A DNA stretch of 64,000 bases, taken from Gloeobacter violaceus PCC 7421. GTDB lineage: Bacteria > Cyanobacteriota > Cyanobacteriia > Gloeobacterales > Gloeobacteraceae. The notes under the pieces were generated by a model. The model was not told the origin of the DNA. It made no database searches and worked only from the letters and a program-made list of their open reading frames with translations. The stretch covers positions 4,340,001 to 4,404,000 of the forward strand of contig NC_005125.1 of the NCBI RefSeq assembly GCF_000011385.1. The letters are read 5' to 3'. Below, in pieces: positions 1 through 64,000 of this stretch (position 1 is its first letter; each line of letters starts with the position of its first letter). The translations under genes were made by a program, and so were the position numbers.

Positions 1-1
1 C

Positions 2-868
2 GGCGCATTGAGCGACGACGGCCGCTTTCCGTGGTCGGAAGACCCTAAAGGAATGAGCCAGGCGGATTTGCTCGCCTACACCCGGCTTGGCGAGGACGAC
101 GAGAACCGCAAGCTCACCGAAGCTTACTTCCTGCGCACCGACAACTACATCGAAGGACTCAGCGATCAAACCCGTAGCCAGGGGCTCTTTACCGGCGACG
201 GCACCATCGAGGCGGCCGATGTCAAGCAGGGCAACGCCGGCACCTGCAATCCGCTCTCGGCCCTGATCGGCGAACTTTCTCAAGATCCCGAGGCGGTTCA
301 GGAGCGCTTTGGGCAAAACGCAGACGGCAGCTTCAGCGTCGAACTCGGCAGCGGCGAGCAGAAGGTAGCCCCCCTCACCGACGCCGAGCGCGCCTACTTC
401 GGCCGCGCCGAGAATGGCGACTGGCAGGCGGTCTACGAAAAAGCCGTCCTGCAGGCGGGCCTGAGCGGCGACGGCAACAACTTCGAAAACACGATCCGCG
501 CCGTCACCGGCAACGATTCCACTGCGATCACTCTAGACGGCGAACACCGAGCCGAGGCTCTAAGCGCTCTGGAATCGGCCCTCGAAGACGACCGGCTGGC
601 CCTTGCCAGCCTCAGCGACAACGAGGACGAAAAGCAAAACGGCGGGATTGTCCTGCCGGACAACCACGCCTACGCCGTGGTCGGCTACGAAGATGGGCAG
701 GTAGAAATGCAAAATCCCTGGGGCCGCGAGGAACCCAAAGGTGCGAATGGCCGCCCCCGAGACGGCAAAGACGACGGGCGTTTCACCGTGAGCAAAGACG
801 AACTTATCGACACCTTCGACTGGTTGGGAGTGGAGCAACCGCCCCGGAGGCCGGGCGGCGGCCGTTAG
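2..868 (+). CDS. Calpain-like (C2-type) cysteine protease domain protein, 5' partial
   Basis: The frame is open to the left edge, so the true start probably lies upstream. Three blocks match the calpain catalytic triad in order: a Cys block (QGNAGTCNPLSAL), a His block (DNHAYAVVGYEDG) and an Asn block (MQNPWGREE), followed by the acidic tail usual after the calpain Asn motif. In classical calpains the nucleophile sits in GDCWF; here it is GTCN, so the Trp is lost and activity is uncertain. About 288 residues are visible and there is no secretion signal in the visible part. Calpain-like domains are scattered in bacteria and their substrates are mostly unknown. The downstream ABC permease is 112 nt away and seems unrelated. 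Fold assignment is by motif only. Confidence 0.6.
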   Translation, partial: GALSDDGRFPWSEDPKGMSQADLLAYTRLGEDDENRKLTEAYFLRTDNYIEGLSDQTRSQGLFTGDGTIEAADVKQGNAGTCNPLSALIGELSQDPEAVQERFGQNADGSFSVELGSGEQKVAPLTDAERAYFGRAENGDWQAVYEKAVLQAGLSGDGNNFENTIRAVTGNDSTAITLDGEHRAEALSALESALEDDRLALASLSDNEDEKQNGGIVLPDNHAYAVVGYEDGQVEMQNPWGREEPKGANGRPRDGKDDGRFTVSKDELIDTFDWLGVEQPPRRPGGGR

Positions 869-979
869 CTATTTAGGCGGGAAGCCCCGCGCTCTATGCA
901 AAGCATGAGCGTCGGGTACGTCACTACAAAGCAGGTACAAAGCAGCGGACACCATCGACGGGTGGTTCAATAGATCGCT

Positions 980-1774
980 ATGCGCACTTTCGGCTGGCTG
1001 GCGGTGGTGGTGGGGGCAGGGATCATTCTGCTGCCCCTGGTCCTGGTGGTGGTCAGCTCGCTGCAGCCGGGCGGGTTGGTGGCGAGCCTTGATCCCGGCC
1101 GTTGGAACTTCGGCAATTACCGTGCGGCCTGGGCGCAGGCCGATTTTTTGCTCGCCTTCGCCCTCACGGCTCTGGTGGCTGGGATGGTGACGTTATTGCA
1201 GGTGCTCACTTCAGCCCTCGCGGGTTACGCCCTTGCCCGGCTCAATTTTCGCGGCAAGCGCGGCGTGCTGCTGCTGGTGATCGCCACGATCGTGATTCCT
1301 TACCAGGTGCTGGTGGTGCCGATCTTCCTGGTGCTCAGGGCCGGGGGGCTGGTCAACAGTTTCTGGGCGCTGGTCTTGCCCACCGCCGCCAACGGCTACG
1401 GTATCTATTTGCTCAGGCAATTTTTCCTCACCGTACCGCTTGCCCTCGAAGAAGCGGCCTACATCGACGGCGCGAGCCGCCTGCGGGTGCTGTGGGAAAT
1501 TTTGCTGCCGCTGTCGCGCCCGGCGCTGGTGACTTTAGGACTATTCACCTTCATTGCCGAGTGGAACGACCTGTTCAAGCCGCTGGTATTCGCACCGGCC
1601 GGCAATCTGCTCACGGTGCAGTTGGCCCTCAGCCGTTTCCAGGAGACATTCGCCACCGATTTTTCGCTGCTGATGGCGGCGACGGTGATTGGCTCGCTGC
1701 CGGTGATCGTGCTATTCGCCCTTGGCCAGCGCCAACTGGTGCGCGGCATCGCCACGACGGGCTTAAAAAATTGA
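980..1774 (+). CDS. Carbohydrate ABC transporter permease, MalG/UgpE type
   Basis: A 264-residue inner-membrane protein of the binding-protein-dependent permease class. It has about six hydrophobic segments and a good EAA loop (EEAAYIDGASRLRVLWEI, about residues 157-174) that docks on the ATPase. The second half has the MalG-type FTFIAEWNDLFKP segment. Such permeases act as one half of a heterodimer importing sugars or glycerol phosphate, with a MalF-type partner, a solute-binding protein and a MalK-type ATPase. None of these is adjacent: the upstream gene is calpain-like and hflX follows about 90 nt downstream. The gene is therefore an orphan here and the substrate cannot be told from sequence. 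Confidence 0.85.
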   Translation: MRTFGWLAVVVGAGIILLPLVLVVVSSLQPGGLVASLDPGRWNFGNYRAAWAQADFLLAFALTALVAGMVTLLQVLTSALAGYALARLNFRGKRGVLLLVIATIVIPYQVLVVPIFLVLRAGGLVNSFWALVLPTAANGYGIYLLRQFFLTVPLALEEAAYIDGASRLRVLWEILLPLSRPALVTLGLFTFIAEWNDLFKPLVFAPAGNLLTVQLALSRFQETFATDFSLLMAATVIGSLPVIVLFALGQRQLVRGIATTGLKN

Positions 1775-1863
1775 CGGTAGCGCGACCGCATTTTTGCGCG
1801 ATCAACGATATCGACCAACACACCTCAATACCCTGGGGATCGCCTCGGTGAGGTGGTTATAAT

Positions 1864-3624
1864 GTGGCCATCGATTCCACGATTACCGCTTTCAGAGAAC
1901 CAGCCATAGACAAAATCTACGGTCCGCACAAAGGTCTCAAGCCTGCCCAACTAAGGCAACTCAGCCGCCTGTACAGCCGGCCGTTCCCCGTGAACCGCTT
2001 TTTGAGCCCTGAGTTTGCTGAGCGGCTGGCCGCCCTGAGTGCGGAGCTGGAGACGCCCCTGTGCGTCTACGCCAACCGCAGAGGCCAGGTGGTGCGCGTC
2101 GGTGTCGGCACCCCCAAAGAAACCCAATTTTCGCCGGACGAACTGCCGCGCCAGGGTGCCGAGCGCCTGAGCGGCCTGCGCTGCGTGGCGACCCGCCTCG
2201 ATGGCGACGGCCCCAGCCGCGGCGATCTCACCGCCCTTGCCCTGCAGCGGCTCGACGCGCTGGTGATTCTCGATGTGGCCATCCAGGGCTATCGGCGCCA
2301 GGGCGGCGGGCTGAGCGGCTTTGTCCAGCGCGTGCACATCGCCAACCTGGTGCCGGACCCGCTCGCCAAGTGGGTAGTCTCGACGCCCCAACCGCTGGGC
2401 CAGGTGAGCAACCAGGACTTTGACGAATTTCTAGGCGATCTCGAAGACGAATTTCGCCGGGAGTGGACGGCGCGGGTAGTCGAGAGCGACCGCGAGCGGG
2501 TGCTGCTCATCGACTTTTTCTCGACGCGCACCAGCCAGCGCGCCATGGAAGAAGAACTCTCCGAACTGGTGCAACTGGTCACCAGTGCAGGCGGCGAGGT
2601 ACTCAAAGTCTTTTACCAGCGCCGTGAACAGCCCGACCCCTCGACTTTGATCGGTCGGGGCAAACTCGAAGAAGTAGCCCTGAGCGTCCAGGAACTGGGG
2701 GCCAATCTGGTCGTCTGCGGACGCGAACTGACCTCCAGCCAGGCGCGCAACCTGGAACTCGCCCTGGGGGTGCGCGTGGTGGACCGTACCGAACTGATTC
2801 TCGATATTTTTGCCCGCCGCGCCCGCTCCCACGAGGGCAAGCTGCAGGTGGAACTGGCCCAGTTGCAATATCTGATGCCGCGCCTGACGGGCAAGGGCGA
2901 GGCCCTCTCGCGCTTGGGCGGCGGCATCGGCACCCGCGGCCCCGGTGAAACAAAACTGGAGACCGACCGGCGGGTGATCCGCCGCCGGATCGCCAAATTG
3001 CAGGGCGAAGTGGATGACCTTCAGGCCCACCGCGCCCGCATGCGCGCCCGCCGCCAGCGCAAGGAAGTGCCCGTCTTCGCCCTGGTGGGCTATACCAACG
3101 CCGGCAAATCGACCCTGCTCAACGCCCTCACCGGCGCCGGAACCCTGGTGGCGGACCAACTGTTTGCCACCCTCGATCCGACCACGCGCCGCCTGGAGTT
3201 GCCCACCGGCGACGCGGTGCTGCTCACAGACACGGTCGGCTTCGTCCACGATCTGCCGCCGCAGCTCATCGACGCCTTTCGGGCCACCCTCGAAGAAGTC
3301 ACCGAGGCCGACGCCCTGCTGCACGTGGTCGATCTGTCCAACCCGGCCTGGATGAACCATATCCAGGCGGTGCAGCACATCCTCGAAAGCCTGCCCATCG
3401 CCACCGGACCGCAACTATTGGTCTTCAACAAAGTCGACCGGGTCAGCTCCCAGGTACGCGCCTTCGCCGAGCAGGAATATCCCCTCGCGATCTTCATCTC
3501 CGCCAAGAACGGCTGGGGATTTTTGGCGCTGCGCGAGGCGCTCACCCGCTGGATGCGTTCGCTGAGTGATTTATGGCCGCCCATGGCCGAATCGGGCACA
3601 GGCGGCGAAACGGACCTCAATTAA
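1864..3624 (+). CDS. hflX: GTPase HflX, long cyanobacterial form
   Basis: HflX is a translation-associated GTPase that binds the 50S subunit and can split stalled or hibernating ribosomes. The 586-residue protein has a long N-terminal extension, the HflX N-domain (GRGKLEEVA near residue 265), a basic helical linker, then the G domain: G1 GYTNAGKST, G3 DTVGF and G4 NKVD. The extension of roughly 190 residues is typical of cyanobacterial forms. The assigned start is GTG at 1864. A TATAAT box at 1858-1863 abuts it with no Shine-Dalgarno sequence, so the message may be leaderless or the real start may lie further in. The 3' end overlaps the convergent minus-strand gene by 8 nt. Confidence 0.93.
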   Translation: MAIDSTITAFREPAIDKIYGPHKGLKPAQLRQLSRLYSRPFPVNRFLSPEFAERLAALSAELETPLCVYANRRGQVVRVGVGTPKETQFSPDELPRQGAERLSGLRCVATRLDGDGPSRGDLTALALQRLDALVILDVAIQGYRRQGGGLSGFVQRVHIANLVPDPLAKWVVSTPQPLGQVSNQDFDEFLGDLEDEFRREWTARVVESDRERVLLIDFFSTRTSQRAMEEELSELVQLVTSAGGEVLKVFYQRREQPDPSTLIGRGKLEEVALSVQELGANLVVCGRELTSSQARNLELALGVRVVDRTELILDIFARRARSHEGKLQVELAQLQYLMPRLTGKGEALSRLGGGIGTRGPGETKLETDRRVIRRRIAKLQGEVDDLQAHRARMRARRQRKEVPVFALVGYTNAGKSTLLNALTGAGTLVADQLFATLDPTTRRLELPTGDAVLLTDTVGFVHDLPPQLIDAFRATLEEVTEADALLHVVDLSNPAWMNHIQAVQHILESLPIATGPQLLVFNKVDRVSSQVRAFAEQEYPLAIFISAKNGWGFLALREALTRWMRSLSDLWPPMAESGTGGETDLN

Positions 3625-4015
3625 ATTCGAGAATCTCGTCTTCGCTGATCTCGCTTTCTTCGAGCAACGCGAGGGCGGGACGGGCTTTCTCGCGCGCCAG
3701 GCGGTACTGCTGGCGCAGTTTGATGTAATCGCCGAGCGCGTCGATCTGCTCAAGCAACTGCTGGGCTTCGGCCTCGGCCAGTTCTTCATCGGAAAAGAGC
3801 CGTCCGATCGCCTCGCGCACCCCCGCCACCTGCTTGCGGCCCTGCTGGACCTTGAGCTTGAGGGTGATCAGGTTTTTGATCTCTTTGATCGCTTTTTCGG
3901 TGTTGTTCTCTTGGGGTTGGCGCTGGCGCGATTTGGACAACTCGGTCACCCCTGGGTTGGTGGGCACCGCCGATGCCTCCGCCTGCATCCCGTTCTTGGG
4001 CTGTGTCGCTACCAT
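3617..4015 (-). CDS. Conserved hypothetical helical protein
   Basis: A protein of about 132 residues; I do not recognise the family. The N-terminal 40 residues are polar and disordered-looking. The rest is strongly helical and charged (KAIKEIKNLITLKLKVQQG, then LFSDEELAEAEAQQLLEQID), consistent with a coiled coil and an acidic end (EDEILEFN). There is no membrane segment or signal peptide. The ATG at 4015 was chosen because an AGGAAA stretch lies about 11 nt upstream; a longer in-frame start at 4078 lacks such a site. It converges on hflX with an 8-nt overlap and is divergent from tex. Confidence 0.65.
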   Translation of the reverse strand: MVATQPKNGMQAEASAVPTNPGVTELSKSRQRQPQENNTEKAIKEIKNLITLKLKVQQGRKQVAGVREAIGRLFSDEELAEAEAQQLLEQIDALGDYIKLRQQYRLAREKARPALALLEESEISEDEILEFN

Positions 4016-4132
4016 AGGGAGTTTCCTGCTTGCTTGGCTGTTAAGGACAATTGTACACAATGCTGCGGGAGGCGGCAAGGTGGACGGCTAAAATGGCTGG
4101 GCAGAAACAGCATGACACAATAATCCGGCTCC

Positions 4133-6301
4133 ATGGCTTCGAATCTTGTCCAAGTGCTGGCGCGGGAATTCTCCCTCGCCCCGACCCAGGTGGAAAACAC
4201 CCTCAAACTCTTTGCCGAGGGAGCGACAGTCCCGTTTGTGGCCCGCTACCGCAAGGAGCGCACCGGCGGCCTGAACGAGGTGCAACTGCGCGAACTGGCC
4301 GAGCGGCACGCTTACCTGGGTGAACTGGAGGAGCGCAAGACGGTTATCCTCGCGAGTATCGGCGAGCAGGACAAGCTCACCGACGAGCTGACAAAACGCA
4401 TCGTTCAATGCGGAACAAAGAGCGAACTGGAGGATCTCTACCTGCCCTTTCGGCCCAAACGGCGCACCCGCGCCGCCGCGGCGCGCGAGAAGGGGCTGGA
4501 GCCTCTCGCTGATCGGCTTGCCGCCCTCAATCGCCCCGACGCTCCGGCGGTCGACCTGGAAGCTGAGGCGGTAAAGTACGTGGGCGAAGCGGTGGCAAGC
4601 GCCGAGGAAGCCCTCGCGGGAGCTGCGGACATTCTGGCGGAGGCGGCAGCCGAGCGGGCGCCTTTGCGCGCCTGGGTGCGCGCATATCTGCTCAAATCCG
4701 GGCATTTCGCCGCCCGCATCAAGCCGGACTTCCCGCCGGGCTCCACCAAGTTCGAGATGTACCGCGATTACCGAATAGCGGTGCGCAGTGTCGCTCCCCA
4801 CAATCTGCTCGCGCTGTTTCGGGGTGAGGCGGAAGGGGTGATCGCGCTGGATCTGGAGTTCGACGAGCGCGCTGTGCTCGACTATCTCGAGGCGCGCGAA
4901 ATCCGCACCCGCGAGCCGGCCTTGCGCCGCTTCTGGCAGCAGATGCTCCAGGACGCCTTCGAGCGGTTGTTCAAAAATGCTTTGACCGGCGAAGTGCGCG
5001 CCCTCAAAAAGCAAGAAGCCGACCTCGCCTCGATTCAGACTTTTGAGGCCAACTTGCGCGAATTGCTCCTGGCGAGCCCCGCCGGCCGATTGCCGACCTT
5101 GGCCATCGATCCGGGTTTTCGCACCGGCTGCAAAGTGGCGGTCCTCGGCCCCACGGGCACCTTTATCGAGTACCAGGCAATTTTTCCTCACCAGGGGGCA
5201 GGCCAGCGCGCCCAGGCGGCGCGGGTGCTGCAAGATCTGATCACCCGCCACCGCATCGGGCTGATTGCCGTCGGCAACGGCACCGGTGGCCGCGAGACCG
5301 ACGCCTTTGTGGGTGAGGTAATTGCTGCGCTCGATCCGCAGCCCCTCAAGGTGATGGTGAGCGAGGCGGGGGCGTCGATTTATTCGGCGAGCGCAGTGGC
5401 CGCCGCCGAATTTCCGGACCTCGACGTGACGGTACGCGGGGCAATCAGCATCGGCAGGCGGCTGCAAGACCCGCTCGCCGAACTGGTCAAAATCGATCCC
5501 AAGTCGATCGGCGTCGGCCAGTACCAGCACGACGTCGATCAAAAATTGCTCAAGCGCAAGCTCGATGAGACGGTCGAAAGCTGCGTCAACCACGTCGGAG
5601 TCGACCTCAACACCGCCTCGGCCGAACTGCTGACGTTTGTGGCGGGGATCGGGGTTGCCGTCGCCCACAACATCGTGATCTACCGCGACACCCACGGCCC
5701 GTATAAAAACCGCCGCGCACTGCTCAAGGTCACCAAGCTTGGCCCCAAAGCCTTCGAGCAGGCGGCCGGTTTCCTGCGCATCCGCGACGGCGACAACCCC
5801 CTCGACAACACAGCAGTCCACCCGGAGAGCTATCCGGTGGTCCGGGCGATGGCGAGCGATCTGGGCATTCCCCTCGACCGCATCGCCGAGATTCCCAAAC
5901 ACTTGCAGTCGGCTGATCTAAACCGCTACGCCGGTCCCACCGTCGGCGAGCCCACGCTGCGCGACATTCTGGCCGAACTCGAAAAACCCGGCCGCGACCC
6001 GCGCGCCGCCTTCCAGTACGCCACCTTCAAAGAGGGCGTCAACGCACTCAAAGATCTGGTCGTCGGTATGGAACTGGAGGGAGTGGTCACCAACGTCACC
6101 AACTTCGGCGCCTTTGTCGACATCGGTGTGCATCAGGACGGACTGGTGCACGTCTCGCAACTGGCCGACCGCTTCGTGGCCGATCCGAAGGCCGTTGTCA
6201 AAGTCGGGCAAATTGTCCGGGTGCGCGTGCTGGAGGTGAACACAGCCTTAGGCCGCATCGGTCTGTCGATGCGGCAGGCGGGGGCGCCGCCGCGGCGCTA
6301 A
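4133..6301 (+). CDS. tex: Tex family S1 RNA-binding transcription accessory protein
   Basis: The 722-residue protein has the full Tex layout: a helical N-terminal region, a YqgF/RNase H-like domain beginning at LAIDPGFRTGCKVAVLG (about residue 323), two helix-hairpin-helix units (LNTASAELLTFVAGIG and the following KNRRALLKVTKLGPKAFEQ), and a C-terminal S1 domain (GVVTNVTNFGAFVDIGVHQ, about 645-715). Tex is the bacterial relative of eukaryotic Spt6 and binds nucleic acid; its precise role is debated. Length and order are normal. The long open frame on the opposite strand is a GC-rich shadow. The next small gene begins about 40 nt downstream and may be co-transcribed. Confidence 0.95.
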   Translation: MASNLVQVLAREFSLAPTQVENTLKLFAEGATVPFVARYRKERTGGLNEVQLRELAERHAYLGELEERKTVILASIGEQDKLTDELTKRIVQCGTKSELEDLYLPFRPKRRTRAAAAREKGLEPLADRLAALNRPDAPAVDLEAEAVKYVGEAVASAEEALAGAADILAEAAAERAPLRAWVRAYLLKSGHFAARIKPDFPPGSTKFEMYRDYRIAVRSVAPHNLLALFRGEAEGVIALDLEFDERAVLDYLEAREIRTREPALRRFWQQMLQDAFERLFKNALTGEVRALKKQEADLASIQTFEANLRELLLASPAGRLPTLAIDPGFRTGCKVAVLGPTGTFIEYQAIFPHQGAGQRAQAARVLQDLITRHRIGLIAVGNGTGGRETDAFVGEVIAALDPQPLKVMVSEAGASIYSASAVAAAEFPDLDVTVRGAISIGRRLQDPLAELVKIDPKSIGVGQYQHDVDQKLLKRKLDETVESCVNHVGVDLNTASAELLTFVAGIGVAVAHNIVIYRDTHGPYKNRRALLKVTKLGPKAFEQAAGFLRIRDGDNPLDNTAVHPESYPVVRAMASDLGIPLDRIAEIPKHLQSADLNRYAGPTVGEPTLRDILAELEKPGRDPRAAFQYATFKEGVNALKDLVVGMELEGVVTNVTNFGAFVDIGVHQDGLVHVSQLADRFVADPKAVVKVGQIVRVRVLEVNTALGRIGLSMRQAGAPPRR

Positions 6302-6340
6302 AGCGGGTCTACGATGAAATGTGCGTTTCTGGAGACCCCC

Positions 6341-6577
6341 ATGCGCCCCTCGCCATCCGACGACGACGGCCTGCCGCGCGGCAACCCCGCCTGGTTCGAC
6401 GATCTGCTCCAATACGAAGAGCGGCCCCTCAGCAAGAAACTCGCCATCGGCGTGGTGATGGGCCTGCTCGTGAGCTTTGCGTTTTTTGGGGCGACCCTGC
6501 TGCTCTACAAACCGGTGACCAGCAAAACTCCGCCCACCCAGGCGCCTGCGCCCACTACCTCTGAAAAGCTACGGTAG
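6341..6577 (+). CDS. Small single-pass membrane protein of unknown function
   Basis: A protein of about 78 residues with a polar, Asp-rich N-terminus (RPSPSDDDGLPRGNPAWFDD), one transmembrane helix (LAIGVVMGLLVSFAFFGATLLL, about residues 36-57) and a short Pro/Thr-rich tail. Cyanobacteria carry several small one-helix proteins, but I cannot place this in a named family. ATG 6341 was chosen because GGAG ends 6 nt upstream; ATG 6314 would add nine residues but lacks a ribosome-binding site. It sits between tex and the M3 peptidase gene on the same strand with short gaps. Confidence 0.65.
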   Translation: MRPSPSDDDGLPRGNPAWFDDLLQYEERPLSKKLAIGVVMGLLVSFAFFGATLLLYKPVTSKTPPTQAPAPTTSEKLR

Positions 6578-6613
6578 GAAAATCAGGGAGTTTCTGGTTG
6601 AGGGAGGACGGCG

Positions 6614-8302
6614 ATGGCGGAGCCAGTGGATTTTTCAGACATTCAAACCGAGGTGCCGACCTACGAGCAGGTGGCCTCCGAGTACGACGAGATCCACCGG
6701 GGGCTTTCCCAGAGCGATTGGCAAAGCGCCTTTGGCCGTTGGGACGCGCTCAGGCGGCGGCTCGCTTCCTGGAGTGCCCTCGCCTACCTGCGCTTCAGCC
6801 AGGACACCGCCAACCCCGAGTCCAAACAGGCCCGCGACTACTGCGACGAGCTGTCGCCCAGATTGACCGACCTGGAGGTGCAACTAAAGCGGCAACTGCT
6901 CGGCGATCCCCGCCGGGCGGACTTTGAAGCGCACATTGGCCTTCAAGCCTTCGCCCTATGGGAGGCGGATGTCACTACCTTCGACCCGGCCATCGAAGCG
7001 GATCTGGTGGCCGAGGCGCGCCTGGCGGCCGAGTACACCGAACTACTCGCCTCGGCCAAGCTCGACTTCGAAGGGGAGACCCTCAACCTCGAAGGAATCG
7101 GCAAATACACCCAGCACGCCGATCGCGAGCTGCGTCACCGCGCCCAGCGGGTGAATTGGCAATTTTTTGAACAGCACGCGGGCGCCCTCGACCGCATTTT
7201 TGACGAACTGGTGCGCCTGCGCCACGCCATGGCCCGCAAGCTGGGTTTTGACAATTACATCGCTCTGGGCTACCGGCGCATGCAGCGCATCGACTACGAC
7301 GCCCAGGACGTGGCCCGCTACCGCGACCAGGTGGCTCAGAGCGTGGTGCCGCTGGCCGAGCAACTGGTGTCCCGCCAGGCGCAAAATCTGGGAGTCGAGC
7401 GGGTCTACTTCTGGGACGAGCCGGTCTTCGATCCGAAGGGCAATCCCGCTCCCCTGGGCGATCACGACTGGATGATTGAGCAGGCGCGCGCCATGTTCGG
7501 CGCGATGGCCGAACCGCTCGGAGATTTTTTCCAGACCCTGGTGAATTGCCATCTGCTCGATCTCAAAAACCGCCCCGCCAAAGCCGGCGGCGGCTTTTGC
7601 ACGAGCTTTCCAACCCACGGGCTGCCGTTTATCTTTGCCAACTTCAACGGCACCAAGCACGACGTCGAAGTGTTCACCCACGAGATGGGCCACGCTTTCC
7701 AGAACTGGCAAAGCCGTGATACTCCCGTCTACGACTACCTGTGGCCGACGCTCGAATCGTGCGAAATCCACTCGATGAGTCTGGAATTTCTCACCTGGCC
7801 CTATATGGACCGCTTCTTCGGATCCGAGGCCGAGCGCTTCCGCACCATTCACCTCGCCGAGTCGCTGCTGTTTTTGCCCTACGGCGTGGCGGTCGATCAC
7901 TTTCAGCACTTGGTCTATGCCCATCCGGAGGCGACCCCGGCCGAGCGCAGACAGATGTGGCTGGAGATGGAGCGGCGCTATCTGCCCTGGCGCGACTACG
8001 GGGATCTGGCCTACCCGGTGACGGGCGGGCGCTGGCAGTTGCAGCGGCACATCTACGGATCGCCTTTTTATTACATCGACTACACCCTCGCAGGCTGCTG
8101 CGCGCTGCAGTTCTGGGCCAAGGCCCAGAGCGATTACGCAGGGGCACTCGCCGATTACGTGGCGCTGTGCCGCCGGGGGGGTGAAGCACCCTTCCAGGAA
8201 CTGGTTCGCTCGGCCGGGTTGGTCTCCCCCTTTGCCCCCGGCGCCCTCGGTGCCGTGGTTGAGCGCGCCCGCGAGGCTCTGGCGCTCCCTACCAGCCGCT
8301 AA
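6614..8302 (+). CDS. M3 family oligoendopeptidase (PepF/thimet type)
   Basis: A 562-residue cytosolic zinc metallopeptidase that cleaves short peptides. The zinc and catalytic motif FTHEMGHAFQNWQ is visible with His at about residue 356 and the Glu next to it. The third zinc ligand is expected in ESCEIHSMSLEFL, about 25 residues on. The C-terminal GSPFYYIDYTLAGCCALQFW block is typical of M3B enzymes. There is no signal peptide, which fits peptide turnover in the cytoplasm. GGGAGG-like sequence precedes the ATG. Whether it is strictly PepF or another M3B subgroup cannot be decided by eye. Confidence 0.92.
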   Translation: MAEPVDFSDIQTEVPTYEQVASEYDEIHRGLSQSDWQSAFGRWDALRRRLASWSALAYLRFSQDTANPESKQARDYCDELSPRLTDLEVQLKRQLLGDPRRADFEAHIGLQAFALWEADVTTFDPAIEADLVAEARLAAEYTELLASAKLDFEGETLNLEGIGKYTQHADRELRHRAQRVNWQFFEQHAGALDRIFDELVRLRHAMARKLGFDNYIALGYRRMQRIDYDAQDVARYRDQVAQSVVPLAEQLVSRQAQNLGVERVYFWDEPVFDPKGNPAPLGDHDWMIEQARAMFGAMAEPLGDFFQTLVNCHLLDLKNRPAKAGGGFCTSFPTHGLPFIFANFNGTKHDVEVFTHEMGHAFQNWQSRDTPVYDYLWPTLESCEIHSMSLEFLTWPYMDRFFGSEAERFRTIHLAESLLFLPYGVAVDHFQHLVYAHPEATPAERRQMWLEMERRYLPWRDYGDLAYPVTGGRWQLQRHIYGSPFYYIDYTLAGCCALQFWAKAQSDYAGALADYVALCRRGGEAPFQELVRSAGLVSPFAPGALGAVVERAREALALPTSR

Positions 8303-8334
8303 ACTGATAAGTACCGCCGCAAGGTAAAGTCACC

Positions 8335-9156
8335 ATGATCGATCAGTTGTTTTCGGGACTGCGCAATCTTTCGCTGCCTGATATCGGCGTGCCGGGCACG
8401 GGCACCCCGAGCGATCCGAGCCTCGATGTGCCCATGGACGACCCCCAGTTGGTGACGCCCCCCTGGCAGGTAGGGGGACAGGCGGCGCTCGAATTGGCCC
8501 AGTTTCCGGTGGAGGCCGTGCGATCCTTCGTGCCCGCCGGGCTGGAGATTTTGCAGACCTGGCCCGGCTACACCCTGGGCATGGTTGCCTTGATCGCCTA
8601 CGATGAGGCACCCATTGGACCCTACAACGAACTGGTGATCGCTCCGGCGCTGGTGCGCTCGGGCGATGTGATTTCGCAGTGGGTGGCGGCGATGGACGTC
8701 GATTCGGAAGTGTCGTTGCGCAACGGCCGCTTCCAGTGGGGTTTGCCCAAGCAGCTGCGCACCTTCGAGTACACCTGGCAGCCCGGCCGGGCCGATTTCG
8801 CCGTCCGCCGCTCTCCCGACTTGCCGGCTTTGGTGACGGCCAGTTGCACCGAGGCGCTGCCCTTACACACCATCGATCTTCCCGAATGGCTCTCCGGGGT
8901 GCGCGACGCCCTGCAGGATCTGAGCGTGCCGCTGCAATTTGGGGGGCTCAATTTGATCACCTACAAAAGCGACACCTTCTTGCGCACGGCCGCCCATTTC
9001 GAGGGTGGGGCGGCGGCGGTGCGCTTCGAGATGCGCGCCGAGGCCCCCGACGAGAGCCCCTATCATCTGCTGCAGTTGCGCCAACCGCTGGTAGGACTGC
9101 GTTTCGAGCGTTTCAGCCTCAACTTGGCCGTGCCGACGCCGATCGTGGCCTCTTAG
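8335..9156 (+). CDS. Acetoacetate decarboxylase-like (ADC superfamily) protein
   Basis: The 273-residue protein carries the ADC-fold core: VPAGLEILQTWPGYTLGMV near residue 65 and NGRFQWGLPKQLRTFEY with a Lys at about 139. That Lys sits where acetoacetate decarboxylase has its Schiff-base lysine (family block WGFPKK). The second lysine of the acetoacetate decarboxylase pair is Gln here, so true decarboxylase activity is doubtful; many superfamily members are dehydratases or aldolases of unknown substrate. The N-terminal 35 residues are a polar extension. It stands 30 nt after the peptidase gene and converges with the minus-strand genes beyond, overlapping the small downstream ORF by 4 nt. Confidence 0.75.
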   Translation: MIDQLFSGLRNLSLPDIGVPGTGTPSDPSLDVPMDDPQLVTPPWQVGGQAALELAQFPVEAVRSFVPAGLEILQTWPGYTLGMVALIAYDEAPIGPYNELVIAPALVRSGDVISQWVAAMDVDSEVSLRNGRFQWGLPKQLRTFEYTWQPGRADFAVRRSPDLPALVTASCTEALPLHTIDLPEWLSGVRDALQDLSVPLQFGGLNLITYKSDTFLRTAAHFEGGAAAVRFEMRAEAPDESPYHLLQLRQPLVGLRFERFSLNLAVPTPIVAS

Positions 9157-9374
9157 GGTCGCCAGAAGCCTGTCTCCGGATCGACCCGCGCCCCCGCCCG
9201 CCGCTCCGCTTCGAGGATCAGCGTTTGGAGTGTTTCGGGGAGCGCTTCGAAAGTCTGCGCCGCTTCGACGGCCGCCACAAAAGCCGCGTAGCCGTGGATA
9301 CGAATGTAGGTGGCCACCGGTTCGAGCGGAACCACAAGAGCGGCGCGGCGGCTGAGGGCTTGCGGGGCGGGCAA
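9153..9374 (-). CDS. Small hypothetical protein downstream of rhodanese
   Basis: A possible 73-residue protein starting at TTG 9374, with GGAG (in TAGGAGC) about 9 nt upstream, directly after the rhodanese stop. The body (TYIRIHGYAAFVAAVEAAQ) is helical and acidic and ends in PETGFWRP. I do not recognise a family. The coupling with the rhodanese (11-nt gap) and the good ribosome-binding site support it. The rare TTG start and the 4-nt overlap with the convergent gene keep confidence moderate. Confidence 0.45.
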   Translation of the reverse strand: MPAPQALSRRAALVVPLEPVATYIRIHGYAAFVAAVEAAQTFEALPETLQTLILEAERRAGARVDPETGFWRP

Positions 9375-9384
9375 GGGCAGGCTC

Positions 9385-9726
9385 CTACATATAGCGCGGC
9401 ACGTTCGGGTCGACGTACAGCGAGTAGGCGTGGATGCCGCCCTGGACATTCTTGACGTTCTCGTAGCCGCGGCGCAACAAAAACGAGCACATGTCGGCGG
9501 AGCGCATGCCGTGGTGGCATAGTACGATCGTCTCTTTTTGCGGGTCGAGAATCTCGCCCAGGCGCATCGACCATTCCTGGTAGTGGCTCAGCGGCAGGTT
9601 GATGAAGCCGTCGAGCCTGGATTGCTCTAATTCCTCCGGTTCGCGCACATCGACAAACTGGGTGCCTTCGGCCTGCGAAGCGAGTTTGCGCTGGAGTTCG
9701 GCGACGGAAATCTCCTGGTAGGGCAT
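9385..9726 (-). CDS. Single-domain rhodanese-like sulfurtransferase
   Basis: A protein of 113 residues with one rhodanese domain. The active-site loop CHHGMRSADM (Cys in the sixth-block position) is intact, as are the FVDVREPEELEQ and GGIHAYS blocks. Such proteins transfer sulfane sulfur or bind thiol ligands in the cytoplasm. The start MPYQEISVAELQ was chosen because homologous single-domain proteins begin this way; the open frame continues upstream with low-complexity sequence that looks non-coding. A small gene follows on the same strand. Confidence 0.85.
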   Translation of the reverse strand: MPYQEISVAELQRKLASQAEGTQFVDVREPEELEQSRLDGFINLPLSHYQEWSMRLGEILDPQKETIVLCHHGMRSADMCSFLLRRGYENVKNVQGGIHAYSLYVDPNVPRYM

Positions 9727-9935
9727 GGGCAGGAAAACACAAGCGAACGGATCCATCCTACGCCAGCGGCAGGGCCGGTTGTGATCCCCGCCGGGATCAA
9801 GGACTTGATCTAAGTACAAATGCCTGGCACTATAGAACCAAACCTCGATCCCCATCGGGATCACCCCGTCAGCGGTTCCTCCTGGAGCCCTTGCGCGCTT
9901 GCAAGTGACGGTTTTGCGCAGCTAGGGAGTTTGCT

Positions 9936-11156
9936 ATGTCCCCGAATGAGCAGTGGTCCCTCGAAGAGATGACCCTCCGGCAGCTGCGGGCGGTGGCCCA
10001 GCAGTACAAAGTTTCGCGCTACAGCCGCATGACGAAGACGGAACTGCTGGAGGCGATTCACGAAGCTCAATTGCAGCAACAAACAGGCAGACGTACTCGC
10101 GGTTTGGAGGCCCAGGCAGAAGTGGAAGACAGCAAGTTTCGCGTTGGCGCGTCGGAGATGGAAATCGAAGACCTCTCGGATATCGACGCAGATCTCGGGG
10201 ATCTCCCCGAAGGCTACGGCGAGAGCCGCATTGTGATTTTGCCCCGCGACCCGCAGTGGGCCTACGTCTACTGGGATGTGCCCAACGAGCACCGCGAGGA
10301 GTTGCGCCGCCAGGGCGGCCAACAGCTTTCATTGCGCCTTTACGACGTCACCGATGTCAGCTTCAACGGCTACAACAGCCACAGCGTCCAGGAATTTCCC
10401 TGCGACGAACTGGCCCGCGAGTGGTACATTCCAATTCCGATCAGCGACCGTGACTTTGTGATCGACATCGGCTACCGCACCGGTGAGGGGCGCTGGCTGG
10501 TGGCGGCGCGCTCGGCCTCGGTGCGCATTCCGCCGATGTACCCATCCGACTGGATCGACGACCGGTTTGTCACCATTCCCTTCGACATGGACCTCAAGGG
10601 CAAAACCGTCTATACGCTGGTGCCTCCTTACGCGGCAGCCCCGGCGCTGCAGGGCGGCGGCCTCACTCGCGGCTACGGCCTGACGCCCCACGAGGCGCTC
10701 TTCGAGTACGCGGGCGGTATGGAAGCGGCGGTGACCGGCTCGCTCTTCGGCTCCCACCAGCAGGTGCCGCTCTCGGAGATGGCGATCAGTTCGTTTATCA
10801 CCCCTTCGGGGCTCGGTTTGTTCTCCGGAGCGCTCTTCTCCGGCGCCCTCTTCTCCGGCGCCTCGGTGCCGCCCGGCCGCGCCCGCGGCTTCTGGCTGGT
10901 GGCCGACGCCGAGCTGATTATCTACGGCGCCACCGAACCGGACGCCTCGGTCACCATCGGCGGCCAGCGTATTGATCTCGCCCCCGACGGCACCTTCCGC
11001 TTCCAGTACGCTTTCCCCGACGGGCTGATGAACTTCCCAATCGAGGCGGTGGCGGTGGACGGCGAGCAGCGCCGGGCGATCACGATGCGCTTTATGCGCC
11101 AGACGCCCCTGCGCCACACCAACACCAAAACCGAGATGAAAATCGAAGCGTACTAA
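9936..11156 (+). CDS. DUF4912 protein with N-terminal Rho-N/SAP-like helix pair
   Basis: A 406-residue protein. Residues about 8-45 (MTLRQLRAVAQQYKVSRYSR, KTELLEAI) match the Rho-N/SAP-like nucleic-acid-binding helix pair. Residues about 90-205 (RIVILPRDPQWAYVYWDVP, LRLYDVTDV) are DUF4912. A Gly/Ala/Ser-rich linker carries three near-identical LFSGA repeats encoded by a 15-bp tandem repeat near 10816-10861. The C-terminal part (ELIIYGATEPDASVTIGGQ) looks like an extracellular Ig-like add-on. DUF4912 proteins commonly neighbour GH57 enzymes in cyanobacteria, as here; the function is unknown, with a link to glycogen metabolism only by association. Confidence 0.85.
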   Translation: MSPNEQWSLEEMTLRQLRAVAQQYKVSRYSRMTKTELLEAIHEAQLQQQTGRRTRGLEAQAEVEDSKFRVGASEMEIEDLSDIDADLGDLPEGYGESRIVILPRDPQWAYVYWDVPNEHREELRRQGGQQLSLRLYDVTDVSFNGYNSHSVQEFPCDELAREWYIPIPISDRDFVIDIGYRTGEGRWLVAARSASVRIPPMYPSDWIDDRFVTIPFDMDLKGKTVYTLVPPYAAAPALQGGGLTRGYGLTPHEALFEYAGGMEAAVTGSLFGSHQQVPLSEMAISSFITPSGLGLFSGALFSGALFSGASVPPGRARGFWLVADAELIIYGATEPDASVTIGGQRIDLAPDGTFRFQYAFPDGLMNFPIEAVAVDGEQRRAITMRFMRQTPLRHTNTKTEMKIEAY

Positions 11157-11168
11157 GCGCTTCGCCCA

Positions 11169-11194
11169 CCGGGGCGCGGCGAACCGCGCCCCGG
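11169..11194 (+). other. Perfect GC-rich hairpin between DUF4912 and GH57 genes
   Basis: Two 11-nt arms (11169-11179 and 11184-11194) pair perfectly around a CGAA tetraloop. No T-run follows, so it is not a standard intrinsic terminator. It may be an mRNA-stabilising or attenuating hairpin between two genes that otherwise look like one operon. Confidence 0.5.
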
Positions 11195-11234
11195 CCACCC
11201 GCCGACTTTTGACTATTTACTTCGAGGTTCCGCC

Positions 11235-12824
11235 ATGCCCCTGGGTTATCTGGCACTTGTTCTGCACGCCCATCTGCCCTTCGTGCGCCATCCGGAAAGC
11301 GACTACGTCCTGGAGGAAGAGTGGCTTTACGAAGCCATCACCGAGACGTACATTCCGCTTATCAACATGTTCGAGGGCCTGCGCGCCGACGGCATCGACT
11401 TCAAGCTCACCATGTCGATGACGCCGCCCCTGGTCTCGATGTTGCGCGATCCGTACCTGCAGGAAAAATTCGAGCTGCACCTGACACAGCTGGAGCAGCT
11501 GACCCAAAAGGAACTGGAGCGCACCAAAACCCACGGGCACCTCAACTACCTGGCCCACCACTACGAAGAATTTTTTGCCGCCGCCCGCTCCACCTGGGCG
11601 CGCTACGACGGCGATCTGGTGAGTGCCTTCAAGCCGTTCCAAGATTCGGGCAATCTCGAAATTATTACCTGCGGCGCCACCCACGGCTATTTGCCCTTGA
11701 TGCAGATGTACCCGCAGGCGGTCTGGGCGCAACTGAAGACGGCTTTCGATCACTATTGCGAAAGCTTTGGCTGCGAACCGAAGGGGATCTGGCTGCCGGA
11801 GTGCGCCTATTACACCGGGCTTGAGCGGATGCTGGCCGATGTCGGTTTGCGCTATTTTCTCACCGACGCCCACGGTCTGCTCTACGCCAAGCCCCGGCCG
11901 CGCTACGGCGCCTATGCTCCCATCTTTACCACCACCGGCGTGGCCGCCTTCGGCCGCGACTACGAATCGTCCCAGCAAGTCTGGAGTTCGGAGGTGGGTT
12001 ACCCGGGCGACCCGTCCTACCGCGAATTTTACAAAGACCTGGGCTACGAGGCCGAATACGAGTACATCAAGCCCTACATCCAGCCCAACGGCACCCGCAA
12101 GAACGTCGGCATCAAATACCACAAGATCACCAGCCGCCAGGGCGACATGGGCGGCAAAGAACTTTACGACCCCTACTGGGCGCGCGAAAAAGCCGCCGAG
12201 CACGCGAACAACTTCATGTTCAACCGCGGCCAGCAAATCGAGTACCTGCACGGGGTGATGGGCCGCCCGCCCATCGTCGTCTCCCCCTACGACGCCGAGC
12301 TCTTTGGTCACTGGTGGTACGAGGGGCCGTGGTTTTTGAACTATTTGTTCCGCAAGTCCTACTACGACCAGAACACCTACCAGATGACCCACCTGGCCGA
12401 TTACCTGCGCGCCAATCCGACCCAGCAGGTCTGCCATCCGGCCCAGTCGAGCTGGGGAGCCAAGGGTTTTCACGAGTTCTGGCTCAACGACACCAACGCC
12501 TGGGTCTACCCGCACCTGCACAAGGCCACCGAGCGGATGATTGACCTGGCCAGACGCGAGCCGGCCGACGAACTGGAGTGGCGCGTGCTCAACCAGGCGG
12601 CCCGCGAGGTGCTGCTCGCCCAATCCTCCGACTGGGCCTTCATCATGCGCACCGGCACCATGGTCCCCTACGCCGTGCGCCGCACCCGGTCGCACCTGCT
12701 GCGTTTCAATCGTCTGTTTGAAGCGATCCACCAGGGCAAGGTCGACAGCGAGTGGCTGCAGAAAGTCGAAACGGTCGACAACATCTTCCCGAGCATGAAC
12801 TACCGCACCTACCGGCCGCTCTAG
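11235..12824 (+). CDS. GH57 glycoside hydrolase, probable 1,4-alpha-glucan branching enzyme
   Basis: The 529-residue protein starts with the GH57 signature LVLHAHLPFVRHPE. The conserved block GIWLPECAYYTGLERML carries the predicted catalytic Glu at about residue 189, and SPYDAELFGHWWYEGP carries the predicted acid/base Asp at about 353. Length and motifs match the DUF1957-containing GH57 group, several of which are glycogen branching enzymes acting on alpha-1,4-glucan. A role in glycogen structure is the likely reading. The start ATG 11235 follows GAGGTTCCGCC. A strong terminator follows at 12854-12884. Confidence 0.88.
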   Translation: MPLGYLALVLHAHLPFVRHPESDYVLEEEWLYEAITETYIPLINMFEGLRADGIDFKLTMSMTPPLVSMLRDPYLQEKFELHLTQLEQLTQKELERTKTHGHLNYLAHHYEEFFAAARSTWARYDGDLVSAFKPFQDSGNLEIITCGATHGYLPLMQMYPQAVWAQLKTAFDHYCESFGCEPKGIWLPECAYYTGLERMLADVGLRYFLTDAHGLLYAKPRPRYGAYAPIFTTTGVAAFGRDYESSQQVWSSEVGYPGDPSYREFYKDLGYEAEYEYIKPYIQPNGTRKNVGIKYHKITSRQGDMGGKELYDPYWAREKAAEHANNFMFNRGQQIEYLHGVMGRPPIVVSPYDAELFGHWWYEGPWFLNYLFRKSYYDQNTYQMTHLADYLRANPTQQVCHPAQSSWGAKGFHEFWLNDTNAWVYPHLHKATERMIDLARREPADELEWRVLNQAAREVLLAQSSDWAFIMRTGTMVPYAVRRTRSHLLRFNRLFEAIHQGKVDSEWLQKVETVDNIFPSMNYRTYRPL

Positions 12825-12853
12825 AGCGTTTTTTGTCTCCGCTTTTCCCTGTC

Positions 12854-12884
12854 CCGGCGCCACCCCATGCGGCGCCGGTTTTTT
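12854..12884 (+). terminator. Rho-independent terminator after GH57 gene
   Basis: Arms CCGGCGCC (12854-12861) and GGCGCCGG (12871-12878) form a perfect 8-bp GC stem with a 9-nt loop, followed at once by six T residues (12879-12884). It lies 30 nt after the stop codon of the plus-strand GH57 gene. The following gene is on the minus strand and converges. Confidence 0.85.
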
Positions 12885-12895
12885 GCGGGCTGTTC

Positions 12896-13615
12896 TCAGG
12901 CGATCGAATCCGGGTCGATTCCTTGGCGGCGCAGGTACTCCGCCAGCCGTTCGGCCCGCTCCCGCTCCCGTTCGGCCCGTCCGTGCTCCTGCTCAAGTAA
13001 GGCCGCCGTGCGCCTCAGCTCGGCATGCAGCTCCGAGGGCAACAATAACTTCGCTCCCGTGTCTTCGCGGAAAAAGGCGAGTAACTGCCCGTCCACTGCG
13101 ACGCGCAACCCGAGCGGAACAATCCGGCTGTCGACGATCGGGGTGTAGAGTTCTTCTTGCTCGCCGTCCACCTCCACCGGCACCAGCCGGTACCCCTGCA
13201 ATTGCCCCGCTATCCACTCCCCCTTCGGGTCGAACAGCCAGTACTCGTGCACCCCGAGCTGTTCGTAGAGCATTTTCTTAAACGCTTTGTCCTTCTCCTG
13301 GGTGCCCTTGGAAGTGATCTCGAAGATGACGGCGGGTACCTGCCCACCTTCTTCCCAGAGTTTGTAGTTGTCCCGGCCGCCGGGGGCGACGCCAATGATG
13401 ACCATCACGTCGGGGGCGACCCGGGCACGGGGATTGCCCTCGATAAAATACAAAAACTGGTTGGCCAATACCGTGGCTTGCTGCCCTTCGAGGTACTGCT
13501 TGAGCACTTCGAGAATGGTCAGCAGGGCATAGAGATGCACAAAAGTCTCAGCCACAGGTTCGCCATCCCCACTCGGATACACGATGTTCTGCGGCGATTT
13601 TACGTAGGCGGACAT
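12896..13615 (-). CDS. Uma2 family (DUF820) restriction-endonuclease-fold protein
   Basis: A 239-residue protein of the Uma2 group, greatly expanded in cyanobacteria. The PD-(D/E)xK-like elements are visible: APDVMVIIGV, then VIFEITSKGTQEKDKAFKK, then YEQLGVHEYWLFDPKGEW. The C-terminal 40 residues form a charged heptad-like helix rich in Glu and Arg (LLEQEHGRAERERERAERL), a common Uma2 ending. The biological role of Uma2 proteins is unknown; nuclease activity is inferred from fold only. The gene stands alone between the GH57 terminator and the divergent UBP zinc-finger gene. Confidence 0.9.
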   Translation of the reverse strand: MSAYVKSPQNIVYPSGDGEPVAETFVHLYALLTILEVLKQYLEGQQATVLANQFLYFIEGNPRARVAPDVMVIIGVAPGGRDNYKLWEEGGQVPAVIFEITSKGTQEKDKAFKKMLYEQLGVHEYWLFDPKGEWIAGQLQGYRLVPVEVDGEQEELYTPIVDSRIVPLGLRVAVDGQLLAFFREDTGAKLLLPSELHAELRRTAALLEQEHGRAERERERAERLAEYLRRQGIDPDSIA

Positions 13616-13723
13616 TCCGGCGCTCCAGCGGCTGGCTTTGCGCCCATCTTACGCACTGGTGCCGCACGCAGCCATACGGCACAATTTTGCATAGGCGCTC
13701 TGTCGCCACCGTCGGGAGGAACC

Positions 13724-13978
13724 ATGGCCAAGTGCAAGCACACCGATCAAATCCGCACCGTCACCCCGAGCGCCAACGGCTGTGAGGAATGCCTCGCTAT
13801 GGGCGAGCGGTGGGTGCATCTGCGCGAGTGCCTGAGCTGCGGCCACATCGGCTGCTGCGATTCATCCAAAAATAAACACGCCACCCGCCACTTTGTGGAT
13901 ACCGGCCACCCGATCGTCCGCTCCTTCGAACCCGGCGAAGACTGGCGCTGGTGCTATATCGACCGCAGCTTCGTATAG
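13724..13978 (+). CDS. UBP-type zinc finger protein (84 residues)
   Basis: A small stand-alone ZnF-UBP domain. Zinc ligands are visible: the CKH start, NGCEECL, LRECLSCGHIGCCDSS, KHATRHF and GHPIVRSFE. In eukaryotes this fold binds ubiquitin C-termini; bacterial stand-alone versions have unknown partners. The ATG at 13724 follows GGGAGGA at 6 nt spacing. The last 76 bp are duplicated at 15320-15395 with 72 identities, marking the edge of an inserted or rearranged segment. Confidence 0.88.
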   Translation: MAKCKHTDQIRTVTPSANGCEECLAMGERWVHLRECLSCGHIGCCDSSKNKHATRHFVDTGHPIVRSFEPGEDWRWCYIDRSFV

Positions 13979-14343
13979 CTGCAGCTTGTAATCATCAATG
14001 CTTGGACTTGCAACCAGGCAAGCCGCGAACCAAAAAGCAGCTGTGATGGGGCTCGGTTTGACACCCAAGAATACGCAGAGGCGAACAACTGAACAGAAAA
14101 AGCTGCTGCTCTGTGCGGACATTCCTCAAAGATTGCTTTCGCATGCTTTGAGGAATGTCCGCACGGCGACTTTAGTGAAAGGGCGGCTTTGGTAGCAGGA
14201 AACGTCTAATAACCTGACCATGCTAGCTCCCGAGTCCTGAATCCGCTCCGATAGCCGTCAATAGTTCCCGCTCTGAAAGCTGCGGAGCAAGCTAGAGCGG
14301 CACTTGGAGCATACTCCATCGCTCCTTGCAAAAGGCTCGGAAT
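13979..14343. other. 365-bp gap without a convincing gene
   Basis: The only open frame (13998-14195, plus) runs straight through a perfect inverted repeat and has no recognisable protein features, so I do not call it. The notable content is the hairpin at 14113-14164. The stretch begins the segment that separates the two copies of the UBP gene tail. Confidence 0.5.
14113..14164. repeat. 19-bp perfect inverted repeat with 14-nt loop
   Basis: Left arm 14113-14131 and right arm 14146-14164 are exact reverse complements over 19 nt. The loop is 14132-14145. No T-run follows on either strand, so it is not an ordinary terminator. It could be a small mobile-element hairpin, a recombination site or a structured RNA. 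Confidence 0.8.
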
Positions 14344-14685
14344 TCAACTTTTTTGTTTTTCTCGGGCGCCGGGGTAGTGTGCTGCAGTCGATAGGGAAGG
14401 GCGCACTTCATCGAAGGTGAGTACGTAATTTTCCCCAACGTAGTCTGAAACTGTAGGCCCTTCTTTTCCGACAGTGACTCTTCTTTTAAAGGGCAGCTTT
14501 TCCAGCAGTTGTCCATTTTCGTCGTAAAGCTCCGCTTCTTTACCGACAGTGATAAAAATGGATCCCTCACTGTACGTTCGGGTGACCGTATCGAAGATTT
14601 TAGTCGGAATTCTAGGTTGAGCGTTGGCCCCAATGGCTTGAAAACTCAGGGCCGCGGTAATCAAAGCAACTGCAAATTTCTTCAT
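14344..14685 (-). CDS. Small secreted protein of unknown function
   Basis: A 113-residue protein with a clear signal peptide (MKKFAVALITAALS, then FQAIGANA as the likely cleavage region). The mature part is about 90 residues of mixed beta-rich sequence with no cysteines (SIFITVGKEAELYDENG, VSDYVGENYVLTFDEV). I do not recognise a family. ATG 14685 was chosen because it gives a textbook signal peptide and GAGG lies upstream; seven extra residues are possible. It lies in the insert between the two UBP tails, next to another small secreted protein on the same strand. Base composition is lower in GC than the flanks. Confidence 0.65.
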   Translation of the reverse strand: MKKFAVALITAALSFQAIGANAQPRIPTKIFDTVTRTYSEGSIFITVGKEAELYDENGQLLEKLPFKRRVTVGKEGPTVSDYVGENYVLTFDEVRPSLSTAAHYPGAREKQKS

Positions 14686-14764
14686 TTTCTCGAACCTCGA
14701 AGTCAATACAGGTTAGGATCGAAGATTCTGACTGATGCAACTTTAGCCGATTGCAACAATCAGT

Positions 14765-15121
14765 TTAGTTTGGCACTGGGCACGTTTGTCCGGAACAAGT
14801 AAGAATAGCGGTTGTGTTCATGAACATACCACTGGATACAGGACCCCAAACCGAGTGGTTACCATAAGTTGGTGTTGTGGCACCGGTGTAATGGCCATCG
14901 CCACCCGTGTCATAGACAGTGGCAAAAATAGAAGCACTGCCACTCAGTACAAGGTCGTACCCTCCTCCCGGCAATGAAAACGCGTCGCCTGGTGAGTACG
15001 TTCCATCGTTAATGTTCTTGATATATATTTGCAGTTTGCTTTGGGAAGCCGCCCTGCTGGATAGCAGCAGGGGCATCCCAATTAAAATGAATGATGTGGC
15101 CAATCTTCTCGAAATCTTCAT
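14765..15121 (-). CDS. Small secreted protein of unknown function, Gly/Thr-rich
   Basis: A 118-residue protein with a signal peptide (MKISRRLATSFILIGMPLLL, cleavage near SRAASQ). The mature region is rich in Gly, Ser and Thr (FSLPGGGYDLVLSGSAS, YDTGGDGHYTGATTP) and ends in a Cys pair, LTCSGQTCPVPN, which could form a disulfide outside the cytoplasm. I do not recognise the family. ATG 15121 gives the correct signal peptide and has GGGGA upstream. It is transcribed toward the other small secreted gene 79 nt away, so the two may be co-transcribed. It lies inside the UBP-tail insert. Confidence 0.65.
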   Translation of the reverse strand: MKISRRLATSFILIGMPLLLSSRAASQSKLQIYIKNINDGTYSPGDAFSLPGGGYDLVLSGSASIFATVYDTGGDGHYTGATTPTYGNHSVWGPVSSGMFMNTTAILTCSGQTCPVPN

Positions 15122-15319
15122 CCCGTTGTCCCCACTTGAAGATAGTGTATACCGAGAGACAGCGAAACTATATTCGAAAAAAAACAAGTGTCAAGAGGAT
15201 TCGCGAAATTAAGAATGCATATTGATTCCAATGCTCGCTCCGCGCGATTCGCAGTACAACTTCCAATGCCAGGCCCTCGAAAAATATGCTGTACATCGAT
15301 TGCGACATTATCAGCAAAG

Positions 15320-15395
15320 CGGCCACCCGATCGTGCGCTCCTTCGAGCCCGGCGAAGACTGGCGCTGGTGCTATGTCGACCGCAGCTTCGTCTAG
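15320..15395 (+). pseudogene. Truncated second copy of the UBP zinc-finger gene (3' end only)
   Basis: This 76-bp stretch matches 13903-13978 at 72 positions and encodes the same 24-residue ending with one Ile-to-Val change and a TAG stop. Differences fall mainly at third codon positions, which suggests the copy was once a working gene. The remaining 5' part (zinc ligands and start) is absent. Its stop codon overlaps the stop codon of the minus-strand epimerase gene. Confidence 0.85.
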
Positions 15396-16408
15396 CGGCC
15401 GGCCGCAACTTTGCCCCGGGTGCGGAACCAAGCGACCTCGTCGCGCAGGGTCTCCTCCAGCGGCCGGGCCACAAAGCCCAGTTCCCGCTGGGCTTTGCCG
15501 CTGTCGAGGCGCACCGAATCGGCCAGCGTGCGCAGGCCGCTGGTGGTGAGCACCGTCTTGCCGCCACTGAGCTTTGCAAAGTTCTGCGAGACCCAGGCGA
15601 TCGCCAGAGCGGCGCTGTAGGGAATGCGCAGGGCCGGGGTGGTCTTCCCGCTCACCCGGGCGAGGCTCTCCATCAATTGCACAAAGTCGTAACTCTCGCC
15701 CGAGACGATGTAGCGCCCGCCACTGCGACCGTGCTCCACGGCCTGCAGCATGGCGAGGGCCACGTCGCGCGCGTCGGCGATGCTCACCGAACCGGGAATC
15801 TCCAGCACCCCCGGCAGTTTGCCCTCTAGAAAGTCGAGCACCAACTGGCCGCTCTCGGTGGGGGCGCTGTCGCCGGGACCGAACATCCAACCCGGCAAGA
15901 TGAGCGTCACCGAAAGGTCGTGATGGGCTAAAAACCGGTACACCTCCGCCTCGGCGAGCACTTTGCTGCGAAAGTACAGATTGTCGATGGCAAGCGCTCC
16001 CGGCAGGTCCGACTCGTCGGCGGGCTGCCCGTCCGGCCTTGGCCCGATCACCCCTGAGGAACTGACGTAAATCGCTTTTTGAACGCCCCAGCGCTCGGCC
16101 GCCTTGAGCAACGCGACCGTCGAGCGCACGTTGAGGTGTTCCAACTGCCGCCAGTGATCGCCCGGCTGAAAGTACTCCCGAAAGTAGGCCGCCGCGTGAA
16201 AGAGAACATCACAACCGGCCAGGTGACCGGCAAACCCGTCCACCTCGGCCAGATCGCCCGCGACCACTTCTACCGGCAGCTCGCCCAGCACCCGCCGCGC
16301 CCGCTCGGGATCGCGGGCCAACACCCGCACCGCATGCCCCCGCTCCACCAGCAGGCGCACCAGGTTGCTGCCCAACAGTCCGGTTCCCCCCGTCACGAAT
16401 GCCCGCAC
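15392..16408 (-). CDS. NAD-dependent epimerase/dehydratase (extended SDR)
   Basis: A 338-residue Rossmann-fold protein. The NAD site FVTGGTGLLGSNLVRLLVE is at the very N-terminus, Asp/Arg recognition (VLARDPERARRVL) follows, and the active-site YxxxK is YFRSK with SSSGVIGP supplying the Ser. The family includes dihydroflavonol reductase-like and hopanoid-associated sugar epimerase proteins; the substrate is not clear. GTG 16408 was chosen because AAGGAG lies about 8 nt upstream and the Rossmann strand starts immediately; the open frame extends 16 residues further without support. It is divergent from a PadR regulator that probably controls it. Confidence 0.88.
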   Translation of the reverse strand: MRAFVTGGTGLLGSNLVRLLVERGHAVRVLARDPERARRVLGELPVEVVAGDLAEVDGFAGHLAGCDVLFHAAAYFREYFQPGDHWRQLEHLNVRSTVALLKAAERWGVQKAIYVSSSGVIGPRPDGQPADESDLPGALAIDNLYFRSKVLAEAEVYRFLAHHDLSVTLILPGWMFGPGDSAPTESGQLVLDFLEGKLPGVLEIPGSVSIADARDVALAMLQAVEHGRSGGRYIVSGESYDFVQLMESLARVSGKTTPALRIPYSAALAIAWVSQNFAKLSGGKTVLTTSGLRTLADSVRLDSGKAQRELGFVARPLEETLRDEVAWFRTRGKVAAGR

Positions 16409-16426
16409 AATTGCACTCCTTTGCTT

Positions 16427-16448
16427 ATATCTTCTAGATATATATCTA
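16427..16448. promoter_or_regulatory. Candidate PadR operator in the epimerase/padR divergent gap
   Basis: Two overlapping palindromes lie just upstream of the epimerase ribosome-binding site: ATATCT-N3-AGATAT (16427-16441) and the perfect 14-bp TAGATATATATCTA (16435-16448). The AT-rich dyad in a GC-rich gap next to a PadR gene suggests a repressor site. Binding is inferred. Confidence 0.5.
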
Positions 16449-16539
16449 AAGTACAAAAAGGCAAGCGGTTGGTCAACCGGCCGCCTCTAGCTGACCATGG
16501 GAAAGGACGCATCGGCAGTGGAGGACGGGCGCGGGAGCG

Positions 16540-17088
16540 ATGGGCAGTAAGAACAAGAGCAAGTATGCGATCTTAGGACTATTGAGCCTGCAGCCGATGT
16601 CGGGCTACGACATCCGCAAGAAAATCGCGGCGAGCATCGGGCATTTCTGGAGCGAAAGTTACGGCCAGATCTATCCCATCCTCCGGCAGCTGGTGCAGGA
16701 GGGTCTGGCCACCCGGACGGTCGAGCGCCAGGAAGGCAAGCCGGATCGCTACGTGTACGCGCTCACCGACGGTGGCCGGGAGCAATTGGTCGGTTGGTTG
16801 CAGGAGCCGGTCGAATCGGCCACCGAGCGCAACGAACTGCTGTTGAAACTGTTTTTCGGCCGGCAGATGACCCCGGCGGATTGCCTGGCCCACCTGCGTC
16901 GCTTTCACCGGCACCAGAGGCAACAGCACGGCGAATTTCTCGCGTTGCTGCAGGTGGTGGATACACAATTTACCCACCTGCCCGACGCCATCTACTGGCG
17001 TAGTGTGATTAGCTACGGTCTGGAGACCAGCGAGGCGCTGATGCGCTGGTGCGACAAGACCGCGAGCCTGCTTGAGCCACACCCCTAG
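16540..17088 (+). CDS. PadR family transcriptional regulator
   Basis: A 182-residue protein with a PadR winged helix at residues about 8-80 (YAILGLLSLQPMSGYDIRKK, then YGQIYPILRQLVQEGL and DRYVYALTDGGREQL for the wing), followed by a helical PadR C-terminal (Vir) domain (ERNELLLKLFFGRQM). PadR proteins are usually repressors relieved by small ligands such as phenolics or drugs. The divergent arrangement with the epimerase and the AT-rich dyad between them suggest local control. The Fe-S/metallo-beta-lactamase gene follows 45 nt downstream. Confidence 0.9.
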   Translation: MGSKNKSKYAILGLLSLQPMSGYDIRKKIAASIGHFWSESYGQIYPILRQLVQEGLATRTVERQEGKPDRYVYALTDGGREQLVGWLQEPVESATERNELLLKLFFGRQMTPADCLAHLRRFHRHQRQQHGEFLALLQVVDTQFTHLPDAIYWRSVISYGLETSEALMRWCDKTASLLEPHP

Positions 17089-17133
17089 ACCCAGCTCACC
17101 GAAAGCTATGCTGGAGTTTTCAGGAGGCCCACC

Positions 17134-18027
17134 ATGGCGACTCTTGAAAGGCGTCGAAAAGAGAACGCCGAGGGCGAATTTTACGTCGACAGCACCTGCA
17201 TCGACTGCGACACCTGCCGCTGGGTGGCACCCGAGACTTTTCGCGAGGCCGGGGCGCAATCGGCGGTCTACCACCAGCCTACGAACGAGAGCGAGCGACG
17301 CCGGGCGTTGCACGCGCTTCTGGCCTGCCCCACCGCTTCCATTGGCACCGTCCACAAACCGGCGGACATCCAGGCGGCCCAGGCGGATTTTCCGCTTGCG
17401 ATCGAAGACGAAGTGCACTACTGCGGCTACCACGCCGAATCGTCCTACGGAGCGGCAAGTTATCTGATCCGCCGGCCCGAGGGCAATATCCTCGTCGATT
17501 CGCCCCGCTTCGCCCCGCCGCTGGTGAAGCGCCTGGAGACGCTGGGAGGGGTGCGCCACCTCTACCTCACCCACCGCGACGATGTAGCCGACCACCGCCG
17601 CTTGCGCGAACACTTCGGCTGCGAACGGATCATGCACCGGGACGACCTCACCGCCTCCACCCGCGACGTCGAAATCGTTCTGGAGGGAGCGGACCCGATC
17701 GTCTTTGCCCCGGGAATCACCATCTTGCCCGTTCCCGGTCACACCCCCGGGCATACGGTGCTGCTGCTGCGCGAGCAGTTCTGCTTCAGCGGCGATCACC
17801 TCGCCTGGTCGGAGCACCGCCACCAGCTGGTCGGCTTTTGGGACTACTGCTGGTACTCGCGCAGCGAACTGGTGCGCTCGATGGAAACCCTGGCCCGCTA
17901 CCGCTTCGAGTGGGTTCTGCCTGGCCACGGACGGCGCTACCACGCAAGTGCCGATCAGATGGCCATCCAGATGCGCCGCTGCGTCGAGGATCTGCAGGCT
18001 CGCGCGCAGCGGGTGGGAAGCGCCTGA
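17134..18027 (+). CDS. Ferredoxin domain fused to metallo-beta-lactamase fold hydrolase
   Basis: A 297-residue fusion. Residues about 17-75 form a single-cluster ferredoxin: CIDCDTC and a distant CP (LLACPTASIG) can bind one Fe-S cluster. The rest is a metallo-beta-lactamase fold with LTHRDDVADHRRL (an altered HxHxDH in which the first His is kept and the second is Asp), PGHTPGHTVLLL, FSGDHLAW and VLPGHGRRYH. The His-to-Asp change resembles other MBL-fold groups that do not hydrolyse lactams. The joining of an Fe-S cluster to this fold points to redox-linked chemistry, with unknown substrate. GGAGG lies 8 nt before the ATG. Confidence 0.85.
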   Translation: MATLERRRKENAEGEFYVDSTCIDCDTCRWVAPETFREAGAQSAVYHQPTNESERRRALHALLACPTASIGTVHKPADIQAAQADFPLAIEDEVHYCGYHAESSYGAASYLIRRPEGNILVDSPRFAPPLVKRLETLGGVRHLYLTHRDDVADHRRLREHFGCERIMHRDDLTASTRDVEIVLEGADPIVFAPGITILPVPGHTPGHTVLLLREQFCFSGDHLAWSEHRHQLVGFWDYCWYSRSELVRSMETLARYRFEWVLPGHGRRYHASADQMAIQMRRCVEDLQARAQRVGSA

Positions 18028-18036
18028 TACGCTGAC

Positions 18037-18477
18037 TTACGCCCGTTCTTCTGGTAACCAACTGTCATCTAAGACTAGAGGTAGGGCATAGGGGCACTGC
18101 TCGGGGAAGGTCGAAAGCGGCAATTTAGTTTGGGTGGCCGCTTTTTGCCGAGCCCGGCCGTAGCTTTGCTCAAGCTGCTCGGCCGGGTAATCGCGGAGGC
18201 TGGGGCTATCCTGGGTAACCAGTTCGATCTGGGTACGCGCGTCTGAAATCGAATCGAGCCGACTGTCTGAGCGGCGTTGGGGTTGGTATTGCCACTTCAG
18301 CAGGTGCAGAAGCAGGCGCGTCAGCTGGCCGGCAATGGCGCGCCGTTCACTTTTGCCCAAACTTTCGATCTCCTCGATCAGTGGCTCCAGATCGATTTCC
18401 TGCCAGCGTCGCTCGCGCAGTAGTCGAACGGTCTGCCGAAGCCAGAGGTCGAAGTCCTTCGCATAGGTTGTATCCAT
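18037..18477 (-). CDS. DUF29 family protein
   Basis: A 146-residue protein matching the DUF29 pattern common in cyanobacteria: YAKDFDLWLRQTVRLLRERR, then DLEPLIEEIESLGKSERRA, then LTRLLLHLLKWQYQP. It is helical and soluble; the function is unknown. ATG 18477 was chosen because GAGGA lies 7 nt upstream; a GTG four codons earlier is less likely. Its 3' end lies 10 nt from the convergent MBL gene stop. Confidence 0.88.
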   Translation of the reverse strand: MDTTYAKDFDLWLRQTVRLLRERRWQEIDLEPLIEEIESLGKSERRAIAGQLTRLLLHLLKWQYQPQRRSDSRLDSISDARTQIELVTQDSPSLRDYPAEQLEQSYGRARQKAATQTKLPLSTFPEQCPYALPLVLDDSWLPEERA

Positions 18478-18562
18478 CCGAATCCTCACTCCGAACCATT
18501 ACTCTGCCGACAGCCTAACCCCCCAAAAGCCTCGACCGCAGGCTCTCAAAGCGTAAATGGCG

Positions 18563-19543
18563 CTAGCGCCGGAAGCTGCGAAAGTGCCGATCGGCGTTGG
18601 GAAGATCGACCATCTTGGCCGATTCTTCGATGAGCCGGTCGATCCAGCCCAACAAATCGTTCAATTCAAAAGGCTTGGGCACGAACAGGTCGGCCCCGGC
18701 CGCGAGCGACTCCTCGCGATCGGCGTTGGTGGCAGCCACGATGAGCAACGTGTTTTTCAGTTCCGGCTGGCGGCGCAACTCCTGACACAAGAACGGCCCG
18801 GCCGGCAAGTCGGAGGTGAACAGGTCGAGGATGATCACCTTCGGCGGGTTGGTGACGGCGAGTTTGAAAGCCTCCTGGCCGGAACTGGTGACCGCCGCTT
18901 CGTAGCCGCGCATCTCCAGGGTGGTCTGCAACAGGTAGGCGAGGGCCGCGTCCGGCTCGACCACCAGCACCCGGTGGGGGCCTGTCCCCGCCACATGCTG
19001 AGGGGCCGACGGGGCCGCGACGCAGTAGCTGCAGTCGACCCCCGCCTGAGCCTGGAGGTTGCTCTCCAGGGCGCTCGAAAAGATCTCCGCCAGCGAGCGA
19101 TCGGTCTGGGCGGTCGAAGGGACGATACCGATATTGACCGCCACCAGCGGACAGCGCCGACCGATGCCGTGGCGGTCGGTACCGACCATAAAGCCGCGCT
19201 GGCGATCCTGGCGGGTGTAAAACCCGGTCGAGACCTTGCCCCAGTGCTGACAGACGCTGCCGGCGAGCGCCTCGGCCTGGGTGTTCTCGGTGAGCACCAG
19301 AAATTCCTGCGTCCCGAGCCGGTAGAGAACGCTGTGATCGTCGATGCACTGCTCCAGGGTGCTCGCGAGGGCGACAAGCATCTGCTCGCCCGCCACGCGC
19401 CCGTACAGCTGGTTGTAAAGCCGGAAGTTGCGCAAGTCGACATACAAAAGCGCCCAGTCCCCGCAGTGCAAAAACTGGTCGAGCAGTGCGTTCTCGGCCG
19501 ACCCCAAAAGTTCAGGCAATCGCTGTTCGCGCTGCTCAGGCAT
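18563..19543 (-). CDS. GGDEF-like plus receiver domain signalling protein
   Basis: A 326-residue protein. Residues about 15-165 resemble a GGDEF domain (WALLYVDLRNFRLYNQLYG) but the signature is GTQEF, so cyclase activity is probably lost and it may sense nucleotides or act as a scaffold. Residues about 192-310 form a receiver domain (HRVLVVEPDAALAYLLQ, VIILDLFTSDLPAG with the phospho-Asp, PKPFELNDLL). Its start overlaps the end of the histidine kinase gene by 8 nt, so the two are translationally coupled and the kinase is the likely phosphodonor. Confidence 0.85.
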   Translation of the reverse strand: MPEQREQRLPELLGSAENALLDQFLHCGDWALLYVDLRNFRLYNQLYGRVAGEQMLVALASTLEQCIDDHSVLYRLGTQEFLVLTENTQAEALAGSVCQHWGKVSTGFYTRQDRQRGFMVGTDRHGIGRRCPLVAVNIGIVPSTAQTDRSLAEIFSSALESNLQAQAGVDCSYCVAAPSAPQHVAGTGPHRVLVVEPDAALAYLLQTTLEMRGYEAAVTSSGQEAFKLAVTNPPKVIILDLFTSDLPAGPFLCQELRRQPELKNTLLIVAATNADREESLAAGADLFVPKPFELNDLLGWIDRLIEESAKMVDLPNADRHFRSFRR

Positions 19544-20564
19544 GCCAACCTTCCTCGCCCGGTTCGATCGCCCCGGCCTGGACGGCGGGCAGGCTCACCG
19601 TGAAGGTGCTGCCCACCCCGTAGCGGCTCTCGACGTGGATGGTGCCCCCCAGACTCTCGACCAAGGACTTGGTAATATAAAGCCCGAGCCCCGTACCCTC
19701 GCGCTCGCGGGTGAGGGGCGAGTCGATGCGGCTGAAGCGGTTGAAGATCTGGTCGAGGTTCTCTTCGGGAATGCCGATGCCCAGGTCGCGCACGGCAATC
19801 CAGAGCACATTGCGATCTTCCGGGTCGAGATCGGCGCTCACGCACACCGGCGCACCGTGTTCGGAGTACTTGAGGGCGTTGTCGATCAAGTTGGTGAGAA
19901 TCTGCTCCAGGCGGTCTTGATCGGCCCAGACCTCAGGCAGGGCGCCGGGCAACTCCCGGCGCATGCGTTGCGCTGCGTACTTTTGCGCCAGATTCTCGAA
20001 GACGCGGTCGATCATTTCTCCCAAATCCAGCCTCTGGGGCAAATTCTTGAGCCGCCCCGACTGGATGCGCGAGACGGTGAGAATGTCCTCGACCAGACGG
20101 GTGAGCCGGTCGGCCTGGTTTTTGATGATGCGCAAAAACCGGCGGTGCTGCGCTTCGCTCAGCTGCGATCCCGAGCGCAGGAGCGTGTCGACAAAACCTT
20201 TGATGCTGGTGAGCGGCGTGCGCAGTTCGTGGGAAACGGTCGAGACAAAGTCGGTTTGGGCCTGATCCAGCTCTTGGCGGCTGTCGGGAATGAACACCCA
20301 TACCCGATGTCCCTCGCGGCTGACGGCGGTGCGCACGCTGAGGCTGAAGCTCTGTTCCTCGCCGTTGCGCAAAAAAACGTGGCCCTGGGTACCGATCTCG
20401 GCCACTTCCGCCGACCAACATTGGATCCACCCACCCTGCACATCGGCAGCCTTCGTCCCTGTCAGGCTTTCCATCGCATCGTTCCACAGGAGGACACGGC
20501 CCTCCCGGTCGGTTACAACCAGTCCGAAAGGAAGACAATCCAGAATTTCTTGTTCAGCAAGCAT
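19536..20564 (-). CDS. PAS domain sensor histidine kinase
   Basis: A 342-residue soluble kinase. It has a PAS domain (about 5-90, FGLVVTDREGRVLLWNDAME), an HisKA dimerisation helix with the phospho-accepting His at about 112 (FVSTVSHELRTPLTSIKG), and an HATPase domain (N box LTNLIDNALKYSEHG, G1 VRDLGIGIPEENL, G2 GTGLGLYITKSL). There is no membrane segment or KaiB-like domain, so it is not SasA. It heads a two-gene unit with the GGDEF/receiver protein. The rpaA gene lies upstream on the same strand but a terminator separates them. Confidence 0.93.
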   Translation of the reverse strand: MLAEQEILDCLPFGLVVTDREGRVLLWNDAMESLTGTKAADVQGGWIQCWSAEVAEIGTQGHVFLRNGEEQSFSLSVRTAVSREGHRVWVFIPDSRQELDQAQTDFVSTVSHELRTPLTSIKGFVDTLLRSGSQLSEAQHRRFLRIIKNQADRLTRLVEDILTVSRIQSGRLKNLPQRLDLGEMIDRVFENLAQKYAAQRMRRELPGALPEVWADQDRLEQILTNLIDNALKYSEHGAPVCVSADLDPEDRNVLWIAVRDLGIGIPEENLDQIFNRFSRIDSPLTREREGTGLGLYITKSLVESLGGTIHVESRYGVGSTFTVSLPAVQAGAIEPGEEGWHA

Positions 20565-20606
20565 CTAGCCATCATTGAGTAGCATGGGGCGCCGACAAAG
20601 CGTGCG

Positions 20607-20648
20607 AAAAAAAAACTAAAGACTGGCGCCACCCATCGGGTGGCGCCA
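20607..20648 (-). terminator. Rho-independent terminator after rpaA
   Basis: Read on the minus strand, a perfect 11-bp stem (20648-20638 with 20634-20624, 3-nt loop) is followed within about 9 nt by a run of nine T residues (20615-20607). It lies between the rpaA stop and the histidine kinase start, so the kinase operon is likely to have its own promoter or rely on read-through. Confidence 0.85.
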
Positions 20649-20706
20649 CGCCTTCAACAGTGTATCCAACCGCAAGCCCAGGTAAACCGGCAGGCCGCTC
20701 GCAAAT

Positions 20707-21447
20707 TTATTCCGCAGGCTGGTGGATCATCTGGCCGTCTTGGATAGCCTGGGGAACCTCGAGGCAGTAGCCGGCACCGTAGACGGTCTTGATGAACTGC
20801 GGGTGGCGCGGATCCGGTTCGAGCTTGGTGCGCAGGTGGCGGATGTGCACGCGGATAGTCTCGATATCGTCGTCCGGGTCGTACCCCCAGACTTCGCGCA
20901 GAATCTCGCTCGGAGAAACGGTCTGGCCGTGCCGCTGCAACAGGCAGTGCAGCAGCTCAAATTCAAGGTGGGTGAGCTTAATGGGCTTGTTGAACCAGAT
21001 GCACTCGAAGCGCTCCGGAATGAGCGTCAGAGGTCCCAGCGAGAGGATCTCGGCGTGGCGTGCCGCCTGGGGCATCCGGTCGGTGCGCCGCAACAAGGCC
21101 CGCACCCGCACCAGGAGCTCCTCGATCTCGAACGGCTTGGTCATGTAATCGTCGGCCCCGGCGTTGAAGCCGCCGACTTTGTCCTTGATCTGACCGAGGG
21201 CCGTAAGCATCAAAATCGGAATCTCTGCGGTGCGCTCGTCGCGGCGCAGACGCTGACAGATGGTTAGACCGTCGACCTGCGGCAGCATCAAATCGAGCAC
21301 AATCAGATCCGGCAGCATCTGCAGAGCGAACGCCTGGCCCTTGTGCCCGTCCGGTGCCTCAAGCACCTCGTACCCGGACATCTCCAGGTTGAAAGCGACA
21401 AGTTCCAGAATTGCAGGGTCGTCGTCTATGACAAGCACACGTGGCAT
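20707..21447 (-). CDS. rpaA: OmpR-type response regulator RpaA
   Basis: A 246-residue response regulator: receiver domain with phospho-Asp at about 52 ([15 protein letters not shown]), switch residues in MLTALGQ, Lys in [11 protein letters not shown], then an OmpR winged helix ([38 protein letters not shown]). The sequence closely follows cyanobacterial RpaA as I remember it, which in clock-bearing cyanobacteria is driven by SasA/CikA to set circadian output and was first linked to phycobilisome energy transfer. Gloeobacter is reported to lack kaiABC, so its input must differ here. It is divergent from rapZ and ends at a strong terminator. Confidence 0.92.
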
Positions 21448-21626
21448 CCGTAATCCTTGTTGTCTTATGTTTGAATCTTTCTTAACTTAACTTAATCAGC
21501 CTGCATCATACTTATTATAGCGCGTTTCGCTGCGGAGCGATTACTCACTCAGCAGGTTCGGTGTTTCCCTGTCTGAGGGATGTTTGCGCCGATACCGTAC
21601 AATATTTTGCGAGTGATGTGCCGATC

Positions 21627-22526
21627 ATGACTAGCTTCAGCGCGCCAGGTTCTCCTGTTGACACGGTTTTGCTCACCTCGCCCGCCGGAGCGGGGCGGAC
21701 TGAGGCCATCCGCATTTTCGAAGATCTGGGCTATCTGTGCCTCAATCACGTCTGGCCCGAGCTGGTGCCGACATTTTTGAAGCATTACGCACCGATTGCC
21801 CCCCGGCTGGTGCTGTGTCTGGCCTCACGGCCGGAGGCGGATGCGCAGGCGGGGCTCATTGCCGCGCGCGTCGCCCTGCGTTCCCTTGCCCGCACGACGG
21901 TGCATGTGCATCTCGATTGCCCGGAAGGGGTGTTACTGAGCCGCTATGCCCTCACCCGGCGTCCTCACCCCTGGTTTGACCATGGCAAGGGTTTGCTCGC
22001 CGCCATCCGCGCCGAGCGGACCGCCCTCGAGCCGGTGCGCGCCTTGGCCGACGAAGTCGTCGATACCGGCCCGCTCGAGCTTGCCCAGTTGCGGGTGCAT
22101 CTGGGGGCGCTTGTCGGTGGCCGGCCAACCGAGTTGCCGGTGACGGTGATGAGCTTCGGCTTCAAGCGCGGTGTGCCCGCCGACGCCCAGTTTGTGCTCG
22201 ATATTCGCTTTTTACCCAATCCTTATTACGAGAGTGCTCTGAAGCCGCTCACCGGTCTCGATGTCGGGGTGGCAGAGTATGTATTCGCCTCGGAGCAGTC
22301 CCAGGCGACCTACCGGTCGCTGCTCGAATTTTTGCGCTTTTTGTTGCATCAGTACCGCCAGGACCGCAGGAGTCAGCTGTTGATTGCGATCGGTTGCACC
22401 GGCGGGCAGCACCGCTCGGTGGCCTTTGTCGAGCGCCTCAGCGGCGATCTGGCGGCAGAAGGTTTTGCCTGCCGCCCCTCCCACCGCGATCTGGCGGTCA
22501 ATCGCCTGCAGGAGTTGAGTCGATGA
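21627..22526 (+). CDS. rapZ: RapZ/YvcJ family nucleotide-binding protein
   Basis: A 299-residue member of the RapZ (YvcJ) family. In E. coli RapZ guides RNase E to the small RNA GlmZ; in other bacteria it sits beside yvcK, as here. The C-terminal domain is well conserved ([37 protein letters not shown]). The N-terminal P-loop is degenerate: SPAGAGRT in place of the usual GLSGAGKS, so the catalytic Lys is Arg. ATG 21627 was chosen; upstream in-frame codons add residues without family support, and a TACAAT box lies at 21598-21603. The stop overlaps the yvcK start (ATGA). Confidence 0.88.
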
Positions 22527-23860
22527 GCGCTTTGCGTGTGAGCAAGCTCACGGGCCAGTTCGGCAAATGGTTGTACCCCGGTATGCGCGTCAAGCGCTGG
22601 CTGGGCATGGTGGTGATCGGCACCATCTTTGTGAGTTTGGGGCTGGCGATCTGGGTGGATCTGCGGCCCATCTTCTACAGCAGCCGCTTTTTGTGGGGCT
22701 TGGTGCAGGGGCTCGCCGATCTGTTGCCCAACGACATCAGTGGTCCGCTCGTCCTGGCGGTCGGGCTGCTGTGCGTGGTGATGGGCCTCAGGCTCACCCT
22801 CAGTTCGATTACCGAGGTATTGGTGCCGGAGGGCCAGGACAACCTGGTCGAAAGACTCTACCAGCGCCGCCGCCTCAGCCGGGGACCGAAGATCGTGGCT
22901 ATCGGCGGCGGCACGGGTCTTTCGACCCTTCTGCGCGGGCTGAAGCGCTACAGCACGAACATCACGGCGGTGGTCACCGTCGCCGACGACGGCGGCTCCA
23001 GCGGCAGGTTGCGCCAGGAATTCGGCGTGTTGCCGCCGGGAGATCTGCGCAATTGCCTGGCGGCTTTGGCCGACGAAGAAAAACTGCTCACCGAGCTATT
23101 CCAGTACCGCTTCAAGCTGGGCGAAGGTCTGGCGGGTCATTCCTTCGGCAATTTGTTTCTCACGGCGATGGCCGAAATTACCGGCGATCTCGAGAAGGGC
23201 GTCGAAGCGAGTTCGAAGGTCCTCGCCATCCGCGGCCGGGTGCTGCCCGCCACCCTCGACAACATGACCCTGTGGGCAGATCTGGAGGACGGCCGCCACA
23301 TCGAGGGTGAATCGAACATCTCCCACGCGGGCGGTCAAATTGTCCGCATCGGCTGCACACCGGTCGCACCCCGCGCCCTGCCGCAGGTGGCGGCGGCGAT
23401 TCGGGAGGCCGAGTTGGTGATCATTGGGCCGGGATCGCTCTACACCAGCATCGCGCCCAATTTGCTGGTGCCCGAAATTGCCCAGGCCCTCAAGGCGAGC
23501 AGTGCCCACAAGATCTATATCTGCAATGTGATGACCCAGCCCGGGGAGAGCGACGGCTATTCGGTAAGCGACCACGTGCGCGCCCTGGAAGTGGCGGCGG
23601 GGGGACCGTTTTTTGAGGCGGTGATGGTCCAGAAGGATACCCCGACCCGCAACCTCGATCGCTACGCCAAGCAGCAGTCGCAGCCGGTGACGGTCGACCG
23701 CGACAATCTGGCGCTGATGGGTTTGCAGATCGTGCTTGCCAATGTCATGGACGAGGATCACGCAAGCGGCACCATCCGCCACTCCTCCCAGCGCCTCGGC
23801 CGCGCTTTGTTGCACTGGTACAAGCGCCGCCAGCAAAACCGCCAGCAGCGCGTTTCGTAA
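22523..23860 (+). CDS. yvcK: YvcK/CofD-like family protein (gluconeogenesis factor)
   Basis: A 445-residue protein with two N-terminal membrane helices ([18 protein letters not shown] and [18 protein letters not shown]) joined to a YvcK/CofD-like nucleotide-sugar-binding domain ([19 protein letters not shown] at about 126, [29 protein letters not shown]). B. subtilis YvcK is needed on gluconeogenic carbon sources and binds UDP-sugars; a membrane-anchored version is common in cyanobacteria. It overlaps rapZ by 4 nt, which indicates translational coupling. The SRPBCC gene follows 17 nt later. Confidence 0.92.
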
Positions 23861-23877
23861 CGGACACCCCACACCCC

Positions 23878-24324
23878 ATGGAACGCCTCGAAAGCAGTGC
23901 CGTCGTCAGTCGCCCGATTGCCGATGTCTGGGCCGCCCACCAGGATCTCGGACTGCTGGAGCGCGTTTCCCTGCCCTACCCGATGGTCGAAGTGCTCGAC
24001 AAACCCCCTTCCTACGGGCTCGGCAGCCGCTTCACGGTCCGCCTGTCGCTGGTGCCGCATCTGGCGGCCATCGACTGGCAGGTCGAGATTGTCCGCTTCG
24101 AACCGCCCGAGCGCTTTGTCGACCGGCAGGTGAGTGGACCGTTTCGCTTTTGGGAGCACACCCATGCTTTTAGCGCCCTGACCCCCGATCGGACCCTGGT
24201 GGTCGAAAGCGTTCTGTTCGAATTCAACCCGCTGCTGGATGGACCGCTGCTGCGGCCGGTGCTCGAAGGGGTGTTCGCCTGGCGGACAGAGCGGCTGGTC
24301 GAGGAACTGGGCCGGCCGGGCTAG
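23878..24324 (+). CDS. SRPBCC (START/polyketide-cyclase-like) family protein
   Basis: A 148-residue protein with the SRPBCC pattern: an N-terminal strand (MERLESSAVVSRPIADVWAA), a helix, then several strands (GSRFTVRLSLVPHLAAIDW, FRFWEHTHAFSALTP) and a long C-terminal helix (LLRPVLEGVFAWRTERLVEE). These proteins bind hydrophobic ligands or lipids; the ligand here is unknown. There is no signal peptide. It follows yvcK on the same strand with a 17-nt gap and precedes secD. Confidence 0.82.
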   Translation: MERLESSAVVSRPIADVWAAHQDLGLLERVSLPYPMVEVLDKPPSYGLGSRFTVRLSLVPHLAAIDWQVEIVRFEPPERFVDRQVSGPFRFWEHTHAFSALTPDRTLVVESVLFEFNPLLDGPLLRPVLEGVFAWRTERLVEELGRPG

Positions 24325-24381
24325 CTGGCCGGGCCGATCCACAGAACGCTAGGATAAAGTGCGTTACCGTTGCGCCCTGCT

Positions 24382-25647
24382 ATGCGTCAAAGAACTTTAT
24401 TGCTGCTCCTGGTTGCGGTCGTCATCGTCGGCTCGATTTTGATCGTGGCCACCCGGCCGACGGTGCTGGGTCTCGACTTGCAGGGGGGTAGCCAGTTGAC
24501 GCTGCTGGCCAAACCCACCGACAAAGTCAAAACGATCGACCAGGAAGTGATGAAAGGCGTCGCCGCCGTCGTCGAGCAGCGGGTCAACGGGCTCGGGGTC
24601 TCGGAGGCCGTCGTGCAGCTCAAAGGCAGCGACCAGATCCTGGTGCAGCTTCCCGGCGTCAAAGATCCCACCCAGGCCGAGCGGCTTCTGGGCGACACCG
24701 CCCAGCTCGAATTTCGCAAAGAAGCGCCCAACGGCGAATTCGAAAAGACCGATCTGACCGGCGCGGATCTGACCAACGCCTTTCCCCAGGCGCTGCAGAG
24801 CGGCAACGGCTGGGAGGTGGCCCTCGAATTTACCGGTCCTGGGGGCGAAAAATTTGCCCGCATCACCCGCGAACTAGCCGGCACCGGCCGCCGGCTCGGC
24901 GTGTTTCTCGACGAAAAACCGATCAGTACCCCGACGGTCGGGGTCGAATTTGTCGACCGGGGCATCACCGGCGGCAAGGCGGTGATTACCGGCAACTTCA
25001 GCGCCCAGGAGGCGAGCGAACTGGGCATCAAGCTCAAAGCCGGCGCCCTGCCGGTGCCCGTCGAAATTATCGAAAACCGGACGGTCAGCGCCACCCTCGG
25101 CGCCGACTCGGTGCGCCAGAGCCTCTACACCGGCATCGCGGGCACGCTCTTGGTGTTCATCTTCATGGTGGCCTACTACCGTCTGCCGGGACTGATCGCC
25201 GATATGGCTCTGATTATCTACGGGCTCTCCACCTTTGCCATCTTCAAGCTGATCCCGGTCACCCTCACCCTGCCGGGCATCGCCGGTTTCATCCTCTCCA
25301 TCGGCATGGCCGTCGACGCCAACGTGCTGATCTTCGAGCGCACCAAAGAGGAGCTGCGCGCCGGCAAGCAGCTTTTTACCGCGGTCGAGGCCGGTTTCTC
25401 GCGAGCCTTCACAAGCATCTTCGATAGCCACGCCACTTCGCTCATCTCCTGTGCGGTGCTTTTCTGGCTGGGCACGGGGCTGGTCAAGGGCTTCGCCCTC
25501 ACCCTGGCCATCGGCCTCATCGTCAATTTGTTCACTTCGGTCACCTGCTCGCGCACCTTTTTGCTGACGATCTTGAATTTTCCCGCGCTGCGCAAACCGG
25601 CGCTTTTCGGGGTTAGTGACGTTCCTGCCAAGGCGGTGCGCCCATGA
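24382..25647 (+). CDS. secD: Protein translocase subunit SecD
   Basis: A 421-residue membrane protein. The signature GLDLQGGSQLTLLAKP near residue 30 and the periplasmic P1 domain are present, then five C-terminal helices including MALIIYGLSTFAIFKLIP and DANVLIFERTKEELRAGK. SecD with SecF uses the proton gradient to pull exported proteins through SecYEG. ATG 24382 was chosen over an in-frame TTG 12 nt upstream. The end overlaps secF by 4 nt, so the pair is coupled. Confidence 0.95.
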   Translation: MRQRTLLLLLVAVVIVGSILIVATRPTVLGLDLQGGSQLTLLAKPTDKVKTIDQEVMKGVAAVVEQRVNGLGVSEAVVQLKGSDQILVQLPGVKDPTQAERLLGDTAQLEFRKEAPNGEFEKTDLTGADLTNAFPQALQSGNGWEVALEFTGPGGEKFARITRELAGTGRRLGVFLDEKPISTPTVGVEFVDRGITGGKAVITGNFSAQEASELGIKLKAGALPVPVEIIENRTVSATLGADSVRQSLYTGIAGTLLVFIFMVAYYRLPGLIADMALIIYGLSTFAIFKLIPVTLTLPGIAGFILSIGMAVDANVLIFERTKEELRAGKQLFTAVEAGFSRAFTSIFDSHATSLISCAVLFWLGTGLVKGFALTLAIGLIVNLFTSVTCSRTFLLTILNFPALRKPALFGVSDVPAKAVRP

Positions 25648-26570
25648 AAATTGAAGTCGCCAAGAGCAAGTCCAAGTGGTTTACCGCCTCCGGCATCGGA
25701 CTGGGTATCGGTCTTGTCGCCATGGTCATTTCGCTGCTCACCCTGGGCAGTCCCCTGCGTTTGGGCCTCGACTTCACCGGCGGCACGCTGCTGCAGCTGA
25801 AATTTGTGAAGGCGATTCCAGACATCGCCAAGGTGCGCGCCGAGGTGGGCGAGGCGGGCTATCCCAACAGTGTCGTCCAGCAAATCGGCTCAGACACTAT
25901 CGCCGTGCGTACCCGGCCCCTCAGCCAGCCGGAGCGCAGCAAGCTTCAGGACGCCCTGAAAGCCGATCTGGGCAACTTTCAGCTGGAGCGCATCGAGAGC
26001 GTCGGCCCCACCCTCGGCCAGGAACTGCTATTTAACGGCCTGTTGTCGCTGGCCCTCGCCCTGGCGGCCATCCTCGTCTACCTGGCCTTTCGCTTTCAGC
26101 TCGACTACGCCATTTGCGCCGCCGTCGCCATGTTCCACAACGTCATTGCGACGATGGGCGTCTTCGCCATTCTGGGACTGCTTTTGGGCATCGAAGTCGA
26201 CACGCTCTTCGTGGTCGCCATCCTCACGATCGTGGGCTTCTCGGTGCAGGACACCGTGGTCGTTTTCGACCGCGTGCGCGAAAATCTGAAGTTCCTCTCG
26301 CGCAAGAAACCCTTCCCCGACATCGTCAACGACTCGGTCAACCAGACCTGGGTGCGCTCGGTCAACAACAACATCGCCGCCCTGCTGGTGCTGCTGCCGC
26401 TGTCGATCTTCGGCGGCGAGAGTATCCGCTACTTCGCCCTGGCGCTGATCATCGGCTTTGTAGTGGGCACCTACTCCAGCATCTTCATCGCGGCGGCCCT
26501 GCTGGTCTGGTGGCGCGAGCGCCAGACGGTGGGTGCGACAGGAGCCGGGGCGGCCAAAGCCGAGCGCTAA
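25644..26570 (+). CDS. secF: Protein translocase subunit SecF
   Basis: A 308-residue membrane protein with the SecF signature LGLDFTGGTLLQLKF near residue 40, six predicted helices and the RND-like AILTIVGFSVQDTVVVFDRV block in helix 4, which is characteristic of SecF. It partners SecD in the SecDF accessory complex in the plasma membrane, the site of both photosynthesis and secretion in a thylakoid-less cyanobacterium. Start overlaps the secD stop (ATGA). A minus-strand cluster follows convergently. Confidence 0.95.
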   Translation: MKIEVAKSKSKWFTASGIGLGIGLVAMVISLLTLGSPLRLGLDFTGGTLLQLKFVKAIPDIAKVRAEVGEAGYPNSVVQQIGSDTIAVRTRPLSQPERSKLQDALKADLGNFQLERIESVGPTLGQELLFNGLLSLALALAAILVYLAFRFQLDYAICAAVAMFHNVIATMGVFAILGLLLGIEVDTLFVVAILTIVGFSVQDTVVVFDRVRENLKFLSRKKPFPDIVNDSVNQTWVRSVNNNIAALLVLLPLSIFGGESIRYFALALIIGFVVGTYSSIFIAAALLVWWRERQTVGATGAGAAKAER

Positions 26571-26627
26571 GGGCATGGGCGTTGCCCTGCTGCAACATTG
26601 CCTCCCCAGGCCGTGCGTCGGGTTCGA

Positions 26628-27089
26628 TTAATGGGCAATCAGCAGCGAGCACGGCGCGTGGCGCAGGACATACTCGGTGACGCTGCCGCCCACCAGCCGA
26701 TCCCAAAAACCGAGGCTCCTGCGGGTCATTACCAGCAAATCCGCCCGCTGCGCCGCGGCCAATTCGCAAATTTTGCTGCCGGGATCGCCGGTTTCCAGGT
26801 ACAGCCCGGCCGACACCCCGGCCGCGGCAAAGCGCTCCAGCACCGGGGCGAGCTTGCGCTCGAAGCTTTGCAAGGCATTGACCGGTAGGGGAGCGACGCG
26901 ATCGTGAATGTGCTCTTTGGCGTAATCGAGGTACTCCCTGGGGTGAACGACGTGCAGCACCAGCACTTCGCTGTCGAATACCGTCGCTAGAGCGGCGGCG
27001 GTGGTGATTGCCGCTGCGGCACTGACCTCGTCGGCGCAGGGCACGAGAATCTTGCGGTAGGGAAAAGCGGTGGTTGCGGTCTCGTCCAT
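26628..27089 (-). CDS. Universal stress protein (UspA family)
   Basis: A 153-residue single-domain USP. The N-terminal strand (YRKILVPCADEVSAAA) and the C-terminal ATP-binding motif G-x2-G-x9-G-S appear as DRLVGGSVTEYVLRHAPCS. This points to the ATP-binding UspA subgroup. ATG 27089 is preceded by GGAG at about 8 nt. It follows the CDF exporter gene by 32 nt on the same strand, so it is probably the last gene of the efflux operon and may link metal or envelope stress to it. Confidence 0.9.
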   Translation of the reverse strand: MDETATTAFPYRKILVPCADEVSAAAAITTAAALATVFDSEVLVLHVVHPREYLDYAKEHIHDRVAPLPVNALQSFERKLAPVLERFAAAGVSAGLYLETGDPGSKICELAAAQRADLLVMTRRSLGFWDRLVGGSVTEYVLRHAPCSLLIAH

Positions 27090-27121
27090 CAACAATCTCC
27101 GAGCGGCTCGCCTCTGGGATT

Positions 27122-28033
27122 TCAAACCTGGGTATCCGGGGCCAGACAGCAGGGATGGGCAGGATCGCCCGTCTCGAGCTGCAATGTCGCATACTCGATG
27201 CCGAAGCGATCGTGCAGTTGGCGGCAGGTGGCGGCCAGAAAGGCGTCGCCGGGAAATCCGCCCGGGATTACCAGGTGGGCGGTCAGGGCCGTTTCGGTGG
27301 TGCTCATCGCCCAGATGTGCAGGTCGTGGACTTCGCCCACTCCGCGCAGACTCTGCAGGTACGCTTTGACCACCTCGGGATCGATCCCCTCGGGTACCGC
27401 GTCGAGGGCCAAATTCAGCGAGTCCACCAACAGCCCCCAGGTGCCCACCACGATCACAACACCGATCACCAGGCTCACGACCGGGTCGAGCCAGGCCCAC
27501 CCCGTCAACAGAATGGCGGCCCCAGCGAACACGGTCCCCAGCGACACGGCCGCGTCGGAGGCGAGGTGCAAAAAGGCCCCCCGCACATTGAGATCTGCCT
27601 GACCTTTCACGAACAAATAGGCGCTCACCGAGTTGACGAGCACACCGACGGCCGCCACCCAGACGATGGTGCCTCCCGCCACCGGACCGGGATCTTGCAG
27701 GCGGATGACGGCCTCCCAGGCAATAGCCCCCACGGCGACCAGCAGCGTGACGGCATTGAGCAGGGCGGCCAAAATCGACGAACGCCTAAGCCCGTAGGTG
27801 CGCCGCGGCGAGGGGTGGCGGGTGGTGAGCACGCTCGCCCCCCAGGCGAGGGCCAGCCCCAGCACGTCGCTGAGGTTGTGCCCGGCGTCCGCCAGCAGCG
27901 CCAGGGAGCCCGCCAGGATCCCGTAGACCGCCTCGATGACCACGAAACCGACATTCAAGGCGATGCCGATCGCAAAGGCGCGGTTGTGGTCGGCGGGTCC
28001 GTGGGCATGGGCGTGGTCGTGTCCGCTTCCCAT
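27122..28033 (-). CDS. Cation diffusion facilitator (CDF) metal exporter
   Basis: A 303-residue CzcD/ZnT-type proton-coupled metal exporter. The N-terminus is His-rich (HDHAHAHGPADHNRAF). The transport-site motifs are present: ADAGHNLSDVLGL in helix 2 and LHLASDAAVSLGTV in helix 5, with the Asp/His sets of Zn-type CDFs. The C-terminal cytosolic domain (VHDLHIWAMSTTETALTAHL) carries the expected His residues. ATG 28033 gives the His-rich start and has AGGGGA upstream. It lies 13 nt after the RND pump gene on the same strand. Zinc or a similar divalent ion is the likely substrate. Confidence 0.92.
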   Translation of the reverse strand: MGSGHDHAHAHGPADHNRAFAIGIALNVGFVVIEAVYGILAGSLALLADAGHNLSDVLGLALAWGASVLTTRHPSPRRTYGLRRSSILAALLNAVTLLVAVGAIAWEAVIRLQDPGPVAGGTIVWVAAVGVLVNSVSAYLFVKGQADLNVRGAFLHLASDAAVSLGTVFAGAAILLTGWAWLDPVVSLVIGVVIVVGTWGLLVDSLNLALDAVPEGIDPEVVKAYLQSLRGVGEVHDLHIWAMSTTETALTAHLVIPGGFPGDAFLAATCRQLHDRFGIEYATLQLETGDPAHPCCLAPDTQV

Positions 28034-28046
28034 CTCGGTGTTTCCC

Positions 28047-31000
28047 CTAGGACCGTTCCACCAGCATGCCATCCAGGCCGAGAGCCTCGCGCTCCTGCTG
28101 CGAGAGGGCAGGGGCGGTGCGCTCGCCGAAGCGCTCGAACAACGCCGGGATCACCACCAGCGTCAGGGCCGTGGAAGTAAACAGCCCACCGAAGACGACC
28201 ACTGCGAGCGGTTGGAGGATCTCTTTACCGGCCGGTTCCCCCCACATCAAGGGCACCATGGCGAGGGCCGCCGTCAGTGCGGTCATCAGGACCGGCGAGA
28301 GACGCTCGATCGAGCCTTCTTCGATGGCCTCATCGAAACTTTCTCCGGCGGCTAGCCGCTGCTGGTAGGTGGTGACCAGGATCACCCCGTTGCGGTTGGC
28401 GATGCCAAACAGGGTGATAAAGCCCACCAGCGAGGCGACCGAGAGCACCCCGCCCCCCAGCCAGACCGCCACGATGCCGCCGATGAGGGCAAGCGGCAGA
28501 TTGGCGAGGATGAGCAGCGTCGAGCGCACCGAGCGCACCGCCAGAAACAGCAGCACTGCCACACCCCCCAGAGCCAGAGCACCGAAAATGAGCAGCTCAC
28601 GGGTGGCGCGCTGTTGGGCTTCGAACTGGCCGCCGTACTCGATGTAATAGCCCGCCGGTAGTGGCACCTGCCGGGCGATGTTGGTCCTGGCCTCGGCAAT
28701 GAGCGAGCCGAGGTCGCGGCCGTCGGCGTTGGCGGCCACGACGATGCGCCGCGAAACGTTTTCGCGGTTGATCGTGTTGGGGCCGGTGCTCGTGACGATG
28801 CTCGCCACCTGGGCGAGCGGAATCTTCTGACCTGTAGGCGTGTCGATGAGCAGTTCGCCGATTTTGTCCGGTCGGTCGCGGGCCTCCGGCGCCAGCCACA
28901 CCACCAGATCAAAAAGCCGCTGCTCTTCGAGTACCTGGGAGACGGCCCGGCCGTTGAGGGCCGTCTCGAGAGTCCCGGCCAACCGCCCGACCGTGAGGCC
29001 GTGGCGCGCCGCTCGAACGCGGTCGAAGCGCACCGACAACTGTTCGACGGGCACCTGCGGCTCCACCTGCAAGTCCACCACGCCGCTCACCGTCCGCAGC
29101 GCCTGTTCGACCTCGGCGGCCTTGGCGCGCAATACGGTGAGATCGGGGCCGAAGATCTTGACTGCCACCGCGGAGCGGGTGCCCGAGAGGGTCTCGTCGA
29201 TGCGGTGGGAGATGTAGCCGCCGACGTTGAGCGCCACCCCGGGAAACTTTTCCAGCACTTGCCGGACGCGCTCGACCGCCTCTGGATAGCTTTGGACTTT
29301 TGGGATCAACTGCACATCCAGTTCGCCGAAATCGACACCCCCCGCGTCGTCGTCGCCGATAGCCCGCCCGGCGCGAAACTGCACCGTCTCGACCTCGGGG
29401 ATGGCCATCAGCGCTTTTTCCATGGCCATCCCCAAACGTTGGGTCGAGGCGAGGGAAGCCCCCGGCAGTTGGGCGACGCGGATGGTGAGGCTGCGCTCCT
29501 GAAATTCCGGCAAAAACGTCGTCCCCAAAAAGGGAAGTATGGCCAGCGACAGCGCCAACAGCACCGCCGACCCCGCCAGGATGGGCGCCGGGTGGCGCAG
29601 GCTCCAGCCCAATACCGGGCGGTACAGCCGCTTGAGCCAGCGCACCAGCCGCGTCTCGCCGTCCGGCAGGCGTCGCCCGGCAAGCAGCACATAGCACAGC
29701 GCCGGGGTCACCGTGAGCGCCACCAACAGCGAAGCGAGCAGCGAAAAGACGTAGGCGAGGCCCAGCGGCGCAAAGACGCGGCCCTCGATGCCTGTGAGCG
29801 TAAACAGCGGCGCAATCACCACGCACAGGATCAGTGTGGCGAAGACCACCGAGCCGCGGATCTGGACCGAACCGGCGAAGACCACCTGCAAAGGCGGCTG
29901 CGGCTGCGGACGCGCCTGGTTCTCGCGCAGGCGGCGGTAGACGTTCTCCGCGTCGATGATCGCATCGTCGATCACTTCTCCCAGGGCGATGGCGAGTCCC
30001 CCCAGCGTCATGGTGTTGATGCCGACGCCGAAAGCGGCCAGCAGCGATAGTCCCAGGGCGATCGAAAGCGGCAGGGCGGTGAGGGTGATGAGCATCGTGC
30101 GCCAGTTGCCCAAAAACAGCACCAGCACCACCGCCACGATGATCACACCGTCCCTGAGCGCTTCGAGCACGTTGCCCACGGACTTGTCGATAAAATCTTC
30201 CTGGCGAAAAGTCGTGGTGACCCGCACGTCCTTGGGCAGCGTGGCCCGGATGTCGTCCATGGCCGCTTCTACCGCGCGCGTCACGGTGGGAGTATCGGCA
30301 AACGGCTGGCGAACCACCGTCACGATCACCGCCGCTTGTCCATTAAAAGACGCGTCGCCGCGCTTGACCCCTGAACCCGTCTGCACGCGGGCCACCTCCG
30401 CGATGCGCACAGGCACGCCGGAGCGCACGGCCACCACCGACTCGCCTAGATCCGCGAGCGAAGCGATTCGTCCTATCGCGCGGATGACCACTTCCCGGTC
30501 GGGCGACAGTAAAAAGCCGCCCGGCGCATTGAGGTTGGCTTCGCGCACCGCCTCGCTCACCTGGCCCAGCGTGACGCCAAATTGCTTGAGCCGGTCCGGG
30601 TCTACCAGCACCTGGTACTGCATCTCGCCGCCGCCGATGGCAAGCACGTTGGTGACGCCGGCAATGGCCAATAGCCGGTTGCGGATTGGCCAGTTGGCCA
30701 GGGTGGCCAGTTGCAGCAAATCGGTGCGCTCCGGCCCGGGCGCGTTTGGATCGACTATGAGCGCGTAGCGCAAAATCACGCCCACCGGGGAACTTGCCGG
30801 TAGCAGCAGCGGAGCATCCACCCCCTCGGGCAGACGGGGGACCGCCTGCTGCACCCGCTCGCTCACCAGTTGGCGGGCGCGCAGGATGTCGGTATTGCCT
30901 TCGAAGATGAGGGTGAGCGTCGAAAGACCGACGGCGGAACTGGAGCGGATGTCGGCAAGACCCGGTGTGCCGTTCAGTGCACTTTCGAGCGGCAGGGTCA

Positions 31001-31193
31001 CCAGCGATTCGACTTCCTCCGGCGCCAGGCCGGGGGCGACGGTCTGGAGGACCACCTGCGGCGGGGCAAAATTCGGAAACACATCGAGCGGCAGCCGCAC
31101 GGCGGTGGCAATGCCCAGGCCCAGCACCGCCACCGCCCCCAGCACCACCAGCCAGCGGGCGCCGAGCGACAGCAAAATCAACCGATTGAGCAT
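28047..31193 (-). CDS. RND efflux pump inner-membrane subunit, heavy-metal (CzcA/CusA) type
   Basis: A 1048-residue RND transporter, full length. Helix 4 reads LGEVIDDAIIDAENVYRRL, matching the acidic pattern of the heavy-metal HME-RND subgroup and not the HAE drug pumps. The family N-terminus is present (VLGLGIATAVRLPLDVFPN) along with TLGGLAIALGE and the second-half mirror block FGIANRNGVILVTTYQQRL. It would pump cations such as Co, Zn, Ni or Cu/Ag across the plasma membrane with the adaptor encoded 9 nt upstream. No outer-membrane channel gene is in the window. The metal cannot be deduced by eye. Confidence 0.92.
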   Translation of the reverse strand: MLNRLILLSLGARWLVVLGAVAVLGLGIATAVRLPLDVFPNFAPPQVVLQTVAPGLAPEEVESLVTLPLESALNGTPGLADIRSSSAVGLSTLTLIFEGNTDILRARQLVSERVQQAVPRLPEGVDAPLLLPASSPVGVILRYALIVDPNAPGPERTDLLQLATLANWPIRNRLLAIAGVTNVLAIGGGEMQYQVLVDPDRLKQFGVTLGQVSEAVREANLNAPGGFLLSPDREVVIRAIGRIASLADLGESVVAVRSGVPVRIAEVARVQTGSGVKRGDASFNGQAAVIVTVVRQPFADTPTVTRAVEAAMDDIRATLPKDVRVTTTFRQEDFIDKSVGNVLEALRDGVIIVAVVLVLFLGNWRTMLITLTALPLSIALGLSLLAAFGVGINTMTLGGLAIALGEVIDDAIIDAENVYRRLRENQARPQPQPPLQVVFAGSVQIRGSVVFATLILCVVIAPLFTLTGIEGRVFAPLGLAYVFSLLASLLVALTVTPALCYVLLAGRRLPDGETRLVRWLKRLYRPVLGWSLRHPAPILAGSAVLLALSLAILPFLGTTFLPEFQERSLTIRVAQLPGASLASTQRLGMAMEKALMAIPEVETVQFRAGRAIGDDDAGGVDFGELDVQLIPKVQSYPEAVERVRQVLEKFPGVALNVGGYISHRIDETLSGTRSAVAVKIFGPDLTVLRAKAAEVEQALRTVSGVVDLQVEPQVPVEQLSVRFDRVRAARHGLTVGRLAGTLETALNGRAVSQVLEEQRLFDLVVWLAPEARDRPDKIGELLIDTPTGQKIPLAQVASIVTSTGPNTINRENVSRRIVVAANADGRDLGSLIAEARTNIARQVPLPAGYYIEYGGQFEAQQRATRELLIFGALALGGVAVLLFLAVRSVRSTLLILANLPLALIGGIVAVWLGGGVLSVASLVGFITLFGIANRNGVILVTTYQQRLAAGESFDEAIEEGSIERLSPVLMTALTAALAMVPLMWGEPAGKEILQPLAVVVFGGLFTSTALTLVVIPALFERFGERTAPALSQQEREALGLDGMLVERS

Positions 31194-31202
31194 CGCCGCC
31201 TC

Positions 31203-32642
31203 CTAGGGCTTGGGGAGTGCGCCGGTCGAGACGCCCGCGCTTTGCCCGCCCCGGCGGCCCGCCACCTGCAGACCGGCCAGAAAACCCAGGACCGTCAGTG
31301 CCACCGCTGCCGCAAGCCAGATCCACGCGGGGATTTCGCCGTCCGGCCCGGGCGCCGCGGTCCGGGCCGTGGATGGCTTCGATGCTTTCTTTTGGCTGTG
31401 CTCGTCGCCGCCGACACCCGTCCCCTGCTGCTTCAAACTCTGGGCGCGCAACTGCCAAACGCGCTCGACGACCACTTCGTCGCCCGCGCGCACGCCTGCG
31501 CGCACCTCCACCGCCTCTTCGAAGCTGCGGCCCAATTCGACCGGCACCGGCCGAAAGCGGTCCGTTCCCGCTTTGCGGTAGACCACCGAAAGACCGTCGG
31601 CCGTCAGCACCGCCGAGCGGGGCACGACCGATACGGGCCGGGCCGCCCCGTCGCTTACCAGGAGCAACCGGGCGTACATCTGCGGCTTCAACAGCCCCTC
31701 CGGGTTGGTGAGCACCGCCCGCACCGCGAGCGTGCGCGTTTGGGGGTCCACCGCCGGGTCGATGCTCTCGATGCGGCCGCGAAACGTCCTGCCCGGATAG
31801 CTCTGGGTCGTCACCTCGATGGACCGACCCGCCCGCACCAGCCCCAGATCTTTTTCGTAGACCTGGGCGGTTGCCCAGACTTGCGTCGCATCGAGAATCC
31901 GAAAGAGCGCCTTGCCGGGTTCGACGGCTTCCCCCGCCGTCACCTGCTGATCTGCCACCACCCCGACAATCGGTGCAAAGAGCACCACCGTGCCGTCCGA
32001 GCGCGCACGCACGCCGCTTTGCCCCAGTTGGGCAAGCCGGGTGCTCAAGGCCGCCCCGCTGAGGGCGAGCCGGGAACGGGCCGCCCGCAAATCCGCCTCC
32101 GAAGCGCGCAAAGCGGCCTCGGCCTGCTGAAATTCGCGGCGGGCGGAGATCTTCAGTGCCACCAATTCTTTTTCCCGCTCGTAGTTCTGGTGGGCCAGCT
32201 GCACCCCGGCGCTGAGCCGGTCCACCTCGGAGCGGGCCTGGGCGCGCTCGCGCTCCGCCTCAAGCGCCAGGGTCCGCACCTCGGGACTATCGAGCACCGC
32301 CAGGGGCTGGCCCGCGCGCACCGCCCGGCCGCGCTGCACCTGCAGGCGCACGACCCGGCCCGCCACCGGGGCGTTGATCTCAGAAGAACGGCCGGGGATC
32401 GCCTCGATTTGACCGTTGACGGCCAGCCCCGCCCGCACCGGTCGCTCGCCCACGGCAGCCACCTTTAAACCCAATGCCCGCTGCATCTGCGGCTCGATGC
32501 GCACCTCGCCGCCACCGGCCACTTCCTGCGGAGCGAAAGTCGTCTCCCCGTGACCCCGCTCGTCGCCGGCTTCCACGGGAGCGCTCACCGCCGCTCCCAT
32601 CAGCACCGCCACCATCAAAATCCTTGCCGCTTTGCTGCGCAC
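31203..32642 (-). CDS. RND periplasmic adaptor (membrane fusion protein, CzcB/CusB type) with C-terminal helix
   Basis: A 479-residue adaptor. A signal peptide (RILMVAVLMGAAVSAPVEA) leads to the lipoyl/barrel halves (INAPVAGRVVRLQVQRGRAV; VLFAPIVGVVADQQVTAGEAV) and a long helical hairpin (EAERERAQARSEVDRLSAG). The unusual part is the C-terminus: after a Ser/Pro/Lys linker it ends in a membrane helix (IPAWIWLAAAVALTVLGFLA) and a short basic tail, which standard CzcB proteins lack. GTG 32642 follows AAGGAG. It is the first gene of the pump/CDF/USP operon and faces the BlaI/M56 genes. Confidence 0.88.
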   Translation of the reverse strand: MRSKAARILMVAVLMGAAVSAPVEAGDERGHGETTFAPQEVAGGGEVRIEPQMQRALGLKVAAVGERPVRAGLAVNGQIEAIPGRSSEINAPVAGRVVRLQVQRGRAVRAGQPLAVLDSPEVRTLALEAERERAQARSEVDRLSAGVQLAHQNYEREKELVALKISARREFQQAEAALRASEADLRAARSRLALSGAALSTRLAQLGQSGVRARSDGTVVLFAPIVGVVADQQVTAGEAVEPGKALFRILDATQVWATAQVYEKDLGLVRAGRSIEVTTQSYPGRTFRGRIESIDPAVDPQTRTLAVRAVLTNPEGLLKPQMYARLLLVSDGAARPVSVVPRSAVLTADGLSVVYRKAGTDRFRPVPVELGRSFEEAVEVRAGVRAGDEVVVERVWQLRAQSLKQQGTGVGGDEHSQKKASKPSTARTAAPGPDGEIPAWIWLAAAVALTVLGFLAGLQVAGRRGGQSAGVSTGALPKP

Positions 32643-32840
32643 CTGGCGTCTCTCCTTGGGGACGCTAAGACCGCGACAACCGGCGGCGCGTCCACTCCTC
32701 TAATTTTGAACCCTGTTCAAATTAATGGAAATGGGCATTGTGAAAAAATAATGAAAACCATTTGCATGTCCAGCGCTTTCTCGGCAGCGCAGCCCACCGG
32801 TTGGGGTAAGCTGGCGGGTAGTCTTCACTTGTGTCGGCCC

Positions 32841-33275
32841 GTGGATCTGACGAACGTTCACGCCATTTTCCGCCCCAACCAGCAGGGCCTCAAAAAAGTC
32901 CTGGGCGATCTGGAGGCAGAAATTATGGAAGCGGTCTGGGCACAGGGGCAGCCGGTGCTCGCGAAGGATATCCACCCGCAATTGCCCTCAGGCAAAGATT
33001 TGAGTTACAGCACGATCGTCTGCACGATGACGGCGTTGGTGGAAAAGCATTTATTGCAGGTGGTGGCCAAAGAAGGCAAGGCGCGCATCTACCTGCCCAC
33101 GACGAGCCGCGAGGACTTTCTGCACCAGACCCTCGGGCACGTCATCGACAACATCCTTGCGGCTTTCCCGGACACGGCCGCGGCCCTGATGCAGCGGCGG
33201 TTGGACACCGATGAAGCGTCTTTGCCGCGCTTGCGGCAGCAACTCGATGCGCTGAGTGCCGAGGAGAACTCATGA
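32841..33275 (+). CDS. BlaI/MecI/CopY family winged-helix repressor
   Basis: A 144-residue protein with a BlaI/MecI winged helix (LGDLEAEIMEAVWAQGQPVL, LSYSTIVCTMTALVEKHLL, IYLPTTSREDFLHQTLG) and a C-terminal dimerisation helix. Members repress beta-lactamase or copper-efflux genes and are inactivated by proteolysis (BlaI) or metal (CopY). It lacks the CxC metal site of CopY. GTG 32841 is the assumed start; an in-frame ATG further up would add about 30 unconserved residues. Its stop overlaps the M56 start, giving the classic blaI-blaR pairing. The divergent efflux operon is the obvious target. Confidence 0.8.
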   Translation: MDLTNVHAIFRPNQQGLKKVLGDLEAEIMEAVWAQGQPVLAKDIHPQLPSGKDLSYSTIVCTMTALVEKHLLQVVAKEGKARIYLPTTSREDFLHQTLGHVIDNILAAFPDTAAALMQRRLDTDEASLPRLRQQLDALSAEENS

Positions 33276-34243
33276 CCCACGCCTGGTTTCTGCCGCTGGC
33301 AGGGGCGGTGGCGAGCGCCCTGGGAGCGTACCTGTCGCTCTGTTGGCGGCTGCGCACGGAGTGCCCCTCCCCCGGCAGGCAACAGGCGTATCTGCTGGGT
33401 CTGTTTTTGCCGGTCTTGATCGGTTGCCTGCTCAGTTGGCACCTGCTGGAGGATCTCTACTTAGGCGGAGAGCACGGCCTGCCACTGGTCGGTTGGCAGG
33501 TGCTCCAGTCGCCGCCCGCCTGGTGGCTCATCTGGACTGTGGGTCTTACGGCGGCGGGCTGCGCCGAGTATGCCCTGCGGCACCAGCGGCTGGGCCAGCG
33601 GCTGGAAAGCTGTGCCTGCGACGATGCCCAGGCCCGGCGGACGCAGCTTTGGGCCGACGCGCTGGCCCGGCAGGCGGCCGGCCGGGGATTGCGCGTGCGG
33701 CGGCTACTCACCCGCCGACCGGTCGCAGTTCTAGTCGGTTGGTACCGGCCGGTGCTGTTTTTGTCGAGTTGGTACTTCAACACACTTACCGAAGGGGAGC
33801 TGCGCACGGTACTGGCGCACGAGTTGGCCCACGCCCGGCGCCGGGACAACCTTGTGGCCGCGATCGGCCGGGGATTGCTGTGGGGAGCTTATTGGCTGCC
33901 CACGAGCCGGTATTGCTGGGAGCGGTTGCTCGAGGAGCGCGAGGCGGTGGCGGACGAATGGGCGGCTGCCCTGACGGGCGCGCCGCTGCAGCTGGCGAGC
34001 GCGCTGGTGAAGGTGGCCGAGGCGCAGACCGGCTCAGTGCCGCTGCCGGCCAGCACCCTGGAGGGTTCCACGGGCATCGAGCGGCGCGTCGAGCGGCTCA
34101 TCGCCATGCACCGGCGCTCGGCGGTGGAGTGCCCGCGAGTGCGGCCGGGTGCCTCTGTGTGGATCGGGGCGGCGCTTGTGACGTTTTTGTTGACCGATAC
34201 GCTGCCGCACCTGTTGGATGTGCTGCTGGCGGGCGGGGGCTGA
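33272..34243 (+). CDS. M56 family (BlaR1-like) membrane metallopeptidase
   Basis: A 323-residue membrane protein with four predicted helices and the gluzincin motif TVLAHELAHARRRDNLV (His-Glu-x2-His, residues about 187-191). After the motif come WERLLEEREAVADEWAAAL and a final helix. It lacks the C-terminal penicillin-binding sensor of BlaR1, so the inducer is not a beta-lactam read-out by that domain. It is translationally coupled to the BlaI-type repressor, so cleavage of that repressor is a reasonable inference. The signal sensed is unknown. Confidence 0.85.
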   Translation: MTHAWFLPLAGAVASALGAYLSLCWRLRTECPSPGRQQAYLLGLFLPVLIGCLLSWHLLEDLYLGGEHGLPLVGWQVLQSPPAWWLIWTVGLTAAGCAEYALRHQRLGQRLESCACDDAQARRTQLWADALARQAAGRGLRVRRLLTRRPVAVLVGWYRPVLFLSSWYFNTLTEGELRTVLAHELAHARRRDNLVAAIGRGLLWGAYWLPTSRYCWERLLEEREAVADEWAAALTGAPLQLASALVKVAEAQTGSVPLPASTLEGSTGIERRVERLIAMHRRSAVECPRVRPGASVWIGAALVTFLLTDTLPHLLDVLLAGGG

Positions 34244-34252
34244 GCGCGGCCG

Positions 34253-34576
34253 ATGGCTCTGCTGCTGTTTGGGCTTGCGGCGGCGGCCGAAATTGGCGGC
34301 TGTTTTGCGTTCTGGTCGGTATTGCGCCTGGGTAAAAATCCGCTCTGGCTGGCCCCCGGCCTGGTGTCGCTGGTGGTATTCGCCTGGCTTTTGACGCGCT
34401 CGGAGGCGACCTACGCCGGTCGGGCCTACGCGGCCTATGGCGGTGTCTATATCGCGGCGTCGCTGGTGTGGTTGTGGCTGGTAGAAGGTACCCGGCCGGA
34501 TCGCTGGGATCTGGCCGGGGCACTTTTATGCTTGGCAGGAGCGGCCGTTATCCTGTTTGCCGACCGCTCCCCGTAG
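34253..34576 (+). CDS. YnfA/UPF0060 family membrane protein
   Basis: A 107-residue protein with four membrane helices typical of UPF0060 ([72 protein letters not shown]). The family resembles small multidrug resistance transporters and may export small molecules, but no substrate is proven. The motif PDRWDLAGA is strongly conserved in the family. It follows the M56 gene by 9 nt on the same strand, so it may be in the same transcription unit. It converges on the riboswitch-controlled small gene. Confidence 0.93.
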
Positions 34577-34582
34577 AGCCGT

Positions 34583-34777
34583 TTATCGGTTGGACGGCCG
34601 ACGGCGAGCCCAGCGCACGACCATCATCGCGCCGAGCGCCGCGAAGATGACCATCATCGCGAGGATGAACCAGTCGAGGGGCGTGGTCAAGATTTCGTCG
34701 AATCTTCCCTCGGCGATGTGGTTGAACACGTTGCCGTGGTCGGCGAGCACCAGGCCGTGAATCAACAGATTTATCAT
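34583..34777 (-). CDS. Riboswitch-controlled 64-residue membrane protein of unknown function
   Basis: A small protein with an amphipathic, His-containing N-terminus (MINLLIHGLVLADHGN, then VFNHIAEGRFDE) and one membrane helix (LDWFILAMMVIFAALGAMMV, about residues 33-52) followed by a basic tail (RWARRRPSNR). ATG 34777 has AAGGAG 6 nt upstream. A cobalamin riboswitch lies directly upstream on the same strand. This makes a role in cobalt or cobalamin uptake or trafficking likely; His residues 7, 14 and 20 could bind metal. I do not recognise a family and it does not look like CbtB. It is alone in its transcription unit, ending 6 nt from the convergent ynfA-type gene. Confidence 0.72.
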   Translation of the reverse strand: MINLLIHGLVLADHGNVFNHIAEGRFDEILTTPLDWFILAMMVIFAALGAMMVVRWARRRPSNR

Positions 34778-34809
34778 TGCTGCTCCTTGTATCCGTGGGA
34801 CGCGGAAAT

Positions 34810-34960
34810 GGGACGTGAAGCACTCTCGGCGGGCATCCTGGCTCAGGCACAATCGCCATCACAGTTGCGGCACAGCGGTGGATTCTCACCACGCTTTCCC
34901 CATTCAGGCCGGGCTGATCCCCCGGCCGCCGCAAGCGAAGCGATTCTATCACCCCCGCCG
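34810..34960 (-). promoter_or_regulatory. Cobalamin riboswitch (AdoCbl-type B12 element)
   Basis: On the minus strand the conserved core reads GGGGAAAGCGTGGTGAGAAT, then CCACCGCTGTGCCGCAACTG, then GAGCCAGGATGCCCGCC, which are the hallmark segments of B12 elements. It fills the gap between the DMT transporter stop and the 64-residue membrane gene, so it controls only that gene. The 3' end approaches the AAGGAG ribosome-binding site, suggesting control of translation initiation. Boundaries are approximate. Confidence 0.85.
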
Positions 34961-34976
34961 GTTGCTGTCGGAGCGC

Positions 34977-36005
34977 TCACATGCCTTTAAAGCCGCCGAT
35001 GGGTTCCAGCATCTCGGGGCTCGAAGCCGCCTGGGGTTGCCGCGAACCCCACTGGCTGAGCAGCAAACCGGCGATCACCAGGGTACCGCTGAAGTACTGG
35101 ATGCCGTCCGGCACTTCGCCCAGCAGAAAGTAGGCTCCCACAGTACCAATGGCCGGAATGAATGAACTGATCAAAGAAGCATCGAGGATGGCGGCGCGCT
35201 TGAGGCCGGAAAACCAGAGCAACTGCCCGAGGGCGACGATGACGGCTCCGTACAGGAGCATCCACTGCCACAGGACCGGCGAGAAAGCGTCCTGAAAGTG
35301 TTCCGGTCCATACAGAACCAGGGCGACGAAAAAGAAAATCACCGCTCCCAAAGCTGAGCGCACGACCAGATAAATGCCGGGGGGTACCGCGGCGAGGCTG
35401 TTTTTGCTGAGGATGGTGGCGACGGCGGAGGCGACGGCGGCCAGGGCTGCGAACCCTTCTCCCATCCCGAAGCTCCACAGATCTTCGGCCATCGAGAAAG
35501 TCGGGACACCGCCGGAGGGCAGCAGCAGCGGTACCAACGCGCCTACAAAGCACATCAGCGCCCCGATGCTCTGGTAGCGGTTAAGGCGCTCGCCGTACAG
35601 CCACACCGACAGCGCCAATAGCAGCGGTGTCTCGATACGGCTGACGAACAGCACACTGCTGACCATCGCCAGCGAAAGCGCCTGGAAGATCAAGGCGGGT
35701 GCGAGGGCACCGGCAAGCAGAGCAACGATGAGCAGCAGTGACAATTCCCGGCGGCTCAAGCGTCCCAGATTGCCCGGCGTCCAGTCGCTGCGGTAGACAG
35801 CAAACAGCACCGGCAGCGCACATAGATTGCCGACAAACAGAACGTTGCACAGCGAAATCGGATTGCGGCCCTCCACCGGATACTGGGTGCCCAGTTCGGT
35901 CAATTTGCGGACCACCGGATTGGCCAGACCAAAGATGAAGACGGCCAACCAAAGATAAATTTTGCCGGACACAGTGCCTGCGAAGCGGTCGCGAATCTCG
36001 GCCAT
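34977..36005 (-). CDS. EamA/DMT family transporter
   Basis: A 342-residue protein with about ten membrane helices in two EamA repeats (YLWLAVFIFGLANPVVRKL; GIYLVVRSALGAVIFFFVAL). The second repeat has YGAVIVALGQLLWFSGLKRA and PAIGTVGAYFLLGEVPDG, typical EamA loop positions. DMT transporters export or import amino acids, nucleotide sugars or other metabolites; the substrate is not predictable. It starts at ATG 36005 and ends just before the cobalamin riboswitch of the next gene. Confidence 0.92.
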   Translation of the reverse strand: MAEIRDRFAGTVSGKIYLWLAVFIFGLANPVVRKLTELGTQYPVEGRNPISLCNVLFVGNLCALPVLFAVYRSDWTPGNLGRLSRRELSLLLIVALLAGALAPALIFQALSLAMVSSVLFVSRIETPLLLALSVWLYGERLNRYQSIGALMCFVGALVPLLLPSGGVPTFSMAEDLWSFGMGEGFAALAAVASAVATILSKNSLAAVPPGIYLVVRSALGAVIFFFVALVLYGPEHFQDAFSPVLWQWMLLYGAVIVALGQLLWFSGLKRAAILDASLISSFIPAIGTVGAYFLLGEVPDGIQYFSGTLVIAGLLLSQWGSRQPQAASSPEMLEPIGGFKGM

Positions 36006-36231
36006 GGCTCAACTATAGGTGGGCATTGCGTGCGGGTTCTGCAGGGATTACGGGCAGTGCAGCCCGGTGGATTGTACAAAGCCCCGACCGCCGGCCAGGG
36101 CTCAGTCTATGCACTCACCGCCAGGACAAAGCTTGTAGGGTAAAATCGAGGGGTAAATCCGGCCGCCGGCTTCTGGGCTGGATCGGCGGTGACTGCAACT
36201 CGCAGGCCGGGCGCATCGATGGAGTGGCAAA

Positions 36232-36564
36232 GTGAGCGATCCGTGGATCCGGACTTTTTTTATCGGTAGGGCAACGGCCGAGATTTTGCTTGAAAAGCTT
36301 GAAGATGCCGTCACCGATGTGCTGAGTGAAGTGGGCAAAGCCGAGGCGGATTGGCGCGACGGGCTGCGGCAATTTACCGAGGCGGTAATCACCCGCGCCG
36401 AGGCCGAACAGGCCGAGACGCTGGCGGACTTGAGCGCCGAGGGCTACACGGCGCGCACCCCGGCGGCTTCCAAAGATGTCCAGCGCAATATCGACGAGTT
36501 GCGGGCGGAGGTTGCCCGCCTGCGCTCGGAATTGCAGCGCTTCCGCAACCAGGAAGCCACGTGA
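36232..36564 (+). CDS. DUF6825 family cyanobacterial protein
   Basis: A 110-residue soluble helical protein. The N-terminus WIRTFFIGRATAEILLEKLE and the segment FTEAVITRAEAEQAE fit the cyanobacterial DUF6825 family as I recall it; the C-terminus is a coiled coil (DVQRNIDELRAEVARLRSEL). The function is unknown. GTG 36232 is preceded by GGAG at 7 nt. The gene lies directly upstream of the ABC1 kinase gene. Confidence 0.78.
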   Translation: MSDPWIRTFFIGRATAEILLEKLEDAVTDVLSEVGKAEADWRDGLRQFTEAVITRAEAEQAETLADLSAEGYTARTPAASKDVQRNIDELRAEVARLRSELQRFRNQEAT

Positions 36565-36598
36565 AGTCCCTGTCCCCCTCCGCTACCCATTCGTGATC

Positions 36599-38299
36599 GT
36601 GTCGGCGCCGCCTTCTTCTGCTAAGAACTATCGCTGGAATCGAGTCAACTACTCGCGCACCCGCCGCGTGATCGATATTTGGGGCTTCTTTTTGTTGATT
36701 CTGTTCTACCGCTGGTGGGACAGCAAAAAGTGGACCTACCGCAGCGGCGACAGCGAAGAAAACCGCTCGCGCCGCCAGCGCATGCGGGCCATCTGGACGC
36801 GCGAGACAATGCTCGAACTGGGGCCGACTTTTATCAAGGTCGGGCAACTGTTTTCGACGCGGGCGGACTTGTTCCCGAAAGAATATATCGAAGAACTCTC
36901 CAGACTCCAGGACGAGGTACCGGCCTTTCCCTACGAACAGGTCGTCGAGATCGTCGAGGACCAGTTCGGCAAACCGATCCCCCAGGTCTTTCAATTTTTT
37001 GATCCGACTCCGATTGCCGCCGCTTCCCTGGGTCAGGTGCACAGAGCCCAGCTGCACTCGGGCGAAGATGTCGTCGTCAAAGTGCAGCGGCCGGGCCTAG
37101 AAAAGCTGTTCAATGTCGATCTCGGTATCCTGCGCGGCATCGCCCAGTACCTGCAGAATCACCCGCGCTACGGCCGGGGCGGGCGCGAGTGGGTGCCCAT
37201 CTACGACGAGTGCGCCCGCATCCTCATGCAGGAGATCGACTATCTCAACGAGGGGCGCAACGCCGACACCTTCCGCCGCAACTTCAAAGACAGCCCCGAA
37301 ATTTGTGTGCCGCGGGTCTACTGGCGCTACTCCTCCCCCAGGGTGCTCACCCTCGAATATTTGCCGGGCATCAAAATCAGCAACTACGAGGCGCTGGAGG
37401 CGGCGGGGCTCGACCGGCGGTCGCTGGCGCGCATCGGGGCGCGCTCCTACCTGCAGCAGCTGCTCAACGACGGCTTCTTTCACGCCGATCCCCACCCGGG
37501 CAACATCGCCGTGCGCCACGACGGGGCGCTGATTTTTTACGACTTCGGCATGATGGGCCACATCCAGCCGGGCACCAAAGAGAAGCTCATGGACACCTTT
37601 CTTGGGGTGGCCCAATCCGATGCCGACAAGGTGATCGATTCGCTCATCGAACTGGGGGCCATCAAGAAAAGTGCCGACCGGGTGCCCATCCGCCGCTCGA
37701 TCGAATTTTTGCTCACCAACTTCGTCAACCAGCCCTACAACCTGCAGTCGTTCAACTTTGCGGAGTTGACCGACGACATCTACGAAATGGCTTACGAGCA
37801 GCCCTTTCGCTTTCCGGCGACTTTCACGTTTGTGTTGCGGGCCGTCTCGACCCTCGAAGGATTGGGCAAGGGCCTCGATCCCGATTTCAACTTTATGGAC
37901 GTGGCCCAGCCTTTTGCCGATCAGCTCATGGCTGTCAATTCAGAATTCGGTATGCGCGAATTATTCAACCAGCTCGGCCAGCAGGTGGGCCAGGTCAGCT
38001 CGATGACCGTCAACCTGCCCCGGCGCATCGAGCAAACGCTTGAGCGGGCCGACCGCGGCGAACTGCGGGTGCGCACCAAGTCGATCGAGACGGAGCGATT
38101 GCTCAAGCGGCTCAACTCGGCGGCCATCGGCGGCATCTACAGCGTGCTGTTGGCGGCTTTTCTCATCTGTTCGGTCGTGCTCTACACCGCCGACCATATT
38201 CTCGAGGCGATCGCCGCCTTTGGCCTGGCGGGTCTGCTGTCCTTCGCCCTCGGGCGGGTGCTGCTGCGGTTGCAGCGCATCGACACCGACTTGCAGTAG
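36599..38299 (+). CDS. ABC1/AarF (UbiB-like) atypical kinase
   Basis: A protein of about 566 residues of the ABC1 kinase family. The KxGQ block (FIKVGQLFSTRADLFPKEY), the Ala-rich loop (AAASLGQVHRAQL), the catalytic segment (GFFHADPHPGNIAVR) and the metal-binding DFG (FYDFGMMGHIQPG) are all intact. Two C-terminal membrane helices follow (IYSVLLAAFLICSVVLYT). Members support ubiquinone or, in cyanobacteria and plastids, plastoquinone and tocopherol metabolism. The start is uncertain: GTG 36599 and GTG 36593 are both possible and neither has a clear ribosome-binding site. Confidence 0.92.
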   Translation: MSAPPSSAKNYRWNRVNYSRTRRVIDIWGFFLLILFYRWWDSKKWTYRSGDSEENRSRRQRMRAIWTRETMLELGPTFIKVGQLFSTRADLFPKEYIEELSRLQDEVPAFPYEQVVEIVEDQFGKPIPQVFQFFDPTPIAAASLGQVHRAQLHSGEDVVVKVQRPGLEKLFNVDLGILRGIAQYLQNHPRYGRGGREWVPIYDECARILMQEIDYLNEGRNADTFRRNFKDSPEICVPRVYWRYSSPRVLTLEYLPGIKISNYEALEAAGLDRRSLARIGARSYLQQLLNDGFFHADPHPGNIAVRHDGALIFYDFGMMGHIQPGTKEKLMDTFLGVAQSDADKVIDSLIELGAIKKSADRVPIRRSIEFLLTNFVNQPYNLQSFNFAELTDDIYEMAYEQPFRFPATFTFVLRAVSTLEGLGKGLDPDFNFMDVAQPFADQLMAVNSEFGMRELFNQLGQQVGQVSSMTVNLPRRIEQTLERADRGELRVRTKSIETERLLKRLNSAAIGGIYSVLLAAFLICSVVLYTADHILEAIAAFGLAGLLSFALGRVLLRLQRIDTDLQ

Positions 38300-38375
38300 C
38301 GCCCGGCACGCTAGACAGCTGCGGGAGTCTCATCCTATAGTGTTAGCCTGAAAGCGCTCTGTTGGAGGGAAGGCC

Positions 38376-38744
38376 ATTCCTGAGCCGATCAACCTGACGG
38401 TGAGCCTGAGGGGCACCCGCGATGAAGGCGAAAACTACCAGCTTTTTCGCCTGATTGGTCAGCTGGACGCCTTCTCGGAACCCGTCTTCCGCAAAGTGAT
38501 GAACAAGTACATCGAGGAAGGCTCGCCCAACATCGTCCTGGACTTGTCACAGATCGATTTTGTCGACAGCTCCGGCCTCGGGGCACTGGTGCAGCTGGCC
38601 AAAAAAGTGCAGGGAGTTCCCGGTACTTTCCAGATCGTCGCCAACCCGCGGGTCACCCAGACGGTGAGACTGGTGCGCCTGGAGCAGTTTTTGTCGCTGC
38701 GCAATTCCCTCGAAGAAGCGCTCGGGCACATTCCCGGAAAGTAG
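38376..38744 (+). CDS. STAS domain anti-sigma-factor antagonist, probable ATT start
   Basis: A single STAS domain protein of about 122 residues (VFRKVMNKYIEEGSPNIVLD, then SQIDFVDSSGLGALVQLAK with the phosphorylatable Ser pair, and QTVRLVRLEQFLSL). Such proteins bind anti-sigma kinases in partner-switching modules; no partner is nearby. The first GTG (38400) has no ribosome-binding site. ATT at 38376 lies 7 nt after GGAGG and restores the segment PEPINLTVSLRGTRD, which I recall as the conserved N-terminus of cyanobacterial homologues. No ATG, GTG or TTG exists in frame before the upstream stop. The exact start is an inference. Confidence 0.85.
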   Translation: MPEPINLTVSLRGTRDEGENYQLFRLIGQLDAFSEPVFRKVMNKYIEEGSPNIVLDLSQIDFVDSSGLGALVQLAKKVQGVPGTFQIVANPRVTQTVRLVRLEQFLSLRNSLEEALGHIPGK

Positions 38745-38747
38745 CCC

Positions 38748-39155
38748 TTGGATCCCGTCCAGATCCGCTCGCTGTCGCTGGAGGCGCTGGCCTACCTGGG
38801 CGACGCGGTCTGGGAACTGCACGTGCGCACGCGGGTGCTGCTCCCCCCCCGCCGCCTCCAGTGGCTGCACGGCGACACCGTCGCCTGTGTGCGGGCCTCT
38901 GCCCAGGCAAAGCTTGCGACCTGCCTGTCCCCGCACCTGACGGTGGAGGAGGCCGACTGGCTAAGGCGCGGTCGCAACGCCGGGGGGACGGTCCCGCGGC
39001 GCCTCGACCCGGCCACCTACCGTTTGGCCACGGCCTTCGAGGCTTTGTTAGGATATTTGTTTCTGGCTGACCGCGACCGCCTCGGGGTCATCCTTCACCT
39101 GTGCGATGAGTTTCAACACCACCATGGCCCCGACACCCCGTCCCCAGAGGCCTAA
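38748..39155 (+). CDS. mrnC: Mini-ribonuclease III (MrnC)
   Basis: A 135-residue protein made of a lone RNase III catalytic domain without the RNA-binding domain. The signature LEALAYLGDAVWELHVR carries the catalytic acidic residues, and RRGRNAGGT and ATAFEALLGYLFL complete the family blocks. Mini-III matures 23S rRNA ends. TTG 38748 starts four nt after the STAS stop. Its 3' end overlaps the rlmB-type gene by 50 nt if the longer rlmB start is used; this pairing is common in cyanobacteria and firmicutes. Confidence 0.93.
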   Translation: MDPVQIRSLSLEALAYLGDAVWELHVRTRVLLPPRRLQWLHGDTVACVRASAQAKLATCLSPHLTVEEADWLRRGRNAGGTVPRRLDPATYRLATAFEALLGYLFLADRDRLGVILHLCDEFQHHHGPDTPSPEA

Positions 39156-40140
39156 GCGCCCGAGCACCAAGGCGAAGCCCTACTCCGCCGCCAAACCCAA
39201 AACCAAGCGCCCGGCCAAACTGGTGCGTAAAGCCACAGGCGAGGTGTCCCGACCCGAACGGCCGCGCGATGCGACCCGAACGGCCAAAGTCAAAGACATC
39301 ACGCCGACCGGGGCCGGGAGCCGCGCCCCCAAGACCATCAAGACCCGCATGGCCCCTGAAGCCGCCCCGACCGTAGTCGAGAGCGACGAGGCGGAACTGC
39401 TCTACGGCAAACAGTCGGTGCTCGCTGCTCTGCAGAACAGCCGTCCCCTCAACCGCGTCTGGCTCACCGAGAAGTTGCGCTACGACCCACGCTTTTTGCG
39501 GCTGCTCGACGCGGCCAAGGCCGGCGGGGCGGTGATCGACATCGTCGAGCCGCGCCGGCTCGATCAGCTCACCGCCGGGGGCAACCACCAGGGCGTCGCC
39601 GCCCAGGCCGCCGCCCATCCCTACGTCGAATTCGAGGAATTGATCGCTTCGCTCGTGGAGCGGCCCGACCCGGTGTTGCTCGCCGCCGACGGCATCGAAG
39701 ATCCCCACAATCTGGGGGCGCTCATCCGCTCCGCCGAGGCGTTCGGTTTTCAGGGGATCATCTTGCCCCAGCGGCGGGCGGTGGGGGTGACGGCGACGGT
39801 GGCCAAGGTGGCGGCGGGGGCGGTGGAGCACCTGCCCATCGCCCGGGTCACCAACCTCAACCAGGCCATCGAACGCCTCAAGGAGGCGGGTTATCAGGTC
39901 GTCGGCACCCAGGAGAAGGCAAGCCAGGCGCTCTACGAACTGAAGTTGGATGGGCCATTGGTAGTCGTGGTGGGCTCCGAAGGCAAGGGCATTTCGCTAC
40001 TCACCCAGCGCCACTGCGATCACATGGTCTCGATTCCGCTGGCGGGCAAGACTACCAGCCTCAACGCTTCGGTGGCAGGTGGGATCATGCTTTACGAGGT
40101 GATGCGCCAGCGCCGCGCCAACCAGATCGACCTCAGCTAG
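39106..40140 (+). CDS. rlmB: 23S rRNA 2'-O-ribose methyltransferase, RlmB/TrmH family
   Basis: A SPOUT methyltransferase of 344 residues. The C-terminal domain has the three SPOUT motifs (DPHNLGALIRSAEAFGF, VVVVGSEGKGISLL, IPLAGKTTSLNASVAGGIML). It is preceded by the L30e-like substrate domain (ELLYGKQSVLAALQNSRP). The N-terminal 85 residues are a basic, Pro/Lys-rich extension that is probably disordered. E. coli RlmB modifies G2251 of 23S rRNA. An alternative ATG at 39124 would shorten the overlap with mrnC; neither has a good ribosome-binding site. Confidence 0.9.
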   Translation: MSFNTTMAPTPRPQRPKRPSTKAKPYSAAKPKTKRPAKLVRKATGEVSRPERPRDATRTAKVKDITPTGAGSRAPKTIKTRMAPEAAPTVVESDEAELLYGKQSVLAALQNSRPLNRVWLTEKLRYDPRFLRLLDAAKAGGAVIDIVEPRRLDQLTAGGNHQGVAAQAAAHPYVEFEELIASLVERPDPVLLAADGIEDPHNLGALIRSAEAFGFQGIILPQRRAVGVTATVAKVAAGAVEHLPIARVTNLNQAIERLKEAGYQVVGTQEKASQALYELKLDGPLVVVVGSEGKGISLLTQRHCDHMVSIPLAGKTTSLNASVAGGIMLYEVMRQRRANQIDLS

Positions 40141-40219
40141 ACGGTGCACCCTGTACCCGGCCACTGCGAGAGAAGCATGGGCGGGTTTAGGCTAGAAGGC
40201 GGACGGCTTCCCCGGTCCT

Positions 40220-42796
40220 ATGCAATCCTGGCTGCAGAATTTTCGGCAACTGCTCCGTCCCCAGCGCCTCGCGACGCTGGAAGCGTGCCTGATCGGTCTG
40301 GTGGCGGGGCTCGCGGCGGTCATCCTCAAGCAGGGCGCCGACCTCCTCAGCCACTGGCGCCTCGACGCTGCGGGATCATTCGGCTGGTGGGTGTTGCCGC
40401 TGCTCGGGCTTTTGGGGGGAGTGACGGCCGGCTGGTTGGTGGAGCGCTTCGCTCCGGAAGCTTCCGGCAGCGGCATCCCCCAGGTCAAGGCGGTGCTTGC
40501 CCGCGTGCCGATGGCGCTCGATCTGCGCGTCGCCCTCGTCAAACTGGTGGGCACGATGGTGACGCTGGGTTCAGGGTTTCCGCTCGGGCGCGAAGGCCCG
40601 ACCATTCAGATCGGCGCGGCGCTGGCCAACCAGCTCAGCCGCTGGGTGCCCACTTCCCCCGCTTACCGCCGCCAGTTGGTGGCCGCCGGGGCGGGAGCGG
40701 GATTGGCCGCCGCCTTCGACGCCCCGATCGCCGGGGTGATCTTTGTTGTCGAGCAACTGCTGCAGAACGTTTCGGGCCTCACCCTGGGGGTGGCCATCCT
40801 CGCCTCGTTTATCGGCGCGGTGCTCTCGCGGGTCCTGGGGGGCTTCAGCTTCGACCTCAAATCGAGCATGGCCGATTTTCAGACCGGTTTTACGGTTCAG
40901 GAGATCCCGTTCTATCTGTTGCTCGGGGTGATGGCGGGGGTGCTCGGAGCGCTCTACAACCGGGGGCTAATCGCGAGCCTTACCTTTAACCGGCGGGTGC
41001 TGCGTCTGAACATGCCTTTGCGGGTGGGCCTTGCCGGACTGGTTATGGGCGGGAGCCTGGCGCTGCTACCTGCGGTCTTTCGCGACGGCGAAGCGTTGCG
41101 CGGGCTGATTATCGGCGCGCAGGAACCCTGGCAGTTCGCCGCCCTCGCCTTCGTGGCCCAGTTTGTGCTGACACTCATCGCCTATGGCTCCGGGGCACCG
41201 GGCGGCGTGTTCGCCCCCTCGCTGGTGCTGGGGGCTGCCCTGGGTTCGCTGGTGGGCACGCTCTCCTACAGCACCCTGGCCGTCAACGCGCCCATCACCT
41301 ACTCGCTGGTCGGGATGGGGGCATTTTTCTGTGCGGTGACCCGCGTGCCGATTACGGCGGTGATCATTATTTTCGAGATCACCAACGACTTCAACCTGGT
41401 GCTGCCCTTGATGGTCGTCTGCGTGGTCGCTTCGCTGGTGGCTGAGCGCCTCAACGAAGGCTCGATCTACGACCAACTTTTGGCCTGGAACGGCATCCGT
41501 CTGGGCGAGGAGGCGGTGAGCGACGAGAAGCTGCTCGCTCAACTGGCGGCGGGCGATGTCATGCAGACGCGCCTGGAGACGCTGGAGAGCACGCTTCCCC
41601 TCAGCGAAGTGTCCCAGGCGTTTTCGCGCTCGCACCACCGGGGCTTTCCGGTGGTCAAGGACGAGAAGCTGGTGGGGATCGTCACCCAGACCGATCTGAT
41701 GAAGATCGCGGCGCGCAATCTGCCGCCCACCGCCCCGCTCAGCGAACTGATGACGCCGCAGCCGGTCACCGTCACTCCCCGCGACAGCCTCAAAGAGGTG
41801 CTCTATTTGCTCAATCGCTACGAATTGAGCCGCCTGCCGGTGGTCGAGGAGGCCAAGCTGGTAGGGATCATCACCCGCAGCGACATCATCCGCGCCGAGG
41901 CGGATTTGCTCAGTGGCGACACCCAGGCGGTGGGTCCGCGCCCCGACCCGTCCTACGTGGTCTACCAGACCCGCGCTCCGGCCTTGGGAGGCGGTCGCCT
42001 GCTGTTGCCCCTGGCCAATCCGGACACCGCCCCGGCGCTTTTGGAATTTGCCCTGGCCATCGCCCGCGCGCGCAACCTCGAACTGGAGTGTCTGCACGTC
42101 ATCGCCGTACCCCGCACCAGCGCACCCTCCAGCACCCCGGTGGCAGTGGCCCCGGCAGTCAACCTCGTGCGCCAGGCCGTGCGCGCCGGTCGCGCCGTCG
42201 GGGTGCCGGTACACACCCAGGTGCGCGTCGCCCACGATATCGCCCAGGCGGTGCTCGAAACGGTCAAAGAGCGGCGCATCGGCCTGGTGCTGATGGGTTG
42301 GCGGGGGGTGAACACCTCCCCGGAGCGCATCTTCAGCAACACCGTGGACACGATCATCCGCCAGGCGCCATGCGAGGTGCTCCTGGTCAAGCTCAAAGGC
42401 GACGCGATCCCGCGCCGCTGGCTGGTGCCCATCGGCGGCGGCCCCAACGCCCAGGAGGCCATTAAGATTCTGCCCGCCTTATTGCGCCGCGGCCCCGGCA
42501 AGAGCGAGATCGCCGTCTGCCAGGTCTTCGCCCCCGACAATCCGGCCCACGACACAGGTCTACTCGATGCGGACGCCGAGAGCCTCGGCCGCTCGTTGGG
42601 CTACCCCGTGCGCGCCTTGCCTTTGTTCTCAAAATCCGTTGCTCAGGCCATCGTTCAGTGCACCTCCGAAGGCCACTTCGACGGGGTGATTATTGGTGCG
42701 AGCCGCGAGAGCCTGCTGCGCCAGGCCATCCGGGGCAACATCCCCGAAACCGTCGCCAAGGGCAGCGACTGCACGGTGGTCGTGGTGCGCACTTAG
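40220..42796 (+). CDS. ClC-type chloride channel/transporter fused to CBS pair and tandem USP domains
   Basis: An 858-residue fusion. Residues about 1-425 are a ClC pore with GSGIPQV (about 83-89), GREGP (Glu125, the gating glutamate) and GSGAPGGVFAPSLVLGA. Then come two CBS domains (about 455-570; HHRGFPVVKDEKLVGIVTQ, YELSRLPVVEEAKLVGIITR) and two USP-like domains (about 590-858; LLLPLANPDTAPALLEFAL, APCEVLLVKLKGD, then a second copy ending SDCTVVVVRT). By eye the proton glutamate of ClC-ec1 (E203, in FIIEEM) aligns to Gln179 (FVVEQL), which would weaken proton coupling. CBS and USP domains bind adenine nucleotides, so gating by ATP or AMP is plausible. Confidence 0.9.
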   Translation: MQSWLQNFRQLLRPQRLATLEACLIGLVAGLAAVILKQGADLLSHWRLDAAGSFGWWVLPLLGLLGGVTAGWLVERFAPEASGSGIPQVKAVLARVPMALDLRVALVKLVGTMVTLGSGFPLGREGPTIQIGAALANQLSRWVPTSPAYRRQLVAAGAGAGLAAAFDAPIAGVIFVVEQLLQNVSGLTLGVAILASFIGAVLSRVLGGFSFDLKSSMADFQTGFTVQEIPFYLLLGVMAGVLGALYNRGLIASLTFNRRVLRLNMPLRVGLAGLVMGGSLALLPAVFRDGEALRGLIIGAQEPWQFAALAFVAQFVLTLIAYGSGAPGGVFAPSLVLGAALGSLVGTLSYSTLAVNAPITYSLVGMGAFFCAVTRVPITAVIIIFEITNDFNLVLPLMVVCVVASLVAERLNEGSIYDQLLAWNGIRLGEEAVSDEKLLAQLAAGDVMQTRLETLESTLPLSEVSQAFSRSHHRGFPVVKDEKLVGIVTQTDLMKIAARNLPPTAPLSELMTPQPVTVTPRDSLKEVLYLLNRYELSRLPVVEEAKLVGIITRSDIIRAEADLLSGDTQAVGPRPDPSYVVYQTRAPALGGGRLLLPLANPDTAPALLEFALAIARARNLELECLHVIAVPRTSAPSSTPVAVAPAVNLVRQAVRAGRAVGVPVHTQVRVAHDIAQAVLETVKERRIGLVLMGWRGVNTSPERIFSNTVDTIIRQAPCEVLLVKLKGDAIPRRWLVPIGGGPNAQEAIKILPALLRRGPGKSEIAVCQVFAPDNPAHDTGLLDADAESLGRSLGYPVRALPLFSKSVAQAIVQCTSEGHFDGVIIGASRESLLRQAIRGNIPETVAKGSDCTVVVVRT

Positions 42797-42847
42797 CAAT
42801 TGCAGGGGGATCATCGGGTGTAAGCTTACCGAACCCGGAGCGTGTCT

Positions 42848-42948
42848 AGAGCGGTTTTCGATCGAATGTGGGACGGGCCAACTAGAAAGGCTTGCTGCAG
42901 AAGATCATTGGCTTCTTCGCCGTTTTACGTCCAACTGAAAACCGCTCT
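42848..42948. repeat. 12-bp inverted repeat pair flanking a 77-nt spacer
   Basis: AGAGCGGTTTTC at 42848-42859 and its exact complement at 42937-42948 bracket a 77-nt non-coding stretch just after the ClC gene and before the AT-richer patch. Both arms continue into GATCGA-like sequence. The arrangement looks like a small mobile-element scar or terminator remnant. Confidence 0.5.
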
Positions 42949-42959
42949 GGATCGATACA

Positions 42960-43247
42960 TTGAAGCTACGCACCTACAGCTTTGACCCCACTCATCCACA
43001 TGGTATGCACAAGGCCTTTGTTTTTGCAGCGGTCCTCGGATTGACTGTCGAAGATGCTAGGTGGCTGCGTTCCAAAAACTTTATTGAGGCGCAAATATTA
43101 AATGCAATTCCTGCTTTGTCGTCTCCCCTTGGCCAACGGTACGTGCTAAATCTCAAAGTGACAGCGCCGTATGGCCAGTCAGCCGCAGTGCACACAAGCT
43201 ACATTGTCCGAAACGGGGAGGGCTTTGACTGCTTGCCGGAAGCCTGA
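42960..43247 (+). CDS. DUF6883-like small protein
   Basis: A protein of about 95 residues. The arrangement TYSFDPTHPHGMHKAFVFAA followed by a helical region and a beta-rich end (RYVLNLKVTAPYGQSAAVHT) resembles DUF6883 proteins, which often sit beside DUF4926 proteins in toxin/antitoxin-like or polymorphic-toxin contexts. That association is recalled, not checked. TTG 42960 is the assumed start with no obvious ribosome-binding site. A DUF4926-like gene lies 1 kb downstream, with another unknown gene between. Confidence 0.55.
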   Translation: MKLRTYSFDPTHPHGMHKAFVFAAVLGLTVEDARWLRSKNFIEAQILNAIPALSSPLGQRYVLNLKVTAPYGQSAAVHTSYIVRNGEGFDCLPEA

Positions 43248-43357
43248 GATTCAGGGGGACTTCTCAAGGCTAAGTTCAACACATAGCACAGCCTCCATTT
43301 GCGTACACTTGAAAGTTGATATGCTTAAGCAAGCTGTGATTTGCGCGGGTTTTTCAT

Positions 43358-44107
43358 ATGGTTGATAATAACGAGAGATACTATTTTGATGGATTGCCTG
43401 AAGAGAGCTTATTTGATAAGCCCTTCAATGATACGGAATACATACTGAGTCAAGACCTTCCCGAGCTATACAAGAAACTTCAAGGACTTCAGGATCACCG
43501 CCTGCTTGCCATCGTCACTGCTCTAGTAGTTGAGGATAGGATAGATAAGATTCTTGAAGCATTTTTGCCCAAATACTCAAAGCTCAAAGAAAACGATTTT
43601 GCCTTCTCGGCGAAGGTTAATCTACTAGAATCTTTAAACTTTGTCCCTCCAAGATTAACAACGGCAGCGCACTGTTTGCGTAAAATACGCAACGAATTTG
43701 CTCACAACTTGAGTAAAGTCAGTTTCCTAGATTTAGATTTAAGACTTGTGCGCTCTATGGTACACCAAGCCAACGAAATAGAACGCGATTTTAGTCCTCA
43801 AATTACAAATCTAAATGATGGAGAAGAATTGGTCAAGGCATTCAACATAATTTACGATTATTGTGTAGCCGGAATTAATGCATATACTGGCAATGTCAAA
43901 ATATTAAGGCAAGAGATTGCTAAGCGTGAGTTTATAGAGCATCTGTCTAATACCATCCGCAAGCAGGGTGAAGATATTCTAGCAGCGATCAAATCCAAAG
44001 GCCCTATCAGTGTGACACAGGAGGGAGAAGTGCTCACACATAGATACGAGAATGGAGTAAATGTAGTTACTTCGTTGCCGCATGACAACTTGGAAACATC
44101 GGACTAA
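43358..44107 (+). CDS. Hypothetical protein with RNEFAHN motif (MtlR/DUF4145-like)
   Basis: A 249-residue soluble helical protein. The segment LTTAAHCLRKIRNEFAHNLS with the RNxFAH motif and the preceding DHRLLAIVTALVVEDRIDK resemble MtlR/DUF4145 helical domains found in mannitol-operon repressors and in some phage-defence or toxin-like proteins. The gene is clearly AT-richer than its surroundings and has different codon use (many AAT, ATA and TTA codons), which suggests recent acquisition. ATG versus GTG usage is unambiguous: ATG 43358. It lies between DUF6883-like and DUF4926-like genes on the same strand. The function is unknown. Confidence 0.7.
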   Translation: MVDNNERYYFDGLPEESLFDKPFNDTEYILSQDLPELYKKLQGLQDHRLLAIVTALVVEDRIDKILEAFLPKYSKLKENDFAFSAKVNLLESLNFVPPRLTTAAHCLRKIRNEFAHNLSKVSFLDLDLRLVRSMVHQANEIERDFSPQITNLNDGEELVKAFNIIYDYCVAGINAYTGNVKILRQEIAKREFIEHLSNTIRKQGEDILAAIKSKGPISVTQEGEVLTHRYENGVNVVTSLPHDNLETSD

Positions 44108-44292
44108 ATCTTTGGCGTTATTGCCCGCCTGCGCGCGTTGCTCGACGACTCGATAGAGTAAATGCGCATCTGGTTGCACGCTTCTCATTCAGATTTGGGT
44201 GGGTTGAACACCCGCGTCATTATTGCTCGAAAAACAGCCGGAAGTGGTTGAAGCTCTCATTGCTAGACCGTGCAAAGAAGGAGGATAGGACA

Positions 44293-44514
44293 GTGAATAT
44301 CCCTGCCCGCCTGCTGGATGTTGTCGAACTGATCGAGGATCTACCCAAGTGCGGTTTGTATCGTGGCGAAAGGGGAACGATTGTAGAAATTTTGTCTTCG
44401 GATGTTTATTTGGTCGAATTCAGCAACGCAGACGGATGCATTCGCGAGATGCCCGATGTATACAGCGACCAATTCAAAGTTGTGTACCAGCATTTACGCG
44501 AAGAAGTGGCATAG
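44293..44514 (+). CDS. DUF4926-like small protein
   Basis: A 73-residue protein. The core DVVELIEDLPKCGLYRGERG, then TIVEILSSDVYLVEFSNADG fits the DUF4926 fold (an SH3-like strand set with DLP and GxxGTIV). GTG 44293 follows GGAGGAT at about 9 nt. DUF4926 often accompanies DUF6883, so this gene may act together with 42960-43247. The role is unknown, possibly antitoxin or immunity. Confidence 0.7.
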   Translation: MNIPARLLDVVELIEDLPKCGLYRGERGTIVEILSSDVYLVEFSNADGCIREMPDVYSDQFKVVYQHLREEVA

Positions 44515-44689
44515 CACCGCCTTGTCTATCCTCGTCTGTATCTGCTCAACGTTATTTACCCGAGAATTTTTAGTGCTTTAGGTTAAGCTCTACCGATTTG
44601 ACTCTTGTGATGAATAATATTGGAGGATTTTCGCAAATTGTAGGCTTTATTTCAACGGATTGATCTGTATCCGACAAGTAAGCCAACAA

Positions 44690-45067
44690 TCACCTCGTCG
44701 ATTCTCTTCTACCTCGCCGCAAGTGGCTAAGTAGCCAGTTGACGGCGGTGGCCCGGCGGGTGCGCCGGGGGTTGAGTTCTGAGACTTGATAGCCGCCAAA
44801 ACCCAGTTGTTCTTTAAGCAATTGCTTGTCGGCCGCCGGGATCGAGCGGGTGAGCTTGACGGTAGCCGGGCGGCTGTCGATAAAATCGGGCGGCTCCGGG
44901 TAGTCGTTGCGCCAGGATGGCTCCACCCCGGAATTGTCCCAGGCTCCCGAGGCGTCTTGCCGGTAACCCAGGCATTGCCACAGCAGGGCGTTGAGCGCCG
45001 CGTCGGGCAGCCGCTCTTCGAGAATGTCCCAGAAGGTCGCTTCCGTCAGGGGCGGCAGATCCGGCAT
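44690..45067 (-). CDS. DUF1823 family cyanobacterial protein
   Basis: A 125-residue soluble protein. The start MPDLPPLTEATFWDILEERL and the segment LNALLWQCLGYRQDASGAWD match DUF1823, a family I know only from cyanobacteria and plastid relatives, with unknown function. The C-terminus (VSELNPRRTRRATAVNWLLS) is basic. ATG 45067 was chosen; a TTG five codons upstream is also possible. It is followed upstream by a tRNA-Leu on the same strand. Confidence 0.85.
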   Translation of the reverse strand: MPDLPPLTEATFWDILEERLPDAALNALLWQCLGYRQDASGAWDNSGVEPSWRNDYPEPPDFIDSRPATVKLTRSIPAADKQLLKEQLGFGGYQVSELNPRRTRRATAVNWLLSHLRRGRRESTR

Positions 45068-45094
45068 GGTCTGAGGCACCAATGGGTGAACCTA

Positions 45095-45177
45095 TGCGGT
45101 CGGAGAGATTTGAACTCTCAAGGAATTGCTTCCACTAGCACCTCAAGCTAGCGCGTATACCGTTCCGCCACGACCGC
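45095..45177 (-). tRNA. tRNA-Leu (anticodon GAG)
   Basis: An 83-nt class II tRNA on the minus strand. The acceptor stem GCGGTCG/CGACCGC (with discriminator A), a long variable arm (GAAGCAATTC) and TTCAAAT in the T loop are visible. The anticodon stem CTAGC/GCTAG holds loop TTGAGGT, giving anticodon GAG, which reads CUC and CUU leucine codons. CCA is not encoded. Confidence 0.95.
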
Positions 45178-45300
45178 AAATTTTTAAGCCTTCCCATTAT
45201 CAGAAACGGGCGGCGGCAGTGTCAATGGTAGATAGGCCGCACCGGGAGCGGTGGGCATCGGTGTTAAGATGCCGATCGGGTTTATCGGGGAAGGGGTGTC

Positions 45301-45519
45301 GTGGCCTTGCAGGTGGGAGAACGGGTGCGCGTCGCCTACGTCAATCCGCGCCTGCACGGCACCGCCCTCAAGGACCGGCGCGGGGTAGTCACCGCCCGTC
45401 TTGAGCCGACCGAAGGGCTCAAATGGCCGATTCTCGAAGTCGACCTGGGCGATCAGTTCCCCCGGCGCTACTTCCCGGAACACCATCTTCGGCGCGACAC
45501 CACAGGAGAACGGACGTGA
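45301..45519 (+). CDS. Small hypothetical protein coupled to fabI
   Basis: A 72-residue basic soluble protein (LQVGERVRVAYVNPRLHGTA, then GVVTARLEPTEGLKWPILEV) with an SH3-like or RNA-binding look, but no family I recognise. GTG 45301 has a GGGGAAGGGG stretch upstream. Its stop TGA overlaps the fabI GTG start, so the two are translationally coupled. A separate gene of unknown role is likely. Confidence 0.7.
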   Translation: MALQVGERVRVAYVNPRLHGTALKDRRGVVTARLEPTEGLKWPILEVDLGDQFPRRYFPEHHLRRDTTGERT

Positions 45520-46292
45520 TCACCCTCGCCGGCAAAAAGGCGCTCATCACCGGTATCGCCAACAACCGCTCGATCGCCTGGGCGATCGCCCAGGCTTTTC
45601 ACGCCGCCGGGGCAGCGCTCGCGGTCACCTACCTGCCCGACGAAAAAGGCCGCTTCGAGGCCAAGGTGCGCGAATTGAGCGCTCCGCTCGCCCCCGAGAT
45701 CTTTGCCCCCTGCGATGTGCGCAGCGACGAGCAGATTGCCGCGCTGTTCGAGACGATTGCCCAGAAGTGGGGACAGCTCGACATTCTGGTGCACTGCCTG
45801 GCTTTTGGCAACAAAGAAGACTTGCAGGGACCGTTTACCGGCGTTACCCGCGACGGCTACGGCCTGGCGATGGAGGTGAGCGCCTTTTCGCTCATCGCCC
45901 TGGCGAGTCAAGCCGCGCCGCTGATGCCGGAAGGGGGCAGCATTTTGACGCTGACGTACATCGGGTCGGTGCGGGCGATGAGCGGCTACGGCGTGATGGG
46001 GCCGGCCAAGGCCGCCCTGGAGGCGAACACCCGCTACCTGGCCGCCGAACTGGGGGCCAAAAACCTGCGGGTCAACGCCGTATCCGCCGGCCCTATCCGC
46101 ACCCTCGCCGCCTCGGGTGTCGGCAACATCCACGAGGCCATCCACAAAACCGAAGAGATGTCCGCCATCAAGCGGGCGGTCCGCCAGGAAGAAGTGGCCA
46201 ATACGGTGCTGTTTCTGGCAAGCGATCTGGCCTCCGCCATCACCGGCCAGACCATCTACGTCGACTGCGGCTTCAGCATTATGGGGGGCTAG
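45516..46292 (+). CDS. fabI: Enoyl-[acyl-carrier-protein] reductase (FabI)
   Basis: A 258-residue NADH-dependent enoyl-ACP reductase of the SDR fold, catalysing the last step of the fatty-acid elongation cycle. The nucleotide motif TGIANNRSIAWAIAQAF, the HCLAFGNKEDL block and the Tyr-x6-Lys active-site segment (YIGSVRAMSGYGVMGPAKAA) are present. GTG 45516 follows AGGAG at about 8 nt. Its stop overlaps the cutA GTG start by 1 nt. Confidence 0.95.
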   Translation: MITLAGKKALITGIANNRSIAWAIAQAFHAAGAALAVTYLPDEKGRFEAKVRELSAPLAPEIFAPCDVRSDEQIAALFETIAQKWGQLDILVHCLAFGNKEDLQGPFTGVTRDGYGLAMEVSAFSLIALASQAAPLMPEGGSILTLTYIGSVRAMSGYGVMGPAKAALEANTRYLAAELGAKNLRVNAVSAGPIRTLAASGVGNIHEAIHKTEEMSAIKRAVRQEEVANTVLFLASDLASAITGQTIYVDCGFSIMGG

Positions 46293-46633
46293 TGGAAGGC
46301 GCGCTGCTGGTGGTGCTCACCACCGTTCCGGACCACGCAAGCGGGATTGCCATTGCCCGTACCCTGGTCGAACGCCGTCTTGTTGCCTGCGCCCAACTGC
46401 TGCCGCCGATGGTCTCGGTGTTCATCTGGCAGGACAAGCTTTCGACTGAGACCGAACAGTTGCTCCTGCTCAAAGTGCCCGCTAAATTTTACGCGGTGCT
46501 GGAAGTGGCTCTAGGCGAGTTGCACCCCTACGATGTGCCTGAGATTGTCGCCCTCGAAGCGGTGCGCGTTGCTGAAAGCTACCTCGGTTGGGCGGCAGCC
46601 CAGACCAGCACGAGTGCACTGCCTCCCGTTTAG
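46292..46633 (+). CDS. cutA: CutA1 divalent-cation tolerance family protein
   Basis: A 113-residue PII-like trimer-forming protein. Family blocks are present: the N-terminal LLVVLTTVPDHASGIAIART, then LVERRLVACAQL, then VFIWQDKLSTETEQLLLLKV, and finally LHPYDVPEIVALE with the conserved aromatic. CutA1 was named for copper tolerance in E. coli, but its role is unsettled and it may bind metal or stabilise proteins. GTG 46292 overlaps the fabI stop. The locus is followed by two IS remnants. Confidence 0.93.
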   Translation: MEGALLVVLTTVPDHASGIAIARTLVERRLVACAQLLPPMVSVFIWQDKLSTETEQLLLLKVPAKFYAVLEVALGELHPYDVPEIVALEAVRVAESYLGWAAAQTSTSALPPV

Positions 46634-46720
46634 AGCGCTTTTGAGTCGCATCAAAACAGCCGTGCGGCTGAGAACCTTGCTGGGCAGCACTTTTTACCCT
46701 GACACCTGAAACCTGCTCTA

Positions 46721-47251
46721 ACCCTGATCTGTCAAAGTCGGAGGAAGGGTGACGGCCCTGAGCATCCAATTGCTGCAGAGCGAAGCAGCAGGGAAAGTGC
46801 TTTTGCCCCAAGCGGCCAGACCGGCAAAGACTTTGTGGGCGTGGACGCGGCGCCCATGGCAGACGGCAAACGGGGTCGAATCGATAAAACTGATGCCGGT
46901 GCACCGGCCAAAACAGTGGCGCAGGTAGGCACTGAGCGGCAGGAGGGTGGCGGGCATCCATAAGGGCGAAGCGCGCGTAGCTGACCAGTCCAGCAAAAGC
47001 GTCTCGCCAGTAAACGCAGACCCTCTCGGTGTAGAAGGCCTTGAAATGGCGGTAGGCGGATTGGTAGAAGGCCATTAGAATTGTCAGGATTTCGCTGGGG
47101 CAGAGCCGGTATGGTCGTCGCCGGTGTCGCAGGCCATCGTCGAGCAATTGTTGGTCAAAGAGCGGCTCGAAGCGTCGGCAGAAGTGATCGACACGGCAAA
47201 AAAGGCTTCTAGAGTGGGCATAGCGGGCGGTCCGTGGCTTGTTCAGAGGGT
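46721..47251 (-). mobile_element. Decayed IS982-family element
   Basis: A 531-bp remnant. Both ends begin ACCCT (46721-46725 on the plus strand, complement of 47247-47251), the usual ACC start of IS982. The transposase inside lacks its C-terminal half, so about 400-450 bp of a normal 1-kb element are gone. The ends are tentative. Confidence 0.65.
46722..47212 (-). pseudogene. IS982-type transposase, frameshifted and truncated
   Basis: The N-terminal part (FCRRFEPLFDQQLLDDG, LCPSEILTILMAFYQSAYRH, SYARFALM) and the catalytic core (LRHCFGRCTGISFIDSTPFA, VHAHKVFAGLAAWGKS) are in different frames. Removing 4 nt (one of the GATG repeats at about 46955-46961) rejoins them as FALMPATLLPLSAYL, so the shift is a 4-nt insertion. 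After WGKS the sequence diverges and stops; the C-terminal DDE residues are missing. The element is inactive. Confidence 0.75.
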
Positions 47252-47279
47252 GTCTGGATCGATTCCCAGAGCCTGCAGT

Positions 47280-48675
47280 GGGTCTGTAAACTAAATTGTG
47301 TAAGTGGTCGCAGCAAAGAAAGTACAATACTCTCTCAGGCAGGAGGAGCTGATGACCATCCGCAAAGAGATTCTTGACGAACTACTCAAAGATTACGACG
47401 GCACCGACCCGCAAACTATCCTCGGTGAGGGCGGCCTCCTCAAGCAACTGACCAAGGCCGTCATTGAACGCGCTCTCGAAGCCGAGATGGAAACTCACCT
47501 CGGTTACAAGAAGCACGAAGCCGCCGGCAAAGGTACCGGCAACTCCAGAAACGGCAAAAGTCAGAAGACCCTCCAGGCCGAATGCGGTCCAGTCGAACTC
47601 CACATCCCCCGCGACCGCAACGCCGAGTTCGAGCCGGTCGTTGTGCGCAAAGGTCACACCCGTTGGATCAACGGGTGGTCAGACACGCCTGGCGGGACTC
47701 GATGAGAAGATTCTGGCGCTGTATGCGCGCGGAATGACGACCCGTGATATTCAAGCCCAACTGCAGGAGATGTACGGGGTCGAAGTATCCCCAACGCTGA
47801 TCTCGAACGTGACCGATGCGGTGATGGACGAGGTGCGGCAATGGCAGAATCGTCCACTCGAAACCGTCTACCCGATTGCTTATTTTGACTGCCTGCAGGT
47901 GAAGGTACGCGACAACGGTCGGGTGGTGAATAAAGCCGTCTACCTGGCTCTGGGCGTAGACCTGGAGGGACGCAAGGAGCTTTTAGGGCTCTGGCTTTCG
48001 GCCCATGAAGGGGCAAAGTTTTGGTTGGGGATCCTGACGGAACTGAACAACCGGGGCCTGAAGGATATTTTGATTGCCTGTGTGGATGGACTGACCGGTT
48101 TACCGGAGGCAATTGAATCGGTTTATCACGGTTGCTTGGTGCAGTTGTGCATGGTACACATGGTGCGCAATTCGTGCAAATATGTGTCGTGGAAAGACCG
48201 CAAATCATTGTGTGCAGACCTACGGTCTATCTACAGTGCCGCGACGGAAGAAGAGGCGGAGTTGCATCTGGGGGGCGTTGTCCCAACGCCCCTGGAACTT
48301 TTGAGTGAGAAGTGGGACAAGCAGTATTCAAGCGTCAGTCGGATGTGGCGAGAGAACTGGGGGTCGTTGCCCCAACGACCCTGGGTGCGGGTGATCCCGA
48401 TATTCCGGTTTGGTGAGGACATTCGAAAGGTGATTTACACGACGAATGCGATAGAATCACTGAACATGACGATTCGGAAGGTGAGTCGCAACCACCACAT
48501 CATGCCGAATGACGAGTCGGTAATGAAGATGGTGTATCTGGCGATCCAGAACCAGATGAAGAAATGGACGATGCCGATCCGGGATTGGCGTCCTGCACTA
48601 AACCGGCTGACGATTGAGTTCGAGGGAAGGCTAAAGGTATGACAAATTCACTTACACAAAATATTTGACAGATCC
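47280..48675 (+). mobile_element. IS256-family insertion sequence
   Basis: About 1.4 kb. Imperfect terminal inverted repeats (47283-47306 and 48649-48672, 20 of 24 positions matching) start GGGTCTGT and GGATCTGT, as expected for IS256 ends. The flanks (47272-47279 and 48676-48683) show no target-site duplication, so the element may have recombined or the flanks have diverged. It carries one transposase gene, interrupted by a 25-nt insertion. Confidence 0.82.
47352..48642 (+). pseudogene. IS256-family transposase with a 25-nt frameshifting insertion
   Basis: The N-terminal 100 residues (KEILDELLKDYDGTDPQTIL, MTIRKEI) read to VVVRKGHTRW and then run into a stop. The rest continues in another frame from about 47690 (LAGLDEKILALYARGMTTRD, the DDE regions YFDCLQVKVRDNGR and VDGLTGLPEAIESVYHG, then IYTTNAIESLNMTIRK). 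Removing 47656-47680 restores VRKGQTRLAGLDEKIL exactly, so the break is a 25-nt insertion flanked by GGTC. Without it the protein would be about 420 residues, normal for IS256. Confidence 0.85.
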
Positions 48676-48753
48676 GATTTACCCTATCGCACCGACTCTA
48701 TTGGGCTCTCTCTTCTGATCCGCCAGACAAGTGCAAGCCCAGTGCTCGACACA

Positions 48754-49698
48754 CTAAGGTGCTTGCCAGGCAAGTCCGTGGTAAGCACTCAGATCGGCGT
48801 AGGGATCCGCGGGCGGATGGTCATGGTTGTGGTCGTGCCCATGGGAATGACTATGCCCGTGATTACGGGCGTGACCGGAGCCGTGAACGGCGCTTACGGC
48901 GCGGCGGAATTTGCACATCTCGCAGTTCATCGCCACCCGTTGCTCGCGCGCCTCCTGCTCGCGTCTGCGCAGCAATTCAAAAAGCACCGGGTCGAGGCCG
49001 ATTTCATCGAGAGCCTGCACTGCGACTTGCGGATGCAACGTTTGCTGGAGGGCGGCCGTCTCCTGGATGCGCTTGACGAGTAGACCGGTAAATAAAAAGT
49101 ACGGCAGTACGACGACGCGCTTTGCCCCCCAGGTCCAGGCGCGCTCGAATCCCTGCTCCAGGCGGGGATGGGTGATGCCGATAAAGCAGACTTCGACCCC
49201 GAGATAGCCACTCCCTTCCCAGAGCAGGCGGGCCATCTTGCAGGCGTCGCCGTTGGCGTCGGGGTCCGACGAACCGCGCCCGACAAACAACAGCAGCGTC
49301 TCGGAGCGCGGGATGTCGCTGTGTTCGTCGAGACGGGCGAGCCGTTCCTGCCACAGTTCGATGAGGCCCGCGGTGATGCCCAGATGGCCGCCGTAGTGCA
49401 CCACCAGATCCGGATGGCGCTCGCGGGCGCGGTCCAGTTCGTTGGTGACGTCGAACTTATTGTGGCGGGCGGCAAATAACAGCAGCGGCACCGCGGTCAA
49501 ATCGCGGTAACCCAGCTCGATGCAGCGATCGACCCCTGCTTGGATCGACGGAGCGGTCAACTCCAAAAAACAGGGCACCACCGGCCGGGCCGGGTCGAAG
49601 TGCTGGTAAGCGGCGGCAAATTCCAGAAACGTCTCGCGCCCATCGGCATCGCGGGTGCCGTGGCCGATGAGCAACAAAGGATGGACCGTGTCGTGCAT
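48754..49698 (-). CDS. cbiX: Sirohydrochlorin cobaltochelatase CbiX, long form
   Basis: A protein of about 314 residues with two CbiX repeats (LLLIGHGTRDADGRETFLE; LLLFVGRGSSDPDANGDACK), each holding the His/Glu or Gly/Arg positions used in Co insertion into sirohydrochlorin, the branch step toward cobalamin. The C-terminus has MNCEMCKFR (a Met-x-Cys-x2-Cys Fe-S-type motif) and a His-rich stretch (HGHSHSHGHDHNHDH), as in long CbiX proteins. ATG 49698 was chosen; ATG 49710 is also possible. A cobalamin riboswitch directly upstream controls it. Confidence 0.93.
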   Translation of the reverse strand: MHDTVHPLLLIGHGTRDADGRETFLEFAAAYQHFDPARPVVPCFLELTAPSIQAGVDRCIELGYRDLTAVPLLLFAARHNKFDVTNELDRARERHPDLVVHYGGHLGITAGLIELWQERLARLDEHSDIPRSETLLLFVGRGSSDPDANGDACKMARLLWEGSGYLGVEVCFIGITHPRLEQGFERAWTWGAKRVVVLPYFLFTGLLVKRIQETAALQQTLHPQVAVQALDEIGLDPVLFELLRRREQEAREQRVAMNCEMCKFRRAVSAVHGSGHARNHGHSHSHGHDHNHDHPPADPYADLSAYHGLAWQAP

Positions 49699-49739
49699 GA
49701 ATAACCCCATTCCTGTGCAACGCAGGCGAATAACCGGAG

Positions 49740-49870
49740 GCAACGTCCAAAGGCGGCATTCTGACTTGGGAAGCCCATTACAGCTGCGGCACAGTACCGG
49801 GATCGCACCGGACTTTCCCGCTTTTGGACCTCAACAGGTTATCACCCTGCGCTGCAAGGCGCGGGAAGGC
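49740..49870 (-). promoter_or_regulatory. Cobalamin riboswitch upstream of cbiX
   Basis: The minus strand reads GCGGGAAAGTCCGGTGCGAT, then CCCGGTACTGTGCCGCAGCT, GTAATGGG and GTCAGAATGCCGCC, the B12-element core. GTCCAAA (49829-49823) can pair with TTTGGAC (49751-49745) as the closing stem. It ends about 50 nt before the cbiX ATG and is expected to shut off the gene when cobalamin is abundant. The outer boundary is approximate. Confidence 0.88.
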
Positions 49871-49895
49871 CACCGAAATTCTTAACTGCCCGCAG

Positions 49896-50486
49896 CTAGG
49901 AACCCGCTTCGGGGATCGCCACTTTGACCATGGCCGGGCGCAGCACCTTGTCGGCGAGCAAATAGCCCTTTTGCAACTCCGCCACGACCGTCTCCTGACT
50001 CACCCCGGCCGATTCTTCGCGCAGGATGGCCTCGTGCTGGGCCGGGTCGAACGGCTGACCGATCGCCTCCATGGCCGTCACCCCCATCTTTTCGAGTACC
50101 GAGAGAAACTGCCGGTAAACCTGCTGGTAGCTGTTGTGCAGCTTCTCTTCGCGCTCGTTGTCGGGCTGGGCGAAGGCGCGGGCGCGATCGAAGTTGTCGA
50201 AGACCGGCAGGATGTCCTTGAGGAGCTTGGCGGAAACAAAATAGGCCAGTTCGTCTTTTTCGCGCTGGGTGCGCTTGCGGAAATTGTCGAAGTCGGCCAT
50301 CAGCCGCGTGTACTTTTGCTCGTAGTCGGCGAGTTTTTTTTGCAGGTCGGAGTTCTCGGCGGCGAGCTGGTCGATGCGGGCGATGAATCCCGTCGCTTCC
50401 GCAGCGGACGCCTCGGTGGTTGCGGCCTCTGCATAGGAAGGATCCTGCGGTTGGAAGTTCTCGGTGGTGCGCTCGTTTTCTGCCAT
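49896..50486 (-). CDS. grpE: Nucleotide exchange factor GrpE
   Basis: A 196-residue GrpE: a low-complexity N-terminus, a long dimerising coiled coil (IDQLAAENSDLQKKLADYEQ), the conserved FDNFRKRTQREKDE and LLKDILPVFDNFDRA, then the beta domain (PFDPAQHEAILREESAGV, GYLLADKVLRPAMVKV). It releases ADP from DnaK. ATG 50486 begins the recognisable MAENER segment; nine further upstream codons are possible. dnaK and dnaJ are not adjacent in this window. It is divergent from tig-clpX, giving a chaperone-themed neighbourhood. Confidence 0.95.
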   Translation of the reverse strand: MAENERTTENFQPQDPSYAEAATTEASAAEATGFIARIDQLAAENSDLQKKLADYEQKYTRLMADFDNFRKRTQREKDELAYFVSAKLLKDILPVFDNFDRARAFAQPDNEREEKLHNSYQQVYRQFLSVLEKMGVTAMEAIGQPFDPAQHEAILREESAGVSQETVVAELQKGYLLADKVLRPAMVKVAIPEAGS

Positions 50487-50673
50487 CGCTCTGCCATATA
50501 GTGCCGTTTGCAACCTTGATTTTAAACGCTCGCGGACCCAACCTTCGGGCTGCCGCCGCCAGGAAAAATGAAGACTCCGGCCTTTGCGCCGGGGAGCGTG
50601 TACAATTAGCCTCTGGCTGGTCGCCCATGAATCCGGCTAAGATCATCGTCCGCTTTTGTTACCTGCCATTTCG

Positions 50674-52059
50674 ATGAAAGTCACGCAAGAGAAGCTCCCG
50701 CGCTCCCAGATGGGCCTCAATGTCGAGGTCGAAGGCGAAAAATCCAAGCAAGCTTACGAGAAACTGGTGCGCGACACCATGCGCACCGCCCGCATCCCCG
50801 GTTTTCGCCCCGGCAAAGCCCCGCGCCAGCTGGTGCTGCAGTTCTACGGCAAGGAGCGCCTCAGGGCGCAGGCGCTCGAAAATCTGATCGACAGCTCCCT
50901 CAAAGAGGCGATTGAACAGGAGTCGATTGCTTCGTTGGGCAACCTGCAACTGCGCGATTCGTTCGAGGAGTTGCTCGGCCGCTACCAGCCGGGAGAACCG
51001 CTCAGCTTCAAAGCCGCCGTCGATGTGCAACCGGAGGTCCAGCTGGGCACCTACACCGGCCTGACGGTGCGCTACAGCGAAGTGCCCTACGAGGCCAAGC
51101 AGGTAGATGATCAGCTCGAGCAGTACCGCGAGCAACGCGCCGTGCTCGTCCCCGTCGAGGGTCGGGCGGCCGAGGTCGGCGACACCGCTGTGATCGACTT
51201 TGCGGGCACCAAGGCGGCGGACGGCAACGAGATCGTCGGGGGTAAAGCCACCGATTTCGAAGTCGAACTGCTGCCGGGTCGGCTCATCGCCGGCTTCACC
51301 GAGGGAATCATCGGTATGCAGATTGGTGAGAGCACCGAGCTTGCATTGCGCTTTCCCGACGATTACCCGCAGCAGGAACTGGCGGGGGTCGATGCCAAAT
51401 TCGCCGTCAGTCTCAAAGATCTCAAGATCAAAGAGCTGCCCGTCCTCGACGACGATTTTGCCGGTGACATCAGCGAATTTGAGACTCTCGAAGCACTGCG
51501 CGCATTTCTGGAGCAGCAGCAGCAGGAGCAGGCGGCGGAGAAGACCCGCGCCAACCGCGACGCCGCCATCATCAAGGCGCTGGTGGCCGAGACGACCGTC
51601 GACTTACCTGAGACGCTGGTCAACCGCGAAGTGCAGTTTCTAGCCGAGCAGAGCTTTCGCAACCTCCAACAGCAGGGCATCGACCCCAGCCGCATCTTCA
51701 CCGAGGAGAACATGCCCCGGGTACGCGAAACGCTCAGAGTTGACGCCGAAAATCGCCTCAAGCGCACCCTGGCCCTGGCGCAAGTGGCCCGCGCCGAAAA
51801 TATCGTGGTCGAAGAGGAGCAGGTGGCTGCGCGCATCGTCGAGTTGCGCAGCGAACTGGAGGAGGAAGTCTCCGAGCAGGCCCTGGCCGAATTTGCGCGC
51901 GAAGAAATGCTTACGGAGAAGATTTTGGAGTGGCTCGCGGAGCACTCTACAATAGAGTTGACTTTGCCGGGTGAGGCGATTGAGCCGGGCTCGGGCGAAG
52001 ACGCTCCCCCCGAAGTTGCCGCCGGGGCCACCGAGCCCGAGGCGCAACCCAACTCCTGA
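50674..52059 (+). CDS. tig: Trigger factor (ribosome-associated chaperone)
   Basis: A 461-residue protein with the full layout: a ribosome-binding domain with the signature [19 protein letters not shown] (GFRxGKxP), an FKBP-type prolyl isomerase domain ([20 protein letters not shown], then [13 protein letters not shown]) and a long helical C-terminal chaperone domain, ending in an acidic tail. It binds nascent chains at L23. A TACAAT box at 50601-50606 is a candidate -10. clpX follows 31 nt downstream; clpP, often between them, is absent. Confidence 0.95.
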
Positions 52060-52090
52060 AACCTCGTTTCCTCAACACCCAGGCTGCCCC

Positions 52091-53404
52091 ATGCCCAAGT
52101 ACGACTCCCATCTCAAATGCTCCTTCTGCGGCAAGTCCCAGGAGCAGGTTCGAAAGCTCATCGCCGGGCCGGGGGTATACATTTGCGACGAGTGCGTCGA
52201 ACTGTGCAACGAGATCCTCGACGAGGAACTGTTTGAAGGGGCGACCCAGCCCCAGCCCCAACCGACCAAGGTCAAAGCCTCGCGCTCCAGTCGCCGGGAC
52301 ACTTCCCTCAAGAAGATCCCCAAGCCGCAGGAGATCAAGTCTTACCTCGACCAGCACGTCATCGGTCAGCAAGAGGCCAAGAAAATCCTCTCGGTGGCGG
52401 TCTACAACCACTACAAGCGCCTCAGCTCGAAGCTCGAAGAGAGTGGCGACGAGGTCGAAATTCAAAAATCCAACATTCTGCTCATCGGCCCCACCGGCTG
52501 CGGCAAGACGCTCTTGGCCCAGACCCTGGCCGATTTGCTCGATGTGCCCTTCGCCATTGCCGATGCCACTACCCTCACCGAGGCGGGCTACGTGGGCGAG
52601 GATGTCGAGAACATCCTGCTGCGGTTGCTGCAGGTGGCCGACGGCGAGGTCGAGCGCGCCCAGCGCGGCATCATCTACATCGACGAAATCGATAAGATTG
52701 CCCGCAAGTCCGAGAACCCTTCGATCACCCGCGACGTGTCGGGCGAAGGCGTCCAGCAGGCGCTCCTCAAGATGCTCGAAGGCACCGTCGCCAACGTCCC
52801 TCCCCAGGGTGGGCGCAAGCATCCCTACCAGGAATACATCCAGATCGACACGGCCAACATCCTGTTTGTCTGCGGAGGAGCGTTTGTCGGTCTGGAGCGC
52901 GTCGTCGAGCAGCGCATCGGTAAGCGGGCGATGGGCTTTGTACAGGCGGGCGAGCCCCAGAAGCGCGAACAACGCTTGGTCGAATCGCTCAAGGCTCTCG
53001 AACCCGACGATCTGGTCAAATTCGGCCTGATTCCCGAATTTATCGGCCGCATTCCGATGGTGGCGGTGCTCGAACCCCTCGACGAGGAAGCCCTCATCGA
53101 GATTCTCACCGAACCCAAGAACGCCTTGCTCAAGCAGTACCAGCGCCTGCTGCGCATGGACGGCGTCGAAATGGTCTTCGAACCCGACGCGATCAAGACC
53201 ATCGCCCAGGAAGCTTTCCGGCGCAAGACCGGGGCACGGGCTCTGCGGGGTATCGTCGAGGAGCTGATGCTCGAAGTGATGTACGAGGTGCCCTCGCGCG
53301 CCGACATCCGCAAGTGCGTGATCACCCGCGAGATGGTCGAGAAGCGCTCCACCTCCGAGCTGCTGATTCTGCCCAGTTCGCTGCCCAAACCCGAATCGGC
53401 CTGA
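52091..53404 (+). CDS. clpX: ATP-dependent Clp protease ATP-binding subunit ClpX
   Basis: A 437-residue AAA+ unfoldase. The N-terminal C4 zinc-binding domain ([31 protein letters not shown]), Walker A ([15 protein letters not shown]), Walker B ([11 protein letters not shown]), pore loop ([13 protein letters not shown]) and sensor 2 region ([14 protein letters not shown]) are present. The ClpP-docking loop reads RAMGF in place of the usual IGF, a variant I recall in other cyanobacteria. ATG 52091 follows the tig stop by 31 nt, so the two are likely one operon. It ends at a hairpin at 53429. Confidence 0.96.
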
Positions 53405-53428
53405 TCCTCCTGTACAGCCTATCTGCAG

Positions 53429-53450
53429 AAGCGGGCTATCCAGCCCGCTT
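53429..53450 (+). terminator. Hairpin terminator after clpX
   Basis: AAGCGGGCT (53429-53437) and AGCCCGCTT (53442-53450) form a perfect 9-bp stem with a 4-nt loop, about 25 nt after the clpX stop. The following T content (CGCTTATTTG) is weak, so termination may be partial. It separates the tig-clpX operon from the GLIC gene. Confidence 0.6.
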
Positions 53451-53575
53451 CGCTTATTTGGGGGCACCTACCCTGGCCAGGTTAACAATGTCAAAGATCT
53501 GGTCCTGCGGACTGGCTTTAAGTCCGAATTGGGGTATATCTGACCTATCGAATTTCAACCAGGAGGTCCGCCGGG

Positions 53576-54655
53576 ATGTTCCCGACCGGCTGGCGGCCCA
53601 AACTTTCAGAGTCCATCGCTGCAAGTCGTATGCTATGGCAACCGATGGCTGCAGTTGCGGTGGTGCAGATAGGTTTGTTGTGGTTCTCCCCACCGGTTTG
53701 GGGCCAGGATATGGTCTCGCCGCCCCCGCCCATTGCCGATGAGCCGCTCACCGTGAACACGGGCATCTACCTGATCGAGTGCTACAGCCTCGACGACAAA
53801 GCAGAAACCTTCAAGGTGAATGCCTTTTTAAGTTTGAGCTGGAAGGACAGGCGCCTGGCGTTTGATCCGGTCCGCAGCGGCGTTCGCGTCAAAACCTACG
53901 AACCCGAAGCGATCTGGATACCGGAGATCCGCTTTGTCAATGTCGAAAATGCCCGCGACGCCGATGTGGTGGATATTTCGGTAAGCCCGGACGGGACGGT
54001 ACAGTATCTGGAACGCTTCTCTGCCCGAGTTCTCTCGCCGCTGGATTTTCGCCGCTATCCTTTTGATTCGCAGACTTTACACATTTACTTGATCGTCCGT
54101 TCGGTCGACACCCGCAATATCGTGCTTGCGGTCGACCTAGAAAAAGTGGGCAAAAACGACGATGTGTTCTTGACGGGATGGGATATCGAAAGCTTTACCG
54201 CCGTGGTGAAGCCTGCAAACTTCGCTCTGGAAGACAGGCTTGAATCGAAACTGGACTACCAGTTGCGGATTTCTCGTCAATATTTTTCGTACATTCCCAA
54301 CATCATTTTGCCGATGCTGTTTATTTTATTTATCTCCTGGACTGCCTTCTGGTCTACTTCTTACGAAGCGAATGTAACGCTGGTGGTCTCGACGCTTATC
54401 GCCCACATCGCCTTCAATATTCTGGTAGAAACCAATCTTCCAAAGACCCCCTACATGACCTACACGGGGGCAATTATTTTTATGATTTACCTATTTTATT
54501 TTGTGGCCGTCATTGAAGTTACCGTTCAGCATTATCTAAAAGTTGAGAGCCAGCCCGCCAGGGCGGCGTCGATTACACGCGCCTCTCGCATCGCGTTTCC
54601 CGTTGTATTCTTGCTGGCAAATATTATTCTGGCATTTCTTTTCTTTGGATTTTAG
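53576..54655 (+). CDS. Proton-gated pentameric ligand-gated ion channel (GLIC)
   Basis: A 359-residue protein that I recognise as GLIC from Gloeobacter violaceus. It has a signal peptide (cleavage near VWG-QDM, residue 43), a beta-rich extracellular domain without the cysteines of the eukaryotic Cys-loop, and four membrane helices at about 239-259, 263-283, 292-314 and 337-357. M2 (EANVTLVVSTLIAHIAFNIL) lines a cation-selective pore; His277 in it is linked to proton gating in the literature. It opens at low external pH. The 3' half is AT-richer than its neighbours. The next gene follows 15 nt later, so it is probably co-transcribed with a truncated acyl-CoA synthetase. Confidence 0.97.
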   Translation: MFPTGWRPKLSESIAASRMLWQPMAAVAVVQIGLLWFSPPVWGQDMVSPPPPIADEPLTVNTGIYLIECYSLDDKAETFKVNAFLSLSWKDRRLAFDPVRSGVRVKTYEPEAIWIPEIRFVNVENARDADVVDISVSPDGTVQYLERFSARVLSPLDFRRYPFDSQTLHIYLIVRSVDTRNIVLAVDLEKVGKNDDVFLTGWDIESFTAVVKPANFALEDRLESKLDYQLRISRQYFSYIPNIILPMLFILFISWTAFWSTSYEANVTLVVSTLIAHIAFNILVETNLPKTPYMTYTGAIIFMIYLFYFVAVIEVTVQHYLKVESQPARAASITRASRIAFPVVFLLANIILAFLFFGF

Positions 54656-54670
54656 CTCAAGGAGCCCGTC

Positions 54671-55264
54671 GTGCTGTCTAACGCTCTGGACAAAGTCGAT
54701 ACTCGTTTGCAGTCAAAAAATGCTCTCGTATTTGGCGAAGAATCCTATACTTACATGCAACTAAATAAACTTGTTGACCGCCTGGCTACCGCGTTGCTGA
54801 AGTGGAACGTTCAGGCCGGTGATCGCGTCGCTTTTTTGATGCCGAACTGCCCCGAGATTGTGCTGTGCTACTACGCTTGCTTCAAGATCGGTGCCGTTGC
54901 AGTTCCGATCAATATACGCTTCGGGGCGGATCTGGTCCGCTACGTGATGAACCACAGCGGTGCCCAAGTTCTGCTCGCCGAGCCCTCCCTCTACGAGCAA
55001 TACCAGCAGGCGGCACCTGCGCAGGCAACGGCTGCGCAGGTGCATTTGACACAATCGCTAGGGGCGCAAGGATGGATAGCAAATTTGGCGGTTGAAGGCC
55101 CACCGCCCGCGTGGCCGGACATGGTGGCCGACCATCCCGCTGCGATTTTTTACACTTCCGGGACGACAGGACAGCCAAAGGGCGTCATCCATACGCGCCG
55201 AAGCCTGGAGCAGGCCACCATCAACCAGATTCGCCAGATTGGCATCGACGCGCAGGACAGCTAG
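54671..55264 (+). pseudogene. Truncated AMP-binding acyl-CoA synthetase (N-terminal third)
   Basis: A 197-residue ORF matching the N-terminus of acyl-CoA synthetases (ALVFGEESYTYMQLNKLVDR, AFLMPNCPEIVLCYYACFKI, and the AMP-binding P-loop YTSGTTGQPKGVIHTRRSL). It stops right after that loop, whereas the family needs about 500 residues. No continuation is seen in other frames. It has a good ribosome-binding site (AAGGAG before GTG 54671), so a stable fragment could be made, but catalysis is impossible. I call it a pseudogene; a shortened functional protein cannot be excluded. Confidence 0.75.
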
Positions 55265-55374
55265 GGTGTATGACTGTATCGGTACTGACGACGGGCGCCG
55301 GGAAGCAAACCCGACTGCCGGGGGATTGATGCATGCGTTCTTACCTTTAAATTGGAACTGCCGAACTCTGCGTA

Positions 55375-56721
55375 TTGCTCCCCGTGGCGACTAAACCCGA
55401 TGTTTCCTGGCGCGGTGTCCTCTTCTGGCCGCTCGAATGGCTTTTTCTGGCGGTGGCCACCGTCAACCTCGTCTGGGTGATCTTTGATCTGAGCTATGTA
55501 CAGCTGCGCGATTTTTATGTGCCCAGGGTGCCCGAACTGGTCCGTCTGTACGATCCGATGAAGGGTATCGAACCCCACCGGATCACCGAGCGGTACCTGC
55601 GCACGGTCGATGCCTACAAGGCGGCGGCGGACGCCGGGGACGTCACGCGCGAAGCGGCACTGCTGCCGGTCTTGCGGATATTGAGCGCCCAGATTGTCGA
55701 TGACAGCCCTTTTGCACTGGTGGGCAAGCAGGGCACGCTGGAGCGCATCAAAAACCGTATCCGCCGCCATGTGGGCGACAGTTCCTCCAAGCAGTCGTTT
55801 TTGCGCTTCTGGAGCGGGCAAAATATGACTCCCACGCGGCGGGCGCAGCAGTTGGAATTTTTTGACAAGCAGTTGCGCCCTCTGTTTGCCGTCAACTATT
55901 TTCGCAACCACGGCGAGGACGGCGAATTTGTGGACTGGTACTTCCGACGGGTCGATGTCTGGTTTATGGGAATCTTCGCCCTGGAACTGATGTTGCGCAC
56001 CTTTGTCACCTACCGCAACCACCCGCGCTGGACCTGGCAGCGCTGCTTTTCCGAGAACAGCTTCGATGTGCTGAATCTTTTGCCTGCCGTCAACTTGATC
56101 CCCGGCGTGCACCTCGGATGGCTCGCCCTGGCGCGCGTCTTTACCTACGGCGATCGCCTGGAGCGGCTGGGCATTTTCCCCTCTCCGATCGCTGGAATTA
56201 TTCACCGCTACTCGATGGCGATCGCCGACGAGGTGACCGACTTGGTGGTGGTCAAGGTCCTCGCCCAAGTGCAAGATGTGGTGCGCACCGCCGACTTGAC
56301 CGCCATGCTCCCCCGGGCTGCCCAGGCTGCCCCGCGCGCCTCCAACGACCCACCCACCGCCATCGACGGCTTTGTCAAAGAACAAACCGCCATGGTCGTC
56401 AAAGAAGTGCTCCCCCAGGTGCGGCCCGAACTGGAGCAACTGCTTGCCCACTCGATCAAGCAGTCGCTTCCCTTGCCCAACCGGCTCACCAGCGGCCTGG
56501 TCAACGTCACACTCAACGCCGCCTACGGTGCGGCCAACGGCGTGCTCAAAGCCGACCCCGAAGGCGAGCGGCTCACCCGGCAATTGCTCGACAAGCTGCT
56601 GCGCACCTTGAGCGCCGAGTGGCGCGAGCACGGCACGGTGCAGGATGCCCAGCAGCTTATGGTAGCTTTGCTTGAGCAGGCGCGGCGCGACTACATCCGC
56701 CGCAACGGCATGGACAACTAA
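55375..56721 (+). CDS. Conserved membrane protein, possible voltage-sensor-like region
   Basis: A 448-residue protein with an N-terminal helix (WPLEWLFLAVATVNLVWVIF), a soluble stretch, then helices near 190-260 (VDVWFMGIFALELMLRTFVT, SFDVLNLLPAVNLIPGV, LGWLALARVFTYGDRLERLG) and a long soluble C-terminus. The helix set with an acidic residue, FDxLN and an arginine-bearing helix loosely recalls S2-S4 of ion-channel voltage sensors; this is an impression, not a match. The C-terminal half is alpha-helical. I do not recognise the family. TTG 55375 is assumed; GTG 55384 is possible. It lies downstream of the GLIC locus on the same strand. Confidence 0.8.
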   Translation: MLPVATKPDVSWRGVLFWPLEWLFLAVATVNLVWVIFDLSYVQLRDFYVPRVPELVRLYDPMKGIEPHRITERYLRTVDAYKAAADAGDVTREAALLPVLRILSAQIVDDSPFALVGKQGTLERIKNRIRRHVGDSSSKQSFLRFWSGQNMTPTRRAQQLEFFDKQLRPLFAVNYFRNHGEDGEFVDWYFRRVDVWFMGIFALELMLRTFVTYRNHPRWTWQRCFSENSFDVLNLLPAVNLIPGVHLGWLALARVFTYGDRLERLGIFPSPIAGIIHRYSMAIADEVTDLVVVKVLAQVQDVVRTADLTAMLPRAAQAAPRASNDPPTAIDGFVKEQTAMVVKEVLPQVRPELEQLLAHSIKQSLPLPNRLTSGLVNVTLNAAYGAANGVLKADPEGERLTRQLLDKLLRTLSAEWREHGTVQDAQQLMVALLEQARRDYIRRNGMDN

Positions 56722-56775
56722 AAAGCGGACGTCGTGGGTCAACCTCCGACGCCCGCCCGTGCTCAAAAACCGACC

Positions 56776-58869
56776 CTAGGGCGCCGGGTCGGTGATCTTG
56801 ACGACAAACGCGTCGTTGCCGCCGCTCAGGGCCTTCTGGTACGCCCTGAGGGTGGTGGGGAAGTTGGGCGAATCGGTCGAGCCGGTGACAAAGGCATTGC
56901 CCGCCTGGACAACGATTTCATCGGCCGCATCGGAGCCGCTGCCGCCTAGAAACGTCGAGTAGATCAAGCTGCTGCCTGCGGCGTCGAACTTGGTGACAAA
57001 CGAGTCCTCGCCGCCGCCGATGGTCGGCTGGAAGGCGCCCGCAGTCACCGGAAAATTCGCCGAGAAAGTCTGGCCGGTCAGGTAGACGTTGCCGGCCTGG
57101 TCCACGGCGATGCCGTCGCCCGCATCGTCGGCGCTGCCGCCCAGGAACGTCGAGTACACCAGGGCTGTACCCGCCGGGTTCAGCTTTGCCACAAAAGCGT
57201 CCTCGCCGCCGCCGATGGTTCCTTGGTAGGCACCGGGGGTGGCGGGGAAGTTGGCGGAGTTGGTGATGCCGGTGATGTAGACGTTGCCTGCGCTGTCTAC
57301 GCCGATTTCGTCGCCTTCTTCATCTGCGTTGCCGCCCAGGTAGGTCGAAAAGACCAGGGCACTGCCGTCGGCATTGAATTTGCTGACAAAGGCGTCGGTG
57401 TCGCCGCGCAGCCGCCGCTGCAGGGCGCGGGCGCTCAGCGGAAAGTTGGGGGATGCCGTAACACCGGTCACCACGGCGTTCCCTTCCGAATCGAGGTCGA
57501 TGGCGTCGGCAACGTCGTCTTCACTGCCCCCCAGCAAAGTGGAGTAAACAAGCGCGCTGCCTGCCGGGTTCAACTTGGCGACAAAGCCGTCCTCGCCGCC
57601 GCCAATGGCGCTCTGGAAGGCGCCTGCGCTCACCGGAAAGTCGGTTGAGGCGGTGACACCGGCGATCAAGACGTTGCCCGTGCTGTCTAAGGTGATTTCA
57701 TCGCCTGCATCGTCGGCGCTGCCACCCAGGTAGGTGGAATAGACCAGCGCTCCGCCGCTCGCGTCGAGCTTGGCGATGAAGGCATCCTCACCGCCGCCGG
57801 AGGCCGTCTGGTAAGCCCCGCCGGTGGTCGGAAAATTGGGCGAAGCGGTCGTGCCGCCAACATAGGCGTTGCCCTGCCGGTCGACGACGACCCGCTCACC
57901 GACTTCCGAAGCGCTGCCGCCGATAAACGTGGAGTAGACCAGGGCGCTCCCGGCACTGTTCAATTTGGTCACAAACACATCGCCGCCACCTGCCGGGGAA
58001 AGCTGGTAAGCGCCCGCCGTGGTCGGGAAGTTTGCCGAGAAGCTCTCGCCGGTCACGTAGACGCTGCCGGTGCGGTCGACGGCCAAGGCGTCGCCTAGAT
58101 CTTCACCGCTACCCCCGAGATAGGTCGAGTAGCGCAGCACCGGGTCGATCACCAGCGGTTGAGTGCGGTCGTAGCGACCCACAACAAAGCCGATGGTTTC
58201 ACGACCCGCCAAAACATAGCGGCCCTCAACGGCCCGGCGCTTGCCGTTTATCTGTTGGTACACCAACGGCCGGGGTTGCTTGAGCGTTGCGCCGCCGGGC
58301 AGGCGCAGCAGCAAATCTCCCTGTCTGTCGAGTTCCAGGCGCTCAGCCCCCTGCAGTTCGAGGCGGATGGCACGGAGGTCGGCGCCGGGCTGTACGACAA
58401 AGTCATACTCCAACTCGCGCTTCTGGCCGTACCAGACCATGTCGATACCCGGGTACACCGAGCGGTACTGGACTTTGGCGTAATGACCGACGTTCGTCTG
58501 CCAACGCTGCGGCTCGCTGCCCAAGTAGTAGTTGCTCACCCCCGCCTGCGGCTGCACACCGACCATCTGCGGATTGGGGTTGGCCCCCAGCCACCGCAGG
58601 CGCAATGCCGTAGCGGTCTTTTTGTCGGTACGCAGGGCGACCACCGCTTCGGCGGCAGTCAAGAATAAGCTCGAATCGCGGTGGCGCGAGAGGAATTTGA
58701 CCTGGGGAGCGCTTTGGCCTTTGTTTGCCTCGAACACGACCTGGGGTGCCTCAGAAGGCGTACCCGCGCTTTCCAAGGCACCGACCGGCTGCGGCCGGTG
58801 GGCCAAAGACAACGGGAGCGCGAGGGCCACAGGCAACGTCAAATTAAACAATTGTAAGCCAAATTTCAT
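56776..58869 (-). CDS. Secreted SBBP-type seven-bladed beta-propeller protein
   Basis: A 697-residue protein. A signal peptide (LTLPVALALPLSLAHRPQPVG region) is followed by a DUF7948-type beta region (about 40-240, FEANKGQSAPQVKFLSR), then seven SBBP repeats of about 60 residues, each with a YST(Y/F/L)LGG strand, a GNxYxTG strand and an (F/A)AKL strand. The C-terminal DAFVVKITD supplies the velcro strand that closes the ring. Ca2+-friendly DxDxDG-like acidic loops recur. The role outside the cell is unknown, probably adhesion or binding. The repeats are also strong at DNA level; this is coding repetition, not a CRISPR. Confidence 0.88.
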   Translation of the reverse strand: MKFGLQLFNLTLPVALALPLSLAHRPQPVGALESAGTPSEAPQVVFEANKGQSAPQVKFLSRHRDSSLFLTAAEAVVALRTDKKTATALRLRWLGANPNPQMVGVQPQAGVSNYYLGSEPQRWQTNVGHYAKVQYRSVYPGIDMVWYGQKRELEYDFVVQPGADLRAIRLELQGAERLELDRQGDLLLRLPGGATLKQPRPLVYQQINGKRRAVEGRYVLAGRETIGFVVGRYDRTQPLVIDPVLRYSTYLGGSGEDLGDALAVDRTGSVYVTGESFSANFPTTAGAYQLSPAGGGDVFVTKLNSAGSALVYSTFIGGSASEVGERVVVDRQGNAYVGGTTASPNFPTTGGAYQTASGGGEDAFIAKLDASGGALVYSTYLGGSADDAGDEITLDSTGNVLIAGVTASTDFPVSAGAFQSAIGGGEDGFVAKLNPAGSALVYSTLLGGSEDDVADAIDLDSEGNAVVTGVTASPNFPLSARALQRRLRGDTDAFVSKFNADGSALVFSTYLGGNADEEGDEIGVDSAGNVYITGITNSANFPATPGAYQGTIGGGEDAFVAKLNPAGTALVYSTFLGGSADDAGDGIAVDQAGNVYLTGQTFSANFPVTAGAFQPTIGGGEDSFVTKFDAAGSSLIYSTFLGGSGSDAADEIVVQAGNAFVTGSTDSPNFPTTLRAYQKALSGGNDAFVVKITDPAP

Positions 58870-59193
58870 AGAAGACTCCTAGCTACGAACGTGGAACAAA
58901 ACAGAGCATAGGAGCGAACCACAATTTTTCCAGGTCGCCAGGAACACCGAATACACGGTAAAAGTGCCGCTAAACACATTGTGAGAAAGTTCTCACGGTC
59001 GAAGCGGCCAGAGCAGTTCTTCTATGTTTGCTATGACAAGTATCGAAAAAATTCAATATTATTATTGGTTTAAGAAAATTCGGATGGCGTGATGGACCGT
59101 GGCGGCATTTCAGTTGACGGGTGTACTGCAGAGGGAGCTCTCAGGGGTCAGCAAGCGCTCTGCAGTCGGATTGAGTTGCGACAGTAGTCCGGT
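58870..59193. other. 324-bp upstream region with two inverted repeats
   Basis: No gene seen. The segment precedes the minus-strand propeller gene. It contains GTGAGAA-AG-TTCTCAC (58981-58996), a 7-bp perfect dyad suited to a regulator site, and a 9-bp inverted repeat (59125-59133 with 59158-59166, 24-nt loop) just after the disulfide reductase stop. The middle, about 59020-59090, is AT-rich. Confidence 0.5.
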
Positions 59194-60546
59194 TCAGCCT
59201 TTTGAGAGCATCGCAAAAATCTCGGAGCTGCCGGTTGGGTAGGCAAAGTGGGTGGCCCGCAGTTGGTCGATGTCGACTTGCGCCTGGATGGCCAGGGCGA
59301 AGACATTGATGATCTCGGTGGCAAAGGGGCCGAGCAGATGGGCCCCCAAAATACGTCCGCCCGGCTCCTCGACCAGGATTTTGTGGGCTGCGTAGGGAGC
59401 GGCAAGGGAGCGGACGGCGAGCCGATCGCGGTGGTCGGCCTGCAGCACGCGGTAGTGAAGCCCCTGCGCCTGCGCCTGCTCCTCCAGCAAACCCACCCCC
59501 GCCAGGGCAGGCACTGTGAACACTGTGCTGGCAAAGACGGCTTGTTCAAGGGAGCGGGTGTTGCCCTTCAACAGGTTCTCGGCAACCGTCTCGGCGTGCA
59601 GGCCGGCCACCGGGGTCAACTGCGGACCGGGGGCGTCGGCTACATCTCCGGCTGCGTACACCGCCGGGTTGGAGACGCTTTGCAGGTGGGCGTTCACTTT
59701 GATGCCTTTTTTGCCGGCTTCGACGCCCGCCCCGTCGAGATCCAGCGCCTCGACGTTTGGGACGCGGCTCGCGCCGTGCACGACCAAGTCCGCCGCGTAG
59801 GGGCCGCCGTCGCCGTCGGTGTGCACCAGCAAGCCCTGGGCGGTTTTTTCGATCGCCTTGACCTTGTGGCACAGGCATAGCGCACCCAGTTCCCGCGTCG
59901 CTTCGATGAGCCGATCCACCAGATCGGGATCGAACGGGGCCAACGGGCGTTCGTCCTGGTGCAAAACGTGCACCTGGGAACCAGCGCGGGCGGCGAGGTG
60001 GGCAAATTCCATCGAAATATAGCCGCCGCCCACAAACACAATGCGCCGCGGCAACGTGCCCAGTTCCAGAAAATCGTCCGAGCTCGCAAGGTGCTCTTCC
60101 CCTTCGATGCCGAGGGTGGCCGGCCGCGACCCGGTGGCGATGAGCACCTTTTCTCCCTGCAGGTGGGCGCCCTCCACCTCAAGCGCGGTCGCCCCGACGA
60201 ATCGGGCCACGCCGTGGTAGGACTCGATGCCCGCCTCGGCGTACTCCGCCTCGCGCGCGGCCGGCAAAGGCTCGATGAGCGAACGCTTGAAGCGCATCAA
60301 CTCCGGCCAATCGATGCGGGCCTCCTCGGCACGCAGGCCCTTGCCCGCAAGGTGCCGCCACCGATCGAGCAGTTCCCCGGCTTGAACGAGCACTTTTTTG
60401 GGCGTGCAGCCGCGCAGGGCGCAAGTGCCGCCGAAGGGCCGCGAATCGACAACAGCGACCTTCCAGCCGGCTTCTCGGCAGCGTTTGGCGACGGAGGAAC
60501 CGGCCACGCCAGTGCCCAGAACCACCAGGTCATAGTGCTTTTGCAT
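59194..60546 (-). CDS. Pyridine nucleotide-disulfide oxidoreductase (mercuric/glutathione reductase-like)
   Basis: A 450-residue flavoprotein. FAD site (VVLGTGVAGSSVAKRC), redox-active disulfide GGTCALRGCTPKKVL (Cys42, Cys47), NAD(P) site (RIVFVGGGYISMEFAHLAA), a second FAD block (VYAAGDVADAP) and the dimerisation domain are present. The C-terminal HPxxxE of true glutathione reductases is replaced by ATHFAYPTGSSEIF, so the substrate is unclear and may be a different disulfide or metal. ATG 60546 was chosen; six codons further upstream are open. It stands alone on the minus strand. Confidence 0.9.
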   Translation of the reverse strand: MQKHYDLVVLGTGVAGSSVAKRCREAGWKVAVVDSRPFGGTCALRGCTPKKVLVQAGELLDRWRHLAGKGLRAEEARIDWPELMRFKRSLIEPLPAAREAEYAEAGIESYHGVARFVGATALEVEGAHLQGEKVLIATGSRPATLGIEGEEHLASSDDFLELGTLPRRIVFVGGGYISMEFAHLAARAGSQVHVLHQDERPLAPFDPDLVDRLIEATRELGALCLCHKVKAIEKTAQGLLVHTDGDGGPYAADLVVHGASRVPNVEALDLDGAGVEAGKKGIKVNAHLQSVSNPAVYAAGDVADAPGPQLTPVAGLHAETVAENLLKGNTRSLEQAVFASTVFTVPALAGVGLLEEQAQAQGLHYRVLQADHRDRLAVRSLAAPYAAHKILVEEPGGRILGAHLLGPFATEIINVFALAIQAQVDIDQLRATHFAYPTGSSEIFAMLSKG

Positions 60547-60679
60547 ACAAGGGTCCGCTCGCATCCGCCCTTTAGCTTCCCGCGAAACCGCTGCAGCCGG
60601 TTCTACCCGCGGGGGGAACCCAAACGGGGAGTAAAAGGGCCGTGCTACGTTGGCAGCAGCGTCGCAACCCTACCCCGCC

Positions 60680-61603
60680 ATGCACCGACAAGCCGCCGTC
60701 CTGTTTGCCATGCTGGCCGTTTTGGCGCCACCGGTCGGCGCCCAGCCGGGCCAACCCCCCACCCTCGACATTCGCATCGAGACGGACAGTGCCGGTGAAC
60801 TGGAGCGCAAACTCACAGGCCGCCGATTGTGGAGCGCCCTCAATCCGAACTTCACGGTGCGCACACCGATCGGTCCCTATCCGGTGGACCTAGGAAGCGA
60901 CGCGGGTCGCAACAAAGCGCGCGAGGGCTTCGGCTTTGTAGTGGGGCTGGTGACGGGCCAACAGCAGCGAATGCCCTTTATCAGTTCGGTGGTGCGCCGC
61001 GTCTACAACCGGGTGATCTCGACGGAGCCCAACCTCGACAAGCTGCTGGCGGCCGTCGCTGCGAGCAATCCCGACATCGACATCGCCGATCCCCGGGTGC
61101 TGAAGATCCTGCGGCGCAACGGCGCCGATCTGGTCAACACCCTGATGGGAATTTTGAGCGAGCCCAATTCGATTGCTTTGCTGGCCCTGGTCGAACCGGA
61201 TCTGGCCGCTCGCGCCTATCAACTTTCGCTGAAAAATCGCCTGGAGCGGCGCGGCAACTGGGATCCGCCCGGTAACCTGCAACTGGAAAAGCAGATAGCC
61301 GCGCTTGAAGCGGAATTGACCGCCCCCGGCCGCGACGAAGCAGAGCGGCTGGTCGCCCTGCAGCGGCTGCTCAAAGACCAGGGCATCCCGATTCCAGACA
61401 CGATCGAGGGTGGCCAGGAGCTGGCGGACCGGCTGTTCGTGCGTTTTGAAGAAGTGCTCGACGGCAAAAACCGGCCTGTGACCATCGATGTCATCGGACG
61501 CGATCCCACAAGCGGTCTGGCTAAGCTCTTCGCCCGGCTCGACGAGCGCATCGCCCGCCTGGAGAGCGAAGAAGCCGCTCCGGCAGCCGCCGTCTCCCGC
61601 TAG
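60680..61603 (+). CDS. Secreted hypothetical protein
   Basis: A 307-residue protein with a signal peptide (MHRQAAVLFAMLAVLAPPVG, cleavage near AQPGQ). The mature part begins with a basic and beta-rich stretch (RRLWSALNPNFTVRTPIG) and becomes helical and charged (LEKQIAALEAELTAPGRDE, a likely coiled coil), ending in a Ala-rich tail. I do not recognise a family. ATG 60680 was chosen because it gives the signal peptide; the open frame extends ten residues further. It is divergent from the disulfide reductase gene and converges on the SDR gene. Confidence 0.7.
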   Translation: MHRQAAVLFAMLAVLAPPVGAQPGQPPTLDIRIETDSAGELERKLTGRRLWSALNPNFTVRTPIGPYPVDLGSDAGRNKAREGFGFVVGLVTGQQQRMPFISSVVRRVYNRVISTEPNLDKLLAAVAASNPDIDIADPRVLKILRRNGADLVNTLMGILSEPNSIALLALVEPDLAARAYQLSLKNRLERRGNWDPPGNLQLEKQIAALEAELTAPGRDEAERLVALQRLLKDQGIPIPDTIEGGQELADRLFVRFEEVLDGKNRPVTIDVIGRDPTSGLAKLFARLDERIARLESEEAAPAAAVSR

Positions 61604-61607
61604 TTGC

Positions 61608-62348
61608 TCAAATGGCTCCGCCGCTGGCACTGATGCGCTGTCCGGTCACCCAGCGCGCCTCCTCGCTTGCCAGAAAGATTACCACGTCGGCCACATCGCG
61701 CGGCTCGCCGAGCCGCCCAAAGGGCGACATCTGCTCGGCCATTTTTTTCATCTCCAGCGGGGCCGCCGCCTCGAACATCTCGGTATCCGTGGGTCCAGGC
61801 ATGACCGTATTGACCGTGATACCGCGCGCACCCAGTTCTTTTGAGAGCGACATACTGAATCCTTCGATGGCCGCTTTGCTGCCGGCGTAGGCCGTGGCGC
61901 CGGCGGCACCGGTCGCGGTGCCGCCGGTGGTGACGCTCACAATACGGCCGCCCGCCGCCATGCGCGCGGCGGCCCGCTGCAGAGCAAAGAACACCCCCCG
62001 GGCGTTGAGGGTGAACAGCCTGTCGAATTCCGCTTCGCTAATGTCGACCATCGGCTTCATGATCGACAACCCGGCGTTGTTGACAAGAATATCGAGCCGC
62101 CCGAAGCGCGCAAACGTTTCGTCGAACAGCGCGTCGATCTGCTCGACGCGACTGACATCCGCCTGGACGGCGATCGCCTGCCCACCCGCCGCCTCGATGG
62201 TTTGCACCACTTCCCGGGCTTTGTCCTTGCTGCCCGCGTAGTTGACGACAACCGAGGCCCCTTTGCTTGCGAGGCCCTCGGCGATGGCCCGGCCGATGCC
62301 GCGCGACGCCCCCGTGACAATGGCCACCTTTCCTTGCAACGAAGACAT
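61608..62348 (-). CDS. Classical SDR family oxidoreductase
   Basis: A 246-residue NAD(P)-dependent dehydrogenase. The Rossmann motif TGASRGIGRAIAEGL, NNAG (LVNNAGLSI), the active site region YAGSK (TAYAGSKAAIEGF) and a C-terminal end (ASGGAI) are present. The usual catalytic Ser segment is VTTGGTATG, where Thr may replace Ser. Substrate is unknown; 3-oxoacyl-ACP reductase or glucose dehydrogenase-like enzymes are possible. ATG 62348 was chosen. It is divergent from an HxlR regulator with a clear dyad between them, so that regulator likely controls it. Confidence 0.9.
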   Translation of the reverse strand: MSSLQGKVAIVTGASRGIGRAIAEGLASKGASVVVNYAGSKDKAREVVQTIEAAGGQAIAVQADVSRVEQIDALFDETFARFGRLDILVNNAGLSIMKPMVDISEAEFDRLFTLNARGVFFALQRAAARMAAGGRIVSVTTGGTATGAAGATAYAGSKAAIEGFSMSLSKELGARGITVNTVMPGPTDTEMFEAAAPLEMKKMAEQMSPFGRLGEPRDVADVVIFLASEEARWVTGQRISASGGAI

Positions 62349-62407
62349 GCGCCAACCCTCGCTCTTGACGATCACCATCCTATTTTGCGGCTTACGATAA
62401 TGGAAGT

Positions 62408-62425
62408 ACTTACCGAAAAGTAAGT
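62408..62425. promoter_or_regulatory. HxlR-type operator between SDR and hxlR
   Basis: ACTTAC (62408-62413) and GTAAGT (62420-62425) form a perfect 6-bp inverted repeat with a 6-nt spacer, in the 104-bp gap between the two divergent genes. The form resembles DNA sites of HxlR-family regulators, which favour TACTTA/TAAGTA half-sites. Binding is inferred. Confidence 0.65.
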
Positions 62426-62452
62426 CGAAGTCGGGATAGGCGGAGGCGCGGC

Positions 62453-62779
62453 GTGGAGCGAACGGAGCTGGAGGGCACCCAGTGGGTGCGCGCGACCCTG
62501 GACGTCCTGGGGGGCAAATGGAAAATCTTGATACTTTGGCACCTGCGCAACGGCGCCAAGCGGTACAGCGTATTGCGGCGATCGATTCCGGAAATTTCCG
62601 AGAAAATGCTTATCTCACAACTGAAAGAGCTGGAAAAAGACGGGATTGTCCGCCGCACCGTCCTGCGCAGCGTGCCGCCGCAGGTCGAATACGCCTTCAC
62701 CCCCCACGGCGACACCCTGTTACCGGTGCTGGAGGCACTGTGTACCTGGGGCGAGCACCACGAAAAACGGTCGGAATAA
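62453..62779 (+). CDS. HxlR family transcriptional regulator
   Basis: A 108-residue winged helix protein. The HxlR pattern GGKWKILILWHLRNGAKRYS, then EISEKMLISQLKELEKDGIV and VPPQVEYAFTPHGDTLLPVL is clear. No conserved redox Cys is evident near the N-terminus, where YodB-like members carry one, so the inducer may differ from quinones. GTG 62453 follows GGAGG at about 7 nt. Divergent from the SDR gene, it probably represses or activates that gene and itself. Confidence 0.9.
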   Translation: MERTELEGTQWVRATLDVLGGKWKILILWHLRNGAKRYSVLRRSIPEISEKMLISQLKELEKDGIVRRTVLRSVPPQVEYAFTPHGDTLLPVLEALCTWGEHHEKRSE

Positions 62780-62780
62780 T

Positions 62781-63247
62781 TTACGCAGAAATGACCGATG
62801 GCGGGCCGACAATTGAAATGTTTTCAGATTGAAATAGTTGCCAATCTTGAATGTCATAGGTGTAGATCTTGCTCACTCCGGACACCAATGCAGTTGCCGC
62901 ATGTCTGGCATCATGAATTCTTCGAGCTGTCAGGTTATGATTCGCGGACATTTCCAACATTTTAAGCGCGCTGCCAAATTGGTTTCCAATATCCTGATTT
63001 TTGAAGGTGGCTGCACCAACAGACCAACAGAACTACAAGCAACTTCAGGAGTTTGTGGAGGGCGTGCGCCAACCCAGGTCAGGGCGGCGTACACCTCGCT
63101 CAAGACTCCCACTGACGTACAAGCTTCGACTTCCCCTCTGCGGGCCGCTTCCACAATATGAAGAGCCTCGTCATGGCGCAGATCCGCGCTCATTAAAGCT
63201 CCTATAAACAAACCCGCATCTAGAAATACCAGGTCTGTAGTTTTCAT
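62781..63247 (-). pseudogene. VapC-type PIN domain toxin, frameshifted
   Basis: The N-terminal part (LVFLDAGLFIGALMSADLRH with the first PIN Asp, SVGVLSEVYAALTWVG) ends after RLKCWKCPRIIT. In another frame the rest reads ALKMLEMSANHNLTARRIHD, then DARHAATALVSG and IYTYDIQDW, which complete a PIN domain with its later acidic residues and stop at 62781. A single-nucleotide indel near 62975 explains the split. The toxin is probably dead in this strain. It overlaps the antitoxin gene by 4 nt, as in working vapBC pairs. Confidence 0.78.
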
Positions 63248-63501
63248 TCGTAAGTCGCGTCTTTCCAGCCTTGTGGAACATAACCGTCCAGTACCGGTAA
63301 AGGCTGCAGATCAGGAAAAGAAGTTTGCGAAACAGAATTTTTTTGTTCGGTTGGTGCTTCGTTGGGCAATGAGGGTGGCTGGGATGTCGTCGTCGTATTT
63401 TGCAGTTTGTGTTGCAGAAATTCTACAAAATCCAGGACTTCACTGACTTGCGGTTCCGGCAGAGTCTTGACCAGTTCGTAGATCTTTTCGGGGACGTTCA
63501 T
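63244..63501 (-). CDS. Putative antitoxin (DUF2281-like) of the VapC pair
   Basis: An 85-residue protein. The N-terminus KIYELVKTLPEPQVSEVLDF, then VEFLQHKLQ matches DUF2281-type antitoxins; the C-terminal part is polar and likely disordered until it meets the toxin (LPVLDGYVPQGWKDATYE). ATG 63501 opens the frame and the stop overlaps the toxin start (ATGA). With the toxin gene broken, the antitoxin may persist as a relic or serve another toxin. Confidence 0.75.
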   Translation of the reverse strand: MNVPEKIYELVKTLPEPQVSEVLDFVEFLQHKLQNTTTTSQPPSLPNEAPTEQKNSVSQTSFPDLQPLPVLDGYVPQGWKDATYE

Positions 63502-63704
63502 GCCAGCTCGAACTCATTCAACCCTTCTATCTTCGCATCGGCTCAGGTAAACTCGGGCCTGTCGAAAAATCCGCCAAAGTGGTCGTGTCACCAACAACGT
63601 CGACGCTGCCCCGCGGCACGATTATGGTTCACTCACGATCTGGCAATGGCCGGGATACTGCGTCGCTTTGTTACGATCGCCCTGTTGGTCCTGGCGGGAA
63701 GAAC

Positions 63705-64000
63705 GTGGGTACCCTCAAAAAAATCGGGGTCTGGCTGGGGCGCATCCTCGCGGTGATTGGCGCTCTTGTGGTGGTGCTGGTGGTTGTGGCCGTGCTGGGG
63801 TTGCTGCTGTTGGGCCGTGGGCCGCAGATTGCCGACAACTCGGTACTGGAAATCAAACTTTCCGGCGATCTGCCGGAAAAAGCCTCCGAAGACCCGATCG
63901 CCGGGCTGTTGGGTACCCCTGCCCTGACTTTTAAAGATGCGCTCGACAACCTCAAAAAAGCGGCAATAGACACGCGCATCAAGGGGGTGGTGCTGCGCCT
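63705..64000 (+). CDS. sppA: Signal peptide peptidase SppA, N-terminal part (3' partial)
   Basis: The first 98 residues run off the window. A short cytosolic start (VGTLKKIGVWLGR) leads to one membrane helix (ILAVIGALVVVLVVVAVLGL), then the SppA onset (LEIKLSGDLPEKASEDP, LTFKDALDNLKKAAIDTRIK, GVVLRL). SppA clips signal peptides left after secretion; the Ser/Lys dyad would be further on. GTG 63705 has GGGAAG about 5 nt upstream. Confidence 0.82.
   Translation, partial: MGTLKKIGVWLGRILAVIGALVVVLVVVAVLGLLLLGRGPQIADNSVLEIKLSGDLPEKASEDPIAGLLGTPALTFKDALDNLKKAAIDTRIKGVVLR

Follow-up and report, generated by a model that had tools for sequence, protein, structure and literature searches.

The analysed window comprises 64,000 nucleotides of Gloeobacter violaceus PCC 7421, corresponding to positions 4340001-4404000 of its single-contig genome of 4,659,019 bp. 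On the minus strand, a cobalamin riboswitch, a short hairpin, a Shine-Dalgarno (SD) sequence and an ORF of 64 codons follow each other in this order. The initial annotation had placed a B12 element in front of this ORF, and the Rfam covariance model bears this out: cmscan assigned the aptamer (34811..34948, minus strand) to RF00174 with 57.7 bits (E 1e-11; gathering score 31.5) in a match spanning the full model, i.e. positions 1-189. The element upstream of the ORF is unremarkable within this known riboswitch family. The ORF itself (34583..34777, minus strand) starts with an ATG at 34777 and encodes a protein with a single transmembrane (TM) segment, MINLLIHGLVLADHGNVFNHIAEGRFDEILTTPLDWFILAMMVIFAALGAMMVVRWARRRPSNR. 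An alternative reading of 89 amino acids from a TTG, as given in the ORF list, was dismissed: its start falls inside the aptamer, and the ATG preceded by AAGGAG represents the better start. The next gene past the ORF encodes a YnfA/UPF0060 protein (34253-34576, plus strand). It runs convergently, its stop codon 6 bases from that of the ORF, which leaves the 64-aa ORF as the sole gene that the riboswitch can control, just as had been claimed initially. Beyond YnfA, genes for an M56 peptidase and subsequently a BlaI-type repressor are located on the plus strand, and past this block the minus strand encodes a CusA/CzcA-type RND exporter and its adaptor (28047-32642). On the other side, an EamA transporter gene (34977-36005, minus strand) ends 28 bases before the aptamer; this position upstream of the riboswitch rules out that EamA is controlled by the latter.

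The leader downstream of the aptamer resembles an expression platform. A P13-like hairpin read from the sequence (UCCG-CGUCCCA-CGGA; 34792..34806, minus strand) is followed after 3 nt by the SD sequence AAGGAG (34783..34788, minus strand), which in turn precedes the ATG by 5 nt. Alignment showed that the hairpin is identical in both congeners that possess the ORF and that AAGGAG is invariant across the three species. In other riboswitches of the order, the P13-like stem is formed by CCUG/CAGG or CCCG/CGGG. A full-model aptamer match and a hairpin adjoining the SD are the features held in common with the RF00174 class that uses a P13 kissing loop. In the clade's riboswitches preceding BtuB and CbiX, L5 (UGUGCC) can pair with five L13 bases (GCACA), whereas L13 of the riboswitch studied here (CCCACG, identical in three species) offers four kissing-loop pairs including one wobble; that is, GUCCCAC takes the place of GU[CU]GCAC and complementarity drops from five to four pairs. 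Since a scan of the leader detected no intrinsic-terminator-like site between aptamer and ATG and the SD starts three bases past the hairpin, an arrangement known from translational switches, control at the level of translation appears most likely. A consensus scan also returned a promoter-like site (CCGACA-17-TAGAAT with TG before the -10 box; 34943..34971, minus strand), which matches the consensus at 9/12 positions and overlaps the first bases of the aptamer; with one such site found and 0.5 expected by chance, this is weak evidence.

According to the initial annotation, a missing covariance-model hit, homologues never located near cobalamin elements or a lack of codon conservation in relatives would have spoken against its reading; none of the three turned out to be the case. 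Calculation of dN/dS according to Nei and Gojobori yielded values of 0.122, 0.162 and 0.141 for the 64-aa ORF in three species pairs, as compared to about 1.0 and 3.2 for the out-of-frame controls in one pair. The orthologue of one species is shorter by exactly one Arg codon, which keeps the frame. The ORF is present in two of the three other genomes of the genus, one of them the metagenome-assembled genome (MAG) Aphanocapsa lilacina HA4352-LM1, with 92-94% protein identity, and is preceded in both by the same riboswitch (57.2 and 57.9 bits) at the same locus, which is syntenic over 7-8 kb. From this co-occurrence, the high identity and the dN/dS range of 0.12-0.16 we conclude that the 64-aa ORF is a real gene under purifying selection that is inherited together with its riboswitch. 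At the nucleotide level, conservation of the leader exceeds that of the ORF, which would be in line with a riboswitch that mainly functions as an RNA, binding cobamide as a decoy or sponge, with an incidental ORF behind it. However, the canonical SD and the strong selection acting on the protein sequence render this scenario highly improbable.

Gloeobacter represents the earliest-branching cyanobacterial lineage, and the gene appears to be confined to it. In the fourth genome of the genus (G002), neither the ORF nor its riboswitch was found, and the best match to EamA is only a paralogue with 50% identity. A profile built from the three orthologues was run against 386 genomes across the phylum and detected no credible homologue beyond the genus; the best match phylum-wide (E 0.003) turned out to be a 30-residue alignment containing a stop, and the rest were single-TM chance matches. 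A pattern-seeded scan of genome contigs from 84,980 species returned the congener MAG as the only match, and a plasmid search yielded no homologue. The protein had not been recognised at the outset, and in agreement, no family in Pfam, NCBIfam, PHROGs or PDB sequences matched it above cut-off. Sub-threshold matches to Pfam CopD (E 0.017), NCBIfam TIGR03943 (0.094) and PHROG 26907 (0.94) were discarded, as were matches to PDB sequences, which at E 0.46 or worse remained below any cut-off. Moreover, no mention of the gene was found in the papers covered on Gloeobacter with cobalamin riboswitches. Judged by these comparisons, the gene behind the riboswitch encodes a small membrane protein that is unrecognised, restricted to the genus and so far without a counterpart elsewhere.

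The conserved surroundings invite the idea that the product serves as a small regulatory protein or helps in assembly, e.g. by stabilising a membrane enzyme or the adjacent EamA or RND exporters, and that it merely happens to be tied to B12 status, with no role in metal handling. Small single-TM proteins are often regulators, and the upstream EamA gene as well as YnfA, the BlaI/M56 pair and the RND cluster downstream are syntenic in both congeners. On the other hand, EamA is encoded upstream of the riboswitch, YnfA, M56 and BlaI reside on the other strand, and in G005, a more distantly related genome of the family, the EamA orthologue (78% over 229 residues) has neither riboswitch nor ORF. We therefore regard such a role as unlikely. 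As a separate observation, the EamA orthologue of G005 is followed by genes for a NicO permease, a CobW-type GTPase and a WD40 protein (L124 8197-8841, minus strand, onwards); the NicO of this set is also found elsewhere in the genome of the window (L080), and a palindrome-like stretch in front of it, noted by eye, may be a metal-regulator box.

What could be the architecture of the protein? A hydropathy scan revealed one strong TM segment at about residues 34-55 (mean hydropathy 2.5 over 19 residues), which is the only segment exceeding 1.6. The earlier description as a one-helix protein is right for this strong TM helix, while an AlphaFold2 model computed from the three sequences (pLDDT 73, pTM 0.39; too poor for a fold search) adds an N-terminal helix at 2-22 to the one at 33-58 and is confident only for the latter. 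The protein had initially been described as His-bearing, and indeed H7, H14 and H20 are invariant across the orthologues; all three precede the TM segment. Five acidic residues (D13, E23, D27, E28 and D35) are likewise located before the TM segment or at its start, whereas RWARRR directly follows the helix within the C-terminal sequence RWARRRPSNR. According to the positive-inside rule, the Arg-rich C-terminal side and the acidic N-terminal side point to an N-terminus outside. Thus, the predicted topology should expose the N-terminus and the three His residues to the outside and retain the Arg-rich end inside.

For comparison, we surveyed 130 cobalamin riboswitches from about 100 cyanobacterial genomes and classed the following gene by motif. 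HupE was the commonest (30/130), followed by a DUF1636-like small metal-binding protein (28), CbiM (22), MetE (13), CobW (6), CbtB (3) and CbiX (2); about a dozen genes encode BtuB-like receptors and the remainder stayed unclassified. Hence, 55 riboswitches, i.e. about 42%, are followed by a gene for cobalt transport, namely HupE, CbiM or the 60-residue CbtB. CbtB was confirmed by Pfam in two cases, L218 and L028/G006, the latter a member of the Gloeobacterales, which means that the phylum already has a known precedent for a riboswitch target with ~60 amino acids, a single TM helix and outward His. The initial annotation's proposal that the 64-aa protein takes part in transport of cobalt or cobalamin, or acts as a chaperone for them, would plausibly fit this regulon and the predicted outward His residues. 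Two further observations emerged from the survey. The riboswitch-linked CbtB genes (L218, L094, L098 and L028) adjoin a gene for a membrane protein of ~380 amino acids rather than CbtA; the L218 copy matched nothing in Pfam and the other three look alike by eye, and this protein may be an unrecognised partner of CbtB. In addition, four strong cobalamin riboswitches (L088, L097, L195 and L200) lack a long gene right after the aptamer, which possibly reflects long leaders or unannotated small genes.

Comparison with known cobalt transporters and their small subunits reveals likenesses to several of them. CbtB (PF09489), the small subunit of the predicted cobalt transporter CbtAB, resembles the 64-aa protein in length, in its single TM helix, in its predicted outer His and in having a cobalamin riboswitch immediately in front of its gene in other cyanobacteria. 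However, the His residues of CbtB are located at the C-terminus (HxxRH...CH) rather than at the N-terminus and its membrane orientation is opposite. The 64-aa protein was rejected as a CbtB orthologue: it shares no sequence similarity with CbtB and gave no Pfam match at E up to 1. An order-wide search detected CbtB above cut-off in G006 only, and CbtA (PF09490) is absent from all nine genomes of the order. CbiN, the small subunit of CbiMNQO whose extracytoplasmic loop acts on the metal transporter (PMC7689651), is similarly a small membrane protein with an extracytoplasmic segment, but has two TM helices as compared to the one strong TM helix here, and its Pfam family does not match the 64-aa protein. 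Furthermore, the CbiM of this genome is already paired with a PDGLE partner. HupE is a cobalt transporter, and cobalt uptake is subject to riboswitch control (PMC7689651); HupE/UreJ (PF04955) has six helices and the motif HPxxGxDH, which is absent from the single-helix 64-aa protein, and no Pfam match to this family was obtained. An origin as N-terminal HupE fragment was rejected, as the profile score was matched by 270/2000 segment-shuffled decoys. The best reading of these comparisons is that the protein would be an accessory resembling CbtB and CbiN in size and predicted outer His, while belonging to neither family.

A further likeness concerns CbiM (PF01891), which starts with MHI-x-EG-FLP: the 64-aa protein contains HIAEG...PxxW before its TM segment, in the same order and predicted orientation. 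CbiM is a whole permease, whereas the 64-aa protein has one helix and a 6-residue insertion, and no Pfam match to CbiM was obtained at E up to 1. A profile of cyanobacterial CbiM N-termini aligned HIAEG...PLDWF with 5.6 bits, a score equalled by 25/2000 segment-shuffled decoys (p about 0.01, post hoc). Against a background of natural windows, the protein ranked 11/455, and several of those above it were true CbiM, HupE or orthologues of the query. As HupE N-termini also score with this profile, it is not specific. The CbiM-like stretch, found post hoc and below significance, is therefore suggestive only, a lead rather than evidence of descent. It could also be viewed as a trace of decay, the gene being what is left of, for example, a CbiM-type transporter (its N-terminal part) that was once controlled by this riboswitch. 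That the gene is short, stands alone and has a restricted distribution, and that CbiM ranks third among the genes behind cyanobacterial cobalamin riboswitches, would agree with such a history, but the low dN/dS, the intact frame, the codon-length indel and the preserved SD in the three species speak for a short form that is itself functional, making a remnant very unlikely.

The genome of the window contains three cobalamin riboswitches, the other two preceding a BtuB-like TonB receptor and CbiX. The latter element also resides in the window (49735-49864, minus strand; 37.1 bits) in front of the gene for a CbiX-type cobaltochelatase with a His-rich C-terminal tail (48754-49698, minus strand); this arrangement is ordinary and shared with two congeners and L028. 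The BtuB-like receptor, together with the BtuB-like receptors encountered in the survey, raises the question of whether the 64-aa protein aids uptake of corrinoids rather than cobalt, as a small partner of TonB/BtuB or BtuCDF or in a remodelling step. Yet, the gene is unlinked to btu genes, the congener lacking the ORF keeps its BtuB riboswitch, and to our knowledge no btu component is a single-TM protein of 64 amino acids, so that we consider this role improbable. As for cobalt itself, the genome encodes the CbiM/PDGLE system and two NicO permeases, none of them behind the three riboswitches, whereas HupE, CbtA and CbtB are absent. One NicO gene is located directly before CobN (1222 aa; L079 4878-9449, plus strand) and has no riboswitch; its position next to CobN suggests a cobalt-specific NicO. 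NicO genes occur in all three ORF-bearing genomes of the genus and are missing in the ORF-less one, but two genomes outside the genus possess NicO without the 64-aa ORF, and therefore the pairing of NicO and ORF is only a hint.

As the protein has neither a homologue outside the genus nor a family match, its role has to be read from regulation, size and topology, and with the gene confined to one genus, the riboswitch provides the only guilt-by-association. On these grounds, we favour, at somewhat less than even confidence, an accessory of cobalt uptake that is made at low cobamide, with partner and metal as suppositions. That is, a riboswitch that presumably switches translation OFF would control a one-gene unit: with plentiful adenosyl- or other cobamide, the aptamer would kiss the SD-adjacent hairpin and translation would be blocked, whereas a fall in cobamide would allow synthesis of the 64-residue single-pass inner-membrane protein, predicted to be N-out with its Arg-rich C-terminus inside. 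The segment N-terminal to the helix, predicted to face outward and carrying H7, H14 and H20 along with several acidic residues, would most likely bind Co2+, which could be handed to a cobalt transporter of the inner membrane that escapes control by the riboswitch, or the protein may activate this transporter. In doing so, it would act as an accessory subunit like CbtB or CbiN. Candidate partners are the NicO next to CobN, the second NicO and CbiM-PDGLE-QO. Several points speak against a cobalt accessory: NicO and CbiM, the presumed partners, are also encoded by relatives that lack the ORF, His is not cobalt-specific, the NicO/CbiM systems could serve nickel, the kissing loop is weaker than in the clade's other riboswitches, and the resemblance to CbiM falls short of significance. 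The more specific version, in which a genus-restricted micro-subunit for cobalt or corrinoid uptake exposes its His residues, possibly in a CbiM-like HIxEG motif, to the outside and activates a constitutive NicO or CbiM at low cobamide, is regarded as doubtful.

If this proposal is true, B12 feedback would act on a 64-aa activator and not on the transporter gene. Several cobalt transporters were first found via cobalamin riboswitches (PMC7689651). Such riboswitches almost always govern genes with a recognised link to B12 or cobalt. A lone, conserved and unrecognised membrane protein of 64 amino acids in this position is therefore a well-defined candidate, possibly a new part of the machinery that supplies the cell with cobalt or corrinoids.
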